The position numbers and the translations under genes were made by a program. DNA of 64,000 bases from Armatimonadota bacterium (GTDB taxonomy: Bacteria; Armatimonadota; Fimbriimonadia; Fimbriimonadales; Fimbriimonadaceae). Position 1 is the stretch's first letter. Each line of letters begins with the position of its first letter. Below the pieces are notes generated by a model that saw nothing but the letters and a program-made list of their open reading frames with translations, made no database searches and was not told where the DNA came from. The stretch lies in assembly GCA_020438215.1 (NCBI GenBank), contig JAGQUX010000010.1, positions 1 through 64,000 of the forward strand. Direction: 5' to 3'. Positions 1 through 64,000 of the stretch are shown piece after piece.

Positions 1-141
1 GTAGTTGGAGACTTTCTTGATAAACCTCACGCCAAAGGTGGACTGGAACTGAGCAGATATACTGCTTCAGGAGTATTGTTGGTCGCCATTGTGTTTCTCA
101 TTTTGCTCTTCAAGCAAAAACCGGCTCAGGAGGCGCATTGA
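1..141 (+). CDS. C-terminal fragment of a membrane protein, COG4705/DUF347-like
   Basis: Frame 1 is open from the first base to a TGA at 139-141 and gives 46 residues. They contain a GDFLDKP...GGLELSRY stretch followed by a hydrophobic helix (about residues 25-38) and a short basic tail. The pattern GDxLxKP..GGLxLSR..AS before a last helix is what I remember from predicted membrane-anchored proteins of COG4705 (DUF347 repeats). The start lies outside the window. Family assignment is from memory of the motif; the reading frame itself is clear. Confidence 0.55.
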   Translation, partial: VVGDFLDKPHAKGGLELSRYTASGVLLVAIVFLILLFKQKPAQEAH

Positions 142-197
142 GTACTCGCTCTCTAAGACCGTAGCTCATAAATAATCCGGATTTGTAGTAGGACTCT

Positions 198-219
198 GGT
201 CTCTCAAAGGTCTCTCAAA
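198..219. repeat. Tandem direct repeat, 2 x 11 bp
   Basis: GGTCTCTCAAA occurs twice back to back at 198-208 and 209-219. It lies in the noncoding gap between the membrane-protein tail and the tRNA-like fragment. Short direct repeats next to an attachment core can be arm-type integrase sites, but that role is only a guess. Confidence 0.6.
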
Positions 220-243
220 TACGGGAAACTGAGGGAGACGGCT

Positions 244-282
244 AGGTTCAACGTGAGACATTGGCTCTAGTTCAACGAACCT
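244..282. repeat. Inverted repeat AGGTTC / GAACCT
   Basis: AGGTTC at 244-249 is the inverse complement of GAACCT at 277-282. The heptamer TTCAACG also occurs twice in direct orientation inside this stretch (247-253 and 271-277). It sits 12 nt before the tRNA-like fragment. It may be a hairpin or a recombinase arm site; nothing proves either. Confidence 0.45.
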
Positions 283-293
283 AAAAAATTTGT

Positions 294-338
294 GTCCTAA
301 GGAGGGCGTCGGGGGTTCGATTCCCTCCGGGGCCGCCA
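294..338 (+). tRNA. 3' half of a tRNA-Arg(CCT), truncated; likely attachment-site remnant
   Basis: The 45 bases read as an anticodon loop GTCCTAA (anticodon CCT), a 5-nt 3' anticodon stem GGAGG, a variable loop GCGTC, a T arm GGGGG-TTCGATT-CCCTC, the 3' acceptor strand CGGGGCC, discriminator G, and an encoded CCA at 336-338. The bases before the loop do not pair with GGAGG, and no GGCCCCG acceptor strand lies upstream, so the 5' half is missing. Such 3' fragments are typical of the far end of elements that integrate into tRNA genes. tmRNA is unlikely because the acceptor lacks the G-U pair read by AlaRS and coding sequence occupies the required upstream space. Confidence 0.55.
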
Positions 339-363
339 GATTCGTAATATAGTGGTGTGATTC

Positions 364-1056
364 ATGTCATACAATTCTCGCCCGAGGAATATGAACAGGC
401 TCGACATGACGGTTAGCAATCCCATGGTCATTCGAGGGTTGGAGCTATTGCGGACACTTGAAGTACCTGATCATTCCACGACAGATGGCATGCCTTATCC
501 GTACGCCTGGTTCTTTGAACATATTTATTTTGGTGAGTGGGAAAATGAGAAATATTGTCAGAAAGAAGACGAGGAAGAAGCCGTTTTAGAATCAGAGCCT
601 GAATTTCGCTCTTACTACATCTTGGGTTGGCTATATGCATTGCTTAAAGGGAATTCAGCTTGTCATCAAACTAAAATGCTATCTGATTATTTCAGAGAGC
701 AATTTTTGCGTGATGTTGGAATTACAAGAAATTGGATAACATTCTTTGGAGTGACACTGTGCCTTAACGGTATGATTTTGGAGAATGCTGGTAAGTTGGA
801 TGGCGCACAATGCACTTTTATCATCGATATGACATCACGAACGGATCCTTTTAGAATCATAGAAGATAATGGATTTTGCACTCCTTTTCCATATATGCCT
901 GAGCTTCTTTCTAAGTTTGATTTGGAACTGTGTCGTCAAGGCTCTGAATATGTCTCAGATGACTGGCTGGCTGCACGCAGAGCAGATTCTGCTGGCCAAT
1001 TATCAATAATGAAGATGTCCGTAATCGAATGGTATCGAGATGAAAATAAAGGTTGA
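364..1056 (+). CDS. Hypothetical protein, 230 aa
   Basis: I do not recognise this protein. It is soluble and acidic, with no signal peptide or membrane helix. An acidic patch (EDEEEA, about residues 68-73) precedes a Trp/Tyr-rich segment that looks helical. The coding sequence is clearly AT-richer than the genes from 2200 to 4400, and the gene starts 25 nt after the truncated tRNA fragment, so it may have been acquired. The ATG at 364 is the first start after the fragment; a second ATG is codon 10. Its ribosome binding site is weak. Confidence 0.6.
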   Translation: MSYNSRPRNMNRLDMTVSNPMVIRGLELLRTLEVPDHSTTDGMPYPYAWFFEHIYFGEWENEKYCQKEDEEEAVLESEPEFRSYYILGWLYALLKGNSACHQTKMLSDYFREQFLRDVGITRNWITFFGVTLCLNGMILENAGKLDGAQCTFIIDMTSRTDPFRIIEDNGFCTPFPYMPELLSKFDLELCRQGSEYVSDDWLAARRADSAGQLSIMKMSVIEWYRDENKG

Positions 1057-1132
1057 TGAATTAGTTTTATGAGAATTGCAATCGATAAGTGCATTCTGCA
1101 ATAGATTTGGACGTAATTCTCACGAGTCGCCA

Positions 1133-1846
1133 CTAGTATCTAGGCAATAGCAACTTAGTCTCTGCCGTAACAACTAAGCCATCCACATGCCCAGCAAATT
1201 CTTTCTGTGGAATCACGATATGCATATGTGTGTAAGTTGTGTGGTGGGTAATCACCCCGGCATCGTGTTTGCTGAAGAAGCCAACGACCGTGCCCTCTTC
1301 GTTCTTTGAATTGAACTGAACCCCCGACTTAGCATGAACCTCATGCGATGAGGGGCCGGCAGGGATGTTTTTTCCATCAATAATGTGTGCCGTGACTTCT
1401 GAAAACTTGCCGACAAATTGGAATGGTATTCGCGATTCTGTATCTAAACCAAGCTCATCTGCTTTCTTATCTATCCAAGAATCAATCTCGCCCCAGCTAA
1501 GGGATTGAGGAACCGCTACTTCTTGCCATTTCTTGACATGAGAGATCGTGACCATCGCCGCGCCAGACTTCATCGCACGTTGATCAGAATCCAATTGGCA
1601 GAGTCTATTGCGGCTTCTCGAAAGATAAATTTTTCCTCCAACGATTGTGATCTCGCCATCAAGTTCAGCAACCGCCCCGACCCCGAAAGTATCCGGCGTT
1701 ATGCCTGCCTTCTCCAGAATGATTTTTGAATCCCTTTTTCCTTCCATGATGATTGGGCGAAGCGCACCCCAAACCTTGACTTCAGGTGATGCTTTGGCCT
1801 GTGTGGTTGCACTTACAAGGGCGAGACTGAGAAGAGAGATACTCAT
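1133..1846 (-). CDS. Secreted acetolactate decarboxylase-like protein
   Basis: The 237-aa product begins with a signal peptide (about residues 1-19) and then matches the alpha-acetolactate decarboxylase fold family. It has a VWGALRPIIMEG start, an ELDGE motif (61-65), GTVVGFF (185-191), and the zinc motif HMH (207, 209) with a further His at 220, the family's H-x-H-x10-H spacing. Classical ALDC turns 2-acetolactate into acetoin. The segment where the active-site arginine is expected (about 140-148) has no arginine in the usual place, and the C-terminal glutamate is not obvious. Zinc binding is well supported, the classical reaction is not. The start overlaps the stop of the upstream minus-strand gene by 3 nt, so the two are probably cotranscribed. 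Confidence 0.7.
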   Translation of the reverse strand: MSISLLSLALVSATTQAKASPEVKVWGALRPIIMEGKRDSKIILEKAGITPDTFGVGAVAELDGEITIVGGKIYLSRSRNRLCQLDSDQRAMKSGAAMVTISHVKKWQEVAVPQSLSWGEIDSWIDKKADELGLDTESRIPFQFVGKFSEVTAHIIDGKNIPAGPSSHEVHAKSGVQFNSKNEEGTVVGFFSKHDAGVITHHTTYTHMHIVIPQKEFAGHVDGLVVTAETKLLLPRY

Positions 1847-2187
1847 TTCGGGGGCTCAATTTTGACAGGAAACTCTTCAACCACTTCGATCTTCCCCACG
1901 ATGTTCCGATTGAGTTCGTCGAGATCCTCCGCAGGAATCCACCATTCTGTTTGGTCGCTACGGCCAACAGTTTGAACGGAATATCTGTCTGAAAATGCCT
2001 TTCGTACACAAAACCGAGTGACAAATCCGTGCCCAAATTGTGTGATGTTCCATTCATTGATCTCCCTGGCATACTGGAGGTTTGTGACGGGATAGAAAAT
2101 TGGCTGCTCAGGTAGACGAGGCGGCCAAGCCGTGTAGCCAGACTCGGCGACTAGATCAAGTTCCGCCTGATTGCACGGGCGGAACAT
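1843..2187 (-). CDS. ADP-ribosylation/crystallin J1-type small protein
   Basis: The 114-aa product has the pattern of a family usually annotated as ADP-ribosylation/crystallin J1: a YRP-like start, then PPRLPEQPIFYPV, GFVTRF, VQTVG and a W(I/V)PAEDLxELN ending. Its biochemical role is not known to me. I place the start at the ATG at 2187 rather than at a TTG at 2262, because the ATG avoids a 53-nt overlap with the upstream DinB gene, begins just before the conserved region and is preceded by GAGAAGA. It overlaps the secreted ALDC-like gene downstream (ATGA) and follows the DinB gene by 22 nt, so three genes form one minus-strand operon. Confidence 0.65.
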   Translation of the reverse strand: MFRPCNQAELDLVAESGYTAWPPRLPEQPIFYPVTNLQYAREINEWNITQFGHGFVTRFCVRKAFSDRYSVQTVGRSDQTEWWIPAEDLDELNRNIVGKIEVVEEFPVKIEPPK

Positions 2188-2209
2188 CTCAATTAAATCT
2201 TCTCTTTCG

Positions 2210-2695
2210 CTAGAATCCAAAGTGCCAATCCTCGTCACCGTAGATGGTTTGGATGTATTCAATCTGTGCGTTGTGGCCCATCGTGTGCATGTATCCGGCA
2301 GGAATAAATGCGCTCAAAGGAGCAGGGCCGAGACCAAACGGCATCTCTTCCAGGCGTTCCAAATCTGATTCAGTGAGAGTATCCAGAAAGGCTATGTACT
2401 CTTCGACGGCCTCCACTAAATAATGCTCTGCCTTTTCGCGAGTGTCGAACGCTTTATCGTGATGATGAAATTCTGCTTGTGCTTGAGCGCTTGTAGAGAT
2501 GGGGAAAGGTGTGCCGCTCATCTGAATTCTGATGTTTTTGAGTGCGTGTGCGGTATGAGCAACAACTTCAAGTATGGATCGAGAGGTGGGAGACGGCTTC
2601 CAATTCAGCTTATCATCGGGAGTTGATGCAAGGAGCGAGAGCATCCGGTCTTTGGCTTGGATGAGTTCGCGCTTCGTGGTCTCGATCAATTCCAT
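2210..2695 (-). CDS. DinB/YfiT-family four-helix protein
   Basis: This 161-aa soluble protein fits the DinB-like superfamily: an amphipathic first helix, an SILEVVAHTAHA segment giving the first metal-binding His, and an HTMGHNAQIEYIQTIYGD segment giving the pair of His near the C-terminus. Relatives are metal-binding proteins, some being thiol transferases (bacillithiol, mycothiol or glutathione dependent). The substrate is unknown here. It is the first gene of the minus-strand operon that runs to 1133. A second DinB protein lies at 4456-4938. Confidence 0.75.
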   Translation of the reverse strand: MELIETTKRELIQAKDRMLSLLASTPDDKLNWKPSPTSRSILEVVAHTAHALKNIRIQMSGTPFPISTSAQAQAEFHHHDKAFDTREKAEHYLVEAVEEYIAFLDTLTESDLERLEEMPFGLGPAPLSAFIPAGYMHTMGHNAQIEYIQTIYGDEDWHFGF

Positions 2696-2734
2696 CGTTT
2701 GATCATACTAGAGCAAGATAGGATGGAGGGAAAA

Positions 2735-3079
2735 ATGAATGCGCTCTTTGTGATCAAACCGTACAAATCGATGGGCATGTGGGTGTTCGATGATGAGCAA
2801 CGGAGGCTCAATCAGGAACCGTTTGTCGGTGGCGCGGACACCTTGATCGACCGAGCAACTGCGGACATCCCTGATGCCGAAAACGGTTTCGCATTGGTTT
2901 TTTCTCAGCACGAGTTTCCCGGGGCAACGATCCATCTGACATGGAGGCGCGCCGAGATGAGTGGCAACACCTATTGGTGCGAAGAACTTCAGCAGGAAGC
3001 ATGGCTCTGTCCGGCGTTGCTCAAATTTTTTGAAGAGCCGCCCGCCGAGCTTTTCGCTAAAGTTCAGGGGATAAGCTGA
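2735..3079 (+). CDS. Small uncharacterised protein, DUF6717-like
   Basis: The 114-aa protein starts MNALFVIKPYK and contains WVFDDE, a REPF/QEPFV-type segment, and a C-terminal block with two Cys (CEEL and WLCPALLKFF). I remember this arrangement from a widespread family of about 110 aa annotated DUF6717; no function is known. I chose the ATG at 2735 because GGAGGG lies 5 nt upstream. An earlier in-frame start would overlap the divergent DinB gene. It runs divergently from the DinB operon and 124 nt before sqr. Confidence 0.6.
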   Translation: MNALFVIKPYKSMGMWVFDDEQRRLNQEPFVGGADTLIDRATADIPDAENGFALVFSQHEFPGATIHLTWRRAEMSGNTYWCEELQQEAWLCPALLKFFEEPPAELFAKVQGIS

Positions 3080-3102
3080 ACATTTGCCAAGAAAATCACA
3101 AT

Positions 3103-3119
3103 ATTCACATCTTGTGAAT
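3103..3119. promoter_or_regulatory. 17-bp palindrome upstream of sqr, candidate operator
   Basis: ATTCACA-TCT-TGTGAAT is a perfect inverted repeat with 7-nt arms, 84 nt before the sqr start codon. Short AT-rich palindromes of this kind are typical operators for dimeric winged-helix repressors. ArsR-family sulfide sensors commonly control sqr genes, but no regulator gene is adjacent here, so the link is an inference. Confidence 0.4.
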
Positions 3120-3203
3120 CCAAACTGGAGAAAAGTGTCTCTATTGAGGAAATTGAGTTCCGCTGGAATGATCTGAGTGCCGGCGGAAGGATCAAGGTGA
3201 CCC

Positions 3204-4412
3204 ATGAAGACACAAAAATTCAAGGTTTTGGTGATTGGAGCCGGGGCAGCGGGATTGGACGTTGCCGCCCGGATGACAAAACACGTTCTCGCCGCAGAAA
3301 TTGCAATCATTGAGCCGGCCGAGTACCACTACTATCAGCCGCTCTGGACATTGGTTGGTGGTGGCGATGCGACCAAAGAGCAATCACATCGAAGCATGAG
3401 TAGCTTGATGCCTGCTGGTGTGAAGTGGATCAAAGAACGCGCCAGCGAACTCATGCCGGATGAGAATGCAGTGATGACCGAGTCGGGTTCTCGTTTGGAA
3501 TACGACTATCTTGTTTTAGTGCCCGGCCTGAAGATTGATTTCGAAGCGATCAAGGGCTTGAAGGAGGCTCTCGAAAACGATCCCCGCGTCTCCACGAACT
3601 ACGACTTCAACCTTTGCGAGAAAACGTTTGAGGGTGTCAAGAACATTAAGAAGGGCGTGGCAATTTTTACCCACCCCAGCACCCCGATCAAATGCGGCGG
3701 TGCTCCGCAGAAAATCATGTATCTGGCTGAGCACTACTGGCAGAAGAACGGCTCTCGAAATGACATTGAGGTGTGCGGTTACTTCGCGCCGGGAACGATT
3801 TTTGGTGTTCCCGCATACGCAGATGCGCTTGACAAGATTGTAGAAAAGCGCGACATCCATATGCATTACCGGATGGATCTCATCGAGGTGCGCCACGAAA
3901 CCGGGGAAGCGATCTTCCAGAACCTGGACAACCCGGATCATCAGGAAATAGTTAAGTACGACTTTATGCACGTCACTCCGAAGATGTTCCCGCCGGATTT
4001 TGTAGCGAACAGTCCGCTCGCCCACCAGGAAGGGCCATCGAAAGGGTGGTGCAATGTGGACATCAACACTTTGCAATCGGTGAACTATCCGAACGTTTTT
4101 GCGCTCGGTGATGTTGCCGCTCTGCCAACCAGTAAAACCGGAGCCGCGATCCGTAAACAAGCGGTTGTCGCTGAGAAGAACCTTGTGAGTCAGATGGGTG
4201 GCACCAAGCCGAGCGAACAGTACGACGGCTACACCTCGTGCCCGCTCGTGACGGGCTATGGTCGCCTGATCATGGCGGAGTTTGGCTACGACAACAAGCT
4301 GATGCCGAGCTTCCCGCTTGACCCAACCAAAGAGCGTTGGTCGATGTACATGATCAAGAAGCACGGGCTACCGATCCTGTACTGGAATTTCATGCTGAAA
4401 GGCAAAGCTTAA
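3204..4412 (+). CDS. sqr: Sulfide:quinone oxidoreductase, SQRDL-like
   Basis: The enzyme oxidises sulfide at the membrane and passes electrons to quinone. The 402-aa sequence has the N-terminal FAD dinucleotide motif GAGAAG (12-17), a second nucleotide region ending in NVFALGDVA, and the redox cysteines expected for the mitochondrial SQOR-like type: Cys164 in IKCGGAPQK and Cys346 in SCPLVTGYG. The C-terminus is amphipathic, suiting monotopic membrane attachment. The ATG is preceded by AAGGTGA at 3194-3200. The gene stands alone between a DUF6717-like gene and a strong hairpin, so it is probably monocistronic and used for sulfide detoxification or respiration. Confidence 0.9.
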   Translation: MKTQKFKVLVIGAGAAGLDVAARMTKHVLAAEIAIIEPAEYHYYQPLWTLVGGGDATKEQSHRSMSSLMPAGVKWIKERASELMPDENAVMTESGSRLEYDYLVLVPGLKIDFEAIKGLKEALENDPRVSTNYDFNLCEKTFEGVKNIKKGVAIFTHPSTPIKCGGAPQKIMYLAEHYWQKNGSRNDIEVCGYFAPGTIFGVPAYADALDKIVEKRDIHMHYRMDLIEVRHETGEAIFQNLDNPDHQEIVKYDFMHVTPKMFPPDFVANSPLAHQEGPSKGWCNVDINTLQSVNYPNVFALGDVAALPTSKTGAAIRKQAVVAEKNLVSQMGGTKPSEQYDGYTSCPLVTGYGRLIMAEFGYDNKLMPSFPLDPTKERWSMYMIKKHGLPILYWNFMLKGKA

Positions 4413-4422
4413 GCTGTGTTCT

Positions 4423-4448
4423 GCGCCCTGAGTCTTGGCTCAGGGCGC
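4423..4448. terminator. Hairpin between convergent genes
   Basis: GCGCCCTGAG and CTCAGGGCGC form a perfect 10-bp stem with a 6-nt loop in the 43-nt space between the sqr stop and the convergent DinB stop. There is no long T run, but the position suits a bidirectional terminator. Confidence 0.65.
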
Positions 4449-4455
4449 TACTGCC

Positions 4456-4938
4456 TTAGTACATTTCCTTGTCGCCGTACGCCATCTGGATGAGCGCAAT
4501 TTGCCCGGTGTGATAGTTCAAATTCCAGCGGGGGTAATCCATCATTTCTTGGTAGGTGAAGTCGCGCCCACCTTCAAACGGGAGGAACTTGGTGTTCATC
4601 AGGCGATCATCGGGGAATGAGGAAACAACTTTCTCGAAGTCTTCCATTCGTTTGTTGAATTCAGCTTCGCACATCTCCACAGTTGTCAATCCACTGCTGT
4701 AGGCGAATTCAGCGGCCATAGATTCCTCGCTCCACTCCACCGGGCGGTCATCAATGAGCTCCGCGGCCCAGCCGGGGCACATCGCCACCTCCTGGATGAT
4801 GAGGAGCGGAGTGCGGGCATCGCCACCGACGCTGAAATCGAGTTTGTTAGCGGGGATGGCCTTGGCGTACCGGAAGAATTCGTTCGCGGCGTTCTTGGTG
4901 CGGTCGATGATGTAGCTCTGAAAACGGGAAGTAGTCAT
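4456..4938 (-). CDS. DinB-like superfamily protein
   Basis: This 160-aa protein has the length and helical pattern of the DinB-like family, ending in a WNLNYHTGQIALIQMAYGD segment that matches the C-terminal metal-site helix. The first-helix His is not conserved: the position usually holding the metal ligand reads IQEVAMCPGW, so metal binding may be altered. The function is unknown. It is convergent with sqr, separated by the 4423-4448 hairpin, and stands alone on the minus strand. Confidence 0.65.
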   Translation of the reverse strand: MTTSRFQSYIIDRTKNAANEFFRYAKAIPANKLDFSVGGDARTPLLIIQEVAMCPGWAAELIDDRPVEWSEESMAAEFAYSSGLTTVEMCEAEFNKRMEDFEKVVSSFPDDRLMNTKFLPFEGGRDFTYQEMMDYPRWNLNYHTGQIALIQMAYGDKEMY

Positions 4939-4980
4939 GTGTCTACATGATATGCGATGTGCTAGGAAGAAGTCAATGGT

Positions 4981-5640
4981 CTAAATTTGCCTTGCGTTTC
5001 TGATCTCTTGTCCTCTGGGAGAGTCGGGGTGAGGAAACTCCTCGATTATAGACTTGATTTCAGAGGCAGCTAATGGACGCCATTCAGTAGACAACAGATG
5101 ATTTTTTAGTGGACTAAAAACTTTCAACATTCGCTTGTAACCTTCTAACCACGGACCGTGTCCATTATATGCGGGAGAGGGTTTAACGTTTTCATATCTG
5201 TCTGGAGTTGTCGTAAGTGGATCCGGAAAGTCTTCGCCGCTTCTAAAGCAATAGAGCATCGCAAAGTACAATTCTCCTTGAGTACTATTTCCGTCCCACC
5301 CGGGAAACTTTACGTCCTCTTCTGAGAGTCCTTCTTTGTCATCTAGTTGTTCAAGACTCCATTGAAGATCATTATACATATCAAGTATATCAAGAACTTC
5401 ACCTTGAGCATCCCGCGATAAACGCGGTTGGCAAATGTCTCCCCAAAGTTCATCAATGAGTAATTCATATCCTGATTCAATGACTTGTTGATATCTTCGA
5501 TAAGTAGAAGGTTCCAAATATAGTTTTTTACCGTTTCTTGTGAAATTGGGTTGAAGCTGAGAGATCAATTCAAGGATTTCATATTGGTTCATTAGAATCA
5601 ATCTCTCTGATCGTGAAAGTGGCTTGTTGTAATCGCTCAT
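4981..5640 (-). CDS. YfbU-family protein
   Basis: The 219-aa product contains the YfbU (PF03887) signature pieces: SRSERLILMNQYEIL near the N-terminus, a YELLIDELW segment, EVLDILDMYNDL, a FPGWDGN block where E. coli YfbU has FLGFD, and a final WLEGYKRML...EIKSIIEE. E. coli YfbU is small, and its overproduction has been linked to cell death; its molecular role is unsettled. I chose the ATG at 5640 (AGGT at suitable spacing) rather than 5667, which would overlap the upstream gene. The gene follows 5651-6202 by 10 nt and both are AT-rich, so they look like a transferred two-gene operon. Confidence 0.75.
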   Translation of the reverse strand: MSDYNKPLSRSERLILMNQYEILELISQLQPNFTRNGKKLYLEPSTYRRYQQVIESGYELLIDELWGDICQPRLSRDAQGEVLDILDMYNDLQWSLEQLDDKEGLSEEDVKFPGWDGNSTQGELYFAMLYCFRSGEDFPDPLTTTPDRYENVKPSPAYNGHGPWLEGYKRMLKVFSPLKNHLLSTEWRPLAASEIKSIIEEFPHPDSPRGQEIRNARQI

Positions 5641-5650
5641 ATTTGAATAC

Positions 5651-6202
5651 CTATTTATTGATTTCATCTATTCTGGATCTAGCAATACTTTGCCATGTTT
5701 GTTCAAAGTGATTTGCTTGACGAGAAATTCTTGCATAAATTTTAGCGCGATGATCATGGGGATCACTTCCTGGTGGAATACTTAAATATTCATTGATCAG
5801 TGAGATTAGCTTTGTGATCTCTGGTTCTATAGTTCTCTGGTACGGCAATCCAGCTGCGGTTCTCTGCATCTTAACTAGGTCTTTCTTTGCCAAGGATAAT
5901 CCATCTTCTGATTTTTTAGACAACTGACCAGCAGGAAGGAATTTGTCTCCTTTGATGCCTTCAAGGGCTGATCCTTCAATACGTTCGCGTAGTTCTATGG
6001 CAACCTTTAGTTTGATTTCATTGTCTTGACTTAATTGCAATTGTAAACTTTGCATTTGAGTCGAATTGCTTTTTGCACTCTGTACTAACGCTCCTTTGTG
6101 GTACTTTCTCAAAAATACAATAGAGATAACGGCAATTATGATTTGAATACAAACTAAGCTGTACTGCAAAATATCTCCCATACCTTGGTTCGAGTTGGTC
6201 AT
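5651..6202 (-). CDS. Hypothetical membrane-anchored coiled-coil protein
   Basis: The 183-aa protein has one N-terminal membrane helix (about residues 13-31), then a Gln/Ser-rich helical region (STQMQSLQLQLSQ) likely to form a coiled coil, and a mostly helical C-terminus. I do not recognise a family. It precedes the YfbU-family gene by 10 nt in the same direction, so the two products may work together, the membrane protein perhaps acting as sensor or anchor; that is inference. Base composition is AT-rich relative to copA next door. Confidence 0.6.
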   Translation of the reverse strand: MTNSNQGMGDILQYSLVCIQIIIAVISIVFLRKYHKGALVQSAKSNSTQMQSLQLQLSQDNEIKLKVAIELRERIEGSALEGIKGDKFLPAGQLSKKSEDGLSLAKKDLVKMQRTAAGLPYQRTIEPEITKLISLINEYLSIPPGSDPHDHRAKIYARISRQANHFEQTWQSIARSRIDEINK

Positions 6203-6354
6203 CTTATCAGTACCACCACTAGCTCTTTGTGTTTAGTGTGTTTAAGTATCTTGAGAAGTCAAAATCAGTCAAAAAGCGTTTATGAAAGTATACCGAAAGG
6301 GAAGGTCTCCCGCACTCATTCCACCTCAACTCCGTAGAATAGAGGTGCGCCCCC

Positions 6355-8499
6355 ATGAAAACCGAACGCCCCGAAACCACCCAACTCGACATTGAGGGGA
6401 TGTCGTGCGCGGCGTGCGTGGCGCGGGTGGAGCGAGCGGTCAAAAAGCTGGACGGTGTGGAAGAGGTGGCGATCAACTTCGCCAACCATGTCGGCACCAT
6501 CACCCACGCGGGGATAAACCAATCCCAACTGGTTACCGCGATAGAAAACGCCGGGTACGGAGCCAAAGTCAAGACTCCGGAAACGCCCGCCCCCAGCCAC
6601 GAAGACCAGCTCAAATCCGCCAAGAACAAGCTGATTTTCGCCGCCGCTCTGACCATTCCGGTGATGGTGATCTCTATGGCGGTTCACCCCCGCGCGGCTT
6701 GGCTGAACTGGTTGTTGCTGGCTCTTTCAACGCCAGTGATTTTTGGTGCGGGACGGGAGTTCTTCATCAATTCTTGGAAGGCGGCGAGGCACGCGACCAC
6801 AACGATGGACACGCTCATCGCGGTTGGGACGACGGCGGCTTGGGGATACAGCATCTATGGGTTGCTCAAGTTTGCGGCTGACCACCACCTGCAGAGCGAG
6901 CACATCTATTTTGAGGTGGGGGCGGGGATTGTCGTCCTCGTCTTGCTCGGTCGGTTTTTGGAATCCAAAGCAAAGTCGCGGATGTCGGGAGCAATTCAGA
7001 AGCTGATGGGGCTGGCACCCAAGACGGCAACACTGGTGGATGGAGAGAACGAGCGGACGGTCGAGATTAGCCAGGTTCAGATCGGCAATTTTCTCAAGCT
7101 CAAACCCGGCGAGAAGGTCGCCGTGGACGGAGTGGTGGAATCGGGATCGACCTATATTGATGAGTCCATGCTGACCGGCGAACCCGTGCCGGTCGAGAAG
7201 TCAGCCGGCGATGCGGTGACGGCGGGAACGGTGAACCAATCGGGGAGCGTGATCTACCGCGCGGAGAAGGTTGGGGCCGACACAATGCTCGCCCAGATTG
7301 TGAAGATGGTGGAGCGGGCGCAGGGCTCCAAGGCTCCGATGCAAAAGCTCGCCGACCAAGTGTCCGCGATCTTTGTGCCGATAGTAATTGGGCTCGCGCT
7401 GGTGACGGGAGTGGTGACGTTCTTGGTGCTGGGGTCGGTGGATCAAGCGATTCTTCGGTCGGTTGCGGTTCTGGTGATCGCATGTCCTTGTGCGCTTGGT
7501 TTGGCAACACCGACCGCGTTGATGGTGGGGACTGGACGTGGTGCCGAACTTGGGATTTTGGTCAAGGATGGGGAAGCACTGGAGCGAGCGGGAACAGTCA
7601 AGACAGTGCTCCTCGATAAGACGGGAACGATCACCCGTGGCAAGCCGGAACTGACTGATGTTCTGCCTTTAGGTGATCTGAACAAAGAAGAGATTTTGCG
7701 GATCGCGGCGAGTTTGGAATCCAACTCCGAGCACCCGATTGCTCGGGCGGTCGTGATGGCTTTTGATGGAGATCTGCTGGAAGTGAGCGGTTTTGAGGCT
7801 CTGCGCGGGGTCGGGGTTCAAGGGGAAATCGATGGTCAGAAATGGATGCTGACGAAACCATCCCATTCTCCGATTTCGGGCGATGCGGAGATCCATAAGC
7901 TGCAGGGTGAAGGGAAGACGGTCTTTGTTCTCCATGATGGCGAGAAGGAGTCGGGGGTTCTCGCGGTGGCGGATGTTGCTGATGCTAATAGCCGAGAAGC
8001 CGTAGCAAATCTTCATGATTTGGGCGTGTCCACTGTCATGGTGACCGGCGATAATCGGGCCACCGCTGATGTCATTGCCCGGCAGGTTGGGATCGCTGAT
8101 GTCGAAGCAGAAGTCATGCCGGAGGGCAAGGCCGCGATCGTGCAGAAGCATCAAAAAGAGGGTTCAGTGGCGATGGTGGGGGATGGCATCAATGATGCTC
8201 CCGCTCTTGCTCAAGCTGATTTAGGGATAGCAATGGGGCATGGCACCGACATCGCGATGGAGACGGCAGGGATCACGATTTTGCGCTCGGATTTACGGGC
8301 GGTGGCGAAGGCGATCAGCCTATCCCGCGCGACGCTCCGCACCATCCGCGGGAACCTGTTCTGGGCGTTTATCTATAACGCGCTGATGATTCCGCTGGCT
8401 GCGTTTGGGATACTCAGCCCGATGCTGGCGGCTGGGGCCATGGCATTTTCGAGTACCTCGGTGGTGTTGAATTCCTTGCGGCTCCGCCGGTTTCGGTGA
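6355..8499 (+). CDS. copA: Copper-exporting P1B-type ATPase
   Basis: The 714-aa enzyme pumps Cu(I) out of the cytoplasm. It has one N-terminal heavy-metal domain (GMSCAAC, 15-21), TGEP in the actuator domain, the transmembrane metal site CPC (377-379), the phosphorylation motif DKTGT with Asp421, HP for the nucleotide domain, and [10 protein letters not shown] in the hinge. A single HMA domain and a typical length make it a standard CopA. An AGAGGTG ribosome site precedes the ATG. It is followed by a membrane protein and a secreted TRASH-type cysteine protein, which suggests a small copper-handling group. Confidence 0.93.
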
Positions 8500-8501
8500 A
8501 T

Positions 8502-8969
8502 ATGAATGATTTCGTCCCCCCAGAAAAGCCTCTTGGATACTACTTGAAGAAGACAGGACTTGCGATCCTCTTTTTGTTTTGTACAGGTACTTGCTTGATT
8601 GGAGGATTTTTTATCTACGGTGTATACATCCTTGCAAGCTCTCATGAAACTGAAGTTCAAAGACTGACCTCTCCAGACGGCAAACTGGATGCAATTCTTC
8701 TACATTCTTCCAATATGGAATCAGCTTGGCAAGAACTGTATGTTGTTCCGTCTGGTCTCAAAAGGCAACGTAACAGCGTATTAGTTGTTCGCGAAGACTC
8801 GGAAAGAGCGTATATCGACTTGAATTGGGAAGGTGACACGCTCCATGTTAGCTCTAATAATTCGTGTCACTTGGTGAGGTACACGCCAAAGATTAATCGT
8901 GCTTGGCGCACTATAACCGTTGAGCCATCCTTTAGTGGAACCAGGAAGGAGCCAGTAAAGGTTCCATAA
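8502..8969 (+). CDS. Hypothetical membrane-anchored protein
   Basis: The 155-aa product has one long N-terminal hydrophobic helix (about residues 15-42) and an extracytoplasmic domain of short beta-like stretches, including SPDGKLDAIL and AWQELYVVP. I do not recognise it with confidence. A GTG at 8496 would overlap the copA stop (GTGA); the ATG at 8502 is two codons later. The gene is AT-richer than copA but tightly linked to it and only 24 nt from the TRASH-type gene, so cotranscription is likely. Confidence 0.6.
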   Translation: MNDFVPPEKPLGYYLKKTGLAILFLFCTGTCLIGGFFIYGVYILASSHETEVQRLTSPDGKLDAILLHSSNMESAWQELYVVPSGLKRQRNSVLVVREDSERAYIDLNWEGDTLHVSSNNSCHLVRYTPKINRAWRTITVEPSFSGTRKEPVKVP

Positions 8970-8993
8970 TAGAGGAGAGAAGGAGCGAACGAA

Positions 8994-9575
8994 ATGATTA
9001 CGACGATCCTAGCTATTTCCATCATTGCGCCGACCGCGCAAAGCAAATATCTGACCTGCGCCGTGAACGGTGAGCACAGTGCAAACGACGAAATCGCAAC
9101 GCGCGATTACAACGGGGTGCGCTGGTCATTCTGCTGTGACGACTGTTTGCCGAAGTTTGACAAAGAACCAGCCAAGTACGCTGAACTGCGATCCAAAGAC
9201 AAGACCGCCGCGGGCGTTTTCCTATTCGACGCAATCTCCGGCAATCGCTTGAAGAAAGACGATGCCAAAGGCGGATACACGGATTATAAGGGTGTGCGCT
9301 ACATGTTCTCCAGCAAGGAAAACAAAGCCAAGTTCGATGCGAATATGGCGAAATTCGGCACCATGCCAAAGAAGGATGCTCTCTATTGCCCAGTCGGGAA
9401 GGAAGAAGTGGAATCTTATGCGGCGGCAAGCGGTTATTCTGATTACGACGGTATCCGATACTACTTCTGCTGCGGCGGATGCGAAGGCCCGTTCAAGAAG
9501 ACCCCGAAAGAGTACATCGGCAATGCAAAAGGACACGTTGGTGCTCCGAAAATTGCCAATGAAGTTGTGAAGTAA
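8994..9575 (+). CDS. Secreted YHS/TRASH-type metal-binding protein with three repeats
   Basis: After a signal peptide (about residues 1-16) the 193-aa protein shows three copies of a YHS/TRASH-like unit. Repeat 1 has a leading Cys and FCCDDC after DYNGVRW; repeat 3 has CPVG and FCCGGC after DYDGIRY. Repeat 2 keeps the fold pattern (DYKGVRYMFSS) but has lost all cysteines. Domains of this type bind heavy metals, and the location behind copA suggests periplasmic copper buffering or delivery. A strong GGAGAGAAGGAG stretch precedes the ATG, and a terminator follows. Confidence 0.75.
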   Translation: MITTILAISIIAPTAQSKYLTCAVNGEHSANDEIATRDYNGVRWSFCCDDCLPKFDKEPAKYAELRSKDKTAAGVFLFDAISGNRLKKDDAKGGYTDYKGVRYMFSSKENKAKFDANMAKFGTMPKKDALYCPVGKEEVESYAAASGYSDYDGIRYYFCCGGCEGPFKKTPKEYIGNAKGHVGAPKIANEVVK

Positions 9576-9597
9576 AGAAGCTTCATTTGGAAGTTGA

Positions 9598-9626
9598 GAG
9601 CGGGCTGATTCAGCCCGCTCTTTTCA
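9598..9626 (+). terminator. Rho-independent terminator after the copper genes
   Basis: GAGCGGGCTG (9598-9607) and CAGCCCGCTC (9611-9620) form a 10-bp GC-rich stem with a 3-nt loop, followed by CTTTTCATTT. It ends the plus-strand copper group and faces the stop of the convergent DUF218 gene at 9624. Confidence 0.85.
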
Positions 9627-10292
9627 TTTGCGAATTCGCAAAAGCTCAGGGAAGTAGTTGAGCGTTTCCTTGACCAAGAACTGCATTTTGATCTTGCGGC
9701 TTTTGTACATGGATGTCTGCGTGGGTGATGGCTCGGCATCGTAGCCGTAGTGTTTGGCAACGAGCATTGCACGCTTCATGTGATAGGGGTCAGAGACAAT
9801 CAGTACCGTCTCAATCTCTTGCTTGCGGCAGGTCACTCGCGCGAATCCGAGGTTATCTAGAGTGCGCCGGGAGCTATCCTCGATATAGATTTTCTGCCGC
9901 GGAATTCCGTGTTGGACAAGGTAGTTGCGCGAAACTTCGGCTTCGCTGATGTCGGAATCGATCAACTTTCCCCCGGTCGTGATGATCTTCTTGACTTGGC
10001 CCTTTTCGTATAGCTCAATCGCGTGGTTCAGGCGCTCGCGGAGAACAGGCGAAGGCTCTGTGCCCCAGGCGGCGGCTCCAAGAACTATGGCGGCATCAGA
10101 TTGCCGGGTCGAGACAATTTTGGAATAGCGGTAGATGGAAATGAATTGGAAGAGGAAGGCCGCTCCAATGATGAGAATTGACGCAAAAAGAAAACGCCAA
10201 ATGCGGCGTTTTCTTTTACGCGGGGGAGCAGTCTTGCGGGCCAAAACTGCTAGTGATTTTAGCCGGGTGCGCCGGTGAGCCTCATCAACCAT
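9624..10292 (-). CDS. DUF218 family (YdcF/SanA-like) membrane-anchored protein
   Basis: The 222-aa protein has a very basic N-terminus (PPRKRKRRIWR), one membrane helix, and an extracytoplasmic DUF218 domain: DAAIVLGAAAWG, RLNHAIELY, ITTGG, EAEVSRNYL, the DSSRRTLDNL loop and VSDPYHMKRA. Relatives SanA, YdcF and ElyC act in envelope integrity; the exact reaction is not settled. I chose the ATG at 10292, which overlaps the upstream GYF gene by 34 nt; a TTG near 10247 would avoid this. Both genes point the same way and probably share a transcript. Confidence 0.75.
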   Translation of the reverse strand: MVDEAHRRTRLKSLAVLARKTAPPRKRKRRIWRFLFASILIIGAAFLFQFISIYRYSKIVSTRQSDAAIVLGAAAWGTEPSPVLRERLNHAIELYEKGQVKKIITTGGKLIDSDISEAEVSRNYLVQHGIPRQKIYIEDSSRRTLDNLGFARVTCRKQEIETVLIVSDPYHMKRAMLVAKHYGYDAEPSPTQTSMYKSRKIKMQFLVKETLNYFPELLRIRK

Positions 10293-10762
10293 CCCACGCC
10301 GACTGCGACTAAAGCAACAGCGGCGAAGATGATCGCGAATGTGCCGTACTTGCTCCCCGACTGTTTCAGTTGGATGGCGTAATACATTCCGTACCCGGCA
10401 AAGGCTATTCCGACCCCATGCAGAACAAAGAAGAGCACGACTGCTGCGATCGGTCGCCAAAGCACGCCGAGAAGAACCATTGGCGAATCCTCGGTGAGGT
10501 TCTTACCGGGATTGGCGTTGTGGGTGGTCATCGGCGGCGTGTGCATCGAATGACTCGGCGTTTGCATGGGTGCCGCCGCTGCTGGAGCTACCGATGCAGG
10601 AAACAGTTGAGTGAGCTGAGACGCGGGCAGGATTGCACCGTTGTCCACGCTCTTGAGCGTAGTGGTTGGGTTGATTCTCCCCTCATTTTTCCAGGTGGTG
10701 AGAGTGTCCATGTCGGCGGGGCCGAACTCCTGACCATCTGGCATGACGACGAAGTATTTCAT
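10259..10762 (-). CDS. GYF-domain membrane protein
   Basis: The 167-aa protein starts with a GYF_2-like domain ([21 protein letters not shown], about residues 1-50). It continues with an Ala/Pro/Met/His-rich linker and two C-terminal membrane helices (about 100-125 and 135-160). GYF_2 domains are presumed protein-interaction modules that bind proline-rich segments, here on the cytoplasmic side. I trimmed an upstream extension and start at the ATG at 10762, where the domain begins. A paralogue with two such domains lies at 17909-18739, so the pair brackets the hut genes. It runs divergently from hutU. Confidence 0.7.
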
Positions 10763-10845
10763 CAGGCGGAATCGTACCGAAGTCAGCCTCAGGAAAAGCA
10801 AGTGAGAACTGCCTGCTATCAGTTCAGCAAGGTACAACCAAGGGC

Positions 10846-12531
10846 ATGAGCACCACCATCGGAACCCAAGCCAAAGCCCGCGAAGTCCGCGCCCCACGCG
10901 GCACGGAACTCACTTGCAAAAACTGGCTGATCGAGGCGGCGTACCGGATGATCCAGAACAACCTCGACCCTGAGGTTGCCGAGCGGCCCGAGGATTTGGT
11001 GGTGTACGGCGGAATTGGTAAGGCGGCCCGGAATTGGGATTGCTTCGATGGCATCTTGAACGCGCTGAAAGCCCTCAACCCCGATGAATCGCTCCTGGTG
11101 CAATCGGGGAAGCCGGTTGCGGTGTTCAAAACCCACGAAAACGCTCCTCGAGTGCTCATCGCAAACTCGAACCTAGTGCCGAAGTGGGCGAATTGGGATC
11201 ATTTCCACGAACTCGACAAGAACGGCTTGATGATGTACGGTCAAATGACCGCCGGTTCGTGGATCTATATTGGCAGCCAGGGCATCGTGCAGGGCACCCA
11301 CGAGACGTTTGTGGAACTTGGTCGCCAGCATTACGGCGGCGACTGGTCGAATAAGTGGATTCTCACCGCTGGCCTGGGCGGAATGGGCGGCGCACAACCT
11401 CTTGCGGCGGTGATGGCGGGAGCGCACTGCATAGCCATCGAATGCCAAGAATCACGCATTGATTTCAGGATTCGCACACGCTATGTTGATCATAAGGCGA
11501 CGACGATCCAAGAGGCGCTCGATATCATCGCCAATGCAACCGAGCCAACGAGTGTTGGTCTGCTCGGTAATGCGGCGGAACTGATGCCTGAATTTGCTCG
11601 GATTGCTAAAGAAGGTGGCCCCAAACCTCATGCGGTGACCGACCAAACATCGGCGCACGATTTGATTAACGGCTATCTTCCTATGGGTTGGTCGGTAGAG
11701 CAGTGGGAAGAGGCCCGCAATGGCTCCGATGCAGATCGCAAGCGGCTCACTCAAGAGGCGGCGAAAGGGTGCGCGGTTCATGTTCAGGCGATGCTGGAAT
11801 TCCACGAAATGGGCGTACCAACCATTGACTATGGCAATAACATCCGCCAGGTTGCATTGGATGAAGGAGTCGCCAATGCCTTCGATTTTCCTGGCTTTGT
11901 TCCGGCGTGTATCCGCCCGCTTTTCTGCGAAGGGAAGGGGCCTTTCCGGTGGGTGGCTCTCTCGGGTGATCCGGAGGATATCTACAGGACTGATGCGAAG
12001 ATCAAAGAGCTTTTCCCCGACGACAAGCCTCTCCATCGGTGGCTGGATCAGGCGCGAGAAAGGATTGCTTTTCAGGGGTTGCCATCACGGATTTGCTGGC
12101 TGGGATTAGGAGCACGGCACAAGGCCGGCCTCGCTTTCAATGAGATGGTGCGGAGCGGTGAGCTGTCTGCCCCGATTGTCATTGGGCGCGATCACCTCGA
12201 TTGCGGATCGGTCGCCAGCCCGAACCGCGAAACCGAAGCGATGATGGATGGTAGTGATGCAGTCAGCGATTGGCCGCTCTTGAATGCTATGAGCGCGGTC
12301 AGTGGCGGAGCAACCTGGGTGAGCTTCCACCACGGTGGCGGTGTAGGGATGGGTTACAGTCAGCACTCAGGCGTTGTGATTGTTGCCGATGGAACGACCG
12401 AAGCTGATGAACGGCTCGGGCGAGTGCTCTGGAATGACCCGGCGATTGGGGTTGTGCGTCATGCCGATGCGGGATATGAGATTGCACAGAAGACGGCGCG
12501 GAAGCACGGGCTCAAGTGGCCTTTGGTGTAA
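10846..12531 (+). CDS. hutU: Urocanate hydratase
   Basis: HutU converts urocanate to imidazolone propionate, step 2 of histidine degradation, using tightly bound NAD. The 561-aa product has the full family length with [13 protein letters not shown] near the N-terminus, the glycine-rich [12 protein letters not shown] segment, [22 protein letters not shown] carrying the conserved Cys, and the [15 protein letters not shown] stretch near the C-terminus. It is the first of four hut genes in this direction and lies divergent from the GYF-domain gene, so its promoter must fall within the 83-nt gap upstream. Confidence 0.96.
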
Positions 12532-12578
12532 TGGACGCTATGGGAACCAGCTAGCCACAAATAGAGTTTGTTTTGAGC

Positions 12579-12962
12579 ATGAGCCGCGCAAAGCAAGTCA
12601 AGCTCACCCTCATTGTTTGCTCATGTCTGATCATTGCCATTCCATTCATCCACTTTTCAAAAGTAGTGAATTATCGGTTAACTGAGCTTCAACGTGCGCT
12701 TGATGCGGACTACAAAGATGGCGATTTTGATTCGATTTCGTACCGCTCGAGTGCTCTTGACGAGTATCGGAAACATATCGAGAGTGCCGGGAAAATTGAA
12801 TCTGTGCAACTCGATTTGAGAGCATCACAAGTGTTTGGCGTCCCTAATCACTTGAGATACTTGGTGAGAAGAAAAAACGGCGTATTTTTAGAAACTTGGC
12901 GTAGTAACAGCTACCCAGAGATTGCGCTTGATGGATTTCATGCAGAGGAACAGTACGAATGA
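12579..12962 (+). CDS. Hypothetical membrane-anchored small protein
   Basis: The 127-aa product has a single N-terminal membrane helix (about residues 6-25) and a mixed charged domain of about 100 residues, with no family I recognise. The ATG at 12579 is preferred over a TTG at 12573. It overlaps the next gene by 4 nt (ATGA), so the two are translated as a pair. Their AT-rich sequence and lack of any link to histidine metabolism suggest insertion into the hut operon. Confidence 0.6.
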   Translation: MSRAKQVKLTLIVCSCLIIAIPFIHFSKVVNYRLTELQRALDADYKDGDFDSISYRSSALDEYRKHIESAGKIESVQLDLRASQVFGVPNHLRYLVRRKNGVFLETWRSNSYPEIALDGFHAEEQYE

Positions 12963-13339
12963 AGAGTTGGAGTTGGATCGCAGTACTTTTTGTTTTCGGT
13001 TTGAGTGGGTGTGGGACGCAAAAACCTGGCTTTGTGATACCTGAACTGCTCAAAGACTTGAAGGTTGAATCGGAGAGTGATGAAATGATTTCCGGCACCA
13101 TACCCGTTGAGGCGATTGGTTCTGATGAAGCTCTCTACAACGCATTTCTAGCTGAGGGATACGAATTCTATGGGTCAGCTGATGGGGTTGCTGATGATGG
13201 AGAGCGCACTTCTGCGGGAATCTTCGCAAACAAGTATGGTGATCAGATCTTTATTTGGAATTCCCCAGAGCGGAAAGCAGGAGAATCGTACGAGGTGCAG
13301 ATTGTGATTGACGAAGATCGAGTTCTGGAAGATCTCTAA
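12959..13339 (+). CDS. Putative lipoprotein of unknown function
   Basis: The 126-aa protein has a lipoprotein signal peptide ending in LSGC, with the lipidated Cys at 18. The mature part is strongly acidic and short, with a DEALYNAFLAEGYEFYGSADG region of no family known to me. It overlaps the preceding membrane-anchored gene by 4 nt and lies 22 nt before hutH. The overlap suggests the two products are made together and may interact at the envelope; that is inference. Confidence 0.65.
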   Translation: MKSWSWIAVLFVFGLSGCGTQKPGFVIPELLKDLKVESESDEMISGTIPVEAIGSDEALYNAFLAEGYEFYGSADGVADDGERTSAGIFANKYGDQIFIWNSPERKAGESYEVQIVIDEDRVLEDL

Positions 13340-13361
13340 CTCAATCGTGTAAATTAGGCGT

Positions 13362-14879
13362 GTGTTTACGCTGAACCCCGGGCAATTGACCCTCGCCGAT
13401 CTCCGCGATCTGGCGACCAACCATCACCCCATCCAACTCCCCGCCGATGCGTGGGAAAGAGTGGAGCGGAGTGCCAAGGCGGTTGAGGCGATTGTTGCAA
13501 AGGGTGACCCGGCGTATGGCATCAACACGGGATTTGGGAAGCTAGCCAAGGTTCATATTCCCGATTCTGATCTCAGCCGGTTGCAGGACAACTTGATTCG
13601 GTCCCATGCGGTCGGGGTTGGCCCGGATTTGGATGAAGCCACCGCTCGGCTGATTGCTGTTCTGAAAATCGGCTCCCTAGCGCAAGGCTTTAGCGGAGTC
13701 CGGCGATCCAGTTTGGAAACGGCGATTGCCGCCCACAATGCCGGCATCACCGCGGCGATCCCCAGCCAAGGCTCAGTGGGCGCGAGCGGAGATTTGGCAC
13801 CCCTCGCTCACTACACCCTGATGCTGATGGGGGAGGGAAGTGCCTACCTCAATGGCCAGAAATTGCCCGCTCTGGAAGCTCTGCAGAAGACAGGCATCGA
13901 GTCGCTCCGCCTCGGCCCGAAAGAGGGGCTTGCTTTCATCAATGGAACGCAGGTGAGTACGGCAATCGCGCTCCAAGGGCTGTTTGAAACAGAGAAGGTG
14001 TTCGCTGCGGCGGTGGTAGCGGGAGCACTCTCAGTAGATGCGGCGATGGGCAGCGACACGCCGTTTGATCCGCGTATTCACGAGGTGCGCGGTCAGCCTG
14101 AGCAGATCGAAATCGCGGCGGTTTACCGCGATCTTCTGGCTGGTTCGGAAATCCGGGCGAGCCATCTGGAAAATGATGAGCGCGTGCAAGACCCGTATTC
14201 GCTTCGATGTCAGCCGCAGGTGATGGGGGCGGTGCTCCAGCAGATGCGGGCGCAGGCAGCGATTTTGCACCGGGAAGCCAACGGCGTGACAGATAATCCG
14301 CTGGTCTTTGCTGATTCCGGGGATGTGCTGAGCGGCGGAAATTTCCATGCCGAGCCGGTGGCGTTCGCCGCTGATGCTTTGGCGATAGCCTGCGCTGAAA
14401 TTGGGGGACTGAGCGAACGCCGTATCGCCCTCCTGATTGACTCAAATTTGAGTGGGTTGCCACCGTTTTTGGTTGCCAACCCGGGGCTGAATAGCGGCTT
14501 TATGATCGCTCACGTTACGGCGGCGGCCCTCGTCAGTGAGAATAAGACGCTCGCGCACCCCTCGTCGGTGGATTCTCTGCCGACCAGCGCGAACCAGGAA
14601 GACCATGTGAGCATGGCAACGTTCGCTGCTCGGAAGTTGCGGTCGATTGCTGAGAACGTCCGGCAGGTCGTTGCCATTGAGTTGCTGGCAGCAGCGCAAG
14701 GGGTGGATTTCCATCGTCCGTTGCGGTCGTCGGAGGCTTTGGAGCAGATTCATGCTTCGGTGCGTGCGCGGGTCGCAGCGTACGATGAGGATCGGTATTT
14801 CGCGCCGGATATTGCCGCGGCGGCGGAGCATGTTTCTGGTGACGAGTTTGCTGGGCTTGTCGGGGATTTGCTTGTTTGA
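13362..14879 (+). CDS. hutH: Histidine ammonia-lyase
   Basis: HutH removes ammonia from L-histidine to give urocanate, the first step of the hut pathway. The 505-aa protein carries the Ala-Ser-Gly triplet (141-143, in [14 protein letters not shown]) that cyclises to the MIO cofactor, and the Tyr loop [10 protein letters not shown] near residue 49. It also has [21 protein letters not shown]-type [12 protein letters not shown], and QEDHVSM near the C-terminus. Translation starts at a GTG at 13362 with AGG just upstream. It is downstream of two unrelated small genes and overlaps the next gene's TTG start. Confidence 0.95.
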
Positions 14880-15667
14880 AGATTTACTCGCCGTATAAGG
14901 ATTACTACGATTCGGTCTTGGCGTATGGTCAGGATGACCATATTGTTTATCATCGAAAGCAAGAGGTTATTGCCAAAGAAGAAAGCCAGATGCCTTCTGA
15001 AGTTGTTGAGTTGGTAAAGAAAATATTCAGCGATTCCATTGGAAGTCAGTATCGAAGGCAAAGGCCGGTAATTCTCTTTGTTGGTGTTGCGGGGAAATTG
15101 TATGCGAGGTGGTACCTGTACGATGAAGGCACTTCGATGTCATCTGAGTTGTTGAGCCATCAGTCAGGGAGGTTTTTCACCCTCGAATCATTTCAAGAAT
15201 ACGATAGGCAGAAGACGATTGAAGAGCAATGGCATCACCGGTATACCATGGATGTTGTGCTGGACCGTAGGGATAAAATTTTGGTTAGGGCATTAGAGGA
15301 GCTTAGTGTCTTTAGAAATGATCAGTTGTTTATTGAGTGTAATTGTCCTATCCTTATCATTCGGATTGGGCCGCTTGTAGAACTCAGAAGCGTTCAATCA
15401 AAGCGCCGGTATGAAATCATCAAAAATCCGCGCCTCGCCAACCTGAAAATGGAATCCGATCTCGACCCGTTCACGATGATGCAGGAGCTTGAGATGTACC
15501 TGGGGAACCAGCTTTCCACCCGCGATGAATCCGCCTTGACCACTGGTAGTGACGAAGATATTGCCAGGGCCAAGGGGTTCGATGAGCAATCGTTCCGAAC
15601 ATCTGCACCGGGGAACAAAAAGCTGAATCGGAAGAAGAATCGCGAGCGGAAGAAGGGCTCTGATTAG
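14876..15667 (+). CDS. Uncharacterised protein of a family shared with phages
   Basis: The 263-aa product begins [20 protein letters not shown] and ends with a [14 protein letters not shown] block, a GFDEQSFR motif and a very basic tail ([13 protein letters not shown]). I remember this head-and-tail arrangement from uncharacterised proteins found in bacteria and tailed phages; no function is known to me. The start is a TTG that overlaps the hutH stop. The first two thirds are AT-richer than hutH. It separates hutH from hutG and has no evident link to histidine use. Confidence 0.6.
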
Positions 15668-15720
15668 CTTGCAGAGAAACCATGGTTCGATCCCGCTAAG
15701 CGAGTAAGATCAGACCAGGA

Positions 15721-16662
15721 ATGCACATCCCATTTCAACCAGAAAACTGGCAAGGCCGAGTGGACTCCGCCGATGGCGAGCGCGGGCTCCGTTGGCACCA
15801 AGTGGTCAAGCCGTCGTACGGACAAGAAATCCAATTCCTTGGCCTTGCTAGCGATGAAGGTGTGCGGCGAAATCAGGGGCGAGTAGGGGCAAAAGATGGG
15901 CCAACTGCACTCAGAAAAGCACTCGCCAATCTGCCGAAGCATGTCCTCAAGTCCATCGGTGATATGGGGGATGTGGTCTGCGAGGGGGAAACCCTGGAAG
16001 AGGCGCAAGCTCTCTACACGCAAATGGCGAAGGAGCAGCTTTCGCCGGAAAAGTTAGTGATTGGGCTTGGCGGCGGGCACGAGATTGCGTTTGCCAGCGC
16101 GTCGGCATTGACCCAGGCGTTCCCTGATTCCAAGATTGGATTCGTCAATCTAGACGCCCACTTTGATTTGCGGGATGAGGCGCGGGCGAGTAGCGGGACG
16201 CCTTTCTTACAGGCTTTGCGCGATGCCCCGAATGCCGAGTATTGGGTTTATGGGATTAGCCAAGCCGCGAATACGCAGGCACTTTTTGATGCGGCGGAAC
16301 GCACTCAATCCCACTACCGTTTCGACAACGAGCTGACTCTGTTCCACATGCCCGTGGCTCTTGAGGAACTCAAGCGGTGGATTGATTCGCTTGACCACCT
16401 TTATCTTTCGCTGGATATGGATGTGTTTTCTGCTTCCTATGCGCCGGGTGTGAGTGCCCCGGCGGCATACGGTTTGACACCGGATATCGTTGAGCAACTC
16501 ATCCGGGTGGCGGGGCAATCGGGCAAGCTCCGAATCGCTGATATTGCCGAGCTCAACCCCACCTACGACATTGACAATCGCACGGCGCGTCTGGCGGCTC
16601 GGATGATCTTTACAATGGTTGATAGCTGGGCAAACGACAAGAAGCCGGTGGAGATCATCTAA
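15721..16662 (+). CDS. hutG: Formimidoylglutamase
   Basis: HutG hydrolyses N-formimino-L-glutamate to glutamate and formamide, the last step of this hut branch. The 313-aa ureohydrolase-fold protein carries the two-manganese ligands: His120 in GGGHE, Asp145, His147 and Asp149 in NLDAHFDLR, and Asp232 and Asp234 in SLDMDVFS. The ASYAPGVSAPAAYGLTP segment, with Ala where arginase has Asn/His-based substrate contacts, agrees with formimidoylglutamase rather than arginase or agmatinase, and so does the neighbouring hutI. Its stop overlaps the hutI start by 1 nt (TAATG). Confidence 0.92.
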   Translation: MHIPFQPENWQGRVDSADGERGLRWHQVVKPSYGQEIQFLGLASDEGVRRNQGRVGAKDGPTALRKALANLPKHVLKSIGDMGDVVCEGETLEEAQALYTQMAKEQLSPEKLVIGLGGGHEIAFASASALTQAFPDSKIGFVNLDAHFDLRDEARASSGTPFLQALRDAPNAEYWVYGISQAANTQALFDAAERTQSHYRFDNELTLFHMPVALEELKRWIDSLDHLYLSLDMDVFSASYAPGVSAPAAYGLTPDIVEQLIRVAGQSGKLRIADIAELNPTYDIDNRTARLAARMIFTMVDSWANDKKPVEII

Positions 16663-17870
16663 TGGCAAATCGATCCTTTATCAACGTTAAATTAGCGACG
16701 ATGACCGGCACTGGTTTAGGCGTTGTCACCAATCAGGCAATGACAACGGATGATAAGAAGATCACCTGGATCGGGCCGGAATCGGAGATGCCACCGGGTA
16801 ATTACATTGAAATCGATGGCAAGGGAAATTGGGTACTCCCTGGGTTTATTGACTGCCATACCCATCTCGTTTACGCCGGAAATCGGGCGGATGAATTTGA
16901 AGCACGGTTGGAAGGGAAGAGCTACAAGCAGATCGCTGAGGAGGGGGGCGGAATTCTTTCCACGGTCAAGGCAACGCGTGAAGCGAGTGAATCAAAGCTT
17001 TCTATATCTGCTTCTATCAGGTTGATTCTGATGAGGAGAGACTCAGGGGTTTCAACTATTGATATCAAGTCTGGCTATGGGCTGGACTTTGAGAATGAAG
17101 CCAAGATTCTCCGCGCTGCGGCGGATGTTGGTGAGGAGGAAGGTGTGAGGGTGAGAAGGGGATATCTTGCCGCTCACACTTGCCCGCCAGAGTTCAAGTC
17201 TAACCCCGATGCCTACATTGATCAGATCATTAATGAGGACTTGCCCCGGATCGTTGAAGAGGGACTCGTGGATTACGTCGATGCCTTTTGTGAAAATGTT
17301 GGCTTTACCCCGGAGCAAACGAGAAGACTCTTTCTCGCCGCAAAGCACCTCGGGATGCCGATCCGCCTCCATGCCGATCAATTGAGCGATCTGGGAGGAG
17401 CGGGGTTGGTGGCAGAGATGGGCGGGCTCAGTGCCGATCACGTGGAGTACACATCACCAGCTTCGGTTGCGCGGATGCGGGAGCATGGCACGGTGGCTGT
17501 TCTTTTGCCGACAGCGTTTTACTATCTTCAAGAAACCCAAAAGCCCCCGATTGCCGAGTTCCGGCGCCAGGGCGTGCCGATGGCAGTTGCTACCGATCAT
17601 AACCCAGGGACATCACCGTTCACATCGCTCCGACTGGCGATGAATATGGCGTGTGTTTTGTTTGGATTGACTCCAACGGAGGCATTGCGCGGAGTCACTA
17701 TCAATGCGGCGAAAGCGATGGGATTGCAGAAGGAGATCGGAACGCTTGAAGTTGGAAAGGCGGCAGATTTCACTCTGTGGGATGTAGAGCATCCTCGGGA
17801 TATTGTTCTTGAATTGGCAGAAATGGGTCAGCACAGAACATTCATAGGCGAAAAAGAAAACTCCCCCTGA
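16662..17870 (+). CDS. hutI: Imidazolonepropionase
   Basis: HutI opens the imidazolone ring to give N-formimino-glutamate, step 3 of the pathway. The 402-aa amidohydrolase has the metal-binding H-T-H (66-68) in a DCHTHLVYAG motif, an ARLEGKSYKQIAEEGGGILSTV-type substrate loop, later His in RLHADQLSD and SADHVEYT, and the metal-ligand Asp in ATDHNPGTSP. Coupled by a 1-nt overlap to hutG and the last gene of the hut set; its stop codon lies inside the terminator stem. Confidence 0.95.
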   Translation: MANRSFINVKLATMTGTGLGVVTNQAMTTDDKKITWIGPESEMPPGNYIEIDGKGNWVLPGFIDCHTHLVYAGNRADEFEARLEGKSYKQIAEEGGGILSTVKATREASESKLSISASIRLILMRRDSGVSTIDIKSGYGLDFENEAKILRAAADVGEEEGVRVRRGYLAAHTCPPEFKSNPDAYIDQIINEDLPRIVEEGLVDYVDAFCENVGFTPEQTRRLFLAAKHLGMPIRLHADQLSDLGGAGLVAEMGGLSADHVEYTSPASVARMREHGTVAVLLPTAFYYLQETQKPPIAEFRRQGVPMAVATDHNPGTSPFTSLRLAMNMACVLFGLTPTEALRGVTINAAKAMGLQKEIGTLEVGKAADFTLWDVEHPRDIVLELAEMGQHRTFIGEKENSP

Positions 17871-17891
17871 CATATTGCTCGAGGGAGTTTT
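17857..17891. terminator. Terminator at the end of the hut genes
   Basis: AAAACTCCC (17857-17865) and GGGAGTTTT (17883-17891) form a 9-bp stem with A run and T run on the two sides, the form of a bidirectional terminator. It overlaps the hutI stop and faces the convergent GYF-domain gene. Confidence 0.8.
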
Positions 17892-17908
17892 CGCGCAAAG
17901 TTTAGCGA

Positions 17909-18739
17909 TTAGGGGGTGAGCCCGCCGCCGCCACTCAAGCCTTGAAAGGCAGCCAGGTTCATAAAGACACCGATGATGCTAAAGATCACGGAAACGGCGA
18001 TACAAACAAAAGCAACGGTCTTTGCTGTTTTCGCATTGGGGTGACCAGCCAGGCTCGCCTTATTTGCGTAGTGCAAGCCAATGAACGGAAGGAAGCAACA
18101 ACAAAGCGGCCCCAAAACGCTGAGGACGATAGAAGTTGTGAACTCCTTCTTGCCCGCTTCTGGATCAACGTATCGCTCTCCGCGCGGGTAATCCGCCATA
18201 TGTGAACTTGGAGTTGGTCGCTTGGTCTTCTCCATCATTTCGCCGGAATAGCCGCTCATTCCCGTAGCCGCCATCGGGAAAATGAGCCCAGCAACTTGAG
18301 AAGCCATGACTCGTTCGCCGGAAACCGCATCTTCGAGTTCTGTAGTTTGGGTAAGTCGGTTTTCTGCCGCCCATTGGGTCAGAGTCGGGACGTCCGCTGG
18401 GCCAAACTTCTGCCCGCCCTCACCGACAACGAAGTAGCTTGCCGGAGTTGCCACCGGATTAGTTGGTTGGGATGGCTGAACAGGATCAACAGGTGCCGCA
18501 GGGGTCACCGGATCGACCGGAGAGGCCGGTGTAGCGGGTTGAACCGGTTCTGCCGGAGTTGGGGCCGCTGCCGGGAAGTTGAGCCCGGGAAGATCGCCAG
18601 CGCGCATTTGCGCACCGTCAACAACGGATTCCAACTGAGTGTCGGGGTTGATGCGATTCTCGGCGATCCACTGATTCAGAGTCGCCAAATCTGCTGGGCC
18701 GAATTTATTGCCATCGGGCCAAATCACAAAATACTGCAT
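17909..18739 (-). CDS. Membrane protein with two GYF domains
   Basis: The 276-aa protein has one GYF_2-like domain at residues 1-50 (MQYFVIWPDGNKFGPADLATL), a Pro/Val/Thr-rich linker of PVDPV and TPAAP-type repeats, a second GYF_2-like domain from about 100 (SYFVVGEGGQKFGPADVPTL), and a C-terminal pair of membrane helices with a CCCF turn. The C-terminal part resembles DUF4190-like membrane modules. The start at 18739 is the first Met of the domain. The single-GYF paralogue at 10259-10762 has the same architecture in shorter form. Proline-rich binding is presumed, the partner unknown. Confidence 0.7.
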   Translation of the reverse strand: MQYFVIWPDGNKFGPADLATLNQWIAENRINPDTQLESVVDGAQMRAGDLPGLNFPAAAPTPAEPVQPATPASPVDPVTPAAPVDPVQPSQPTNPVATPASYFVVGEGGQKFGPADVPTLTQWAAENRLTQTTELEDAVSGERVMASQVAGLIFPMAATGMSGYSGEMMEKTKRPTPSSHMADYPRGERYVDPEAGKKEFTTSIVLSVLGPLCCCFLPFIGLHYANKASLAGHPNAKTAKTVAFVCIAVSVIFSIIGVFMNLAAFQGLSGGGGLTP

Positions 18740-18896
18740 TTTCTCACTATCCAAAATCACCGGGCGAAGTGCGCGACGCCCAAGCAAATCTACCGAGGAT
18801 TATGGGCGAATTTTTCTGAGTTTTGACCTTTTCTGCTCAGGTTAGGGGTTTCGGTCTGGAGATTGGGCGGGAACCGGCATAATTAACAGGAGCGTT

Positions 18897-19700
18897 ATGG
18901 CGAATCGCCCCAACTTCCAATTTGGCTCAACCCGACCGCTCGGTCGGTCGGTCACGATGATCCTGCTGATCTGCTTTATTGCAGGTTTTGTCCTGAGCTG
19001 GATACCAAGCATTGGTGAATTTTTGCGGACTTGGTTCGGGGTCGTGCTTGATAGCGAGACGTCGGGCAACTTCTGGTCGCTTTTCACTTATCCGTTTGTT
19101 GAGGATGGTTCCGGGGGCGCACTATTCTTTACGATCATCGGCTGGATGTGGTGGTACGGCATCGGAAACGAGCTTGAGCGCATCGGCGGATCACGGAATC
19201 TTGTCGTTCACTTTGTTGCTTTCACTTTGATCGTTGGTCTGTTCCACATGATTGCGTTCTTTACAAAGATAACGCCTTTTGTGGTTTTGCTCGGGCCGTT
19301 CTTGGTTGTTTCGATACTTGCCGTGATGTGGGCGGCACTCGCACCGCTCGAATCTATGTGTTTGATGGGGTTAGTCACGTTTCAGCGGCGGTGGTATGCG
19401 CTGATTATCACGGCGATAGTTTTCTTTGGATACGGAACTGGTAACCCGGTGATGGGATTGATCGCAGCACTTCCATGCGGGATTGCGTGGATCTACGGTC
19501 GCGGATTCTTGCCGATCTCCTACACAGGGAAGAGCATGATTGACAAGAAAATCGAACGCGACATTGCCCGCCGCAAAAACGAAGAGTTCGATCAGTTTAT
19601 TGGCAAAGTGCGTGAGAAGGAAAAGGATCGCGAAGAAAAAGAACGCCTTCGAAAACTTTTCGAAGGCAGTCTTGAGGATGATTCCTCGGCGGAAAAGTAA
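18897..19700 (+). CDS. Rhomboid-like membrane protein lacking the catalytic dyad
   Basis: The 267-aa protein has about six membrane helices and a charged C-terminal coiled-coil tail (EKEKDREEKERLRK). The layout WSLFTYPF...WMWWYGIGNELERIGGSRNL resembles the L1 region of rhomboid proteases. However, the GxSx motif expected in helix 4 is absent (GPFLVVSIL there), and no His follows in the helix near the C-terminus. It is therefore probably a rhomboid pseudoprotease or Der1-like scaffold. A perfect 11-bp palindrome lies inside the coding end (19645-19667). Confidence 0.6.
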   Translation: MANRPNFQFGSTRPLGRSVTMILLICFIAGFVLSWIPSIGEFLRTWFGVVLDSETSGNFWSLFTYPFVEDGSGGALFFTIIGWMWWYGIGNELERIGGSRNLVVHFVAFTLIVGLFHMIAFFTKITPFVVLLGPFLVVSILAVMWAALAPLESMCLMGLVTFQRRWYALIITAIVFFGYGTGNPVMGLIAALPCGIAWIYGRGFLPISYTGKSMIDKKIERDIARRKNEEFDQFIGKVREKEKDREEKERLRKLFEGSLEDDSSAEK

Positions 19701-19704
19701 AGGT

Positions 19705-20289
19705 TTACTCAGCCAAGGCTTTTTCTAACGCCGCGATGATGGTGGCATCGTCTGGTTTGGTGCGTGCGCCGTATCGCGCGATGACATGGCCATCTTTCCC
19801 AACCAAGAACTTGGCGAAGTTCCATTCGATGTCGTTTTTGTTCTCGGTAGCGTTTACCAGGAATTTGTAGAGTGGGTGCGCTTTTTCGCCCTTGACATCA
19901 ATCTTTGAGAACATCGGGAAGGAGACATCGTATGTGGCTTTGCAAAATTCGGCGATCTCTTCTTCGGTGCCTGGCTCCTGTCCGTTGAACTGGTTGCAAG
20001 GGAACCCGAGAACGACAAACCCTTGATCCTTGTATTTGCGGTACATCGCTTCGAGCGGTTCGTACTGCGGGGTGTTGCCGCACTTGCTTGCCACATTCAC
20101 GACCATCACCACTTTGTTTTTGTATTCGGAGAGCGACTGCTTCTTATGAACGATATTTGTTGCACCAAATTCATAAATCGTTTTTGACTTCTCGTCCAGT
20201 GGCGTCGTTTGTTTCGGGGCGAACTTGAATCCTACGATGGCGATTCCCGCTAATGCCAGAGCGGTAAGAGTGAAGAGTAACGGCTTCAT
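19705..20289 (-). CDS. Glutathione peroxidase-family thiol peroxidase, exported or anchored
   Basis: The 194-aa protein has an N-terminal hydrophobic signal or anchor (about 4-21) and then a full GPx domain. The peroxidatic Cys is Cys70 in NVASKCGNT, FPCNQF supplies Cys98 and the catalytic Gln100, and EWNFAKFLV gives the Trp and Asn of the tetrad. Bacterial members with Cys instead of Sec usually use thioredoxin to reduce lipid or other hydroperoxides. Here the location outside the cytoplasm implies an envelope antioxidant role. It is convergent with the rhomboid-like gene, 5 nt apart. Confidence 0.85.
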   Translation of the reverse strand: MKPLLFTLTALALAGIAIVGFKFAPKQTTPLDEKSKTIYEFGATNIVHKKQSLSEYKNKVVMVVNVASKCGNTPQYEPLEAMYRKYKDQGFVVLGFPCNQFNGQEPGTEEEIAEFCKATYDVSFPMFSKIDVKGEKAHPLYKFLVNATENKNDIEWNFAKFLVGKDGHVIARYGARTKPDDATIIAALEKALAE

Positions 20290-20347
20290 ATCGCGATTCT
20301 ACGCGGTGGAAGCCGGAAATGGCGCAAAAAGTCAGTAAAATGAACTT

Positions 20348-22720
20348 ATGCGCCGGTCATTGCGGATGGGGAGGACATGGATTTCCACTTGTGGGTGGGT
20401 GCTAGGTTTAGGCACGCTCGCATTAGGTGTCTTCGCGTCTCCAAAACTACCGAAACAAGCGCAGCCTCTTCAACTGACCGATGACCAGAAAAAACTAGAA
20501 GCGGAATACAAGAAGTCCATCAAGCCGCTCATTGACGAATACTGCGCAACTTGCCATGTGGGTGAGCAGGCTCCCGGAAAACTCGATTTCGATTCGTACA
20601 AGGGTCTGGCGGCCATCCTAGACAATCAGAAAAAGTGGGATCAGGTGGTTCTCAACGTTCGGAGTGAGGTCATGCCACCGCCAGGGATGCCGGTTCCGTC
20701 TAAGGCTGACCGGGATAAGTTGGTCGATTTTATCCAGCGCGCTTTTAGCTCAAACTGCAATCTTGAGAATGTTGGGCGCGTCACGATTCGCCGTCTCAAC
20801 AGGACCGAGTATCGGTACACCGTCCAGGATTTGCTTGGCCTTGATCTGGATGTCACCAGAGATTTTCCGAGTGACAACGTCGGCTATGGATACGACAATA
20901 TCGGCGATGTTCTGACCCTTTCTCCGCTCCATATGGAGAAGTATATGAAGGCGGCGGAAGACCTCTCAAAAGCAGCCATCCAGATCACGACTCCGAAGAA
21001 TATGGTTGCGGAGTTTCATAAGGCGACGCTTCCAGAAAATGCACGGCTCGGTAACTCGGAAGAGATCTTCTTTTTTGCTAATGGGCGGGTGAATTTCAAT
21101 TTTCCTGTGGAGGAAGCGGGTGATTACATGCTGACCATCGTCGCCGCAGGCACCCCAGCAGGCCCAGATTTGCCGGAACTCACCTATTGGTTAGATGGTG
21201 TGCAACAAGCACCGATGAAAGTTCCCGCAGTGCCTGCCAAGCCGGGGACTTATCGAGTTCCATTGACACTCCGGGGCAAACCAACTCAGATCGGCGTTGG
21301 GTTCCTCAATGACTATTACGCTCCCAATGATCCGAACCCAAATAATCGTGATCGCAACTTGATCATCTATTCGATGCGATTAGACGGCCCAGATCGATCA
21401 ACTATTCAGCCTTCCGAGAGCCATCGGCGAATCATTTATGGTCGCATTGCAAATGGCACAGAAATGATGATGGGCGGACAGTTTCTGAGGCGGTTTATGA
21501 CAAGGGCATATCGCCGACCGGCAACGGAAGAAGAATTGAGCCGCCTCATGGTTCTGTTCAAAAAAGTTTTGGATTCTGGAGATCCTTTCGAGCGGGCGAT
21601 GCAAGTGTGCGTTCAAGCGGTGCTGGTCAATCCTAATTTCCTGTTTCGCGTGGAGCTGGATGATGTTGCCCGGAATGGTGCCAGCCGCCAGCTGAATGAT
21701 TTTGAACTCGCCAATCGGCTAAGTTACTTCTTGTGGTCGTCGATGCCAGATGACGAACTCATGCAATTGGCGACGACGAAGACGTTATCCCAACCGGATA
21801 TTTTGGATAAGCAAATTGCTCGCATGATGGCAGACCCGAAAGCGGCGCGGTTTGCTGAAAACTTCGCGACGCAATGGCTTCAAATCAAACGAATCGAGGT
21901 TTCCTCGCCGGACCCTGAGCTGTTCCCAGGGTTTGACTCTGCGCTCCAAGACTCAATGATTGATGAAGCGGTGAGTTTCTTCGGCGATGCTGTGCGGAAC
22001 AACCGCTCAATCTCTGAGTTCATCACCAGCGACTACACATTCCTCAACTCACGCCTGGCCCGGCATTACGGAATCCCCAATGTTTCTTGGAACGAGATGC
22101 GTCGGTTCAATGTGAAGGAATACAACCGTGGAGGGCTGCTCGGGATGGGGGCTGTGCTCACTGTCACCAGTAACCCGAACCGGACCTCTCCAGTCAAGCG
22201 CGGAAAGTGGGTGATGGAGCAAGTGCTTGGTACACCTCCACCACCACCGCCGCCGAATGTTGGTGTTCTTGCCGATGATAAGGCAACGATCACAACCAAG
22301 AATATGCGTGAGCGTTTGGAAATGCATCGCAAAGATCCAAGTTGTGCCGCCTGCCATAAACCGCTCGATGCGATCGGATTTACGCTAGAGAACTTTGATG
22401 CGGTTGGGAAGTGGCGTGACAAAGACGGTGTCTTTGAAGTCGACAACAAAGGCGAGATGCCGGACGGCACCAAACTCGATGGCGTAACCGGATTGCGAAG
22501 GCTTCTCATTGATCGGGAGGACGACTTTGTTCGTAACCTGTGCGAGCAAATGATGATCTACGCGCTGGGGCGCGGGATGAACGCATCGGATAAATGCCAG
22601 ATCGATTTGTTGGTCGAGCGCGTCCAAAAGAAGGGCGGGCGAATGCAAGATTTGATATCAGAAATTGTGAATAGCGACCTCTTCCAAAAGCGGTCGCTGA
22701 CGGAGGAAACTTCAAAATGA
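20348..22720 (+). CDS. Secreted DUF1592-family protein with two heme c motifs
   Basis: The 790-aa protein has an N-terminal signal or anchor (about 12-30) and a cytochrome c-like domain with CATCH (66-70). The further blocks match, in order, DUF1587 (RRLNRTEYRYTVQDLLG), a beta-rich carbohydrate-binding-like region, DUF1595 (FMTRAYRRPATEEEL), DUF1592 (LANRLSYFLWSSMPDDEL), DUF1588 (GGLLGMGAVLTVTSNP) and DUF1585 at the end. A second CxxCH (CAACH, 666-670) lies between the last two. These planctomycete-type proteins are always found with a DUF1552 partner and are suspected of extracellular polymer oxidation; no reaction is proven. The downstream DUF1552 gene overlaps by 4 nt. Confidence 0.88.
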   Translation: MRRSLRMGRTWISTCGWVLGLGTLALGVFASPKLPKQAQPLQLTDDQKKLEAEYKKSIKPLIDEYCATCHVGEQAPGKLDFDSYKGLAAILDNQKKWDQVVLNVRSEVMPPPGMPVPSKADRDKLVDFIQRAFSSNCNLENVGRVTIRRLNRTEYRYTVQDLLGLDLDVTRDFPSDNVGYGYDNIGDVLTLSPLHMEKYMKAAEDLSKAAIQITTPKNMVAEFHKATLPENARLGNSEEIFFFANGRVNFNFPVEEAGDYMLTIVAAGTPAGPDLPELTYWLDGVQQAPMKVPAVPAKPGTYRVPLTLRGKPTQIGVGFLNDYYAPNDPNPNNRDRNLIIYSMRLDGPDRSTIQPSESHRRIIYGRIANGTEMMMGGQFLRRFMTRAYRRPATEEELSRLMVLFKKVLDSGDPFERAMQVCVQAVLVNPNFLFRVELDDVARNGASRQLNDFELANRLSYFLWSSMPDDELMQLATTKTLSQPDILDKQIARMMADPKAARFAENFATQWLQIKRIEVSSPDPELFPGFDSALQDSMIDEAVSFFGDAVRNNRSISEFITSDYTFLNSRLARHYGIPNVSWNEMRRFNVKEYNRGGLLGMGAVLTVTSNPNRTSPVKRGKWVMEQVLGTPPPPPPPNVGVLADDKATITTKNMRERLEMHRKDPSCAACHKPLDAIGFTLENFDAVGKWRDKDGVFEVDNKGEMPDGTKLDGVTGLRRLLIDREDDFVRNLCEQMMIYALGRGMNASDKCQIDLLVERVQKKGGRMQDLISEIVNSDLFQKRSLTEETSK

Positions 22721-24054
22721 AAATTGATCGAAGGACGTTACTGCGTGGAGCCGGAACGCTCATGGCGATGCCCTGGCTAGAAGCCATGGTGCCGACATCC
22801 GCACTCGCCCAATCGGTGAAAAAGACACCGGTGCGCATGGGATTCTTGTTCGTACCCAACGGTGTGAACATGCAGTACTGGAAGCCGACGACCACAGGCG
22901 CGGGCTATCAACTGCCGGAAATCTTGGCTCCTCTGGAAAAAGTACGTCCTTCCATGTCGGTTCTGAGCGGTCTTGCTCAGATGAAAGCGTTCGCTAATGG
23001 CGATGGCCCGGGCGACCATGCTCGTTCAGCGGCAACCTGGCTGACAGGCGTCCAGGCGCGAAAGACCAACGGCTCTGATATCCAAGCAGGGATTAGCGCG
23101 GACCAACTCGCCGCGCGAGCAATCGGTGATCAAACGCCGTTCGCATCGCTCGAGATTGGTTGTGAGCGTGGAGCCCTTGCAGGAAACTGCGATAGTGGCT
23201 ATTCCTGTGCGTATAGCAACTCGATTAGCTGGCGAGCACCAAGTACACCGGTGGCAAAAGAGATCAATCCCCGTGCGGTTTTTGAGCGGCTTTTTGGTGG
23301 TGGCGATGAATTGGAGAAGCTCGAATCCACGGCAAAGCGCACAGAATACAACCTCTCTATCCTCGACTTTGTTTCTGAGGATGCGGCGAAGTTGAAAGAT
23401 CGACTTGGCAATCGTGATAAACAAAAGATGGACGAATACTTCCAGTCCATCCGTGAGATCGAGAATCGACTTCAGAAGTTTGAAAAAGATAACCGCTCCA
23501 AGGCGCTTGCGGGAGTCCAAGCTCCAGCGGGTGGGGTGCCTGCTGATCGCGGAGAGCACATCCGCCTCATGGGCGACATGATGATCCTGGCATTCCAAGC
23601 CGATTTGACTCGGGTTTGCACCTTCATGTTTGCGAACGAAGGTAGCAACCGTCCGTACCGAGAAATCGGAATTGGTGATGGTCACCACGACATCAGTCAC
23701 CACGGTAAAGACCCCGAAAAGCTCCATAACAAGAAGCTGATCGACATCTATCACACCGAGGCGCTGGCATATATCCTTGAGAAAATGCAGTCAATCAAAG
23801 AGCCGGAAGGCACTCTACTGGATAACTCGATGATTCTGTACGGTGGTGGGATTAGCGATGGGGATCGGCATAACCACGACAACCTTCCGCTCTTGCTGGC
23901 GGGTAAGGCTGGCGGTCGAATTCCAACAGGGCAACACTTCCAGTTCAATAGCTTCACTCCTCTCACCAATCTCTTCTTGACGATGCTGGACACGGTGGGT
24001 GTTGACGTTGAGCAATTGGGTGACAGCACCGGGAAATTGCAGGGTCTTTTCTAA
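22717..24054 (+). CDS. DUF1552 family protein, Tat-exported
   Basis: The 445-aa protein starts with a twin-arginine signal (RR at 5-6, RRTLLRG, then an Ala-rich cleavage region near SALAQS). It continues with the DUF1552 pattern FLFVPNGVNMQYW, VLSGLAQ, GDHARSAATWLTG, YSCAYSNSISW and a C-terminal GGGISDGDRHNHDNLPLLLAG. The family resembles DUF1501 and the alkaline-phosphatase-like superfamily. Folding with a cofactor before Tat export fits a partner of the two-heme DUF1592 protein upstream, with which it overlaps by 4 nt. The substrate is unknown. Confidence 0.88.
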   Translation: MKIDRRTLLRGAGTLMAMPWLEAMVPTSALAQSVKKTPVRMGFLFVPNGVNMQYWKPTTTGAGYQLPEILAPLEKVRPSMSVLSGLAQMKAFANGDGPGDHARSAATWLTGVQARKTNGSDIQAGISADQLAARAIGDQTPFASLEIGCERGALAGNCDSGYSCAYSNSISWRAPSTPVAKEINPRAVFERLFGGGDELEKLESTAKRTEYNLSILDFVSEDAAKLKDRLGNRDKQKMDEYFQSIREIENRLQKFEKDNRSKALAGVQAPAGGVPADRGEHIRLMGDMMILAFQADLTRVCTFMFANEGSNRPYREIGIGDGHHDISHHGKDPEKLHNKKLIDIYHTEALAYILEKMQSIKEPEGTLLDNSMILYGGGISDGDRHNHDNLPLLLAGKAGGRIPTGQHFQFNSFTPLTNLFLTMLDTVGVDVEQLGDSTGKLQGLF

Positions 24055-24107
24055 GTCGAAAAAACCTCACGCTTTTTGAGTTCGTATCAAGTCATACTGA
24101 ACTGAAA

Positions 24108-24671
24108 ATGCCTGCATTTGATACTGATAGCTGGGAACTATTGGAGCTCTCCGTCAAGAAACTGTGGAGAGCCCAACAGGCAATCGGCTCCATCTTCTTT
24201 GGGTTGATTGTTCTGCTTCCCGAATTCATCTTAAGCCGAGAAGTGCCGAAATGGCCGATTCCTTTCGGGCTGATTGCAGGAACAATTTTTTTGCTCTACC
24301 TCGGGATCGGACAACTCTTCATCGGTAAGAAATTCGAAAACTTCCGTTTTCTGCTGGGCGAAGATGATCTTTCTGTTGCGAGCGGCATTTTTTGGAAGCA
24401 GTGGCGGTTCATTTCCCGAAACCGAGTACAGCACGTAGATATCACTGCTGGCCCAATCGCGCGTGCCCTTGGAATTGTTCAAGTGAGCATCTTCGTTGGC
24501 GGGATGGCGGCGGCGGCAGCAACGATCCCGGGTCTGACGCAAAGCCGCGGGGAAGAACTTCGGCACAAGCTGGTCAAAGATCGCAAACCGCAAATTCCAC
24601 CACCGGACGAAACACCTGCTCCACCTCCTACTGCACCCCCAGCGTTCCCGGGAGAACCTCCCGTTGAATAA
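24108..24671 (+). CDS. bPH2-domain membrane protein, YdbS-like
   Basis: The 187-aa protein has two membrane helices (about 24-44 and 52-71) followed by a bacterial PH domain of the bPH2 type, with SGIFWKQWRFISRNRVQHVDITAGPIARALGI as the characteristic stretch. It ends with a Pro-rich tail (PPPDETPAPPPTAPP). Proteins of this type occur as YdbS-YdbT pairs; in Bacillus the pair affects resistance to certain bacteriocins. The next gene, with three such domains, begins inside its end with an 8-nt overlap. The function here is unknown. Confidence 0.75.
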   Translation: MPAFDTDSWELLELSVKKLWRAQQAIGSIFFGLIVLLPEFILSREVPKWPIPFGLIAGTIFLLYLGIGQLFIGKKFENFRFLLGEDDLSVASGIFWKQWRFISRNRVQHVDITAGPIARALGIVQVSIFVGGMAAAAATIPGLTQSRGEELRHKLVKDRKPQIPPPDETPAPPPTAPPAFPGEPPVE

Positions 24672-26169
24672 CCCGATCTACCATCGCATCCACACGCTCA
24701 CCATTCTGATTGAGCTTTCGCGGGTGGCGCGGCAGATGTTGCTGGCGATCATCTTTGTGGTCTATAGCCTTGTTACGGGAAGTGGTGGTAGCGGCGACTT
24801 TTTTGGGGAAGGGATTGCCGCAATCGTGGGTGGATTGGTTCTGATTCCCGCAGTACTTCGGTATCTCACTTTTGGCTATGCGGTTCAAGATGGCAACCTG
24901 TATATCAAGGAAGGGATAGTTACCAAGAAGCAACGCACGATCCCGCTTGATCGAATTCAAAACATCAATCTCACGCGGAGTTGGTTGCACCGGATTCTTG
25001 GGCTTGTTGATCTTGATATTGAAACGGCTGTGTCGGCAAAAGCAGAAGCTCGCATCAGTGCACTCAGCGAAGAAGATGCACGCGTACTCCGCGCTCGGCT
25101 TCTTGGTGAGCGACCAACTCACACCTCGTTTGTGAATGAAGAGCGGGCGAAGGACGTCGTTTACAAAGTCACGAACAAGGAGCTTTTTCTGGCTGGCGCG
25201 TCCGAAAACAAACTCGGCACGATCATTGGTGCTTTGCTCGGTTTGCAGATCATTGGTCAGCGTGCCATTGAGAAATTCGTGGAAGATGCGGTAAAGGCCG
25301 GCCGAACCCCCGATATGCCGCAGTCCAATTGGTTGCTGTGGACAGTCGGCATCATCATCATGCTGTTCATTGGTTGGGTGTTCAGCATTGGCTCAACCTT
25401 CGTGAAGTACTACGGCTTCGAGCTAGTGCGGGATGGTGATCGCCTCCGCCGCACATACGGGATGATCAACCATGTTGAGAATGTCCTCCCCACCAAACGC
25501 GTTCAGACGATGGTGTTTGTCGAGAACTTGCTCCAACGGATGCTGAAAATCTGCAAGGTCATGGTTTCTACGGCAGGTGGCTTTGGTGGATCGGACAAGC
25601 AACACACCGAGCCAGGCGGGAAAGTGGATGTGCTTCCTGTTTTGACCCCTGTGCTTCAAATAGGCGCTTTTCCTGAGATCGCCCAGCTGATTTTCCCTGG
25701 CAAGGATTTGGTGGGGATTGCGCGGAATCCTGTTGGAGAGAAAACGGTGTTCCGCTACATTCGATCATCAATTCTCCCGTCGCTGATCGTGGCGGGGGGA
25801 ACCGCGTACTTCACTCGTTACTGGGCCATAGCGATTTTCTTTGGACTGCTTGGATTGGCGACTCTCAATGGCTTTCTCCACAAGAAGTTTGCTTATTGGG
25901 GTGATGCCGATGGGATATGGGTGAGTGCTCTCGGTTGGCTCAAACGAACGAAGAAGTTCATCCCAGCCGAGAAAGTTCAAGCGGTCATTGTGCGACAGTC
26001 GCCCGCACAACGAGCGTTTGGACTCGCAACGGTTGATATGGTAAGTGCTTCGCCGCTCTTCCAGAACGTGGAGTTTGATGACGTCACCACTACAGATGCG
26101 AAGTATCTGGCGGAAGAAGCGCATCGCCGGTCATCGGATGGGCGCGACTCGCTCGTCGATGGTTTCTAG
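24664..26169 (+). CDS. Large bPH2-domain membrane protein, YdbT-like
   Basis: The 501-aa protein has paired membrane helices (about 20-40/50-65, 220-245, 365-395) separating three bPH2 domains. The recurring core is V...R.IPLDRIQNINLTRSWLHRILGLVDLDIET and two later versions (PTKRVQTMVFVENLLQRM; PAEKVQAVIVRQSPAQRAFGL). Such proteins pair with YdbS-like partners. The start is a TTG at 24664 overlapping the partner gene by 8 nt; the residues after it fit the family, while the first ATG would cut into the first helix. Convergent with the DUF1801 gene, sharing 4 nt. Confidence 0.75.
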   Translation: MNNPIYHRIHTLTILIELSRVARQMLLAIIFVVYSLVTGSGGSGDFFGEGIAAIVGGLVLIPAVLRYLTFGYAVQDGNLYIKEGIVTKKQRTIPLDRIQNINLTRSWLHRILGLVDLDIETAVSAKAEARISALSEEDARVLRARLLGERPTHTSFVNEERAKDVVYKVTNKELFLAGASENKLGTIIGALLGLQIIGQRAIEKFVEDAVKAGRTPDMPQSNWLLWTVGIIIMLFIGWVFSIGSTFVKYYGFELVRDGDRLRRTYGMINHVENVLPTKRVQTMVFVENLLQRMLKICKVMVSTAGGFGGSDKQHTEPGGKVDVLPVLTPVLQIGAFPEIAQLIFPGKDLVGIARNPVGEKTVFRYIRSSILPSLIVAGGTAYFTRYWAIAIFFGLLGLATLNGFLHKKFAYWGDADGIWVSALGWLKRTKKFIPAEKVQAVIVRQSPAQRAFGLATVDMVSASPLFQNVEFDDVTTTDAKYLAEEAHRRSSDGRDSLVDGF

Positions 26170-26549
26170 GAATCCACGACGCTTTTGGCTTTGATCAATA
26201 TTTCTTCAATGACGGCGAGGTCAATACTTTGGATTGACTTGACTCGGATACAGCTTTTACCGACGCTGACTTTGCCAATCCGGTCTTTGTAAATTTCGGG
26301 GAAATGTTGCCCATCCAGAGTCGGGACAACATAGATGGAGAATCCGGTCTTGTTGGCACTCATGCCGAAGTGAATCCACTCGCCCTCGCGGCCAGATTCA
26401 TATTTGTAGTGGTATCTCCCGAACGCCATGATATCGCGCACCATGTACCGCTCCCAATCCGGAGCGACTCTGACCATGATGTCGCGGATGGTTTCCATCT
26501 CCGCGCGCTTGGCTGGGTCAATCGTGGCGAGGTATTCGTCTTGAGTCAT
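26166..26549 (-). CDS. DUF1801 protein
   Basis: The 127-aa product matches DUF1801 (YdhG/YjbR-like fold): a basic start, a METIRDIMVRVAPDWERYM helix, a middle beta region WIHFGMSANKTGFSIYV, and a KSCIRVKSIQSIDL segment before the last helix. The family has no established reaction. It ends 4 nt inside the convergent bPH2 gene and lies divergent from the EF-G-like gene, 159 nt away. Confidence 0.75.
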   Translation of the reverse strand: MTQDEYLATIDPAKRAEMETIRDIMVRVAPDWERYMVRDIMAFGRYHYKYESGREGEWIHFGMSANKTGFSIYVVPTLDGQHFPEIYKDRIGKVSVGKSCIRVKSIQSIDLAVIEEILIKAKSVVDS

Positions 26550-26708
26550 AGAGAATTGACCTCAATTTTGGCCCAAAAATACATGACAAAAAGCGAATGA
26601 ATAAAACCGGCAAAATTCGCCAATTTTGTTCTTGGTGTTTGCTCGAATCTTTGTTACCCTGAAGTTAAGGTTCGTCACATTGCTGTGAGGGCCTTCCCGA
26701 AGGAGGGA

Positions 26709-28784
26709 ATGACTTTGAAAAGCTACACCCCTGACAAAATTCGAAATGTGGCTATTGTAGGCCATGGTGGTGCCGGCAAAACGATGCTCGTTGAGCATAT
26801 GCTGTACACCGCCACTGCTTCCGACCGAGTGGGTTCTGTGGAAAGCGGAAATACACAGAGCGACTATGACCCGCTAGAACAAAAGCGGCATATTTCCGTG
26901 AGTGCCAGCATTCTCCCACTGGAGTGGAAAGACCACAAAATCAACATCATTGATGTCCCTGGCTTTCCAGATTTTATTGGTGATCTCCACGCTGTCGCCG
27001 AAGTTGTCGATGCGATGGTCATTGTGTGTGAAGCCAAAGCCGACCTTGATGTTGGTTTTGATCTGGCCTGGGATATTGCGGAAAAGCATGGCCTGGCCAA
27101 ATGCATATTTATCAACAAGCTTGAGCGCGACAACGCTGACTATGAGGGCTTGATTGAAACGCTGGATGCTCGCTACGGCTCACGAATCGTGAACGTGCAA
27201 ATTCCGATTGGGCGCCAGGCATTGTTCTCCGGTGTACTTGACCTCTTGAACTTGCAGGTTTATAAGGGCAAGGATCGTGGCGTCGATGTCCATGAAATTC
27301 CCGAGGAGTATCGCGAAGAAGCGGAATACCGCCGCGAGAAGATGATGGACGCCGCCGCCGAAGGTGATGACGATCTGATGCTCAAATATCTGGAAGGCGA
27401 AAAGCTGACTCCCGAAGAAGTAGAGCATGGCCTTCTGGAAGGGACGCGCCGAGGACGAGTCGTGCCAGTGCTTCTCGGTTCAGCAGCGACAGGGATTGGT
27501 ATCAAAACCTTGATGGATCGCATCATTGGTGAACTCCCGAGTCCGCTTTATCATCCGGTGAATGCGGGGGGCAAGCAGTACGAAGAAGATCCCAATGGTC
27601 CGCTGATCGGATACGTTTTCAAAACGACGGCTGACCCCTATGTTGGCAAGATCAACTATGTGCGTATCTTTAGCGGCACGCTCAAAGCGGACGATGTTGT
27701 CCTGAACGTGACGCAGGAAGAAAACGAGAAGGTTCACAACCTGCTCGAGCCGCACGGCAAGTCGCAAGACAGCTTGTCTCAGGTCTGTGCGGGAGATATT
27801 TGCGCGATTGCAAAATTGCACAACACGCATACCGGCGACACGCTGAGCACAGCGAAAGATCGGATTATGAAGCCGAAAATTGAGTTTCCTGATCCGGTTT
27901 ACCGAGTCGCGATTCGCCCGAAATCGAAGAGCGATGAGGACAAGATGTCGCAGGCAATCGACCGGCTCTTGGAAGAAGACCCGACTCTTCGATACACGCG
28001 CGATGCTGAATTGCATCAAGAACTCTTCGAAGGAATGGGTGATATCCACCTGGATATTGCAATTGAAAAGTTGCGTGAGCGCTATGGTGTCAATGTCGAG
28101 ATCGAAGAAGCTCGGGTTCCTTATCGCGAAACCGTGATGGGCACGGCTAAAGCGCAAGGGAAGTTCAAACGGCAAACCGGTGGAAAGGGCCAGTACGGCG
28201 ATTGCCATCTGGAAATCGAGCCGCTTCCGCGTGGCGAAGGCTTCCTGTTCGAGAACAAGGTTGTTGGCGGGTCAATCCCCAAGAACTACATCCCTGCGGT
28301 TGAGAAGGGCGTCATTGAAGCGATGACCAAAGGCGTCCTAGCCGGATATCCTTTTGTGGATGCGAAGGTGACTGTCTTTGATGGCTCCTACCACGATGTC
28401 GATTCCAACGAAGCCGCATTCAAGATGGCAGGTCATATGGCATTCAAAGAATGCGTGGACAAAGCGCGCCCAGCAATGCTGGAGCCGATCATGAACGTCG
28501 AGATCATTATCAATGATGACGATGTTGGCGAAGTTGTGGGAGATCTCAACACTCGGCGAGGGCATATGCAGGGCATGGAACCCGCATCCGCCGGTAAAAC
28601 GAAAGTGGAAGCTCAAGTTCCCATGGCGACAATGATGCGCTATGCTCTGGATCTACGCTCCATTACAAAAGGGCGGGGTTGGTTCAAGACGAGCTTCAGC
28701 CATTACGAGCAACTTCCATCCAATGAAGCGGAAACTTTGATTAAACAGCATGAAGCGGAGCACGGTTCTGCGAGTGTTATGTAG
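26709..28784 (+). CDS. Elongation factor G-like GTPase (EF-G2 type)
   Basis: The 691-aa protein has all EF-G domains: G domain with P-loop GHGGAGKT, DVPGFPDF (G3), and NKLERD (G4, canonical NKMD), then domains II-V ending in SFSHYEQLP. Differences from the main EF-G (GHVDAGKT, RGITI, NKMD) are HGGAGKT, KRHISVSAS in switch I and NKLERD, which place it with EF-G-like paralogues whose role in translocation or ribosome recycling varies. The AGGAGG at 26701-26706 lies only 2 nt before the ATG at 26709 but 8 nt before a TTG at 26715, so the TTG could be the real start. It is monocistronic with a hairpin downstream. Confidence 0.85.
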   Translation: MTLKSYTPDKIRNVAIVGHGGAGKTMLVEHMLYTATASDRVGSVESGNTQSDYDPLEQKRHISVSASILPLEWKDHKINIIDVPGFPDFIGDLHAVAEVVDAMVIVCEAKADLDVGFDLAWDIAEKHGLAKCIFINKLERDNADYEGLIETLDARYGSRIVNVQIPIGRQALFSGVLDLLNLQVYKGKDRGVDVHEIPEEYREEAEYRREKMMDAAAEGDDDLMLKYLEGEKLTPEEVEHGLLEGTRRGRVVPVLLGSAATGIGIKTLMDRIIGELPSPLYHPVNAGGKQYEEDPNGPLIGYVFKTTADPYVGKINYVRIFSGTLKADDVVLNVTQEENEKVHNLLEPHGKSQDSLSQVCAGDICAIAKLHNTHTGDTLSTAKDRIMKPKIEFPDPVYRVAIRPKSKSDEDKMSQAIDRLLEEDPTLRYTRDAELHQELFEGMGDIHLDIAIEKLRERYGVNVEIEEARVPYRETVMGTAKAQGKFKRQTGGKGQYGDCHLEIEPLPRGEGFLFENKVVGGSIPKNYIPAVEKGVIEAMTKGVLAGYPFVDAKVTVFDGSYHDVDSNEAAFKMAGHMAFKECVDKARPAMLEPIMNVEIIINDDDVGEVVGDLNTRRGHMQGMEPASAGKTKVEAQVPMATMMRYALDLRSITKGRGWFKTSFSHYEQLPSNEAETLIKQHEAEHGSASVM

Positions 28785-28824
28785 ATTAATTGTATTGCGA
28801 CAAAGTGATTAATTAGTCCCTTGA

Positions 28825-28854
28825 ATGAGGAGATTGTTAAGGCAATCTCCTCAT
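28825..28854 (+). terminator. Hairpin after the EF-G-like gene
   Basis: ATGAGGAGATTG (28825-28836) and CAATCTCCTCAT (28843-28854) form a perfect 12-bp stem with a 6-nt loop. There is no T run after it, so it may be factor-dependent or regulatory. A TATAAT at 28871-28876, 17 nt downstream, could start transcription of the methyltransferase genes. Confidence 0.65.
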
Positions 28855-28870
28855 CCTGCAATAAAACCTA

Positions 28871-28876
28871 TATAAT
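28871..28876 (+). promoter_or_regulatory. Candidate -10 box before the methyltransferase cluster
   Basis: A perfect TATAAT lies 27 nt before the first methyltransferase ATG, just after the terminator hairpin. I see no good -35 hexamer at 16-18 nt, so the call is tentative. Confidence 0.4.
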
Positions 28877-28902
28877 ATTGCAGTAATTGCGGTGCAGAGC
28901 GC

Positions 28903-29649
28903 ATGAATCGAAACATCTACAACAAAGACGTTGCAGAGCTGTACGTTCAATCTTTTGGAAAGCAGTCCACCCTGGCAGGGGAGGCTGTCTTGCGCGTCAT
29001 CCAATCGATGGGATTGGAGGATGCCTTGGTCGTTGATCTTGGTTGTGGCCCGGGAACCATTGCTCGCCAAATTTCCGATGCCGGCCATCGGGTGATCGGG
29101 TGCGATATATCTCCGCACATGATTGCTTTAGCCAATGAGCATGCCCCAGAAGCAGATCTGAAATGCACCTCCTATATGGAGTTCTCGATTCCTCCCTGTG
29201 ACATAGTCATCGCGATTGGAGAAGTCTTTAGCTTCGATTCTGGGAACGAAGATCACTTCCAACTTCTGGAATACACATTCCAGAGAATTTACAAAGCCCT
29301 GAAACCCGGCGGTGTGCTGATTTTTGATGTCTCGACCATTGACAGCATGCCGGAGGATCCCATCGAATTCTATATCGAAGATCATGAAGATTGGTGCGGC
29401 ACTATCCAGGCAGATTTCGATTTTGAAAACAAGCGGACGCATAGAACCATCACAACCTTCAGGAAAGTGAATGGAGGCTATCGAAAGTCATCTGAAGAGC
29501 ATCACATGGTGATCTATGAAGCTTGGCAGATCAACCAAGCTCTCCAGAATGCCGGATTTATGGTCACCACCTCTCGCAGCATTGACCAATATCAGCTAGT
29601 CAATGGCTATACATCCTTTTGGGCGAAGAAGAAGAGTGAATATGAGTGA
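28903..29649 (+). CDS. Class I SAM-dependent methyltransferase, copy 1 of 3
   Basis: The 248-aa protein has a Rossmann-type methyltransferase core: motif I VVDLGCGPGT (about 45-54), motif II with the acidic Asp in IGCDISPHM, a FSI-type motif at C..DIVIAIGEV, and motif III LKPGGVLIFDVS. Two more genes with the same domain plan follow directly, and all three share the C-terminal FWA(K/R)K ending. The substrate is unknown. The next gene starts 8 nt before its stop. AT-rich relative to EF-G. Confidence 0.85.
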   Translation: MNRNIYNKDVAELYVQSFGKQSTLAGEAVLRVIQSMGLEDALVVDLGCGPGTIARQISDAGHRVIGCDISPHMIALANEHAPEADLKCTSYMEFSIPPCDIVIAIGEVFSFDSGNEDHFQLLEYTFQRIYKALKPGGVLIFDVSTIDSMPEDPIEFYIEDHEDWCGTIQADFDFENKRTHRTITTFRKVNGGYRKSSEEHHMVIYEAWQINQALQNAGFMVTTSRSIDQYQLVNGYTSFWAKKKSEYE

Positions 29650-30415
29650 TAAATATGAAATCTATGGCGAGGACTTTGCCAAGATTTATCATCTCAATTT
29701 CTCTCAGTCCTCGCGAGCAATTGCGAAGGCGCTTCTCAATATCATTAAAAGATATGAGCTTGAAGCTGTGCATATCGTTGATCTTGGTTGCGGGGAAGGC
29801 ACAGCGGCGAAAATGTTGATAGAAGCTGGATACGAAGTTTCTGGGTGCGATATTTCCCCACATATGCTTGCGATTGCACATGAGCAAGTTCCTGATGCCC
29901 AACTTATACTTGCTTCTAGCTTTGAGTACAAAATGCCTCAGTGCGACATTATCGTTGGTATTGGGGGCGCACTTAGTCACAACCCGAATCGGTGGAATCA
30001 GCTCGAACATTTGACTCAGCTGGAGTATTTTTTTGAGAGAGCACATCGTGCTTTGTCTCCTGGAGGACTCCTGATTTTCGATTTGCCGACCATGAATACG
30101 CTTCCAAGTCATGATCGCCTGCGCGCAGGGCAACACTATGAGAATTGGTCTTATATGCAGGATGTGACAATTGACTTGGAACACTGTGAAGCTCAACGCC
30201 ACATAACTGTGGCTACGCGTATTGATGATGGCGCACTCTTTCGGTTGAGCCGGGAAAAGCATAGGCTCACTCTTTTTGAAACTTGGCAAATTACAGATAA
30301 ATTACATCCTGTTGGATTTGTCACTACTGAATCATCACGAATCGAAGAGTACAAAATGCTGACAGGTCATCAGCTGTTTTGGGCACGCAAACCAATTGAG
30401 GAAAACTACACTTAG
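29642..30415 (+). CDS. Class I SAM-dependent methyltransferase, copy 2 of 3
   Basis: The 257-aa protein keeps the same scheme as copy 1: IVDLGCGEGT, GCDISPHML, CDIIVGIGGAL and SPGGLLIFDLPT, ending FWARK. I start at the ATG at 29642, which overlaps the stop of copy 1 by 8 nt (ATGAGTGA), rather than at an upstream codon lying in the first gene. The GEV after the beta-4 strand of copies 1 and 3 is GGA here, so the substrate pocket may differ. The substrate is unknown. Confidence 0.83.
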   Translation: MSDKYEIYGEDFAKIYHLNFSQSSRAIAKALLNIIKRYELEAVHIVDLGCGEGTAAKMLIEAGYEVSGCDISPHMLAIAHEQVPDAQLILASSFEYKMPQCDIIVGIGGALSHNPNRWNQLEHLTQLEYFFERAHRALSPGGLLIFDLPTMNTLPSHDRLRAGQHYENWSYMQDVTIDLEHCEAQRHITVATRIDDGALFRLSREKHRLTLFETWQITDKLHPVGFVTTESSRIEEYKMLTGHQLFWARKPIEENYT

Positions 30416-30522
30416 TTTATGAAATTTGCGTGAAACGGCACAAATATTGTTGGTTTGCTGAGCAGGAAATCATATAACATATTAATTATGGGCGAAGCAG
30501 AGGTGCTGACGCTAAGTTTGTA

Positions 30523-31296
30523 ATGCCAGATCATATTTACGGAAGTAAGGTGGCGCAGATTCACTCTGCGGCATTTACTCAACTTGCTAGGGGAGCGGCG
30601 GTAGCCGTCAACAAGGCGTTAGATTTTGTAAACAAGCAGAATGCCTTGATTTTTGAATGCGGAGTTGGAGATGGAACAACCGCAGCTAATTTGGTGCGCG
30701 CGGGCCACCGTGTTATTGGTGTCGATCAGTCGCCAGATATGATAGACCTTGCTAGGAAGCGGGTTCCTAATGCTGAATTCATTGAAGCGACTTGCTACAA
30801 ATTTGATATTCCTAAAGTCGAAGTAGTGCTTGCCGTTGGCGAAGTGCTTTGTTATCGCAATTCTGGACACAATCATCCAGACTGTGTATACGAATTCTTC
30901 GCCAAAGTATATAAGGCTTTAGAGCCTGGCGGAATATTTATTTTTGATATAGTAACTTTAGATCGGATTCCAAACCCTAACCCAATGCAAACATTTGCTC
31001 AGCACGGGGAAGTGGCAATGGCTGTTGAAACGACTGGAAATATAGAGAACCGGTCTCTGCGCAGGGATGTCACGGTCTTTGAAGGGGACGGCGAATCGTA
31101 TCACAAGGTCAACGAGAGTCACGAGCTCTATCTATTCGACAAAGACGAAGTGATCTCGGAATTGAAGAAGCTAGGATTCTCGTGCACAACCACCCTTCGA
31201 TATGCCGATTTTGATCTGTTCCCAGGTTTGGTCGCAATATGGGCGAGAAAGCCAGAGCAGGGCGAGTCCCAGGTTCAAACGAACCTTGTGCCATAA
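30523..31296 (+). CDS. Class I SAM-dependent methyltransferase, copy 3 of 3
   Basis: The 257-aa product is the most diverged copy. Motif I reads IFECGVGDGT (Asp-Leu-Gly-Cys replaced by Glu-Cys-Gly-Val), followed by GVDQSPDMIDLA, VVLAVGEVLCY and EPGGIFIFDIVT, with the same WARKP end. The changed motif I keeps the Gly pattern, so SAM binding is still likely. A 107-nt gap separates it from copy 2 and contains ATATAACAT, which could be a separate -10 element. Its end lies next to the rplJ leader. Confidence 0.83.
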   Translation: MPDHIYGSKVAQIHSAAFTQLARGAAVAVNKALDFVNKQNALIFECGVGDGTTAANLVRAGHRVIGVDQSPDMIDLARKRVPNAEFIEATCYKFDIPKVEVVLAVGEVLCYRNSGHNHPDCVYEFFAKVYKALEPGGIFIFDIVTLDRIPNPNPMQTFAQHGEVAMAVETTGNIENRSLRRDVTVFEGDGESYHKVNESHELYLFDKDEVISELKKLGFSCTTTLRYADFDLFPGLVAIWARKPEQGESQVQTNLVP

Positions 31297-31299
31297 TTT

Positions 31300-31380
31300 C
31301 CCTCGGCTCTCTCTGCAGACAGTTGGTGACAACCCTTGAGGTCGTCAGAATGCGAACTATGCGCGCCAACCGAGGAGTGA
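31300..31380 (+). promoter_or_regulatory. Ribosomal protein L10 leader
   Basis: The region matches the L10 leader layout. CCTCGG (31301-31306) pairs with CCGAGG (31370-31375), GTTGG (31322-31326) pairs with CCAAC (31366-31370), and the joining bases GCAGACA...GTGAC and the CCGAGGAG end resemble the conserved binding site for the L10-(L12)4 complex in other bacteria. It lies upstream of rplJ, where excess L10 represses its own mRNA. The pairs were found by eye. Confidence 0.7.
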
Positions 31381-31433
31381 CGGACACAGTTTTTATATGG
31401 ACTCCTGACCTTCGGTCATGATGCCTCCAAAGA

Positions 31434-31470
31434 ATTGGGCTCCTTCACACACTTGGTGGAGGAGCCCAAT
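31434..31470 (+). promoter_or_regulatory. Hairpin just before the rplJ ribosome site
   Basis: ATTGGGCTCC (31434-31443) and GGAGCCCAAT (31461-31470) form a perfect 10-bp stem 8 nt before the GGAGGA ribosome site at 31478. It may take part in L10 autoregulation by alternative folding with the leader upstream, or in attenuation; no T run follows. Confidence 0.6.
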
Positions 31471-31495
31471 CCATTACGGAGGAACTGAAAGCAAA

Positions 31496-32155
31496 ATGCC
31501 AACTGCCAAGAAGGCAGATACGATCGAAACCATTAAGGAGCGTTATTCCCGCGCCGTCGGCGTGATTTTTACGGAATACCGTGGCCTTAAAGTGCATCAA
31601 GTTCAGGCATTGCGCAAGCAGCTGAAGGAAAAAGGCGGCGAACTCCAAGTGGTCAAGAACACTCTGTTCAAGATCGCTGCGGGCGACGACGCCGAAAAAT
31701 TCACAGACGAAATGTCCAGCGGCCCAACCGCTGTCGCATTCCTCTATGAAAACGAAACCGACTGCGCCAAAGTCCTGATGGACTTTGCGAAAGACAACAA
31801 GGCACTCGTTGTCAAATCTGGTCTGATTGAAGGCAAGATTTTTGACAAAGACGGGGTGGAAGCATTCAGCAAGCTTCCGAGCCGAGATGTCCTCATTGCG
31901 CAAGTGATCGGAACGATTGCTGCTCCTCTCAGCCAGCTTGTTGGCACCGTCGAAGCACTTTACGCAACCCCAATCCGAACGATTGGAGCTGTTGCCGACA
32001 AGTTCGCCGACGGTTCTGCTCCGGCCGCCGAAGAAGCTGCTGCTCCCGCAGCAGAAGAGGCACCTGCCGAAGCACCCGCCGAAGAAGCGCCTGCTGACCA
32101 ACCCGCAGCTGAAGAAGCTGCCCCGACCGAATCTCAAGAAGAAACTCAGGAGTAA
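31496..32155 (+). CDS. rplJ: 50S ribosomal protein L10
   Basis: L10 forms the base of the ribosomal stalk and binds L7/L12 dimers. The 219-aa protein starts MPTAKKADTIETIKERYSRA and has VGVIFTEYRGLKVHQVQALRKQL, VVKNTLFKIAA and the long C-terminal helix for L7/L12 binding. A low-complexity tail of about 45 residues rich in Ala, Glu and Pro (from about 175) is unusual; the E. coli protein is about 165 aa. I start at 31496 rather than at an in-frame ATG upstream, because conserved sequence begins here. Followed by rplL after 9 nt. Confidence 0.93.
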   Translation: MPTAKKADTIETIKERYSRAVGVIFTEYRGLKVHQVQALRKQLKEKGGELQVVKNTLFKIAAGDDAEKFTDEMSSGPTAVAFLYENETDCAKVLMDFAKDNKALVVKSGLIEGKIFDKDGVEAFSKLPSRDVLIAQVIGTIAAPLSQLVGTVEALYATPIRTIGAVADKFADGSAPAAEEAAAPAAEEAPAEAPAEEAPADQPAAEEAAPTESQEETQE

Positions 32156-32164
32156 TTTTAGAAA

Positions 32165-32554
32165 ATGGCATCCACAGTGGAACAAATCGTCGATTCGATT
32201 GCAGGTCTGACCGCTCTCGAACTCAGCGATCTGAAGAAAGCCCTCGAAGAAAAATTTGACGTTACGGCAGCTGCCCCAATGATGGGCATGCCCATGATGA
32301 TGGGTGGCGGCGATGCTGGTGCAGGCGCTGCTGCTGAAGAAAAGACCGAATTTGATGTTATCCTCGCAGCTGCGGGCGACAACAAGCTCGGTGTTATCAA
32401 GGTCGTCCGCGAAATCACCGGTCTCGGCCTGAAAGAAGCTAAGGACCTCGTTGATAACGCTCCGAAGCCGATCAAAGAAGGCGTTGGCAAAGATGATGCT
32501 GAAGCCACCAAAGCTAAGCTCGAAGAAGCTGGCGGCAAAGTCGAACTCAAGTAA
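32165..32554 (+). CDS. rplL: 50S ribosomal protein L7/L12
   Basis: L7/L12 is the mobile stalk protein that recruits elongation factors. The 129-aa sequence has the dimerising N-terminal domain ([25 protein letters not shown]), a Met/Gly/Ala-rich hinge (about 38-58) and the C-terminal domain [33 protein letters not shown]. It ends at a clear terminator. rpoB does not follow, and rplK-rplA do not precede rplJ in the window. Confidence 0.96.
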
Positions 32555-32579
32555 TCGAACGCGAGTTCATCTGCAAAAA

Positions 32580-32616
32580 GCAGTTCTCACTCTTGTTAGT
32601 GGGAACTGCCTTTTTT
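32580..32616 (+). terminator. Rho-independent terminator of rplJL
   Basis: GCAGTTCTCACT (32580-32591) and AGTGGGAACTGC (32598-32609) form a 12-bp stem with one G-U pair and a 6-nt loop, followed by T6 at 32611-32616. It contains the stop codon of the convergent minus-strand gene at 32596. Confidence 0.92.
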
Positions 32617-32943
32617 GTCGGTTTGGAAGTGGGCGTTCGGGGGGATACGCCAGTACCACCAGTTGTGTTCTTTTGTCCAGCCCCGGTCATCGGCATTGAA
32701 CTGTCCCCAAAGGCAATCTGTGTGCTCGGCTGTAGCGCGCATCAAATTCTTATCTGCCTCACCCAGCGTTTTGATCAAATCTTCGCTAATGAGTTCCTCT
32801 TCCACCGTGAGCTTGTCGTGGATGATTTGGCGAAGATCGAGGTCATTCATGTATTCATCCAGATCCGCAACCCCATTGCGACGAATCGATCGTGCAACTT
32901 CATCCCATTTTTCTATGAGCTGGTCAAGGGGCTTTGTTTTCAT
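32596..32943 (-). CDS. Candidate immunity protein for the adjacent nuclease-like protein
   Basis: The 115-aa soluble protein is acidic and helical at the start (PLDQLIEKWDEVARSI, DEYMNDLDLRQIIHD) and ends with W..EHNWWYWRIPPN. I remember similar short proteins, with an N-terminal EYxNDLDxRxII helix and a WWYxRIP end, next to polymorphic toxin nuclease domains, where they act as immunity proteins. Here it overlaps the 3' end of the membrane-anchored nuclease-like gene by 4 nt (ATGA), the coupling expected of a toxin-immunity pair. The role is inference. Its stop is inside the rplL terminator. Confidence 0.5.
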   Translation of the reverse strand: MKTKPLDQLIEKWDEVARSIRRNGVADLDEYMNDLDLRQIIHDKLTVEEELISEDLIKTLGEADKNLMRATAEHTDCLWGQFNADDRGWTKEHNWWYWRIPPNAHFQTDKKGSSH

Positions 32944-33392
32944 CTTCGCTTTTGACGTTCAAAGTATTCTATTCCATCATTCGGCTTGAAAAACGTTCGA
33001 ATTGTGAGATCTTCGTTATAGGCAATGAACTCGTTATGCTTCGTTTGGTACTTCACATAAGTATGGTCTTGCCGTTCAAAATACAAGACGACTGAGTTCT
33101 CGGGTGTGTCGCGGAGTTGTTGTGCTTTTCGCAAGTACTCATCTTTCGTGATTTTCCCAAACTCACTGCCGTGCTTTTCGTAGTGCTCATCCAAACTCCG
33201 CCTGCTCGTGAAGCCGATGTCGGGAAAGGTAGCAGGAAACACCTCGGTAAAAGGTGCGGTCTCTTTGATCTCAACAACTTTTGGTGGCGGTGACTTCTTC
33301 GGCGAAAAAACCACGAACAAGATGATCGCCACGGCGATAGCCGCAGTTGTGTAGAACCGTTGCTTCTCCGGCGGAATGAAAGGCTTCTTCAA
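32940..33392 (-). CDS. Membrane-anchored protein with a polymorphic-toxin-type nuclease-like domain
   Basis: The 150-aa protein has one membrane helix (about 13-29), a Pro/Lys linker (31-38) and a C-terminal domain of about 90 residues. That domain has the pattern LDEHYEKHGSEFGKITKDEYLRKA-, YFERQDHTYVKY and IRTFFKP..GIEYFE (His70, His74, Lys136). I recognise this as the pattern of a C-terminal toxin domain of the barnase/colicin D/EndoU-like nuclease group found in Rhs and CDI proteins. Here it stands alone on a membrane anchor rather than a large secretion scaffold. Followed by a candidate immunity gene with 4-nt overlap. Activity is untested. Confidence 0.5.
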   Translation of the reverse strand: MKKPFIPPEKQRFYTTAAIAVAIILFVVFSPKKSPPPKVVEIKETAPFTEVFPATFPDIGFTSRRSLDEHYEKHGSEFGKITKDEYLRKAQQLRDTPENSVVLYFERQDHTYVKYQTKHNEFIAYNEDLTIRTFFKPNDGIEYFERQKRR

Positions 33393-33396
33393 AGCG

Positions 33397-34806
33397 TTAG
33401 TTTTGCTTCTTGCCCTGGTCGAGTTGAACCATCGTTCCCATCAAGGTCTTTTCTGCGCCGCCGACGTCTCCGCGTTGGATGGCTTGCATGGCTAGCGTGA
33501 CTTCTTGAGCTTCAGATCCGCGCCCATCTTGAACTAGGAGTGCTTGCGTTTTGGCTAAGTCTTGCAAGGCTTGGGCAGATGTGATCGCCTGCGTTTTCAG
33601 ACCCATGATTGTCTTTTCAACAACACGACCAGCGGCACTGATTTCGCTCGCGGCGGCGACTTTCGGATTGACGGGGCAGGAGAATTTCGCCGAATCCGAA
33701 GTGAATTCCATCATAAAGTCTACGGGGACGGTCTGTGTTCCACCAGATAGCGGCTGGAAGTGAATTTTGCCTTCAGCGACGCGGTATTGGCCGAGCGGGT
33801 GGTTCGGGAACTCTACGTCAAGAACGACCTGGATCGTGTTGCCTTGCTCTAGATCGGCGAGGTCAAGAGTAAAGGAATCACCATCGGGAAGGGGACTCAA
33901 GCCGGTGCATCCACGAAGGCTCACCCATCGCGCCAGCTTGACATCGAGCTTGAGGTTGGTGCTCATTGTCGACATCATCTTGCCGAGCTCGTTACGGAAA
34001 ATCTCGGGGATGAGGTGCGGCTCAGGGATGTAGTAGTAGTTACCACCGGCTTTCTTAGCCATTGCCGCCAGAAGCTCTTCGTTGTATTCCGGCCCAAAAC
34101 CGAGGAAGGTGATCGTAATGCCTTTTTGCTTTGTGTCGCCTGCGTGCTGGACGAGGGGATGGAATTCCTTGATGCCAGCGGTGGGTTCGCCATCGGTGAG
34201 GACGACCATTCGCGTCACGCGACCTGATTCACCTAGCATCTGTTGAAGCTGTTGTGATCCGAGCGTGATTCCGTCGTACAGGTTGGTGGTGTAGCCGGGC
34301 TGGAGTTGAGCAATACCGTTCTTGACGGCTTGTCGGTCGGTCACACGCTGAGGAGCCATCAGCACTTCAACGATTTCATCAAAGACAACGATCGAGAGCA
34401 CATCGTTCGGGCTGAGAAGATCGACAAGCTGGTTGCATGCCTGTTTCGCGTAGTCAAGCGGCGCGCCTTCCATACTGCCTGATCGGTCAATCACCAAGCA
34501 AAGATTGAGCGGAGCCCGGGCTCCACCAGTGGCAACTCCGGGCAACCCCGGTTCGCGCGGAGCGGTGATTTCGAGCAAGAATTGCTCGCGGGCTGGCCCG
34601 TTCGCCATTGTAGCTTCGCGGCTAGCAGTCAATTCAAATGTGAGCGGCTGACTAGGAGACCATGCCTGTGTCCGATTCGGGTCGCCACCAGGAGGGGAAG
34701 TCATGGCTTGGGTGCGACCGAGGTCTGGCCCACCAATCATTGTGCGATTGGGATCAACTTGCGGCCCGCCGATGACGGTCTTGTTCGGATCAATAGGATT
34801 GCTCAT
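33397..34806 (-). CDS. VWA-domain protein with N-terminal Thr repeats
   Basis: The 469-aa soluble protein has four short repeats at its N-terminus: DPNKTV (Thr10), DPNRTM (Thr22), DLGRTQ (Thr32) and DPNRTQ (Thr46), two followed by IGGP. A von Willebrand A domain follows with an intact MIDAS (DRSGSM, Asp107, Ser109, Ser111), then a VIT-like beta-rich C-terminal part and a helical tail. The two genes just upstream on the same strand encode FHA proteins, which bind phosphothreonine, so the Thr repeats look like FHA ligands. No kinase is present in the window. Metal-dependent protein binding by the VWA is likely; the partner is unknown. Confidence 0.85.
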   Translation of the reverse strand: MSNPIDPNKTVIGGPQVDPNRTMIGGPDLGRTQAMTSPPGGDPNRTQAWSPSQPLTFELTASREATMANGPAREQFLLEITAPREPGLPGVATGGARAPLNLCLVIDRSGSMEGAPLDYAKQACNQLVDLLSPNDVLSIVVFDEIVEVLMAPQRVTDRQAVKNGIAQLQPGYTTNLYDGITLGSQQLQQMLGESGRVTRMVVLTDGEPTAGIKEFHPLVQHAGDTKQKGITITFLGFGPEYNEELLAAMAKKAGGNYYYIPEPHLIPEIFRNELGKMMSTMSTNLKLDVKLARWVSLRGCTGLSPLPDGDSFTLDLADLEQGNTIQVVLDVEFPNHPLGQYRVAEGKIHFQPLSGGTQTVPVDFMMEFTSDSAKFSCPVNPKVAAASEISAAGRVVEKTIMGLKTQAITSAQALQDLAKTQALLVQDGRGSEAQEVTLAMQAIQRGDVGGAEKTLMGTMVQLDQGKKQN

Positions 34807-34837
34807 AGTTCTTGCTCTCTCTTACTTATTCTAATAC

Positions 34838-36226
34838 TTACTCGACTTGGAAGGTGGATGTGCCAATTTGCACTGTGTCACCGGGATTCGCCGCCGCATT
34901 AGTGATGCGCTGACCATTGACAAAGGTTCCGTTTGTGCTACCGAGGTCATCCACCTGCACCCCAGTTGGGGTTTGGCTGATGCGGGCATGACGCCTAGAA
35001 ACTTGTGAATCGAAAGCTACTGGAATTGTAGGGAGTTCGCGTCCAATTTCCAGGGCACCCGACACAGGAAATCTTTGCCCAGTGAGTGGCCCGCTGACAC
35101 ACACCAGAGTGCGTCCGGCTGGTTGGGCTTGTGGTTGTGGGGAAACCGCCATTGTTGGGTTGCTTGATGTAACCGGTTGTTGAGGCTGCATCGGCTGTTG
35201 CATGGGTTGGGCTGGTTGCTGATGCATTGCCCCTTGTTGAACTGGATTGATGGGTTGCCCCATTCCGCTTCCGCCCACCATGACGCCCTTGGCTCTGGCT
35301 TCGTGAGCGCGTTGCGCGGCTCCTTGCTTCATCAAGAATTGCAATTGGAACCCGGCGATGTTGATCGTGTCGCCCGGGTTGAGCGGAGTCACTTGCCCGA
35401 CCTTTTGACCGTTGATCCCCACGCCCATTGGTGAACCAGCATCTTCGAGGAAGTAAGCCGCTCCTTGCTTGACAATGACAGCGTGCAGGGGAGCGACATT
35501 GGTATCTCCGAATAGAGGAACATGGGCGCGTTCATCTCGCCCGATATTTGTGCGAGTTGCGTCCACGGGCCATTCTTTGCCTTCGTTACGACCAAGGACA
35601 AGGCGAATCCACGCCTGACGCGTTGCGTTTTCAATCAAAGCGGTAAAGAGGCCAATCGTGAGCCCGAGAAGACATGCCAGAAGTGCGCGTGCGGGTCCAC
35701 CGATTTCCTCCGCACCTCCGACCCCACTCATCAACGGGCCGAGAACTGCTCCGATGGGATCGAACGCGAGTCCGCCGGCGAAACCGCCGATTAATCCCCC
35801 GACAGCTCCAGAGATAATGCTCCGAAGGGAGAACTGCGTTGAACCGATTGCGGCGCCAAGAAAAAGCCCGAGTGGAGCAAATGCAATTGTGCGCGGGATC
35901 ATGTGGAAGCCGGGTTGAGTTGCCCAGCCAGGAAACATCGCTTCTGAGATACCGCCGCCCAGAGAATAGCCAAACAATCCTCCAACTGCTCCGAGCACTG
36001 CGCCTAACAATCCAGAAAGCGCAATGTTTCGGATGCCGCCTTTGTTATAGCCTTGAAGCAAGCCAGCTCCCAAACCGATAGCACTGACAATCAGTAGAAC
36101 CATTCGTTGTTCGGCAGCGGCCCAATTCGTCGAATGGATGTTATCGGGCAAGAACGGCTCGGTAATGAGCCACGCGCAAAACGCGAACAGAGTGCAGACT
36201 AGCGCACGAAAGAAAACTCGCCCCAT
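34838..36226 (-). CDS. Polytopic membrane protein with two FHA domains
   Basis: The 462-aa protein starts with a glycine-zipper-rich membrane region of about six helices (residues 5-200). An FHA-like domain follows (about 205-300, with TNIGRD near 226), then a Gln/Pro/Met-rich linker (QQPAQPMQQPMQ), then a full FHA domain (373-462) with IGR (394), SRRH (410) and GSTNGT (429). The second domain has the residues that bind pThr peptides. It lies between the VWA gene (31 nt) and a second FHA gene (12 nt), so they form one operon, and the VWA repeats may be its ligands. Confidence 0.85.
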   Translation of the reverse strand: MGRVFFRALVCTLFAFCAWLITEPFLPDNIHSTNWAAAEQRMVLLIVSAIGLGAGLLQGYNKGGIRNIALSGLLGAVLGAVGGLFGYSLGGGISEAMFPGWATQPGFHMIPRTIAFAPLGLFLGAAIGSTQFSLRSIISGAVGGLIGGFAGGLAFDPIGAVLGPLMSGVGGAEEIGGPARALLACLLGLTIGLFTALIENATRQAWIRLVLGRNEGKEWPVDATRTNIGRDERAHVPLFGDTNVAPLHAVIVKQGAAYFLEDAGSPMGVGINGQKVGQVTPLNPGDTINIAGFQLQFLMKQGAAQRAHEARAKGVMVGGSGMGQPINPVQQGAMHQQPAQPMQQPMQPQQPVTSSNPTMAVSPQPQAQPAGRTLVCVSGPLTGQRFPVSGALEIGRELPTIPVAFDSQVSRRHARISQTPTGVQVDDLGSTNGTFVNGQRITNAAANPGDTVQIGTSTFQVE

Positions 36227-36238
36227 AAATCACTCAAC

Positions 36239-37447
36239 TCAAGTTTCATATCGGTACTGAATCGCGCCAAATTGAACTTGGTCTCCTGATTGTAGGACGG
36301 TGGGAGAGGCTATCTCGATTCCATTGACGTAGGTTCCGTTCGTACTTCCTTCATCGGAAACGGTAACAGAATCGCCAGAACGGGTCAATTTTGCGTGGAG
36401 TCGAGAGACGCTCGATTCACCTGTGATTGTCAATCCTGCATTCTCACGACCAACGGTGAGTTCACCTTCACTGAGGTTCACGGCAGTTCCATCGCTTCCC
36501 ACAAGCCGTGGATTCGCAGTAATAGGTGTGACCGCTGCAACAGCGGCTCCCGCATCGGATGGGGTGGGTGTCACTCCGCCGAGCTGGATCTTCTCAAGCG
36601 GTTTGTTTTGCGGTTCAACGGGCATCGCTCCAGTTGGGTCGGGAGGATTAGAAGCCTGGATTCCCGCTTGTTTGAGCGCGGCTTCAACCTTGGTTGTGTT
36701 GTTTTTGTAGTACCAATAGATGCCGTAGCCAATGCCGCCCACCAAGCCAAAGCCGATCAAATAATTGAACAGAACCGCCAGCGGAGAGCGAGTGGTTTTT
36801 GGCTCATCTTTCTCTTTGGAATCTGCTTTGGGGGCATCACCTTCGGTTGCCGTTGTGCCAACTGATGCAACTGGCTCAATGAAGTCAGGGGCACTAATTT
36901 CGATTTTGTGTGATGGCCCATCGGCAGGGACTGAGTGTAGTTCTGTGTCTGTCTGCTTGGTGTCGTTATCGTAGGAAAGCGAAATTTTTAGATCAGGATT
37001 GGGGAGGTTATAGAGGGTGATCTCAGCATTCTCTTTATCAAGCAGGTTGCGGGAGTTGGTGGTTGCTCCGATAGCGACAATGAGATTGACATTGTTCACC
37101 GGCCCTTTTGCATTCTTCACCGCGATGGTCACGCTGTAAACGCGTTTGAAGGCATCGGCTTTAGGAGCCCAATCCTTCGTCTTCATGATGTCAGCCAGAG
37201 AGGATTCGGCAACACGACCAGTTTGCGGATCGTGAGCATAGACAGTTGATGTGCTCGGATTTTCGGCGGTGGTGAACTCTAGCTCTTTGGTGTCACTGAG
37301 CGTAGATTTTGGCTTGGCGTAGTGATTGATCGAATCCGAAACCCAAATCTCGAAAGCGCCGTCGCGGGGCATGGTGACTTTGAAAGTCGAGTCTGCGAAC
37401 GAGACTACGGCTAATAGCCCGAGTAAAAATGCGGTGATTGCTCTCAC
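36239..37447 (-). CDS. Secreted/anchored protein with one C-terminal FHA domain
   Basis: The 402-aa protein has a signal peptide (about 1-18), an outside domain with beta character (about 20-190), a membrane helix (about 225-248), a Pro-rich stretch and a C-terminal FHA domain (about 317-402) with VGREN, SRLHA and GSTNGTYVNG. A type I membrane protein with an intracellular FHA would couple an envelope event to phosphothreonine binding. It is the first gene of the FHA-FHA-VWA operon and its start overlaps the nnr stop by 4 nt. Confidence 0.83.
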   Translation of the reverse strand: MRAITAFLLGLLAVVSFADSTFKVTMPRDGAFEIWVSDSINHYAKPKSTLSDTKELEFTTAENPSTSTVYAHDPQTGRVAESSLADIMKTKDWAPKADAFKRVYSVTIAVKNAKGPVNNVNLIVAIGATTNSRNLLDKENAEITLYNLPNPDLKISLSYDNDTKQTDTELHSVPADGPSHKIEISAPDFIEPVASVGTTATEGDAPKADSKEKDEPKTTRSPLAVLFNYLIGFGLVGGIGYGIYWYYKNNTTKVEAALKQAGIQASNPPDPTGAMPVEPQNKPLEKIQLGGVTPTPSDAGAAVAAVTPITANPRLVGSDGTAVNLSEGELTVGRENAGLTITGESSVSRLHAKLTRSGDSVTVSDEGSTNGTYVNGIEIASPTVLQSGDQVQFGAIQYRYET

Positions 37448-38979
37448 GATTCTGTGAGTTTAGCCCGAGCGGCGGACAACTGGAGTATCACATCGCGGGC
37501 AGTGAAGCCAATTGCACCAGTTTCTGCGGCGGCAAGGTCGCCAGCGAGCCCATGCCAGAACATCCCGGCGGCGGCGGCTTCGCAAGGCGGAATCTCTTGT
37601 CCTAGGAGCGTTGCAATGACTCCAGCGAGGACATCGCCCATGCCTGCGCTCGCCATCCCGGGGTTGCCGGTGGAGTTAACAAGACAGGGAAGTCCGGGCG
37701 CAGAAGCGAGGCTGTACGGCCCTTTCAAAATAATGGCCTTACCAAATTTTTCAACCGCCTCGCGGACAGAAGCAAAGCGATCGGCCTGAACTTCCGCAAT
37801 CGTGGAATGAAGCAAGCGGCTCATCTCGCCGGGATGAGGGGTGAGGACGCATTCGCAGTCCGGGAGCTGAACACCAAGGCTTACTGCGTTTAATGCATCG
37901 GCATCAATGCAGCTGGGGACATCCCAATCGCTCCAGACCTTGCTGAGAAAATCAACAACTTGTGGTTCGTGGGTCAAGCCAGGGCCAAAAAGCGCACCGT
38001 TGAACTTTGATTTCTGGGCAAGGACTAGATCAGCGGATTCTCGGGTTAGGATGCCGTTTTCTTCAGGAAGAGGCATCAAAACAGCCTCTGGGCAGTGGGT
38101 CATCACCGCATCACAAACCGAATCAATCGCGGCTACGGTGACCATCCCGGCTCCGCTCCGGATCGCGGCTTTGGCGGAAAGTGCCGCCGCACCCCGCATA
38201 GCATGAGAGCCGGCCACGATCAAGATATGCCCGTTTGCTCCCTTGTGCGAAGCGCGAAGTCGTTCGGGGATCACATTACAAACGCCGCAACCGTCTAAGA
38301 TCATGGCGTCAGTGGGTTCGCCCAGTAGCCGAGGCGGAAAACCGATGTGCTCAACTGTCCAATGGCCTGCGTGTTCGAGCCCAATCCCTTGGAAAAGGAA
38401 CGGCTTGGGATTCCCGAACGTGATTGTTCGCATCGCCCAGATGGATTCGCCTAGTTCGTCGCCACTATCGGTGTGGATACCGCTCGGGACATCAACCGCA
38501 ATGATGGGGACACCAGCCCGATTCATGGCACTGATTGCCTCAGCTGGTTTGCCTTGGATCATCCCTTCTGCGCCAATCCCGATGATTGCATCTACGAGGA
38601 CATCGTTCATGCCGAGGCATTCCATTTTCATCTCCCAGCGATCATCGCGGGGAAAGATGGGCATGAGCCCATAGGCTTGGAGTTGAAGGAGCTGGAGGCG
38701 GCATTCTTCACGAAGATCTGCCTCTTCCGCCGTCATTAAAACGGTGACGGTGAATCCACGTTCATGGGCTAGGCGAGCAACGACAAGCCCATCTCCGCCG
38801 TTGTTGCCTTTCCCGCAAACAACGGCAATCTTTCCGCCATCGGGGAGGAATTCCTGAACTGCTTGAAAGACAGCCAAACCCGCTCGTTCCATGAGAACGA
38901 TGGCTGGCATTCCATATTCTTCCGTTGCGCGCCGATCAAGCTCGCGGGAGTGTTCTGATCGTGATATCCACACAGACAA
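37444..38979 (-). CDS. nnr: Bifunctional NAD(P)H-hydrate epimerase/dehydratase
   Basis: The enzyme repairs damaged NADHX and NADPHX. The 511-aa protein has the epimerase (YjeF N) domain with ERAG, GKGNNGGDGLVVAR and a DVPSGIHTDSG segment, then the ADP-dependent dehydratase domain, with GSHAMRGAA-LSAKAAIRSGAG, LTPHPGEMSRL and NPGMASAGMGDVLAG. Full length is typical of the fused form. The first codon could be the TTG at 38979 or the GTG at 38973; the ribosome site is weak. It overlaps the FHA gene downstream by 4 nt, so it heads that operon. Confidence 0.92.
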   Translation of the reverse strand: MSVWISRSEHSRELDRRATEEYGMPAIVLMERAGLAVFQAVQEFLPDGGKIAVVCGKGNNGGDGLVVARLAHERGFTVTVLMTAEEADLREECRLQLLQLQAYGLMPIFPRDDRWEMKMECLGMNDVLVDAIIGIGAEGMIQGKPAEAISAMNRAGVPIIAVDVPSGIHTDSGDELGESIWAMRTITFGNPKPFLFQGIGLEHAGHWTVEHIGFPPRLLGEPTDAMILDGCGVCNVIPERLRASHKGANGHILIVAGSHAMRGAAALSAKAAIRSGAGMVTVAAIDSVCDAVMTHCPEAVLMPLPEENGILTRESADLVLAQKSKFNGALFGPGLTHEPQVVDFLSKVWSDWDVPSCIDADALNAVSLGVQLPDCECVLTPHPGEMSRLLHSTIAEVQADRFASVREAVEKFGKAIILKGPYSLASAPGLPCLVNSTGNPGMASAGMGDVLAGVIATLLGQEIPPCEAAAAGMFWHGLAGDLAAAETGAIGFTARDVILQLSAARAKLTES

Positions 38980-39031
38980 GGCTTGCAGACCAAACGTCTG
39001 CGACGAATTCTACGAAAGAAATTTCGATTTG

Positions 39032-39379
39032 TTACTCATCCACGCGCGAGAAGTAGATCACGGTACAAAGATTGTTCGGCGTGATGAACTCTCCATATAC
39101 CCGCGAGAGGAAGGCGATGACATCATCTTCGGAGCGGAATTCGGGGTTCTCGCGTTCAATGTCTCTCGGTGAAAGTTCTTTGAGCGGCTTGACTTCCACC
39201 CGGTCGATGATTGCGCTGTACAGCTTTTGTCGTCGCCCGAATCGTGGCCCAACAACAACCCAAACGATCATCCCGGCTTGGTATTTGTCGGATTTATCGC
39301 CCAGACGAATCGTGACGGACTTTCGACCGCCGCGCAACAGATCATCATATAACTCGGAGTAGAAATTCAAGGCAAACAT
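39032..39379 (-). CDS. ASCH-superfamily small protein
   Basis: The 115-aa protein begins ALNFYSELYDDLLRGGRKSVTIRLGDKSDKYQ and contains WVVVGPRFG, LKELSPRDIERENPEF and a C-terminal VIYFSRV. This is the barrel pattern of an ASCH domain, a PUA-like fold thought to bind RNA or modified nucleotides. Related ASCH proteins cleave or bind modified cytidine, but no such role can be assigned here. It is separate from nnr by 52 nt on the same strand and divergent from the hydrolase gene. Confidence 0.75.
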   Translation of the reverse strand: MFALNFYSELYDDLLRGGRKSVTIRLGDKSDKYQAGMIVWVVVGPRFGRRQKLYSAIIDRVEVKPLKELSPRDIERENPEFRSEDDVIAFLSRVYGEFITPNNLCTVIYFSRVDE

Positions 39380-39433
39380 GAGAACGCTGTGTCATTGTAT
39401 CCTGATTGAGCAGTTTTGCCAAGGTGAGTTGAT

Positions 39434-40327
39434 TTGAGCTGGTTATTAGCAATTGGAATTGGGGTTCTTGCCGCGATTGTCGTGGGGTATCTGGGTGTTC
39501 TCATCGCCGCAGGAGTGGTGAGCCTCTTCCCGCCACGAGTTTTTCAGTTTCTCTCACCTGGACAGCTAGGCTACAAGCAAGAAAATGTTCGCTTTGATAC
39601 GGAAGATGGGGTGAGCCTCGCGGCTTGGTGGGTGCCACAAGAAAGCGATACGGTCGTGATTGCCTGCCACGGGTACTTGGTAAATCGGAGTGAGTGGGTT
39701 TCTACAATTACGTTCCTTGGCCCGCACAAGATCAGTTGTCTGTTTTTTGACCACCGCCGCCAGGGAAGCAGCGGCGGCACCAAGGTTGGGCTTGGACAAT
39801 CGGAACGGGCAGATGTTCATGCGGCAATTGAGTTTGTGAAATCAAGAAAGCCAAATGCGAGGATTGTTCTGCTTGGGAGTTCGCTGGGTGGAGTGGCGGC
39901 AGTTCTCGCTGCGGCAGAAAAACCAGAAACCGTAGATGCCTTGATCCTCGATGCACCGTACCGCACCCTTGATGAAGCCCTCAGGGGTTGGTGGCCGTTC
40001 TTGCTCGGAAAAACTTGGGCGACTTTGCTTTCTCCCACCCGGTGGATAGCCCGTGTTATGCTTGGTTTTCGTCCAGCGGATGTGCGGGTGGATCGCGCTT
40101 TGCAGAAGCTCCATGATAAGCCGATCTTGCTCAGCTACGGGGATCGTGACCCCTTGGTGCCGAAGGAGTCGATCGAGCGCATGGTGGAATCATCTGGCCC
40201 GAATACAAAGCTGCTTCTCTTTGAGGGAGCAACCCACGGAGCCGGGCGAATGGCTGATCCAGCGCGATTTAGGAACGAAGTGCTGGATTTCCTCAAGTCT
40301 TATGATTTGATTAAGTCTGAAAACTAA
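39434..40327 (+). CDS. Alpha/beta hydrolase, membrane-anchored
   Basis: The 297-aa protein has an N-terminal membrane helix (about 5-30) and an alpha/beta-hydrolase domain: oxyanion-region HGYLVNRSEW (79-88), nucleophile Ser150 in GSSLG, the Asp in YGDRDPLVP (237/239) and His268 in GATHGA. It belongs to the COG1073/BAAT-like group of small anchored hydrolases; the substrate is unknown. The start is a TTG at 39434 preceded by AAGGTGA, and it is the first start to contain the membrane helix. It is divergent from the ASCH gene. Confidence 0.8.
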   Translation: MSWLLAIGIGVLAAIVVGYLGVLIAAGVVSLFPPRVFQFLSPGQLGYKQENVRFDTEDGVSLAAWWVPQESDTVVIACHGYLVNRSEWVSTITFLGPHKISCLFFDHRRQGSSGGTKVGLGQSERADVHAAIEFVKSRKPNARIVLLGSSLGGVAAVLAAAEKPETVDALILDAPYRTLDEALRGWWPFLLGKTWATLLSPTRWIARVMLGFRPADVRVDRALQKLHDKPILLSYGDRDPLVPKESIERMVESSGPNTKLLLFEGATHGAGRMADPARFRNEVLDFLKSYDLIKSEN

Positions 40328-40431
40328 TTTGCATCGGATCGCAGGTTCAATTCGTATTGAGATATGCGAGCTAGATTTTCGCCACGGGGGTCGAAAATCA
40401 ACCTGAGAAGGATCTCATCTCGCCCGATCAT

Positions 40432-40947
40432 ATGGATATGCCTTCTACCACCGAGCCTTGGCTGATCACCGAATTGAAGCGGCTTGCGATCACGCAACCG
40501 GAAAAATTCGATCAGATTGCCGATCATTTGCGTGCATTCCACGGCCCGCTTTTTGAAAAGTTGGCTCTTTCTGCGCTAGAACATGGAGTTCTGGAACCGG
40601 AAGAATGTGCGATCTGCCTTGCGACAGATGTTTCGAGCGTAGCAATGCGCTTGGAAATCTTCCGCCGCGATGTCAGCGAAGACGGCAACACTCTCCTGAT
40701 TGAGAAAGATGCTCGCGGAGTAGCGCGGGTGACCGGTTCGGAAGTCAAAGTTTGGGAGATTGTGCGGGAATATCGCAAACGCGGCTCTATTGAGGATTTG
40801 GCGGAGGCGTACTCCGGATTTACCGCCGCGGAACTTCGTGCCGCACTCCGTTACGGGGAAGAGCACACCGAAGAGATCGACGCCAAGATTCATGAGTACG
40901 AATCGTTCTTTGCGAACGCAAAGAACTCGTTCATGAAATCGGGTTAG
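40432..40947 (+). CDS. DUF433-domain protein
   Basis: The 171-aa protein ends in a DUF433 helix-turn-helix-like segment: VKVWEIVREYRKRGSIEDLAEAYSGF-, then LRAALRYGEEH and EIDAKIHEYE. DUF433 proteins often serve as antitoxins with VapC-like partners, but no toxin gene is next to this one. The N-terminal 90 residues are a separate helical region. It precedes purC by 46 nt. The ATG at 40432 is followed by another at 40438. Possibly DNA binding; role unknown. Confidence 0.7.
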   Translation: MDMPSTTEPWLITELKRLAITQPEKFDQIADHLRAFHGPLFEKLALSALEHGVLEPEECAICLATDVSSVAMRLEIFRRDVSEDGNTLLIEKDARGVARVTGSEVKVWEIVREYRKRGSIEDLAEAYSGFTAAELRAALRYGEEHTEEIDAKIHEYESFFANAKNSFMKSG

Positions 40948-40993
40948 CCTTAACGTCTCGGTTCTAGGGTGGTTCTGCGGATAGAATCACGGC

Positions 40994-41896
40994 ATGACCT
41001 CGGCGATCCTCTCAACAAAGCTCCCTGCCCTGGGTGAACCCCGCAAGGGCAAGGTGCGCGAGGTCTACGATCTGGGTTCTCAGCTTCTCATTGTCAGTAC
41101 GGATCGCATCAGTGCGTTCGATGTCATCATGGCGAATGGGGTGCCGGACAAGGGCAAAATCCTGAACCATATGAGTGAGTTTTGGTTCAATAAACTCGGT
41201 TCAATTTGCGATCATCACTTGATTTCTGCCAGCGATGATGAGATCAAAGCGGAACTCGGCTCAAACTGGTCGGATGACCTTGCCGGGCGATCTATGCTTG
41301 CGAAGAAAGCAAAACCTCTGACCATCGAATGCGTTGCTCGGGGCTACATCTGCGGGTCACTCTATAAGGAATACAAGGCGCAGGGAGGTGATATCCATGA
41401 TCTGGGATTGCCGGGCGGACTACGTGATGGAGATCGTTTGTCAGAGGTGATCTTTACACCCGCAACCAAAGCCGAAGAGGGTCATGACGAAAACATCAGC
41501 TTTTCCCAAGCGGCAGATCGAGTGGGGCAGGAAGTCGCCGAGCAAGTTCGTGATTGGACACTCAAGATTTACTGTGCGGCGGCGGAGCACGCCGCTACTT
41601 GCGGATTGATTTTGGCGGACACCAAGTTTGAATTTGGGCTGACCGATGACGGAATCATCTGGATTGATGAAGCACTTTCGCCGGATAGTTCGCGTTATTG
41701 GGAGGCAAAAGATTGGGCTCCTGGCGGGCCTCAGCCGAGCTTTGATAAACAGTACGTCCGCGACTTTCTCGAGACGATTGATTGGGATAAGCGACCACCT
41801 GGGCCGACTCTTCCCGAGGATGTTGTGACCAACACCCGCGCCAAATATGTCGAGGCGTATGAGCGCATCACGGGGCGGCAATTCACGAGCGCATGA
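40994..41896 (+). CDS. purC: Phosphoribosylaminoimidazole-succinocarboxamide synthase (SAICAR synthase)
   Basis: PurC joins aspartate to CAIR in purine synthesis. The 300-aa sequence carries GKVREVYDLG, TDRISAFDV, the IECVARGYICGSLYKEY motif, LILADTKFEFG and the Asp-rich WIDEALSPDSSRYW. It is the longer form of the enzyme (E. coli about 237 aa), with a C-terminal extension RPPGPTLPEDVVTNTRAKYVEAYERITG. It overlaps waaA by 4 nt (ATGA), so a purine enzyme and a lipid A enzyme are cotranslated. Confidence 0.95.
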   Translation: MTSAILSTKLPALGEPRKGKVREVYDLGSQLLIVSTDRISAFDVIMANGVPDKGKILNHMSEFWFNKLGSICDHHLISASDDEIKAELGSNWSDDLAGRSMLAKKAKPLTIECVARGYICGSLYKEYKAQGGDIHDLGLPGGLRDGDRLSEVIFTPATKAEEGHDENISFSQAADRVGQEVAEQVRDWTLKIYCAAAEHAATCGLILADTKFEFGLTDDGIIWIDEALSPDSSRYWEAKDWAPGGPQPSFDKQYVRDFLETIDWDKRPPGPTLPEDVVTNTRAKYVEAYERITGRQFTSA

Positions 41897-43176
41897 CCTG
41901 GCTTTACAACATCCTTCTGTTTTTGCTGGCTCCGCTCTGGATGCCGTGGATGTGGTGGCGGGCCAATAAGCGCGCCGAGAAAGTGGACTGGAGTCAGCGG
42001 GCCGGGCGATACAAACATGTCGGCAAGAAAGATAAGGGCGCTAAGCGCATCTGGTTCCACGCGGTGAGCGTTGGGGAAGTCGTCGCGGCGAGCCCGATTC
42101 TGCGGGAGATCATAGCAAAGAATCCAGACGTGGAAATCGTGCTTTCGGTGACGACTTCGAGCGGGCACCAAACCGCCCGCGAAAAGTTTGAAGATGCTTT
42201 CGATCACCTGATTTACTTTCCGATTGATGTCCCTCGGTATGTGCTGAATGCGCTCGTGAAGATCAAGCCTGATGTTGTGGTGCTCATGGAAACGGAGCTT
42301 TGGCTGAACTTCTTGGAGATGTCGAAAAACTTCGGCGCGAACACTTTGGTCGTGAACGGGCGGATTAGTGATCGGGCGTTTGGCCGAATGGAGAAGTTCA
42401 AACCGTTCTATCAGGCGATCTTCCGAAATGTCGATCGCGCTCTGATGCAATCGGAAACCGATGCTGATCGGGCACGCCAACTGGGTTCAGATAAAGCTGA
42501 AGTGATGGGGAACTGCAAGTTCGATGAAGCTGCCTCGGTCATGGGTGTCTCGGGGGCTGAGTGGCGCGAAAAACTCGGGATTGAGGCGGACGAGTTTGTG
42601 ATTGTTGTGGGCTCTACGCGCGGCGAGATGGAGGAAAAGTTCGTCCTTGATGCTCTGAAATCGTCGGAGGGCTCTTGGGATCGGGTGGTTCATGCGCCCC
42701 GGCATTTGGAGCGCGTGGATGCTCTGGCGGGTCAGGTGACCGAGCGATTTGGGAGTGTTTCGCGCCGGTCGAAAGAGGAGACTGGGAAGTATCTTTTGCT
42801 CGATACTTATGGAGAGCTGGCGCAAGTTTATGCCGTCGCCGATTTAGTTGTGATCGGCGGTGGTTTTGATGATCTCGGTGGGCAGAACATCCTCCAGCCG
42901 CTTGCCCACGGAAAGCCGGTGATTCACGGGCCGAACATGCACAACTTCCGCGATGTTGCGGAGTTGGCGGCGCGATGCGGAGCAACTCAGGTGGCTTCGA
43001 CACCGGAGGAGTTGGCATCGGCTATGACATCGCTTGGGAAGAATGATGAGAAGCGGTCAGAGATGGGCTCAGCTGCTCGTCAACTCATTGAGCAAAGCCT
43101 GGGAGCTTCGGAGAGGTACGCAGATGCGGTTTTGGATGCGGTTCAATCGGCAGAGTTTGGGTCGGGTCGGAAGTAA
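41893..43176 (+). CDS. waaA: 3-deoxy-D-manno-octulosonic acid transferase
   Basis: WaaA (KdtA) adds Kdo to lipid A and is a key step of LPS synthesis. The 427-aa protein has one N-terminal hydrophobic anchor (about 4-22). The GT30 domain includes IWFHAVSVGEVVAASPI, VTTSSGHQTA, FPIDVP, VVLMETELWLNFL, VVNGRISDRAFGR and QSETDADRA. The C-terminal donor domain has VIGGGFDDLGGQNILQPLAHGKPVI. Its presence indicates a diderm envelope with Kdo-containing LPS. Overlaps purC; a hairpin-rich gap follows. Confidence 0.93.
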   Translation: MTWLYNILLFLLAPLWMPWMWWRANKRAEKVDWSQRAGRYKHVGKKDKGAKRIWFHAVSVGEVVAASPILREIIAKNPDVEIVLSVTTSSGHQTAREKFEDAFDHLIYFPIDVPRYVLNALVKIKPDVVVLMETELWLNFLEMSKNFGANTLVVNGRISDRAFGRMEKFKPFYQAIFRNVDRALMQSETDADRARQLGSDKAEVMGNCKFDEAASVMGVSGAEWREKLGIEADEFVIVVGSTRGEMEEKFVLDALKSSEGSWDRVVHAPRHLERVDALAGQVTERFGSVSRRSKEETGKYLLLDTYGELAQVYAVADLVVIGGGFDDLGGQNILQPLAHGKPVIHGPNMHNFRDVAELAARCGATQVASTPEELASAMTSLGKNDEKRSEMGSAARQLIEQSLGASERYADAVLDAVQSAEFGSGRK

Positions 43177-43254
43177 AACCTATTTGCTGATCGGACTTTT
43201 GGATCTCACAGTAGTGTGTTCGCACCCTGCGCAGGTGATCAACCCTCACCCCGC

Positions 43255-43277
43255 CCTCTCCCCATCTTCGGGAGAGG
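43255..43277. repeat. Hairpin repeat after waaA
   Basis: CCTCTCCC (43255-43262) and GGGAGAGG (43270-43277) form an 8-bp stem in a CCTCACCCCGCC context. This kind of CCTCACCCC-gene-end sequence is common as a dispersed element in many genomes and may act as terminator between the convergent genes. No second copy was seen in the window. Confidence 0.5.
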
Positions 43278-43321
43278 TGACATTCAAAACACTAGTTTCA
43301 CCAGTGCCACGCAGTTGAATG

Positions 43322-44257
43322 TTAGCCGCCGAGCAAGCCACCCAAATCGCCCAGCCCGCCAAGACCACCCAAGCCACCGCCAAGCCCTCCGCCAATATCT
43401 TCCTTGATGGAGAACCACTTGACTACGCCGTACTTATTACAAATCTTCTCGACGAGTTCATCGGTGCGCGCGCGTTCGCGGTCAATAACAGTTGTATGTT
43501 CGGCCTGAATGTCATTGACGCGATCAAGCCCAGAAGGGTCGTCGGTCAAATCGCTGAGAGCGGCAACGATAATCTGTTGCAACTCAACGACATAAACCAG
43601 AGTCTCTTCTAGCGATGTTGAGTAGCTTGCATGGATGGGGCTACATTCTGAAGGTGGACGAACGGAGTAATAGAACTTCCGGATTTCGCCGGATTTTTGT
43701 TTGAAGTTTTCGATCTCTTTGCGAACACTAGCCATGTGATCTTGACCAGCGGCATCTTCGCTCATCGCACCGGTGAGAGCACTCACTTGGTCGCGGGCCA
43801 TGGCGGCAGTAAGTCGGGAAATGCTCTTCTTGACTTCCGACTGCATCATCCGGTCAGTTTTGCGAAGATGTTCTAGCCAATCCCGAACATCTGCCGGCAT
43901 TGTCGTTTTCTCAAGCGATGGGGGCGGCCCGTCATTCGTGTCAGCAAGGATCGGTGGAGATTGCTGTCCCTCTTGCTCCAATACGGGATCTGGGGAATTT
44001 CCTTCTTGTCCCATTACAGAAGGGGAATTCATGCTGACTGAGGGCAGAATGGATTCCGTTTCTGTGCCGTCCATTGGGAGAACGCTATTCGGAGCCTCCC
44101 CACTTTGAGAAAGGGTTTGTTGATTCTTCTTCTGGTTGAAGCCAAGAACGCCTGTACCGAAGCCAAGCGCTACAAGGAGCACAAGGAGAGAGACTCCCAC
44201 GCCCAGGGCTACCCAAGTTTTCTTGGTTTCGGACTGATAAGGATCAACTTGCTGCAT
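43322..44257 (-). CDS. Hypothetical membrane-anchored protein with Gly-Leu-rich tail
   Basis: The 311-aa protein has an N-terminal basic stretch, one membrane helix (about 13-38), a long disordered acidic/Pro-Ser region (about 45-125), a helical middle (130-280), and a C-terminal GGLGG repeat tail (about 289-311). The tail, with GGL/GGLG units, may interact with itself or a membrane. I recognise no family. It is convergent with waaA and divergent from the next gene. Confidence 0.6.
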   Translation of the reverse strand: MQQVDPYQSETKKTWVALGVGVSLLVLLVALGFGTGVLGFNQKKNQQTLSQSGEAPNSVLPMDGTETESILPSVSMNSPSVMGQEGNSPDPVLEQEGQQSPPILADTNDGPPPSLEKTTMPADVRDWLEHLRKTDRMMQSEVKKSISRLTAAMARDQVSALTGAMSEDAAGQDHMASVRKEIENFKQKSGEIRKFYYSVRPPSECSPIHASYSTSLEETLVYVVELQQIIVAALSDLTDDPSGLDRVNDIQAEHTTVIDRERARTDELVEKICNKYGVVKWFSIKEDIGGGLGGGLGGLGGLGDLGGLLGG

Positions 44258-44389
44258 TTTTCTCCACCTACTGTGTTGGACGGCTTTTCACTCGTAATTG
44301 TGCCACCTGTTATTCATTCTAGGTTTGTTTCCGTCAGTTGTTAGAGTACGCGATTTCTACCGAAAATAGAGATTGAGTGAGGAAACTTG

Positions 44390-44944
44390 ATGTTTTCCAC
44401 ACCCGTCAAACAGGTGAAGGGTATGGAACGAGTCAGCCGCAACCATCCGTTAGCTGTGATGTTTGGCGACCTGATCCACGATCAAGTCGCACGACATGTC
44501 ACGTCCGCAGGTGATCCTTCGGTCGAGCGGTACCTCACGTCTCTCCTTCTCAACTTCCTCCACATGGATCAGCTATTTGCGATCAAGGACGATGCGGGTG
44601 AGCGCGTGGAATCCGTGATTGAGATGGTGGCGGAAGGCGATGTCCGCTTGAAGGCCGACTCCTTTGAGCGAGAGCGTGAAGTCCACAAGCACATCGGTGA
44701 TTACATCCTGTTTTGGAGTGGTGTCTATCCGCCGTTCCTCCGCAAGCTCCGAGTTTGGAATGGAGCCGAGTTAGTTTGTGACTACACCAGTCAAGGTAAG
44801 CAGTCGTACCAGCTTGTCAGCACGTTCGATCATTCGCCTTACGATCAGGTGGCACCAACTTTTGGGAAGCTCAGCGAAGGGTTTGATGACTTCACTTTTG
44901 TGCTCAAGCAAGTAAGCGAGCAAGTTCAGCTTTATGTTGCCTGA
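44390..44944 (+). CDS. Hypothetical soluble protein, 184 aa
   Basis: I do not recognise the family. The protein has no signal or membrane helix, begins PVKQVKGMERVSRNHPLAVMFGDLIHD and is helical with alternating His/Asp/Glu residues, including DSFEREREVHKHIGDY and a C-terminal SFLKQVSEQVQLY-like end. The DxxxH and His-rich helices leave room for a metal site, but none is clear. The ATG at 44390 follows GTGAGGA. Its last 13 nt overlap the end of the convergent MFS gene. Confidence 0.6.
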   Translation: MFSTPVKQVKGMERVSRNHPLAVMFGDLIHDQVARHVTSAGDPSVERYLTSLLLNFLHMDQLFAIKDDAGERVESVIEMVAEGDVRLKADSFEREREVHKHIGDYILFWSGVYPPFLRKLRVWNGAELVCDYTSQGKQSYQLVSTFDHSPYDQVAPTFGKLSEGFDDFTFVLKQVSEQVQLYVA

Positions 44945-46212
44945 CCCGGGCTTGGCATGAGGGCATTCCGGAATTTCCGAGAGAACAACCCGATGGCTCC
45001 ACCAAACGCCATCCCAACTCCCATGTAAATAAATGTGAACTCGAGGCCAAACCGTTCAAGCAGGAACCCGGTGATTCCAATGCCGATTGGTTGTACGGCT
45101 GAGGCAAACATCCCCCAAGTTCCATTCACTCGGCCGCGGAGCCTGTCCGGAATAGCGAGTTGCATATAAGTCGTGATTGGAAGCATGAGGTAAGGGAAGG
45201 CAATCCCGCAGAGTGCATTGAACAGCATGAACAGAAGGATCGTTTTGCTCCATGCGAATGCGGCAATAAAGAGCCCAATCGCGATTGTTGAGAATGCATA
45301 TGCCATCCCGACTCTTTTGATGTTCTGTTTTCCAACAATCAAGCTGAACACCATGTTCACTCCAACAAAAGCGAGTTCGATGATAGCGAGGGTGCCGAAT
45401 TCACCGCCGAACCATGCTTTATTCACCGCAATATAGGTGAGCATGAACCCCGAAACCGTCAGGTTGATGATGATGCTCATCGGCAAAGCGACCGATATCA
45501 CATCATCGCGTTTGATCGCCTGGAAGCCCTCGATCAGATCGGATTTGATCTTAACCAGGGGATGTGCTGCTTCCTCCAGTTCATCGCGGAGGGGGATGAT
45601 GGAAGGCAATCGGCTGAGGAAATATGTCGAAAAACAGAAGCTGATTGTATTGATCAGTGCGGCGAGAAAGAAGAACTTCTCGGGCATGACTTTATAAATC
45701 ACGCCAAGGACTGCGGCATTCAATCCAATTCCAATCAGGAGAACCACCTGTTGAGTTGCCATCGCCCAAGCGTTTGCTTCACCGACTTGATTTTCAGGTA
45801 CAAGGCGGGGGATTGCCGCCGAGCGTGCGGGAGCAAAGACAACATTGACCGCCGAGAGCAAGAATCCGGTCAGGCACAGCACCCAGACCGCCGGCATCGC
45901 TACAAAGAAAGCGTAGAGAGTTAGCAAAGCGGTAATGGCCGCACTCATAAACTCGAAAACAACAAGGATCTTCCGGCGATCAACCCGATCAACATAAACC
46001 CCGGCGAATGGGCCGATCAACATGAACGGGATTGATTGAAAAATTGCAACGAGGCCAACTGTCATTGCGCTGCCCGAAACACGTTCGGCCATAAAAAGAA
46101 GCACGAGCCAATAGACCGAATCTCCAAGCGTGGAGATGGTCTGACCTATCCAAAGATCGCGGAACGACTTGTGGGATAGGAGGCGCGGTTTTGGGACAGC
46201 CTCAGCGGACAT
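44932..46212 (-). CDS. Major facilitator superfamily transporter
   Basis: The 426-aa product has 12 predicted helices and MFS signatures: FRDLWIGQTISTLGDSVYWLVL, GPFAGVYVDRVDRRK (loop 2-3 motif), a LRGRVNGTWGMFASAVQPIGIGITGFLLERFG segment near the end. This resembles the DHA3/MFS-1 enterobactin- or macrolide-exporter group, so an efflux role is likely; the substrate is unknown. I start at the ATG at 46212, downstream of argH, because the upstream ATG would lie inside argH. Its last 13 nt overlap the convergent hypothetical gene. Confidence 0.82.
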   Translation of the reverse strand: MSAEAVPKPRLLSHKSFRDLWIGQTISTLGDSVYWLVLLFMAERVSGSAMTVGLVAIFQSIPFMLIGPFAGVYVDRVDRRKILVVFEFMSAAITALLTLYAFFVAMPAVWVLCLTGFLLSAVNVVFAPARSAAIPRLVPENQVGEANAWAMATQQVVLLIGIGLNAAVLGVIYKVMPEKFFFLAALINTISFCFSTYFLSRLPSIIPLRDELEEAAHPLVKIKSDLIEGFQAIKRDDVISVALPMSIIINLTVSGFMLTYIAVNKAWFGGEFGTLAIIELAFVGVNMVFSLIVGKQNIKRVGMAYAFSTIAIGLFIAAFAWSKTILLFMLFNALCGIAFPYLMLPITTYMQLAIPDRLRGRVNGTWGMFASAVQPIGIGITGFLLERFGLEFTFIYMGVGMAFGGAIGLFSRKFRNALMPSPGQAT

Positions 46213-46223
46213 GGGAGCATTGC

Positions 46224-47618
46224 TCAGAAGGGGTAGGGACGGGGAAACCCGTCGAGGTTCCACAATTCTGTCGCAAGTGCGATTTGCTTTTCGACCGCTT
46301 TGGGCCCTGTGCCCCCGTAAGATTCCTTTCGAGCAACGCTCCCTTCTGGGGAGAGCACGCCAAGTGCCTCGACTGGAATGTCCGGGTTGATTTCAGAGAG
46401 GGTTTGCTCCGTCAGGTCTTCTAACCCGATGTTTCGCTCGATGCAGCCACGCACGACTTGCCCGACAATCTCATGGGCTTGCCGGAACGGCATTCCGTTG
46501 GTAGCAAGGTAATCGGCGAGGTCGGTTGCTGTGCTGAAATCTGCATGGAGAGAAACCTTCATCCGATCCGCTTGGAAATCAGCATCCGCCATCATCTCGC
46601 TCGCAATGGCGAGACTGTCCAGAGTCAGTTCGACAGAGGCAAAGAGCGGTGGTTTGTCGTCCTGGGTGTCGCGGTTATAGCCCATGACAAGACCTTTCAT
46701 TGTCGTGGCGAGGCTCACCCAATTCCCAACCACAATTCCGGTTCGTCCACGGATCAACTCCGCCATGTCGGGATTGCGCTTTTGCGGCATGATCGAGCTA
46801 CCCGTGGTCAAATGATCGGGGAGCTTGAGGAATCCAAATTCAGGAGTCGTCCAAAGCACGACCTCATTCGCAAACCGGCTGAGATCGAGCATGATCAGGG
46901 AGCAAAGATGGAGCGCATCCATCACATAGCTCCGGTCCGATGTGGCATCCAGGGCGCTTGGCATCGGGCCATCAAATCCCAGATCTTGCGAGGTCTGTTC
47001 TCGGTCGATCGGGAAGGGCGTGCCAGCCAACGCCGCCGATCCGAGCGGTGACGCATTGGTCATTTGCTTGAGGTGAGCGAGCCGCATACCATGACGCTGG
47101 AACGCCCAGAAGTAAGCCATCAAATGGTAACTCAGGCTGATTGGCTGTGCATGTTGTTGGTGCGTGGTGCCGGGGAGAATCGTCGCTTGGTGAGCGTTTG
47201 CTTGTTTGAGGATCGCCGCTTGCCACTGCTTAATCTCAGATTCCAGCAGTTCGATCTGATCGCGGAGCCAAAGCCTCGCATCAGTTGCCACTTGATCGTT
47301 GCGACTCCGCGCCGTGTGGAGTTTGCCGGCAACATCCCCCACTATTTCGCCGAGTCGGAGTTCCACGGCCGCGTGGATATCCTCGACATCGCGCGGAAGC
47401 ATGTCTGGCCCTTCTGAGAGGATTTGCTCCAGCCCTTTGACCAGATTTGCTGACTCTTCAGCAGAGATGATTCCGGTGGAGCCAAGCATCCGCGCATGAG
47501 CGATTGAGCCTCTGACATCCTGTTCCCAGAATGTCAGGTCGCTTTCAATGGATTGACCAAAGGCGGCCGCACGCTCTGATGGAAGACGGCCAAAGGCTCC
47601 GCCCCAAAGCTTTCTCAT
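46224..47618 (-). CDS. argH: Argininosuccinate lyase
   Basis: ArgH splits argininosuccinate into arginine and fumarate. The 464-aa product has the fumarase/aspartase signature GSSIMPQKRNPD, LHTARSRNDQVATDARLWLR near the start, and TTHQQHAQPIS. It overlaps argG by 4 nt upstream, so the two last arginine-synthesis steps are cotranslated. Start MRKLWGGAFG is a typical N-terminus for the family. Confidence 0.96.
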   Translation of the reverse strand: MRKLWGGAFGRLPSERAAAFGQSIESDLTFWEQDVRGSIAHARMLGSTGIISAEESANLVKGLEQILSEGPDMLPRDVEDIHAAVELRLGEIVGDVAGKLHTARSRNDQVATDARLWLRDQIELLESEIKQWQAAILKQANAHQATILPGTTHQQHAQPISLSYHLMAYFWAFQRHGMRLAHLKQMTNASPLGSAALAGTPFPIDREQTSQDLGFDGPMPSALDATSDRSYVMDALHLCSLIMLDLSRFANEVVLWTTPEFGFLKLPDHLTTGSSIMPQKRNPDMAELIRGRTGIVVGNWVSLATTMKGLVMGYNRDTQDDKPPLFASVELTLDSLAIASEMMADADFQADRMKVSLHADFSTATDLADYLATNGMPFRQAHEIVGQVVRGCIERNIGLEDLTEQTLSEINPDIPVEALGVLSPEGSVARKESYGGTGPKAVEKQIALATELWNLDGFPRPYPF

Positions 47619-48811
47619 AGCTCGCAGCGTTCGCGGATGCGATTGTAAATCAAGCTTTCCATGCCGTGGGTTTTGACCATGCCCGTCATTTGGCTTTGAT
47701 CCAGTTCTGCGGAATCATCAAAGCTTGCCGCGGCTTCGGAATAGATCGCACAGTCGCTTTGCCGCCGGGTGACTTTCATGCTGGACTTATAGAGTCGCAG
47801 GGCAACATCACCGGTCACGCGTCGTTGAACAGAACCGATGAAGGCGTTCAAATCTTCCATGAACGGATCCCACCAGAGTCCTTGGTATGCGAGCTCTGCC
47901 CATTGCTGATCAACATGCGCTTTGAATGCACGCTCCGCTTTGGTCATCACGAGGGATTCCAGAGCTTTATGAACAGCGATCAGCAAGGTTGCGCCCGGAC
48001 ATTCGTAGTTCTCGCGCACTTTAAGACCGATCATCCGGTCTTCCATGATGTCGATGCGACCGACGCCGTGAGTGCCAGCAAGCTCGTTCGCTTTTTGGAT
48101 GATCTCCAGCGGCCCCATCGCGTGATTGTTGATCGCGACCGGGTTCCCGTTGTCAAATGAGATGGTCACATCGAGCGGGGTATCTGGACATGCTTCGTAG
48201 CTGTGTGTCCATTCGAATATTTCTTCCGGTGGAGCATAGCCTGGATCTTCAAGTCGACCACCTTCAATAGAGCGGCCCCAGACGTTTTCGTCGATTGACC
48301 AAATCTTCTCTTTACTTTGCCCGATGGGAAGGTCTTTGCTTTCGGCGTACTCGATTTCCCAGGTGCGGGTGAGGTTTTCTTCACGCACTGGAGCGAGGAT
48401 AGGAATCTCCGGAGCAAACATGCGCAGGCCGTGCTCGATGCGGAATTGGTCGTTGCCCTTGCCCGTACATCCGTGGACAAACATATCAGCACCGATTTTT
48501 TGACCGTGCTCTGCCGCCAACCGCCCGATGAGCGGGCGTGCAATTGCGGTGGAAAGCGGGTAGCCAAAGTAGTCGGCATTGGCGTGAATAGCAGGGAAGC
48601 AAAAATGCTCAGCAAATTGCTCTTTCGCATCCAAAACTGTATGTTCAGTCCCTAGCTGCCGCGCCCGATCACTCGCCATATTGACGTCATCGGCTGGTTG
48701 GCCAACATCAATGGTGACGGTGGAAATCCGGTCAGCTCCTCGATCCCGCATGAGGGGGATGCAAACCGTCGTATCCAGACCGCCAGAGTAAATGATGAGC
48801 GCGTGTGGCAT
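47615..48811 (-). CDS. argG: Argininosuccinate synthase
   Basis: ArgG joins citrulline and aspartate with ATP. The 398-aa protein has the N-type ATP pyrophosphatase P-loop YSGGLDTT, VHGCTGKGNDQFRIE, and DENVWGRSIEGGRLEDP. The ATG at 48811 fits the family start. It overlaps argH by 4 nt. The set is complete for citrulline to arginine; earlier arg genes are not in the window. Confidence 0.96.
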   Translation of the reverse strand: MPHALIIYSGGLDTTVCIPLMRDRGADRISTVTIDVGQPADDVNMASDRARQLGTEHTVLDAKEQFAEHFCFPAIHANADYFGYPLSTAIARPLIGRLAAEHGQKIGADMFVHGCTGKGNDQFRIEHGLRMFAPEIPILAPVREENLTRTWEIEYAESKDLPIGQSKEKIWSIDENVWGRSIEGGRLEDPGYAPPEEIFEWTHSYEACPDTPLDVTISFDNGNPVAINNHAMGPLEIIQKANELAGTHGVGRIDIMEDRMIGLKVRENYECPGATLLIAVHKALESLVMTKAERAFKAHVDQQWAELAYQGLWWDPFMEDLNAFIGSVQRRVTGDVALRLYKSSMKVTRRQSDCAIYSEAAASFDDSAELDQSQMTGMVKTHGMESLIYNRIRERCEL

Positions 48812-48850
48812 AGGCCCGAGTCTAACACGCGCCCGAACCGGTCCCGGCTT

Positions 48851-50593
48851 CTATTCGCTGAGGAGCAGGGTCCAGTAGTTACGAACTTGGACGCGGCCCG
48901 GATCGTAATCCATGTAAACGTGACCAACTCCGATGCGAATCAGGCTCTCATCGTAAAGCAGGTCGGGGTAGTTCGAGATGATCTGGTTCGCCAATTCTTG
49001 CGCAGTGTTGACACTGGCAATCATCGCTTCAACCCGACCGTTCATCCCTTCGTTGCGAGCTGCTTGGAAGACAGAGCGGCGGGTGCTGGGATCAGTTAAA
49101 TCAAAGAAGTCGCCGGTCGTCATATTGAGGGAGTGCTGTTGGGCAACTCGGATCAGATGAGATTCGACGTAGAGTTCTGGAAGCTTCTTCTTCGCACGAT
49201 ACTTGTTAATAATGATCGCGACTGCCTTGGTCATCCTGTCATCGTTGGAGGTGATGAGGACGGTTCCTTGGTTTGGGTCAGGCTGGATTTCGCGGGCTGG
49301 TGGTACGGTCTGTTTGTTGGCTTCCACTTCCGGTCGCTTGAGGACGGTATCGGCATCACCGAGCAGAGCCATCATCATGTTGCCTGCTTGCCCAGATTTG
49401 GCTTGCGTTTGGAAAACCGCAATGCGTGAGCCTGGTTGCAGTTCTTCGATTTTCAGGTCGCCGCCGCCCAAGTTGATAATATCGGAAGCGTCTTGGACTC
49501 GGGTGTATCGCCGAACCGGGCGACTGATCGGATCGGGGCGTCCGCCTGGTTTCTGGGTAGAAAGCAGGTCGATGACGAGAACGCCTCGCGCTTTATCGAC
49601 TGCGCGGAGAACACCGTCAAGTCTCTCTTGGCCGGCCTTGGGTGCAAGGTCAGGATAAGGAAGGAAGAGCAGTGGCTCACCGATTTTCTTTGCTGACCGG
49701 AGGGAGGGGTAAGCGTTATAAACCGCGCCATATCCCCTATGCCAGAGTTCAAAGTGGAGGTGCGGAGCAGTTCCTTCTGCATTGCCAGAGTCACCCACCC
49801 AGCCCACGAATTGACCGGCATAAACTCGCTGACCAGACATCAACCCGGGAGCAAAAGCATAGTCTTCGGTGCCATCTCCATCGTCTGTGCCGGGAGTGTC
49901 GTTATTGACGTGATAGTATTGCGCCGTCCAACCGTTATCACCAATGATCGTGATGATATTGCCTGCGTTCCCACGACTGGAGCGGATGTGAACCGTTCCC
50001 GCAAAACACGCGACGAGCGGGGTCATCTTCGGGGCCATCAAGTCTTGCCCTTGGTGACGGCGCGTGCCTCCTCCGCGTGAAGCAAGAAATGTATCGCTGA
50101 ATCGCACACCGCCAGCGATAGGGAAGATCATCGGAACTTCCACCCGGTCTTTGGTGACTGAGTCGTTGGCGACATCCATGGGCGCGCCTGGCTCATACGG
50201 TTTGTCGTCGGGAATGATTGGGTCATCGCGGAGAACGAGCAGATGGTCGAGATCCCAGTCGTTACGATCGGTTTGGAAAACGTATCCAGCGATGCTGGCT
50301 CCTACAGGCACTTCATGGAGCGAGAGCCACCGGAACGGCGTGTTGGAAAAGTGGACGGGCGTGCTTGTTGGGATCTTGATGGTTTTCTGCTCAACTTGCC
50401 CGTAATTGAGTTCCGTTCCATCGGGGAATGTGACGCTCTTGAATTCGACGACTGCTTCTCGGGTGACGATATTGGTCTTGATGAGAGTTCCCAAGACGCG
50501 AGTTTCGCCGGGAACCGGGGCCGGGGCACCGCCCGATGCACTCGCCATTCCCGCAAGGAGTGATATGGATAGGGTTCCGAGCAAAAACTTCAT
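48851..50593 (-). CDS. Secreted M23 peptidase fused to a CAP-like domain
   Basis: The 580-aa protein has a signal peptide, an N-terminal beta region, then an M23 (LytM) domain with the zinc motifs HQGQD and HLHFE. In this numbering His180 and Asp184 form the first motif and His278 and His280 the second. After a linker comes a C-terminal region of about 120 residues with RVAQQHSLNMTTGDFF, RNEGMNGRVEAMIA and GVGHVYMDYDPG, the pattern of a CAP/SCP-type domain. The peptidase is intact, so cell-wall hydrolysis is probable. Located beside the dcw cluster. The start at 50593 gives a signal peptide directly. Confidence 0.75.
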   Translation of the reverse strand: MKFLLGTLSISLLAGMASASGGAPAPVPGETRVLGTLIKTNIVTREAVVEFKSVTFPDGTELNYGQVEQKTIKIPTSTPVHFSNTPFRWLSLHEVPVGASIAGYVFQTDRNDWDLDHLLVLRDDPIIPDDKPYEPGAPMDVANDSVTKDRVEVPMIFPIAGGVRFSDTFLASRGGGTRRHQGQDLMAPKMTPLVACFAGTVHIRSSRGNAGNIITIIGDNGWTAQYYHVNNDTPGTDDGDGTEDYAFAPGLMSGQRVYAGQFVGWVGDSGNAEGTAPHLHFELWHRGYGAVYNAYPSLRSAKKIGEPLLFLPYPDLAPKAGQERLDGVLRAVDKARGVLVIDLLSTQKPGGRPDPISRPVRRYTRVQDASDIINLGGGDLKIEELQPGSRIAVFQTQAKSGQAGNMMMALLGDADTVLKRPEVEANKQTVPPAREIQPDPNQGTVLITSNDDRMTKAVAIIINKYRAKKKLPELYVESHLIRVAQQHSLNMTTGDFFDLTDPSTRRSVFQAARNEGMNGRVEAMIASVNTAQELANQIISNYPDLLYDESLIRIGVGHVYMDYDPGRVQVRNYWTLLLSE

Positions 50594-50983
50594 TCCGGTG
50601 ATCGAGACGCTCACGTATTAATAATGGGACGCATTCCCAATCTCGAAAGGTCAAAAGTTATCTTTTTGATACCAAGCCTAGACCTTTTAGATCAACCCCT
50701 CTCAGGTTCAAAAGTAGACAAAAAGTGGATTCAAAGACAAAAATAGTAGACATATATATACTTTTGTATGTTATTCCCTAAAATTTTACAAAATTTGCAT
50801 AAATTTATGTGCAATTCCCAGTAATTTCCCTGTAATATACAAAACGTAAGGAGTCGCAAGGAAAGAAAGAGCTCCTTCGGGCCCCGGGCGGGGTGCTCGA
50901 ATTGTCGGGGTCAAGACAAGCTAGGATGGCGAGTCTTGGCCCCAAATAATCTCAAGAGCAACGTCCGATGAAACGCAAAGAGA
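50594..50983. other. Intergenic region with promoter and structured leader upstream of mraZ
   Basis: No gene is visible in these 390 nt. The first half (about 50650-50830) is AT-rich and contains AGTAGACA twice. TAATAT at 50833-50838 is a candidate -10 box; no convincing -35 lies at the right distance. Just after it three inverted repeats line up: AAGGAG/CTCCTT (50848-50853/50872-50877), CCCC/GGGG (50882-50885/50890-50893) and GGGGTCAAGA/TCTTGGCCCC (50907-50916/50934-50943). They could form a structured 5' leader of the dcw mRNA. No classic MraZ-box repeats were found. Confidence 0.55.
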
Positions 50984-51469
50984 ATGGAAGCCTCCATCAC
51001 TGCCCGCTTAAATACGATGTTGATCGGACGGGAAGAAGTCCAGATCGACGAGCGTGGTCGTGTCGTTCTCTCTAAGAAAAAGCGTGAACGCTTGGGCAAC
51101 CCTTTTTTCCTTGGTTTGAGCCAGCTTGGGTGTATTGAGGCTTATCCAGAAGAAGAGCTTGTCCGTGTTGTGATGGAGATTGAGCAAGCCGATCGCCTGA
51201 ACATCGGGCGCGAGGCTTACGGCAGTTTCTTCTCGCAGAACATTTTTGATGATCAGAAGACCGACTCTCAAGGTCGGCTGGTGATCCCGCAACGGCTTCG
51301 TGATCTCGCGAAGATACAAAAAGATGTCGTGATTGTGGGGAGCATCAACAAGATTCAGATTTGGGCGAAAGAAGAGCACGAGAAATTCGAAGCTGACCCG
51401 CTCAACTATAACCGCGATTACCGCGCACCGATTGAGCAGATGTACAAGATCATGCGGGGGCAAGATTGA
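50984..51469 (+). CDS. mraZ: Transcriptional regulator MraZ
   Basis: MraZ binds DNA upstream of the dcw cluster and controls it. The 161-aa protein has two SpoVT/AbrB-type repeats with the family DxxGR motifs, DERGRVVLS (about 22-30) and DSQGRLVIP (about 93-101). It has an N-terminal extension of about 11 residues before the usual MLIGREE start, and a later ATG at 51017 could be the true start. Its stop overlaps the rsmH start by 1 nt. Confidence 0.9.
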   Translation: MEASITARLNTMLIGREEVQIDERGRVVLSKKKRERLGNPFFLGLSQLGCIEAYPEEELVRVVMEIEQADRLNIGREAYGSFFSQNIFDDQKTDSQGRLVIPQRLRDLAKIQKDVVIVGSINKIQIWAKEEHEKFEADPLNYNRDYRAPIEQMYKIMRGQD

Positions 51470-52395
51470 TGGAAGCAACTCACGTTTCCGTCATGAAGGA
51501 CGAAGTCCTTGCCGCGATGATGATCAAGACGGGGAGCGTTGCCGTGGATGGCACTCTTGGTCTTGCTGGGCATGGCTCGGAGATGGCAAAACAAGCCGCT
51601 CCCGGCGGGCTGTTTATCGGTTTTGATTGGGATCAGCAGATGCTGAACCGGGCGAAAGAGAAGCTCGCGGACATCAGCGATGTCGAAGTCAAGCTGTTTC
51701 ATGCCGACTACCGCGAGTTGCCGGAAAAGGTGCGAGAAGCCTGCACCGAAGCAGGTCGACCACCTTATGCTGATGCGATTTTGCTGGATTTAGGTTTGAA
51801 TAACGCCCAAATCGAGGATGCAGAGCGAGGGATTTCTTTCCGTAACGAAGGGCCGCTGGATATGCGCATGGATCGCTCGCAAGGTGAGCCTGCCAGTGCA
51901 CTGCTCAATCGAATAGGGCCAGCGGAGCTTGAGCAAATCCTCTGGGATTTTGGTGATGAGCGTTGGGCCAGACGCATTGCCAAAGTTGTGGTGGAGCGGC
52001 GCAAATCGCAACCACTCAAGACAACGGCTGACCTGGTGGACTGCGTGATGGCAGCAATCCCGGCGGCGAAACGCGATCAAAGACTCCATCCAGCCACACG
52101 AACCTTCCAAGCGATCCGGATCTATCTGAACGGAGAATTGGATGGGCTGGAGGAGTGTTTGATCGAGATTGGTCAGGTGCTGAGCGAGGAAGGAGTCCTC
52201 GTGGTGTTGAGCTATCACAGCGGTGAAGATCGCGCGGTGAAGCAAGCGTTCAAGTACCTCGCCGATACAGACGATTTTGAGAATGTGACGCGGAAACCGA
52301 TCCTGCCCAGCGAGGCAGAGATTGCCGCTAATGGAAAAGCCAGAAGCGCAAAGATGCGCGTTTTGAAAAGAAAACGGATTTCAGAAAATTCATAA
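51469..52395 (+). CDS. rsmH: 16S rRNA (cytosine-1402-N4)-methyltransferase
   Basis: RsmH (MraW) methylates C1402 in 16S rRNA. The 308-aa protein has HVSVMKDEVL at the start, SAM motif DGTLGLAGHG (replacing the usual DxTxGxGGH), IGFDWDQQML, and the C-terminal VVLSYHSGEDRAVKQAF. The ATG at 51469 forms TGATG with the mraZ stop; a TTG one codon earlier is less likely. The gene is in its normal place between mraZ and ftsL. Confidence 0.95.
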   Translation: MEATHVSVMKDEVLAAMMIKTGSVAVDGTLGLAGHGSEMAKQAAPGGLFIGFDWDQQMLNRAKEKLADISDVEVKLFHADYRELPEKVREACTEAGRPPYADAILLDLGLNNAQIEDAERGISFRNEGPLDMRMDRSQGEPASALLNRIGPAELEQILWDFGDERWARRIAKVVVERRKSQPLKTTADLVDCVMAAIPAAKRDQRLHPATRTFQAIRIYLNGELDGLEECLIEIGQVLSEEGVLVVLSYHSGEDRAVKQAFKYLADTDDFENVTRKPILPSEAEIAANGKARSAKMRVLKRKRISENS

Positions 52396-52410
52396 GGAAT
52401 TGAAAGTGCA

Positions 52411-52809
52411 ATGAGTGCAGTATTTATTAATGTTCGACAGCAAAAGCGACGATTGAAACCGAATGCAACCAGCATTGCGGTTGAGGGTTCACAGGTTCAA
52501 CTGCGAACTCGCGCTCAGTCGCGTGCAAGCCGCGCGGCGCATCGAGCATTGGTAAAGAATATCGGTTTGTTCTTCTGCGTTGCCTTTGTTGCTTATGGGT
52601 TTTCTATTCTTACGGGGAACACCCTGGCCGAGCATGCGCGACGTTCACAAGTTAAGGCAGCAATCCAAACCAAGGGTGCTCGCGCTGATATGGCGCAACT
52701 TCGCCACCGATTGGATCGCTTGACCACACGCGAAGCGATTGAAGGTTGGGCACTGCAGCAAGGTTTTGAAGCTCCTTATAAACTCCCTGGCGAGGAAGCG
52801 GCACTGTGA
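52411..52809 (+). CDS. ftsL: FtsL-like septum protein
   Basis: The 132-aa protein has a basic N-terminal cytoplasmic region (about 1-48), one membrane helix (about 49-66) and a short periplasmic coiled coil (about 75-112) ending in GWALQQGFEAPYKLP. FtsL sequences are poorly conserved, so the call rests on this topology, on length and on location between rsmH and ftsI. Its stop overlaps the ftsI GTG start by 3 nt. The role would be in the FtsQLB complex. Confidence 0.75.
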   Translation: MSAVFINVRQQKRRLKPNATSIAVEGSQVQLRTRAQSRASRAAHRALVKNIGLFFCVAFVAYGFSILTGNTLAEHARRSQVKAAIQTKGARADMAQLRHRLDRLTTREAIEGWALQQGFEAPYKLPGEEAAL

Positions 52810-54488
52810 GCAAGTTGCGGAAAGCCGAGCGAAACCGAGCCATGTGGGTTGGCATGGGTTTGACCGGAATGCTGATCGCAACCGGATATAGCCAGGCCAA
52901 AGTTCAGGTTTTGGGGCGGCAAGAGATCATTAATAAGGCGATTGAATCGAACCGCTATCAGCGCGAATCCACTTCCAAAGCGCGTCGCGGAACTATTTAT
53001 TCCAGCGATGGTCGTGTGCTTGCCCAAAGCGAGGACGTTTACGTTTTTGGTATCAACACCATTAAGTGTCCGGTTAGCTCAGGCTTCTACATGGCGCTTG
53101 CGGATGCCAGCGGCATCTCGGTGGCAGAACTCCGGGAAGTTCAATTCTCCGACTCACGATCTCGCTATTGGACTGACCCAATTTCCTCGGATCGCTACGA
53201 AAAAATTCGCAAGGTGATGAAGGATTGGAGTGCGGACGGCGTTTCTCTTGAGCGCATCCCGCGTCGCGTTTATCCTTTGATGGAATCGGCAAGCACTGTG
53301 ATCGGTGCGATTCTGGATAAGGAAACGAAGATTGGCTTAGAAGCCGGGCAAGATAGTTTGCTCACCGGATCGGATGGGAAAGCAACCGGATTTGTTGATC
53401 GAACGGGCGTTTTTATGCCGATCAAGGATAAAGACATCAAGGATCGTCAGAACGGCGAAGATGTTGTCCTGACGATTGACTCCGAGCTCCAGGCAGATGC
53501 CACTCGTGCGATTCGGACTGCGGTGGAATCCCATGCTGCAAAGCGGGGAACCGTTGTCGTTGTTGATCCCTCGAACGGCGATATCCTGGCGATGGCGAAC
53601 TGGCCGGCATTCACACCGGGCAAGCCGATTCTTCCTGGTCAGGATTACAACTCGGCGGTCATGTCGGCATTAGAGCCTGGCTCCACTTTCAAGATTTTGA
53701 CTTTGGCGATGGCACTGGATGCCGGTGCGGTCAGCTTGAACGAAACCACGCAATGCACTGGATCGATCGCCATCGGCGGAGGACGTAGAGCTCACTGTTC
53801 GCATGGTGCGCACGGTCTAGTCGATAACGAGAAGTTCATCGCCGAAAGTTGCAACGTCGCCGCAACGGAGTACGCCTACAAGATCGGGCGAGAACGCTTT
53901 CAGTCGGAACTGAAGCGTATGCAGATGTTTGATAAATCGACACTCGGTTTGCCGGGTGAGCGCAAGGGTGTTTATAACGAAAATGACCCAGCACAAATGA
54001 TGCAATTATCTAATAACGGTTTTGGACAGGCAATGAACGTAACTCCGGTAAGGATCTCCGCCGCGTTTGCCGCGCTAGGAAATGGCGGTGAAGCTTTTGA
54101 ACCGCGTTTGATTAAAGAGATTGGTGGGGAAGCGATTCCTCCGAAATCGTTGGGCCAATATTTCAAACCAGAAACTGCTGACTATGTTCGCGGTGTGATG
54201 GTTTCGACCATTGAGAAGGAGTACGGAACGGCGAAGAATCTCCGTGTTCCGGGATATCGACTTGCAGGTAAGACGGGTACAGCACAAAAGATTCAGGGCG
54301 GAAGTCAAAAGGCTTGGGTTTCCAACTTTGTGGGATTTGTGCCAGCCGATAAACCGCGAGCTATGGTTCTTGTCATGATTGATGAGCCAGCAATCGGATA
54401 TTACGGTGGCGTTGTGGCTGGTCCGGTATTTAGCGATGTCGCCAAAAGTGTGATTCGTCGCTACCAAGTCCCATCGGTCAGCGAATAA
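52806..54488 (+). CDS. ftsI: Septal peptidoglycan transpeptidase (PBP3-type)
   Basis: The 560-aa product has one N-terminal membrane anchor (about 12-30), a pedestal domain beginning ARRGTIYSSDGRVLA, and a transpeptidase domain with Ser293 in the SxxK motif (STFK), SCN (348-350) and KTG (489-491). All catalytic motifs are intact. It crosslinks the septal wall with FtsW. The start is the GTG at 52806. A 32-nt gap leads to murE. Confidence 0.95.
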   Translation: MSKLRKAERNRAMWVGMGLTGMLIATGYSQAKVQVLGRQEIINKAIESNRYQRESTSKARRGTIYSSDGRVLAQSEDVYVFGINTIKCPVSSGFYMALADASGISVAELREVQFSDSRSRYWTDPISSDRYEKIRKVMKDWSADGVSLERIPRRVYPLMESASTVIGAILDKETKIGLEAGQDSLLTGSDGKATGFVDRTGVFMPIKDKDIKDRQNGEDVVLTIDSELQADATRAIRTAVESHAAKRGTVVVVDPSNGDILAMANWPAFTPGKPILPGQDYNSAVMSALEPGSTFKILTLAMALDAGAVSLNETTQCTGSIAIGGGRRAHCSHGAHGLVDNEKFIAESCNVAATEYAYKIGRERFQSELKRMQMFDKSTLGLPGERKGVYNENDPAQMMQLSNNGFGQAMNVTPVRISAAFAALGNGGEAFEPRLIKEIGGEAIPPKSLGQYFKPETADYVRGVMVSTIEKEYGTAKNLRVPGYRLAGKTGTAQKIQGGSQKAWVSNFVGFVPADKPRAMVLVMIDEPAIGYYGGVVAGPVFSDVAKSVIRRYQVPSVSE

Positions 54489-54520
54489 TCGCGAAAAGCG
54501 AGCAACCAAAGCGGTAGATT

Positions 54521-56032
54521 TTGTCTGTGGCGGATGTTCGTCTCTCTTCTCTCGCACAACTGATTGGGGCTCGGATTCACGAGCTGACATCGAACAGTGA
54601 CCCTTGGATCAAAGGGGTTTCTTCGGATTCCCGAAATCCGGTAGCGGGTGGGTTGTTTGTTTGTATGCCGAGTGCGAGCCGCGACACCCACGAATATCTC
54701 CCCGAAATGAAAAAGGCGGGAATGGCCGCCGCCATTGTTCATAACAAGTCGGCCCTCAAATACGCGCAGAGCCTCGGGATGCCGGCCATCTTAATTGAGC
54801 CGACAGGTTCACGATTCAACTTCTGTCTTGGTCGGATTTGCCGCGAAGTGCTAGGTGATCCGACGAGCAAGATGCGGGTGATTGGCGTGACTGGCACCAA
54901 CGGGAAGACCACCACAGCCTGGGTGATTCGGAATGCGCTCGTGGCAATGGGGAAGAAAGCGGCATATCTGGGGACGCTCGGCTTTCAATCTGATGAGAAG
55001 ATGATTGAGCTGAGTAACACCACTCCATTCCCTGTGGAATTGTGGAGTTGGCTGGATCAAGCGGCAAAGGCAGGTTGCTCTGAAGTTGTGATGGAAGTGA
55101 GTAGCCATGCGCTCTTCGAGCGGCGACTTGCAGGAGTGAATTTTGATGTGGGCATCTTCACCAACCTCACTCAGGATCATCTGGATTTCCACGGCACGAT
55201 GGAAGAATATGCGGCAGCAAAGAAGCTGTTCTTCACCGAGTACGCGGCGGCCAGTGGGCGATCCTTTACTGGAGTTTTGAACCTTTCTGACCCAGTCGGT
55301 GCGGCATGGGCAAAAGAGTTGCCCTGCCGGGTGCTGACCTTTGGCTCTGCATTCGCGCAGTTGCAAACCGAAGCCGAAGTCGTCAAGGTTGATGGCATTC
55401 AATTAAATGCTCAATACGAAAAACAGAAGGCGAGTGGCAATCTTCGTCTTGGCGGGCTTTTCAATGTTGAGAATGCGTCCTCGGCTTTGGCGGGGTTAGT
55501 TGCCCTCGGTTTTTCGCTCAAAGAGGCGATGAAGTCTCTGGAAGATGTGAATGCCGTTCCTGGTCGGTTTGAGGCGATTCGGAATGGGCATGGGATTGGG
55601 GTGATTGTTGACTACGCCCACACCCCCGACGCACTTGAGCAACTCCTCAAATCAGCGCGAGGGCTGAATCCCAAGAAGATCATCACCGTGTTCGGTTGTG
55701 GCGGTGACCGTGATCGAAGTAAACGCCCGAAGATGGCAAAAGTCGTGAGTGAGAATAGCGAAGTCGCGGTAATTACCAGCGACAACCCTCGCACCGAAGA
55801 TCCTCAAGCGATTCTCGATGATGTTCAAGCAGGGGTCGTTCCCGGCGCGGATTCAGTAACGATCATCGACCGGCGTGAAGCGATCAATCACGCAATCAAT
55901 GCGGCTGAGGAAGGTGACTTTGTGGTGATTGCGGGCAAGGGGCATGAAGATTATCAGATCATTGGGCGCACCAAGCACCCGATGGATGACCGGAAGATGG
56001 CTCGTGAAGCCCTGGATGCCCGGAAGAAATGA
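54521..56032 (+). CDS. murE: UDP-MurNAc-L-Ala-D-Glu:meso-diaminopimelate ligase
   Basis: MurE adds the third residue of the peptidoglycan stem. The 503-aa protein has the ATP loop VTGTNGKTT, HTPDALEQLL, GCGGDRDRSKRPKM and the DNPR motif in TSDNPRTEDP, which in this family goes with meso-DAP rather than Lys. The first codon is TTG at 54521; the next start is GTG at 54527. Its last 4 nt overlap murF. Confidence 0.95.
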   Translation: MSVADVRLSSLAQLIGARIHELTSNSDPWIKGVSSDSRNPVAGGLFVCMPSASRDTHEYLPEMKKAGMAAAIVHNKSALKYAQSLGMPAILIEPTGSRFNFCLGRICREVLGDPTSKMRVIGVTGTNGKTTTAWVIRNALVAMGKKAAYLGTLGFQSDEKMIELSNTTPFPVELWSWLDQAAKAGCSEVVMEVSSHALFERRLAGVNFDVGIFTNLTQDHLDFHGTMEEYAAAKKLFFTEYAAASGRSFTGVLNLSDPVGAAWAKELPCRVLTFGSAFAQLQTEAEVVKVDGIQLNAQYEKQKASGNLRLGGLFNVENASSALAGLVALGFSLKEAMKSLEDVNAVPGRFEAIRNGHGIGVIVDYAHTPDALEQLLKSARGLNPKKIITVFGCGGDRDRSKRPKMAKVVSENSEVAVITSDNPRTEDPQAILDDVQAGVVPGADSVTIIDRREAINHAINAAEEGDFVVIAGKGHEDYQIIGRTKHPMDDRKMAREALDARKK

Positions 56033-57372
56033 CGCTCGGCGAACTCGCGCAGAGGCTGGGCGGCCAGCTTGTCGGGGTGGCTGGGAACCAAGAGTTTCGC
56101 CACTTTGCCACTGACAACCGTCAAATCCAGCAGGGCGATGTTTTCCTTTGTATTGCAGGGGCGAATGTCGATGGTCATAACTTCGCGGAATCGGCAATGG
56201 CGGCAGGCGCGAGTGCCTGTATCGCCGAAAGAACGGTCAATGCTCCGCATATATTTGTTGAGAATTTGGTGGATGCCCTCGGGAACTTTGGACGGTCGCT
56301 TCGGCGGGACTTCGATGGCCCGGTGATTGGTTTGACCGGTAGCCACGGCAAGACAACAACCAAGGAGTTTGTTGCCGCAGCACTTTCCCCGCTCGGGCCA
56401 GTGCTGAAAAACGAAGGCAACCGAAACTCCGAATACACCTCGCCGTTGCTTTGGCACGACCGCGTGCCGGGCATGAAATCAGCTGTTGTCGAGATGGGGA
56501 TGCGGGGCTTTGATCAGATCACTCACCTGGCTAAAGTGCATGAGCCGAACATTGGATTGATCACCGTGATCGGTACGGCACACATTGAAAAGGTGGGCTC
56601 TCGGGAAGGGATCTCGAAAGCAAAAGCCGAGCTTTTTGATGCGCTTCCATGCGATGGCACCGCTATCTTCTGGCATGAGGATGACTACGCTCGTGATCTC
56701 CGTAGCCATGTGAAGGGGCGCGGTTTGACATTCGGTTTTTCGCCCGAAGCAGATAGCCAGGTTCTGGGTTACCGAATGCTGGGATGGACGGCTTGCCAAA
56801 TTCGTGGGCGTGTTGGATCCGAGACGTATGAAGTGGAGCTTCCGGTCACAGGGCGACACCAGGCACTCAATGTTGCGAGTGCGATTCTCACTGCACATGT
56901 GGCAGGTGTCTCAGTCTCTGATGCCGCCGCAGCACTTCCCACTGCACATATTCCGCCCCTTCGAATGGAAGTACGCAAGTGGAATGGAGCCACGATTCTG
57001 GTGGACACGTACAACGCCTCGCCGGATTCCACAATTGCTGCCCTCAAGACACTGCTGGAGGGCGAAGCGAGCGGGAGACGACTGGCCATTCTGGGTGAGA
57101 TGAAGGAACTTGGAGATTTCACCGAGGCCGGACATCGCATGGTGGGGAAAGCTCTTGTCGGAACCGACCTGGATCATGTCTTCTTCACGGGTGGGGCGAT
57201 GGACATCGCCGCAGAGACCGCCCTTGCCGGGGGATTTCCAGCCTCGAGGATGATTCGGCGACCGAGTGTCAATTTAGACGAAATCCGTGAATTTTTGTCC
57301 TCCGTTTGCGAGGGTGATGTCGTCTTGATCAAGGGTAGTCGCGCGCTGGGATTAGAAAAGGCTCTCGGCTAA
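56029..57372 (+). CDS. murF: UDP-MurNAc-tripeptide:D-alanyl-D-alanine ligase
   Basis: MurF adds D-Ala-D-Ala to the precursor. The 447-aa protein has GLTGSHGKTTTKEF (ATP loop), NEGNRNSEYT, VVEMGMRG and a C-terminal DTYNASPDSTIAALKTL segment, all normal for the family (NN to RN in the NEGN motif is within its range). It overlaps murE by 4 nt. The gene ends 2 nt before an opposite-strand gene that interrupts the cluster. Confidence 0.94.
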   Translation: MTLGELAQRLGGQLVGVAGNQEFRHFATDNRQIQQGDVFLCIAGANVDGHNFAESAMAAGASACIAERTVNAPHIFVENLVDALGNFGRSLRRDFDGPVIGLTGSHGKTTTKEFVAAALSPLGPVLKNEGNRNSEYTSPLLWHDRVPGMKSAVVEMGMRGFDQITHLAKVHEPNIGLITVIGTAHIEKVGSREGISKAKAELFDALPCDGTAIFWHEDDYARDLRSHVKGRGLTFGFSPEADSQVLGYRMLGWTACQIRGRVGSETYEVELPVTGRHQALNVASAILTAHVAGVSVSDAAAALPTAHIPPLRMEVRKWNGATILVDTYNASPDSTIAALKTLLEGEASGRRLAILGEMKELGDFTEAGHRMVGKALVGTDLDHVFFTGGAMDIAAETALAGGFPASRMIRRPSVNLDEIREFLSSVCEGDVVLIKGSRALGLEKALG

Positions 57373-57373
57373 T

Positions 57374-58597
57374 TTATTGAATCTGAATATGGTAAATACC
57401 TCCAAATCGATGCACGGGGTAATCAGAATCTAAGTAAAGTGGGTACCAGCGAGTTCCTATTTTCACTTCAATCTTTATTGCACACATGTCCCAGTTGTCG
57501 AAGGAGTCGAGTGGGCCAGTTTTCCCACTGATTTTTCTAAGATCCATGCTGAGAATGTCGGAAATTTTCCAACCTGGAGGCATCGTGTGGGAAACCGAGT
57601 TTTCCGAATACTTTGGAACTCCTCGTTTTAAGAATGCCTCCTGAATGATATGTTTTTTACCATTTCCCCAAATAGTTGCTTCTATCTGCGAGTTCTTACG
57701 TAAGTCGTCCTCACCACTTTTAGCTGTAAATCGGATGAGTGAAATGTTTCCAGCGGGTTGAACAAACGGGGTTAGACTCCCGAAGAGCCGGTACTTTCCA
57801 CCTGAACCTTCAAACAGCCAATTGATATTCTGAAAATTCCCAATTGGTCCCCAGTGAGTTGAGTAATTGAACTTATCATCTCCGAGCGTGTAAGAGCCGT
57901 TGCTACTTCCCGTGACGCTGTCGCGAATCCCTGGAATCACCGCTATATTCGCGCCAACAATCTTGTCGGGGTTAAATGTTGAGCCAAATGTCCAGTCCCA
58001 CACATTGTAATTGAGACTGCCTAGAACTCGGTTAGTGAGTTGAGGCACACGTTCATTTATGGCATTGACAACGGCAGTGTGGTTAAGGAGATTGACACCA
58101 GTGACAATTTGTCCCCTTTCAACCTGATTGAGCAGTGTTCCCTTGAGATTATTTCGGACTTGCAAGAGGAGATCTCGAACTACGTTCGGAGGGGTATTGT
58201 TATTATCGAGCGCTATAACTGCAAAACCAATAATCGGCACTTCTGCTAAATTTCGCTCTGTAACATAAGAGAAGGAGCGGAAAGAAGACTCCCCCATCCA
58301 CCATGGAATATTCGTTTGTTGCTCTGAAAGCAAATGTCCGTTTGAATTTCTGCGAGGATTATATTCGCTCTTACCAACCCAATCATTCGGCTCCGTATTG
58401 ATGATAAACGTCCGTGTTGATCCTTGTTTAAACAGAATTGATTCAAATCCAATGGTTACAAAGTAGGGCCTGTCACCCTCATTTTCTCGTGTTTGCTGAA
58501 TTCGCATTGAATGAAATTTGAGTTGGTACGGAATAGCGAATGCGAAACTGGGCGCCATTAGCAGTATTAGTCCTGCTACTTTGGTGAGGGCTTTCAT
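57374..58597 (-). CDS. Secreted protein of unknown function inserted in the dcw cluster
   Basis: The 407-aa protein has a signal peptide (about 1-21, AFA near the site) and no membrane helix after it. The mature part is beta-rich and asparagine-rich, with repeated hydrophobic patterns (FVTIGFESILF, IIGFAVIALDN, NVWDWTFGSTF) and no family that I recognise. The gene is AT-richer than the mur genes, reads opposite to them and lies between murF and mraY. The start at 58597 is the first ATG; an upstream TTG at 58603 is less likely. Probably acquired. Confidence 0.7.
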   Translation of the reverse strand: MKALTKVAGLILLMAPSFAFAIPYQLKFHSMRIQQTRENEGDRPYFVTIGFESILFKQGSTRTFIINTEPNDWVGKSEYNPRRNSNGHLLSEQQTNIPWWMGESSFRSFSYVTERNLAEVPIIGFAVIALDNNNTPPNVVRDLLLQVRNNLKGTLLNQVERGQIVTGVNLLNHTAVVNAINERVPQLTNRVLGSLNYNVWDWTFGSTFNPDKIVGANIAVIPGIRDSVTGSSNGSYTLGDDKFNYSTHWGPIGNFQNINWLFEGSGGKYRLFGSLTPFVQPAGNISLIRFTAKSGEDDLRKNSQIEATIWGNGKKHIIQEAFLKRGVPKYSENSVSHTMPPGWKISDILSMDLRKISGKTGPLDSFDNWDMCAIKIEVKIGTRWYPLYLDSDYPVHRFGGIYHIQIQ

Positions 58598-58655
58598 GAA
58601 CAAGTGTTAGCAGATTATGTATGTGACGGTCAACCCTGAGAAAATTCGCGGAGCC

Positions 58656-58661
58656 TATAAT
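58656..58661 (+). promoter_or_regulatory. Candidate -10 box for the second half of the dcw cluster
   Basis: A perfect TATAAT lies 68 nt before the mraY ATG in the gap created by the opposite-strand gene. No clear -35 at 16-18 nt was seen. A promoter here would be needed because transcription from murF would meet the antisense gene. Confidence 0.4.
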
Positions 58662-58729
58662 CTGGAAATAACCGACGATTTTTTGAGTCTGAGTCGTCTA
58701 GAAATTGGGTTCCCCGATTTTGAAATCAT

Positions 58730-59689
58730 ATGGCGCAAGAGATGATTGATCAGAGAGTTTTGGTGCAGGCGGGAGCCGCATCGCTGGTTGCGGCGGGCAT
58801 TGCCGCCCCGATCATCTACCGCACACTTCTCAAGATTCAGAGTCGTCAAACCGTCTCAGAGCATGTGCAGGAGCACGCCCATAAACAGGGCACTCCCACG
58901 ATGGGGGGCTTGATCGTATTGGTTGGGTTGCTGGGTGGAATGCTTTGCACTTGGCGAGCTGAGTATCTCCCATATCTGCTTCTCTTGATCGGTTTTGGAA
59001 TCGTGGGCTTTGCCGATGACTTCATCGTTCCGAAGCTCATGGCAGGCAAACGTGGTCTGGGTTGGATGCCTAAGCTGGGGCTTGAAATCGGGGCTGTACT
59101 GGGTGCTTTCTGGTTGAGCGGTGGAACAGATTGGGTTGCTTGTGCCGCGATCGCTTTCATTGTCCTTTTCTTCAGTAATGCTTATAACTTTTCCGATGGA
59201 CTCGATACGCTGTCGGGTGGAATTGCGATTTGGCTATGTATCGGATTTTTCGCGATAGCTGGGCTCATCGCTGCTCCAAGTCTGCCTGTGCAGATTTTGT
59301 CAGTCATGCTGAGCGTAGCCTTTCTGCCGTTTCTTTTTTACAATGCTCCACCGGCAAAAGTGTTTATGGGGGATGTCGGTGCCTTGCCAATCGGTGCAGT
59401 CTTTGGTTGGATGATTGTTGATTTGACTGGCGGTATGCAATGGTCGCAAGTCACGGTGCTGTTTGCACCCATTACGATTCTCAGCATCGTGATGCTGTTT
59501 GAGATCATCCCTGGTCCGCTGCAAATTGCCAGTGTGAAGCTCCGCAAGAAACGCCTCTTCAACTTCAAGACTCCGATCCACCACGCCTTTCAAGAAAAAG
59601 GCTGGCCGGAAACCCGAGTCGTGTGGATGTTCCACATTGTTCAGGCGGTTTGTTCACTTGTTGCGATTGGTTGGGTGGCCTGGAAATGA
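58730..59689 (+). CDS. mraY: Phospho-MurNAc-pentapeptide translocase
   Basis: MraY makes lipid I at the membrane. The 319-aa protein has about 10 helices and the family motifs: GTPTMGG, GFADDF (Asp96-Asp97), NAYNFSDGLDTLSGG and FMGDVGALPIG (Asp215), where FMGDTGSLALG is usual. The HHH motif near the C-terminus reads HHA (His284-His285-Ala286) in TPIHHAFQEKGWPE. The catalytic Asp residues are intact. The first gene after the interruption of the dcw cluster; it overlaps murD by 4 nt. Confidence 0.93.
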   Translation: MAQEMIDQRVLVQAGAASLVAAGIAAPIIYRTLLKIQSRQTVSEHVQEHAHKQGTPTMGGLIVLVGLLGGMLCTWRAEYLPYLLLLIGFGIVGFADDFIVPKLMAGKRGLGWMPKLGLEIGAVLGAFWLSGGTDWVACAAIAFIVLFFSNAYNFSDGLDTLSGGIAIWLCIGFFAIAGLIAAPSLPVQILSVMLSVAFLPFLFYNAPPAKVFMGDVGALPIGAVFGWMIVDLTGGMQWSQVTVLFAPITILSIVMLFEIIPGPLQIASVKLRKKRLFNFKTPIHHAFQEKGWPETRVVWMFHIVQAVCSLVAIGWVAWK

Positions 59690-61065
59690 AGTCGCCTTTT
59701 GCCGGTCAGCGGATAGCCGTTGCGGGGATGGGGGTGAGTGGACTTGCTATTGCGAAAGCCGCACAAAAGATGGGAGCAACTCCTGTCGTATTGGAACAAC
59801 GCCCGGGTGATGTCCCCAGCGTAATGAAAGCCGTAGACACTCTGCAAGGGCTGGGGATTGAAGCGATAACTGGCTGGCCGGGAAGGCTTGACCCCGAAGA
59901 ATTTGATTTGCTCGTTGTGTCTCCCGGTTTGCCGCCAAGTCACCCGGTGATGCGGGATATGGCGGGAAAGGTAATCGGTGAGATCGAGTTTGCGTATCAG
60001 ATTAGCGATGCCCCCATCCTTGCGATCACCGGTACCAACGGGAAGAGTACCACGACGGTGATGCTCTGGCTGACTCTGAAAGGAGCGGGATGCGATGCCG
60101 TGCTTTGCGGGAATATTGCGGGCAGCGGCTACCCTGAGCAAACGCTCACGGAAGCGGCAATGAATGCGACGGCGGACTCCGTTTTGGTGGCGGAAGTCAG
60201 TTCTGCACAGCTCGAAACGGTGAAAGAGTTCGCACCCAGAGTGGCCTGCATCACGAACATCACCAGCGATCATATGGATCGATACGGCACGCTTGAGAAT
60301 TACGAGAACGCGAAGCTGAATCTTGTCAAGAACATGGATTCGAGTGGCACCGTGGTTCTCAATCGGGATGCAAACGGGATTGACCGCAGCAAGCTGCAAA
60401 CGACTGGCACCCAAGCCCAAATCGCTGAATTCGATCTCAAAACGGGAGGGCCACACACGCGGATTGAGGAGGGTCGAATCTGCTTTTCCGGGGAATGGCG
60501 AGACATCCGAGATTTGCCGTTCCTGGGCGAGCACAACCTGATCAATGCCATGACGGCGTGGGAGATGGCAGTGGCGTTCACCGAACCGAATAGCGGAATG
60601 CTCCGCGGTCTGCTGTCGTTTGAACCGCTCGCGAATCGCATGGAGCCGATGGGCGATAAGGGTGGGGTTTTGGTCATCAACAACTCGATGTGCACAAACC
60701 CAGAAGCCGTCGCGGCGAGCAGTCGAGGGTTGCCCGGCAAGCACCACCTTTTGATGGGTGGAAAGACAAAAGATAACGATTTTGCACCGCTCAAAAAGTA
60801 CTTAGCGGAAACAGACCATATTGTTTACATTTTTGGGCCAGATCCAGGTCATTTTGCGAGTATTATTGGAAGAGAACCGAACAGCTTTCCGGATATGAAA
60901 TCGGCATTTCTCGCCGCTACGGAAAATGCGAAGGTCGGGGAAACGATTTTGCTCTCGCCAGGATGTGCGAGTGCGGAACCGTACACAAACTTTATGGAAC
61001 GCGGGGAGGCGTTCCGGCAAATTGCCAAGGATTGGTTAGAAAATGACACGGAGTCTGAAGTTTGA
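59686..61065 (+). CDS. murD: UDP-MurNAc-L-alanine:D-glutamate ligase
   Basis: MurD adds D-Glu to the cytoplasmic precursor. The 459-aa protein starts MKSPFAGQRIAVAGMGVSG and has the ATP loop ITGTNGKSTTT, ITSDHMDRYG and a C-terminal LLSPGCASAEPYTNFMERGEAF, the family signature. The start at 59686 overlaps the mraY stop by 4 nt; upstream in-frame codons lie in mraY. Its last 23 nt overlap ftsW. Confidence 0.95.
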   Translation: MKSPFAGQRIAVAGMGVSGLAIAKAAQKMGATPVVLEQRPGDVPSVMKAVDTLQGLGIEAITGWPGRLDPEEFDLLVVSPGLPPSHPVMRDMAGKVIGEIEFAYQISDAPILAITGTNGKSTTTVMLWLTLKGAGCDAVLCGNIAGSGYPEQTLTEAAMNATADSVLVAEVSSAQLETVKEFAPRVACITNITSDHMDRYGTLENYENAKLNLVKNMDSSGTVVLNRDANGIDRSKLQTTGTQAQIAEFDLKTGGPHTRIEEGRICFSGEWRDIRDLPFLGEHNLINAMTAWEMAVAFTEPNSGMLRGLLSFEPLANRMEPMGDKGGVLVINNSMCTNPEAVAASSRGLPGKHHLLMGGKTKDNDFAPLKKYLAETDHIVYIFGPDPGHFASIIGREPNSFPDMKSAFLAATENAKVGETILLSPGCASAEPYTNFMERGEAFRQIAKDWLENDTESEV

Positions 61066-62293
61066 TCCGTTCCTGATTGGAGCGGCGTTGATTGCAACCG
61101 TACTCGGGTTGATTGCGATCTGGGATGCGGGATACGCCCGCGCTGCCGTCAATGGCACCCTCCTCCCGCGCGAATTTTGGATGCAAGGCATATTCTCCGT
61201 TCTCTCTGTCGGGCTTGGCTTGGCCTGCGCCAAGATCACCGTACAAAAGTGGGAGAAGCTCGCTTCCTGGCTCATGGGGCTTGGACTGTTCGGGCTACTT
61301 CTGGTTGAGCTTCCGGTCATCGGGAAAGAAATCGGAGGTGCTCGCCGTTGGATTGACCTGAAGGTGATGACGATCCAACCTTCGGAGTTTGTCAAGCTCG
61401 CCGCGATCATCTATCTCGCCGCGATTCTTACGCGCCATAAACCCTGGGAGAAACCGAAGTTTAAGAACAACCGCCAGTGGGTTGGCAAAGTTCTGATTCC
61501 CAAAATCGGTCGAGCTTTGCCGTTTTTGCCCGTTCTCCTTTCTATTGCGTTGATAGAACATGAACCCGACTTGGCAACAGCGATGGTTGTTGTTGTGGTC
61601 ATGTACGCGATGATGTTCGTGGGGGGAGTGAGCTGGAAATCGATGGCTTTGATGTCCTTGATCGGAGCCGCATTTGCCGGTTACATGATCATGGACAAGC
61701 CGTACCGAATCGAGCGGATTTTGAACCACAGTAGCCGCTGGTCAGAGCGAAATATCGAGGACATTGGCTATCAAACCACGCAAAGCGAAATGGCAATGGC
61801 GAGTGGCGGGATGATCGGGCATGGGTTGGGAGAAGGGCGCGCCAAGCACACTCTCCCCGCTCCAACCACCGACTTTATCATTGCTACAGTGGCGGAAGAG
61901 TTTGGGCTCGTTGGTTCGCTGGTGATTCTGGCCCTGATGGGGACGATTGCTCTCCGGCTGGCGTTGCTTTCTTTTAGCAGGCGCGAATCGTTCGATCGGT
62001 TGCTCTTGCTTGGCGTTGCGGTCTGGATCGGCGTCCAGTCAGCAACGAACATCATGATGGCGAACGGAACTCTGCCCCCCATCGGATTGCCGCTGGCTTT
62101 CTTTAGCTATGGCGGATCGAGCTTGCTGGCGATTTGGGCGGCGATTGGGATTTGCACTTCGGTACTGTCACGTCAAGAGTCGCTGGATGAAGATGACTCC
62201 GAACCCCCGGTTGCTAAGAAAAAGAAACGCAAATTTGGAGTTCCGAAGAAGAACCCGACTCAACATCGCAGTCGGTCGGTGACTCTGCGATGA
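61043..62293 (+). CDS. ftsW: Septal peptidoglycan glycosyltransferase FtsW (SEDS)
   Basis: FtsW polymerises glycan at the septum with FtsI. The 416-aa protein has about 10 helices and the SEDS motifs ARRWIDL with QPSEFVKLA, EHEPDLATAMV, LGEGRAKHTLPAPTTDFI and GLPLAFFSYGGSSLL. The C-terminus is basic with KKKKRK. It overlaps murD by 23 nt and murG by 4 nt. Confidence 0.93.
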   Translation: MTRSLKFDPFLIGAALIATVLGLIAIWDAGYARAAVNGTLLPREFWMQGIFSVLSVGLGLACAKITVQKWEKLASWLMGLGLFGLLLVELPVIGKEIGGARRWIDLKVMTIQPSEFVKLAAIIYLAAILTRHKPWEKPKFKNNRQWVGKVLIPKIGRALPFLPVLLSIALIEHEPDLATAMVVVVVMYAMMFVGGVSWKSMALMSLIGAAFAGYMIMDKPYRIERILNHSSRWSERNIEDIGYQTTQSEMAMASGGMIGHGLGEGRAKHTLPAPTTDFIIATVAEEFGLVGSLVILALMGTIALRLALLSFSRRESFDRLLLLGVAVWIGVQSATNIMMANGTLPPIGLPLAFFSYGGSSLLAIWAAIGICTSVLSRQESLDEDDSEPPVAKKKKRKFGVPKKNPTQHRSRSVTLR

Positions 62294-63387
62294 AGCTAGT
62301 TGTCACTGGCGGAGGGACAGGCGGGCACGTTTTTCCTGCCCTGGAAGTGGCGAAAGCATCCCGAGATTCGGGCGATGATGTTCGCTACTTTGGCTCTTTT
62401 CGTGGGCAAGAACGAGCCGCTTGCGAGAAAGCCGAAATGCCGTTTGTGGCGTTTGCCAGTGAGCCAGTTTATAGCCTGACCAAGATCAAGGGCATCAAAA
62501 GTTTGATGCGGCTTTTGAAATCGAGTGGGCAGGTGATGCGCGAACTCGCCGAGGTTCGTCCGGACATCGTCTTCGCGACAGGCGGCTATGCCGCCGCACC
62601 CGTTTTGAATGCTGCCCGCCGGATGAAACTCCCTATTGTCATCCACGAGCAGAACACTGTTCCGGGGCGAACAAACCGGATTATGAGCCGCTCGGCCAAA
62701 GCGGTTTGCACAGTTTTTCATCAGACAGCGCAGCACTTCCCGCATGTGAAAACGGTGAGGACAGGGATGCCCGTTCGGGATGTGATGCGACAGAGTGCAC
62801 AAGGCACGTTGATGCTGGATAGCGACCCAACGAACAGTGCTCCGATGGTGCTTGTGATGGGAGGCTCGCAGGGGAGCGCGGCCCTCAACGATATTGCTTT
62901 GACGACTGCCGTTCGCATGGCAACCACGGAGCTTCAATGGTTTCACCTCACGGGGCTTAGCCACTTTGAGAGCACGATGGAATCGCTCAATAAAATGGGC
63001 ATCAAGTCGAACTATGTAATCAAGGCATATCTGGAAGCGGAGCAGATGGCGGCGGCACTCTTCCAATCCACGGTTGCGGTTTGCCGATCTGGGGCAGGGA
63101 CACTCGCCGAACTTGCCGCATTCCGAAAGCCCTCAATTTTGGTGCCTTATCCGCAGGCGTTTGGTCAACATCAGCTTTACAATGCTCAGGAGTTTGCCGA
63201 GATCGGCGCGGCAGAAATCTTGACGCAAGACGAAATTCAATCAGTGGATTTAGAAGGGCGGATTCTTGCTTGGCTGAACGATAAAGATCGTGTTGCCGAG
63301 GCACAAAAGGCACTCGCGGAGTGGGACGTGCCGGATGCTGTGCCCAAAATTCTCTCGGTAGTTCGCGAATCTGCGAGCCGGAACTAA
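62290..63387 (+). CDS. murG: UDP-GlcNAc:undecaprenyl-PP-MurNAc-pentapeptide transferase
   Basis: MurG makes lipid II from lipid I. The 365-aa GT28 protein has the N-terminal GGGTGGHVFPALEVA loop, FATGGYAAAPVL, IHEQNTVPGRTNR, GGSQGSAALND and CRSGAGTLAELAAFRKPSILVPYP, all typical. It overlaps ftsW by 4 nt and leads to murC after 3 nt. Confidence 0.95.
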   Translation: MKLVVTGGGTGGHVFPALEVAKASRDSGDDVRYFGSFRGQERAACEKAEMPFVAFASEPVYSLTKIKGIKSLMRLLKSSGQVMRELAEVRPDIVFATGGYAAAPVLNAARRMKLPIVIHEQNTVPGRTNRIMSRSAKAVCTVFHQTAQHFPHVKTVRTGMPVRDVMRQSAQGTLMLDSDPTNSAPMVLVMGGSQGSAALNDIALTTAVRMATTELQWFHLTGLSHFESTMESLNKMGIKSNYVIKAYLEAEQMAAALFQSTVAVCRSGAGTLAELAAFRKPSILVPYPQAFGQHQLYNAQEFAEIGAAEILTQDEIQSVDLEGRILAWLNDKDRVAEAQKALAEWDVPDAVPKILSVVRESASRN

Positions 63388-63390
63388 TCC

Positions 63391-64000
63391 ATGAGAACAC
63401 CCCAAGAAATTCGGACTGAGTTTGCCCCCCGCGAATCGCTGGATGGAGCGCAGTCGTTTTTCTTGGTGGGGATCGGCGGGGCCGGGATGTCTGGCGTCGC
63501 GCGGATGCTCAAGAATCGTGGCTTTCGCGTTCGCGGAACAGATTCCACCCCCTCGCATGTCACTGAACTGTTGGAAGACCTCGGTATTGAAGTCACGATT
63601 GGTCATACAGGGGAAGGATTGGATGAAAGTGATGTCCTTGTTCTCACCGATGCCATTGACTTGAATACATCTCCTGAGGTGCAACGCGCTCGGGAGCTTG
63701 GTTTGCCGCTGTACCGACGTTCGCAGGTTCTGGGATGGCTCCTCAAGGATAAGAAGACGGTTGCCGTCACCGGAACTCACGGCAAAACCACCACGACGGG
63801 CATGGTTGCCGCGGCCTTTCGAGCGGCGGGGCTGCATCCAACAATCGTTGCGGGTGCGGAGATTGCCGAGTTTGGCGGAGCCATCGCCGAGGGGGACGGC
63901 GATTTTGCTGTTGTCGAAGCGTGCGAGGCGTACGACTCGCTCCGTGATTTCGATCCTTATCTTGTTGTCCTTACGAACCTTGAGCCGGATCATCTGGATT
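63391..64000 (+). CDS. murC: UDP-MurNAc:L-alanine ligase, N-terminal part
   Basis: This gene continues beyond the window. The 203 visible residues, starting MRTPQEIRTEF, carry the MurC start pattern FFLVGIGGAGMSGVARML and RGTDS. The ATP loop VTGTHGKTTTTGM follows, then ACEAYDSLRDFDPYLVVLTNLEPDHLD, which has the family's EAxEYD-like and NxExDHLD segments. The EADE-type position reads EACEAYD. The ATG at 63391 is 3 nt after the murG stop. The order murG-murC fits the cluster. Confidence 0.93.
   Translation, partial: MRTPQEIRTEFAPRESLDGAQSFFLVGIGGAGMSGVARMLKNRGFRVRGTDSTPSHVTELLEDLGIEVTIGHTGEGLDESDVLVLTDAIDLNTSPEVQRARELGLPLYRRSQVLGWLLKDKKTVAVTGTHGKTTTTGMVAAAFRAAGLHPTIVAGAEIAEFGGAIAEGDGDFAVVEACEAYDSLRDFDPYLVVLTNLEPDHLD

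Follow-up and report, generated by a model that had tools for sequence, protein, structure and literature searches.

The window, by which we mean the whole 64,000-nucleotide stretch of DNA analyzed here, carries the FHA/FHA/VWA operon that had been predicted: three minus-strand ORFs follow one another with gaps of 12 bases (FHA-A to FHA-B) and 31 bases (FHA-B to VWA) (Table 1). Upstream, the NNRD ORF overlaps that of FHA-A by 4 bases; this gene keeps the same position throughout the phylum Armatimonadota and is probably a housekeeping hitch-hiker in the operon. FHA-A and FHA-B both contain transmembrane segments and an FHA domain with invariant phosphothreonine (pThr)-binding residues, in agreement with their description in the original prediction as neighboring membrane proteins with intact FHA readers. 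FHA-A has one FHA domain and FHA-B has two, a doubling that the original prediction does not mention. A structural search with the FHA-A model returned FHA matches and none to its extracytoplasmic domain.

Table 1. Genes, domains, and threonine repeats of the operon, with positions in the window.
Feature	Position	Strand	Description
NNRD (NAD(P)HX epimerase/dehydratase)	37444..38979	minus	upstream gene of the FHA-A/FHA-B/VWA operon
FHA-A, 402 aa	36239..37447	minus	hydrophobic segment at the N-terminus, then beta-rich domain (20-185), TM helix (222-249), and FHA at the C-terminus
FHA-A FHA domain	36266..36457	minus	R334, S348, H351, N370 invariant in FHA-A alignment A2
FHA-B, 462 aa	34838..36226	minus	Gly-rich multi-segment membrane region, then degenerate FHA, linker, intact FHA
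FHA-B inner FHA domain	35357..35548	minus	R230 retained, canonical Ser and Asn lost
FHA-B C-terminal FHA domain (FHA2)	34862..35047	minus	R396, S410, H413, N432 invariant in 54/54
VWA protein, 469 aa	33397..34806	minus	N-terminal disordered tail, split beta-sandwich and vWA, C-terminal four-helix bundle; ArnB-like
Repeat 1, DPNKT (Thr10)	34777..34791	minus	at least 90% conserved in VWA alignment A1
Repeat 2, DPNRT (Thr22)	34741..34755	minus	Thr22 is T in 74/75 orthologues
Repeat 3, DLGRT (Thr32)	34711..34725	minus	not a DPN unit
Repeat 4, DPNRT (Thr46)	34669..34683	minus	at least 90% conserved in VWA alignment A1
vWA domain, residues 101-270	33997..34506	minus	MIDAS D107, S109, S111, T174, D205
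C-terminal four-helix bundle, residues 381-464	33415..33666	minus	conserved EKT(I/V)MG (Thr399), KTQ (Thr420), EKTLMG (Thr454)

The VWA protein begins with a tail (residues 1-50) that is predicted to be disordered (pLDDT 45-49) and reads MSNPIDPNKT(10)VIGGPQVDPNRT(22)MIGGPDLGRT(32)QAMTSPPGGDPNRT(46)QAWS. Four DPN(K/R)T units had been proposed here; those around Thr10, Thr22, and Thr46 stand, while the segment around Thr32 reads DLGRTQ. The three DPN units differ in their synonymous codons (GATCCGAAC, GATCCCAAT, and GACCCGAAT), indicating that the peptide has been kept rather than the DNA recently duplicated. Conservation of the threonines, on which the original prediction had staked its case, is pronounced across the phylum: the residue after DPx(K/R) is Thr in 240/243 instances (168/169 and 72/74) and never Ser, and the pattern [KR]T[QVMTIAL][AMILVTG] occurs 129 times in orthologue tails versus 4.1 (sd 1.9) in shuffled tails. 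Genome-wide, DPN(K/R)T appears in frame three times in VWA, three times in one other FHA protein (ZFHA), and once in ribosomal protein L2, a restriction that argues against a chance origin of the VWA repeats. No clients of the motif other than VWA and ZFHA were found in the window's genome, and among the matches listed for 31 relatives, motif clusters fall solely in VWA and ZFHA genes. The motif common to both tails is (D/E)PN(K/R)T(Q/V/M)(A/I/L/M).

Downstream of the tail, the MIDAS residues are intact in 77/77 VWA proteins, and Thr399, Thr420, and Thr454 of the helix bundle are invariant in the alignment. Both by sequence profile and by fold, the best solved match is Sulfolobus ArnB (8s05; Foldseek 5e-26; Z 33.0, rmsd 3.8 over 371 aligned residues, 53-466), whose three-domain plan of a beta-sandwich split by the vWA domain and a C-terminal helix bundle is present in the VWA protein. 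The Catenulispora vWA protein 4fx5 ties with ArnB as a fold match (Z 32.3), and the ArnB fold alone is therefore not specific. The Pfam model ArnB_C (RHB) matches 0/39 VWA orthologues, although the fold alignment reaches residue 466. With regard to a TerY-type vWA triad, weak TerF-like vWA matches occur in 2/39 orthologues. Separately, plasmid-borne VWA relatives from Deinococcus and cyanobacteria adjoin MerR regulators, with neither FHA nor kinase genes.

ZFHA, the only other protein with such repeats in the window's genome, is encoded on another contig (C47) and combines a zinc ribbon, two intact FHA domains, and three tail repeats. The zinc ribbon gives a weak Pfam match, and its cysteines (49/52/63/66; CX2CX10CX2C) are conserved in 50/50 sequences. 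The pThr-reader residues are invariant in both FHA domains, and the ZFHA FHA domain matches ArnA (8s05_C, 2e-7; 5a8i, 2.7e-7). Together with those of FHA-A, FHA-B (FHA2), and a small FHA protein on contig C86, this makes five intact-looking FHA domains. Adjoining the ZFHA gene on C47 lies a gene for a PP2C phosphatase, which passes the NF033484 Stp1/IreP equivalog cut-off (230.2 versus 230 bits).

As predicted, no kinase lies near the operon: the 64-kb window is free of Pkinase matches, which in this genome are confined to contigs 32 and 39. One of them, C32:50407-52158, is the only match with intact VAVK/HRD/DFG motifs; the other is a PASTA pseudokinase. The active kinase has an N-terminal kinase domain followed by a transmembrane segment and is devoid of PASTA domains. 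Relatives supply the linkage that the original prediction had proposed looking for: outside the window's order, 14 distinct loci have VWA, ZFHA, PP2C, and kinase genes next to one another and in one direction, and five loci (L045, L046, L047, L050, and L164) show the full order NNRD-FHA-A-FHA-B-VWA-ZFHA-PP2C-kinase. In the kinase tree, a 52-row clade (97/99) unites the kinases encoded in these operons with the ones from the window's order, and C32:50407-52158 is nested within it. Gene linkage thus points to this enzyme as the candidate for the outside Ser/Thr kinase that had been postulated, and the absence of a kinase near the operon is a derived state of the window's lineage. The activation loop of the kinase, EPNITMDGQ, resembles a tail repeat. 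Covariation of loop and repeat was considered and rejected, as it fails once families f3 and f4 and the outgroup loops are included (f3 pairs DPN tails with an EQS loop); loop and repeat do not vary together, and the repeat cannot be taken as an established consensus site of the kinase.

Among 80 good genomes, 68 contain all four core genes, six contain three, none contains one or two, and six contain none; G036 and G054 have no FHA domain at all. These joint losses rest on few events, with two of the six module-less genomes belonging to one genus. In the window's genome the partner genes are not adjacent (VWA on C11, ZFHA on C47), and such dispersal weakens the linkage argument within the window's order. 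A link to type IV pili, prompted by the role of ArnAB, was rejected: T2SSE genes are present in 12/12 genomes, with or without the module, and are fewer only in the reduced G036 and G054 (4 versus 9-15). Computation thus shows the anatomy of the proteins, their conservation, the linkage of the genes, the pattern of their joint presence or absence, and the match in fold.

We consider it probable that the operon makes up half of a full phosphothreonine switch, in which a kinase tags the tails, FHA domains bind them, and PP2C resets the system. Phosphorylation, FHA-tail binding, the pairing of FHA domains with tails, and any output are what we infer. The membrane kinase would phosphorylate VWA and ZFHA on threonines of their disordered N-terminal tails; the FHA domains of ZFHA would bind the phosphorylated tails in the cytoplasm, while FHA-A and FHA-B would also bind them and could hold both proteins at the membrane; and the PP2C encoded beside ZFHA would reverse the modification. 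Because repeats and several FHA domains would make binding multivalent, assembly should track the degree of phosphorylation. At its most speculative, and improbably, the repeats may serve as a multivalent 'phospho-currency' (several tags and two readers on ZFHA, several tags on VWA, membrane readers in FHA-A and FHA-B), with the kinase building and PP2C dissolving a membrane-attached polymer or condensate, a phospho-scaffold on an ArnB/Sec23-like core.

The alternatives differ chiefly in what the tails would bind. That FHA-A and FHA-B chiefly recruit phosphorylated VWA to the envelope, as originally proposed, fits the operon order, the intact FHA residues of both proteins, and their transmembrane segments. 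Threonine conservation, FHA residues, membrane segments, and an outside kinase all survive from that model, but the ZFHA/PP2C half of the system was missed; ZFHA carries such repeats too and in relatives lies closer to VWA, and we regard recruitment chiefly by FHA-A and FHA-B as rather unlikely. A serious contender, somewhat short of even, is that ZFHA is the VWA partner in a soluble ArnAB-like switch, where the zinc ribbon would hold VWA, FHA domains would clamp pThr in its tail or helix bundle, and FHA-A and FHA-B would form a separate pathway with the kinase alone in common. FHA-A and FHA-B are encoded apart from the VWA-ZFHA-PP2C-kinase core in G091 and G065, and at L162 VWA adjoins ZFHA without them upstream, an FHA-A/FHA-B pair lying elsewhere in that genome (G091 C88). 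This separability makes soluble ZFHA at least as likely a VWA partner. The ArnB-like VWA fold, the ArnA-like cysteine spacing of ZFHA (PMC12852372), and the invariant bundle threonines, which recall ArnB phosphosites, point the same way; against this, VWA stays with FHA-A/FHA-B and away from ZFHA in the window's family, and all genes share one operon in five outgroup loci.

Alternatively, a phosphorylated ZFHA tail might bind its own FHA domain, with the VWA tail competing for the site. A single ZFHA chain does combine tail repeats with a pair of intact FHA domains, and binding of a protein's own N-terminal pThr tail is known from DgcB and OdhI (PMC6733907), but three repeats and two FHA domains fit intermolecular multivalent binding equally, and self-binding seems unlikely. 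Very improbable is a reading in which the tails are unphosphorylated and the repeats form another linear motif, for example for targeting or ligand binding: the Thr after DPx(K/R) is never exchanged for Ser, the motif is restricted to the FHA-linked pair, and the genes are linked to a kinase and a PP2C.

We found no published description of this operon or system in the literature. Hanks-type kinases of bacteria rarely have their substrate, reader, and eraser named; here, in a phylum of which very few species have been cultured, genome comparison names a candidate kinase, phosphatase, readers, and tagged proteins together with exact candidate phosphosites.

Several known systems share parts of this set. 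The actinobacterial PknA/PknB-PstP-FhaA/FhaB locus encodes a membrane kinase, a PP2C phosphatase, and FHA proteins together. The FHA and kinase domains described here reach partial scores with the models for FhaB/FipA and PknB, all of them under the curated thresholds, with ZFHA (103.9 bits) and FHA-B (103.6 bits) below the NCBIfam FhaB equivalog cut-off of 125; that locus is without a vWA protein or Thr-repeat tails, and our active kinase lacks PASTA domains. In the T6SS PpkA-PppA-Fha threonine phosphorylation pathway, a kinase, a PP2C, and an FHA protein likewise work as a set, but ZFHA scores 94.4 bits against TagH/Fha TIGR03354 (cut-off 120.25), and the loci examined contain no T6SS genes. 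Actinobacterial GAP1-N2 conflict neighborhoods also have adjoining kinase, PP2C, and stand-alone vWA genes; in the parts of that account consulted, a zinc-ribbon/FHA partner and repeat tail are not described (PMC7159879), and conflict-system effector genes are absent from the present operon. GarA/OdhI and Bdellovibrio DgcB use an N-terminal pThr tail as FHA ligand, which in DgcB (EKpTSIV) resembles the repeats described here in its Lys at -1 and its hydrophobic residues at +2/+3 (PMC6733907). These proteins differ in having a single FHA domain, outputs to 2-oxoglutarate dehydrogenase or diguanylate cyclase, and no vWA partner, and the NCBIfam OdhI equivalog scores 68.7 bits versus a cut-off of 200.

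The closest comparison is with Sulfolobus ArnA-ArnB, an archaellum-regulatory module with the kinases ArnC/ArnD and a PP2A (PMC6509490, PMC12852372, PMC7472852). Shared features are a vWA protein that has a helix bundle and a split beta-sandwich, with ArnB as its top PDB match in both profile and fold comparison; a zinc finger plus FHA protein with the same CX2CX10CX2C spacing, encoded beside VWA in relatives; and a Hanks-type kinase with a Ser/Thr phosphatase. The present system differs in being bacterial, in the second FHA domain of ZFHA, in the repeated Thr tails on both partners, in two further membrane FHA proteins, in an Stp1-type PP2C instead of PP2A, and in a transmembrane kinase encoded in the same operon in relatives; its kinase domain is N-terminal and followed by the transmembrane segment, whereas ArnC has an N-terminal OB/TPR region and a C-terminal kinase. 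The mapped ArnB phosphosites lie in the C-terminal helix bundle and not in an N-terminal tail (PMC12852372), which by analogy would count against an N-terminal-tail switch. Bacterial ArnB-like folds exist, mostly outside multi-phosphorylation processes, according to a 2026 ArnAB paper (PMC12852372). Taken as a whole, this looks like a phylum-wide switch whose central pair, VWA-ZFHA, resembles archaeal ArnA-ArnB, suggesting a bacterial counterpart of the zinc-finger/FHA and ArnB-fold phospho-switch that controls motility in Sulfolobus.

The genes for NNRD, FHA-A, FHA-B and the vWA-domain protein (VWA) follow one another as in an operon, spaced by -4, 12 and 31 bases, in a 2.64 Mb genome of 99% completeness whose closest relatives in our search are Fimbriimonadaceae (phylum Armatimonadota). 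VWA comprises a 50-residue tail predicted to be disordered (pLDDT 45-49), a beta-sandwich interrupted by a vWA domain with an intact MIDAS, and a four-helix bundle. FHA-A begins with a hydrophobic segment, continues through a beta-rich domain and a TM helix, and ends in an FHA domain. For its beta domain (approximately residues 20-185), predicted to be extracytoplasmic, the fold search listed no separate match; the domain may be the sensor. FHA-B combines a Gly-rich membrane region with two FHA domains; intact FHA domains had been claimed for the membrane proteins, and in FHA-B the pThr-binding residues are complete in the C-terminal domain only. The 150 aa ORF after VWA, which has a TM segment, did not turn up at the orthologous loci.

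Features of the window and of related loci elsewhere in the genome
Feature	Position	Strand	Description
Methyltransferase genes	28903-31296		three similar SAM-methyltransferase-like genes in tandem (248, 270, 257 aa)
Small ORFs	32596-33392	-	150 and 115 aa, downstream of VWA with almost no gap
VWA	33397-34806	-	vWA-domain protein, 469 aa
VWA helix bundle	33415-33666	-	C-terminal; Thr399 and Thr454
FHA-B	34838-36226	-	
FHA-A	36239-37447	-	
NNRD	37444-38979	-	
C32 kinase	L009:5405-7159		Pkinase match
C39 PASTA protein	L010:5409-7169		Pkinase match
C86 FHA protein	L012:5982-6506		fourth FHA protein of the genome, 174 aa

The proposed FHA/FHA/VWA system with threonine repeats is real. Three of the four tail units read DPN(K/R)T as described, the third being DLGRT. 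Codons differ between units, and the in-frame motif occurs genome-wide three times in VWA, three times in one other protein (ZFHA) and once in ribosomal protein L2. Of the 75 rows aligned at Thr22, from 77 VWA orthologues, 74 have Thr; in a 39-row alignment Thr10 and Thr46 reach 90% conservation or more. Conservation of the threonines is the outcome anticipated by the original prediction. Shuffle counts for the tail motif ignore relatedness and serve as a guide only. Orthologous tails vary in repeat number and spacing, a common trait of short linear motifs. The residue after DPx(K/R) is Thr in 168 of 169 cases in VWA and 72 of 74 in ZFHA, and never Ser, which agrees with the preference of FHA domains for pThr over pSer (PMC6509490). 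These sequence comparisons indicate that the VWA repeats are real and under selection.

ZFHA (297 aa, contig C47) starts with MTDPNKTQLGAPPVVDPNKTMIGTPIDPNRTIMGAP; a four-Cys zinc ribbon comes next and then two FHA domains, the pThr-binding residues of both being invariant in 50 orthologues. Adjoining it is a PP2C phosphatase with a score at the threshold of the Stp1/IreP model. Two Pkinase matches occur in the genome, on contigs C32 and C39. The C39 PASTA protein has a kinase fold lacking the VAIK Lys, the HRD-K-N set and DFG, and is, from its sequence, a probable membrane pseudokinase. The C32 kinase retains VAVK, HRD and DFG, with a TM segment and then a C-terminal part that is presumably extracytoplasmic; its activation loop, EPNITMDGQVFGT, is near the repeat DPNRTMIGG and is conserved in the family. 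Loop and repeats do not covary across the window's order, Fimbriimonadales. The C86 protein has an acidic N-terminus with EVETSTGEV, and short FHA proteins like it are found in several relatives.

An outside kinase had been anticipated, and a search of relatives for a linked one suggested; at 14 distinct Armatimonadota loci outside the window's order VWA, ZFHA, PP2C and kinase genes (the core) are adjacent and co-directional, with a 0.7 kb gap within the run at locus L053. Five of these loci (L045, L046, L047, L050, L164) show the order NNRD-FHA-A-FHA-B-VWA-ZFHA-PP2C-kinase. Within the window's order, families f3 and f4 have the locus complete except for the kinase; in the window's own family the system is in three pieces. 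In a kinase tree, a single clade (97/99) unites the kinases encoded in the operons with those from the window's order, the C32 kinase among them, and separates them from most of the phylum's remaining kinases; it also takes in two long-branch rows (L194, L206), whose placement is unsure. By these sequence criteria, the parts of the system belong together. Armatimonadota-type loci also occur in records titled Methanoregulaceae archaeon or Actinomycetota (L033, L051, L059), whose MAG labels are thus probably wrong.

Joint presence was scored in 80 genomes (at least 90% complete, at most 5% contaminated) at thresholds chosen after the values were seen (VWA and kinase 1e-60, ZFHA 1e-20, PP2C 1e-50). 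All four core genes are present in 68, three in six (G033, G045, G047, G069, G077, G080), one or two in none, and none in six (G036, G054, G092, G096, G097, G098). A search of G036 and G054 (1.5 Mb each, one genus) found no FHA domains, FHA-B likewise being absent. Independent losses of the core are few.

From the computed anatomy, conservation, linkage and joint presence, we infer that the C32 kinase would phosphorylate the VWA and ZFHA tails, that the FHA domains of ZFHA, FHA-A and FHA-B would bind them once phosphorylated, and that PP2C would reverse the modification. The original prediction had guessed this logic in part, missing the components that lie outside the window: kinase, phosphatase and a second protein with the tag. 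The membrane recruitment of VWA that it proposed is possible and ranks below VWA-ZFHA pairing, since two genomes (G091, G065) encode the FHA-A/FHA-B pair apart from the core. A link to type IV pili, looked for through T2SSE genes in 12 genomes with and without the module, was not found.

The best solved match of the VWA profile is 8s05_A (2.5e-16), from the complex of ArnA and ArnB, the Sulfolobus motility-switch pair, tied with an inter-alpha-inhibitor vWA domain of smaller coverage. The same chain is the top Foldseek match of the VWA model (5e-26), and VIA-align of the model with 8s05_B (Z 33.0, rmsd 3.8, 371 residues) ties with 4fx5 (Z 32.3); the ArnB fold is widespread, so the fold alone proves little. 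ArnA combines an FHA domain with a zinc finger, through which it loosely binds the unphosphorylated vWA protein ArnB; phosphorylation of ArnB by ArnC leads to tight FHA-pThr binding, which PP2A opposes (PMC12852372, PMC6509490, PMC7472852). ZFHA shares the CX2CX10CX2C spacing of ArnA and matches its FHA domain. The VWA helix bundle carries invariant EKT(I/V)MG (Thr399) and EKTLMG (Thr454) motifs resembling that of the tail, and ArnB is phosphorylated in the matching region; by analogy, these threonines could be further phosphosites, or they could be structural. In the published FHA ligand of DgcB, EKpTSIV (PMC6733907), a Lys at -1 is combined with hydrophobic residues at +2 and +3; NKTVIG likewise has Lys at -1 and a hydrophobic residue at +2. 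The resemblance to ArnA-ArnB is one of parts and plan; the phosphatase and kinase are of a different kind and phosphorylation here is predicted, so we do not file the system as an ArnA-ArnB member. It is apparently an undescribed, novel form of a known type of phospho-switch, and is open to direct tests.
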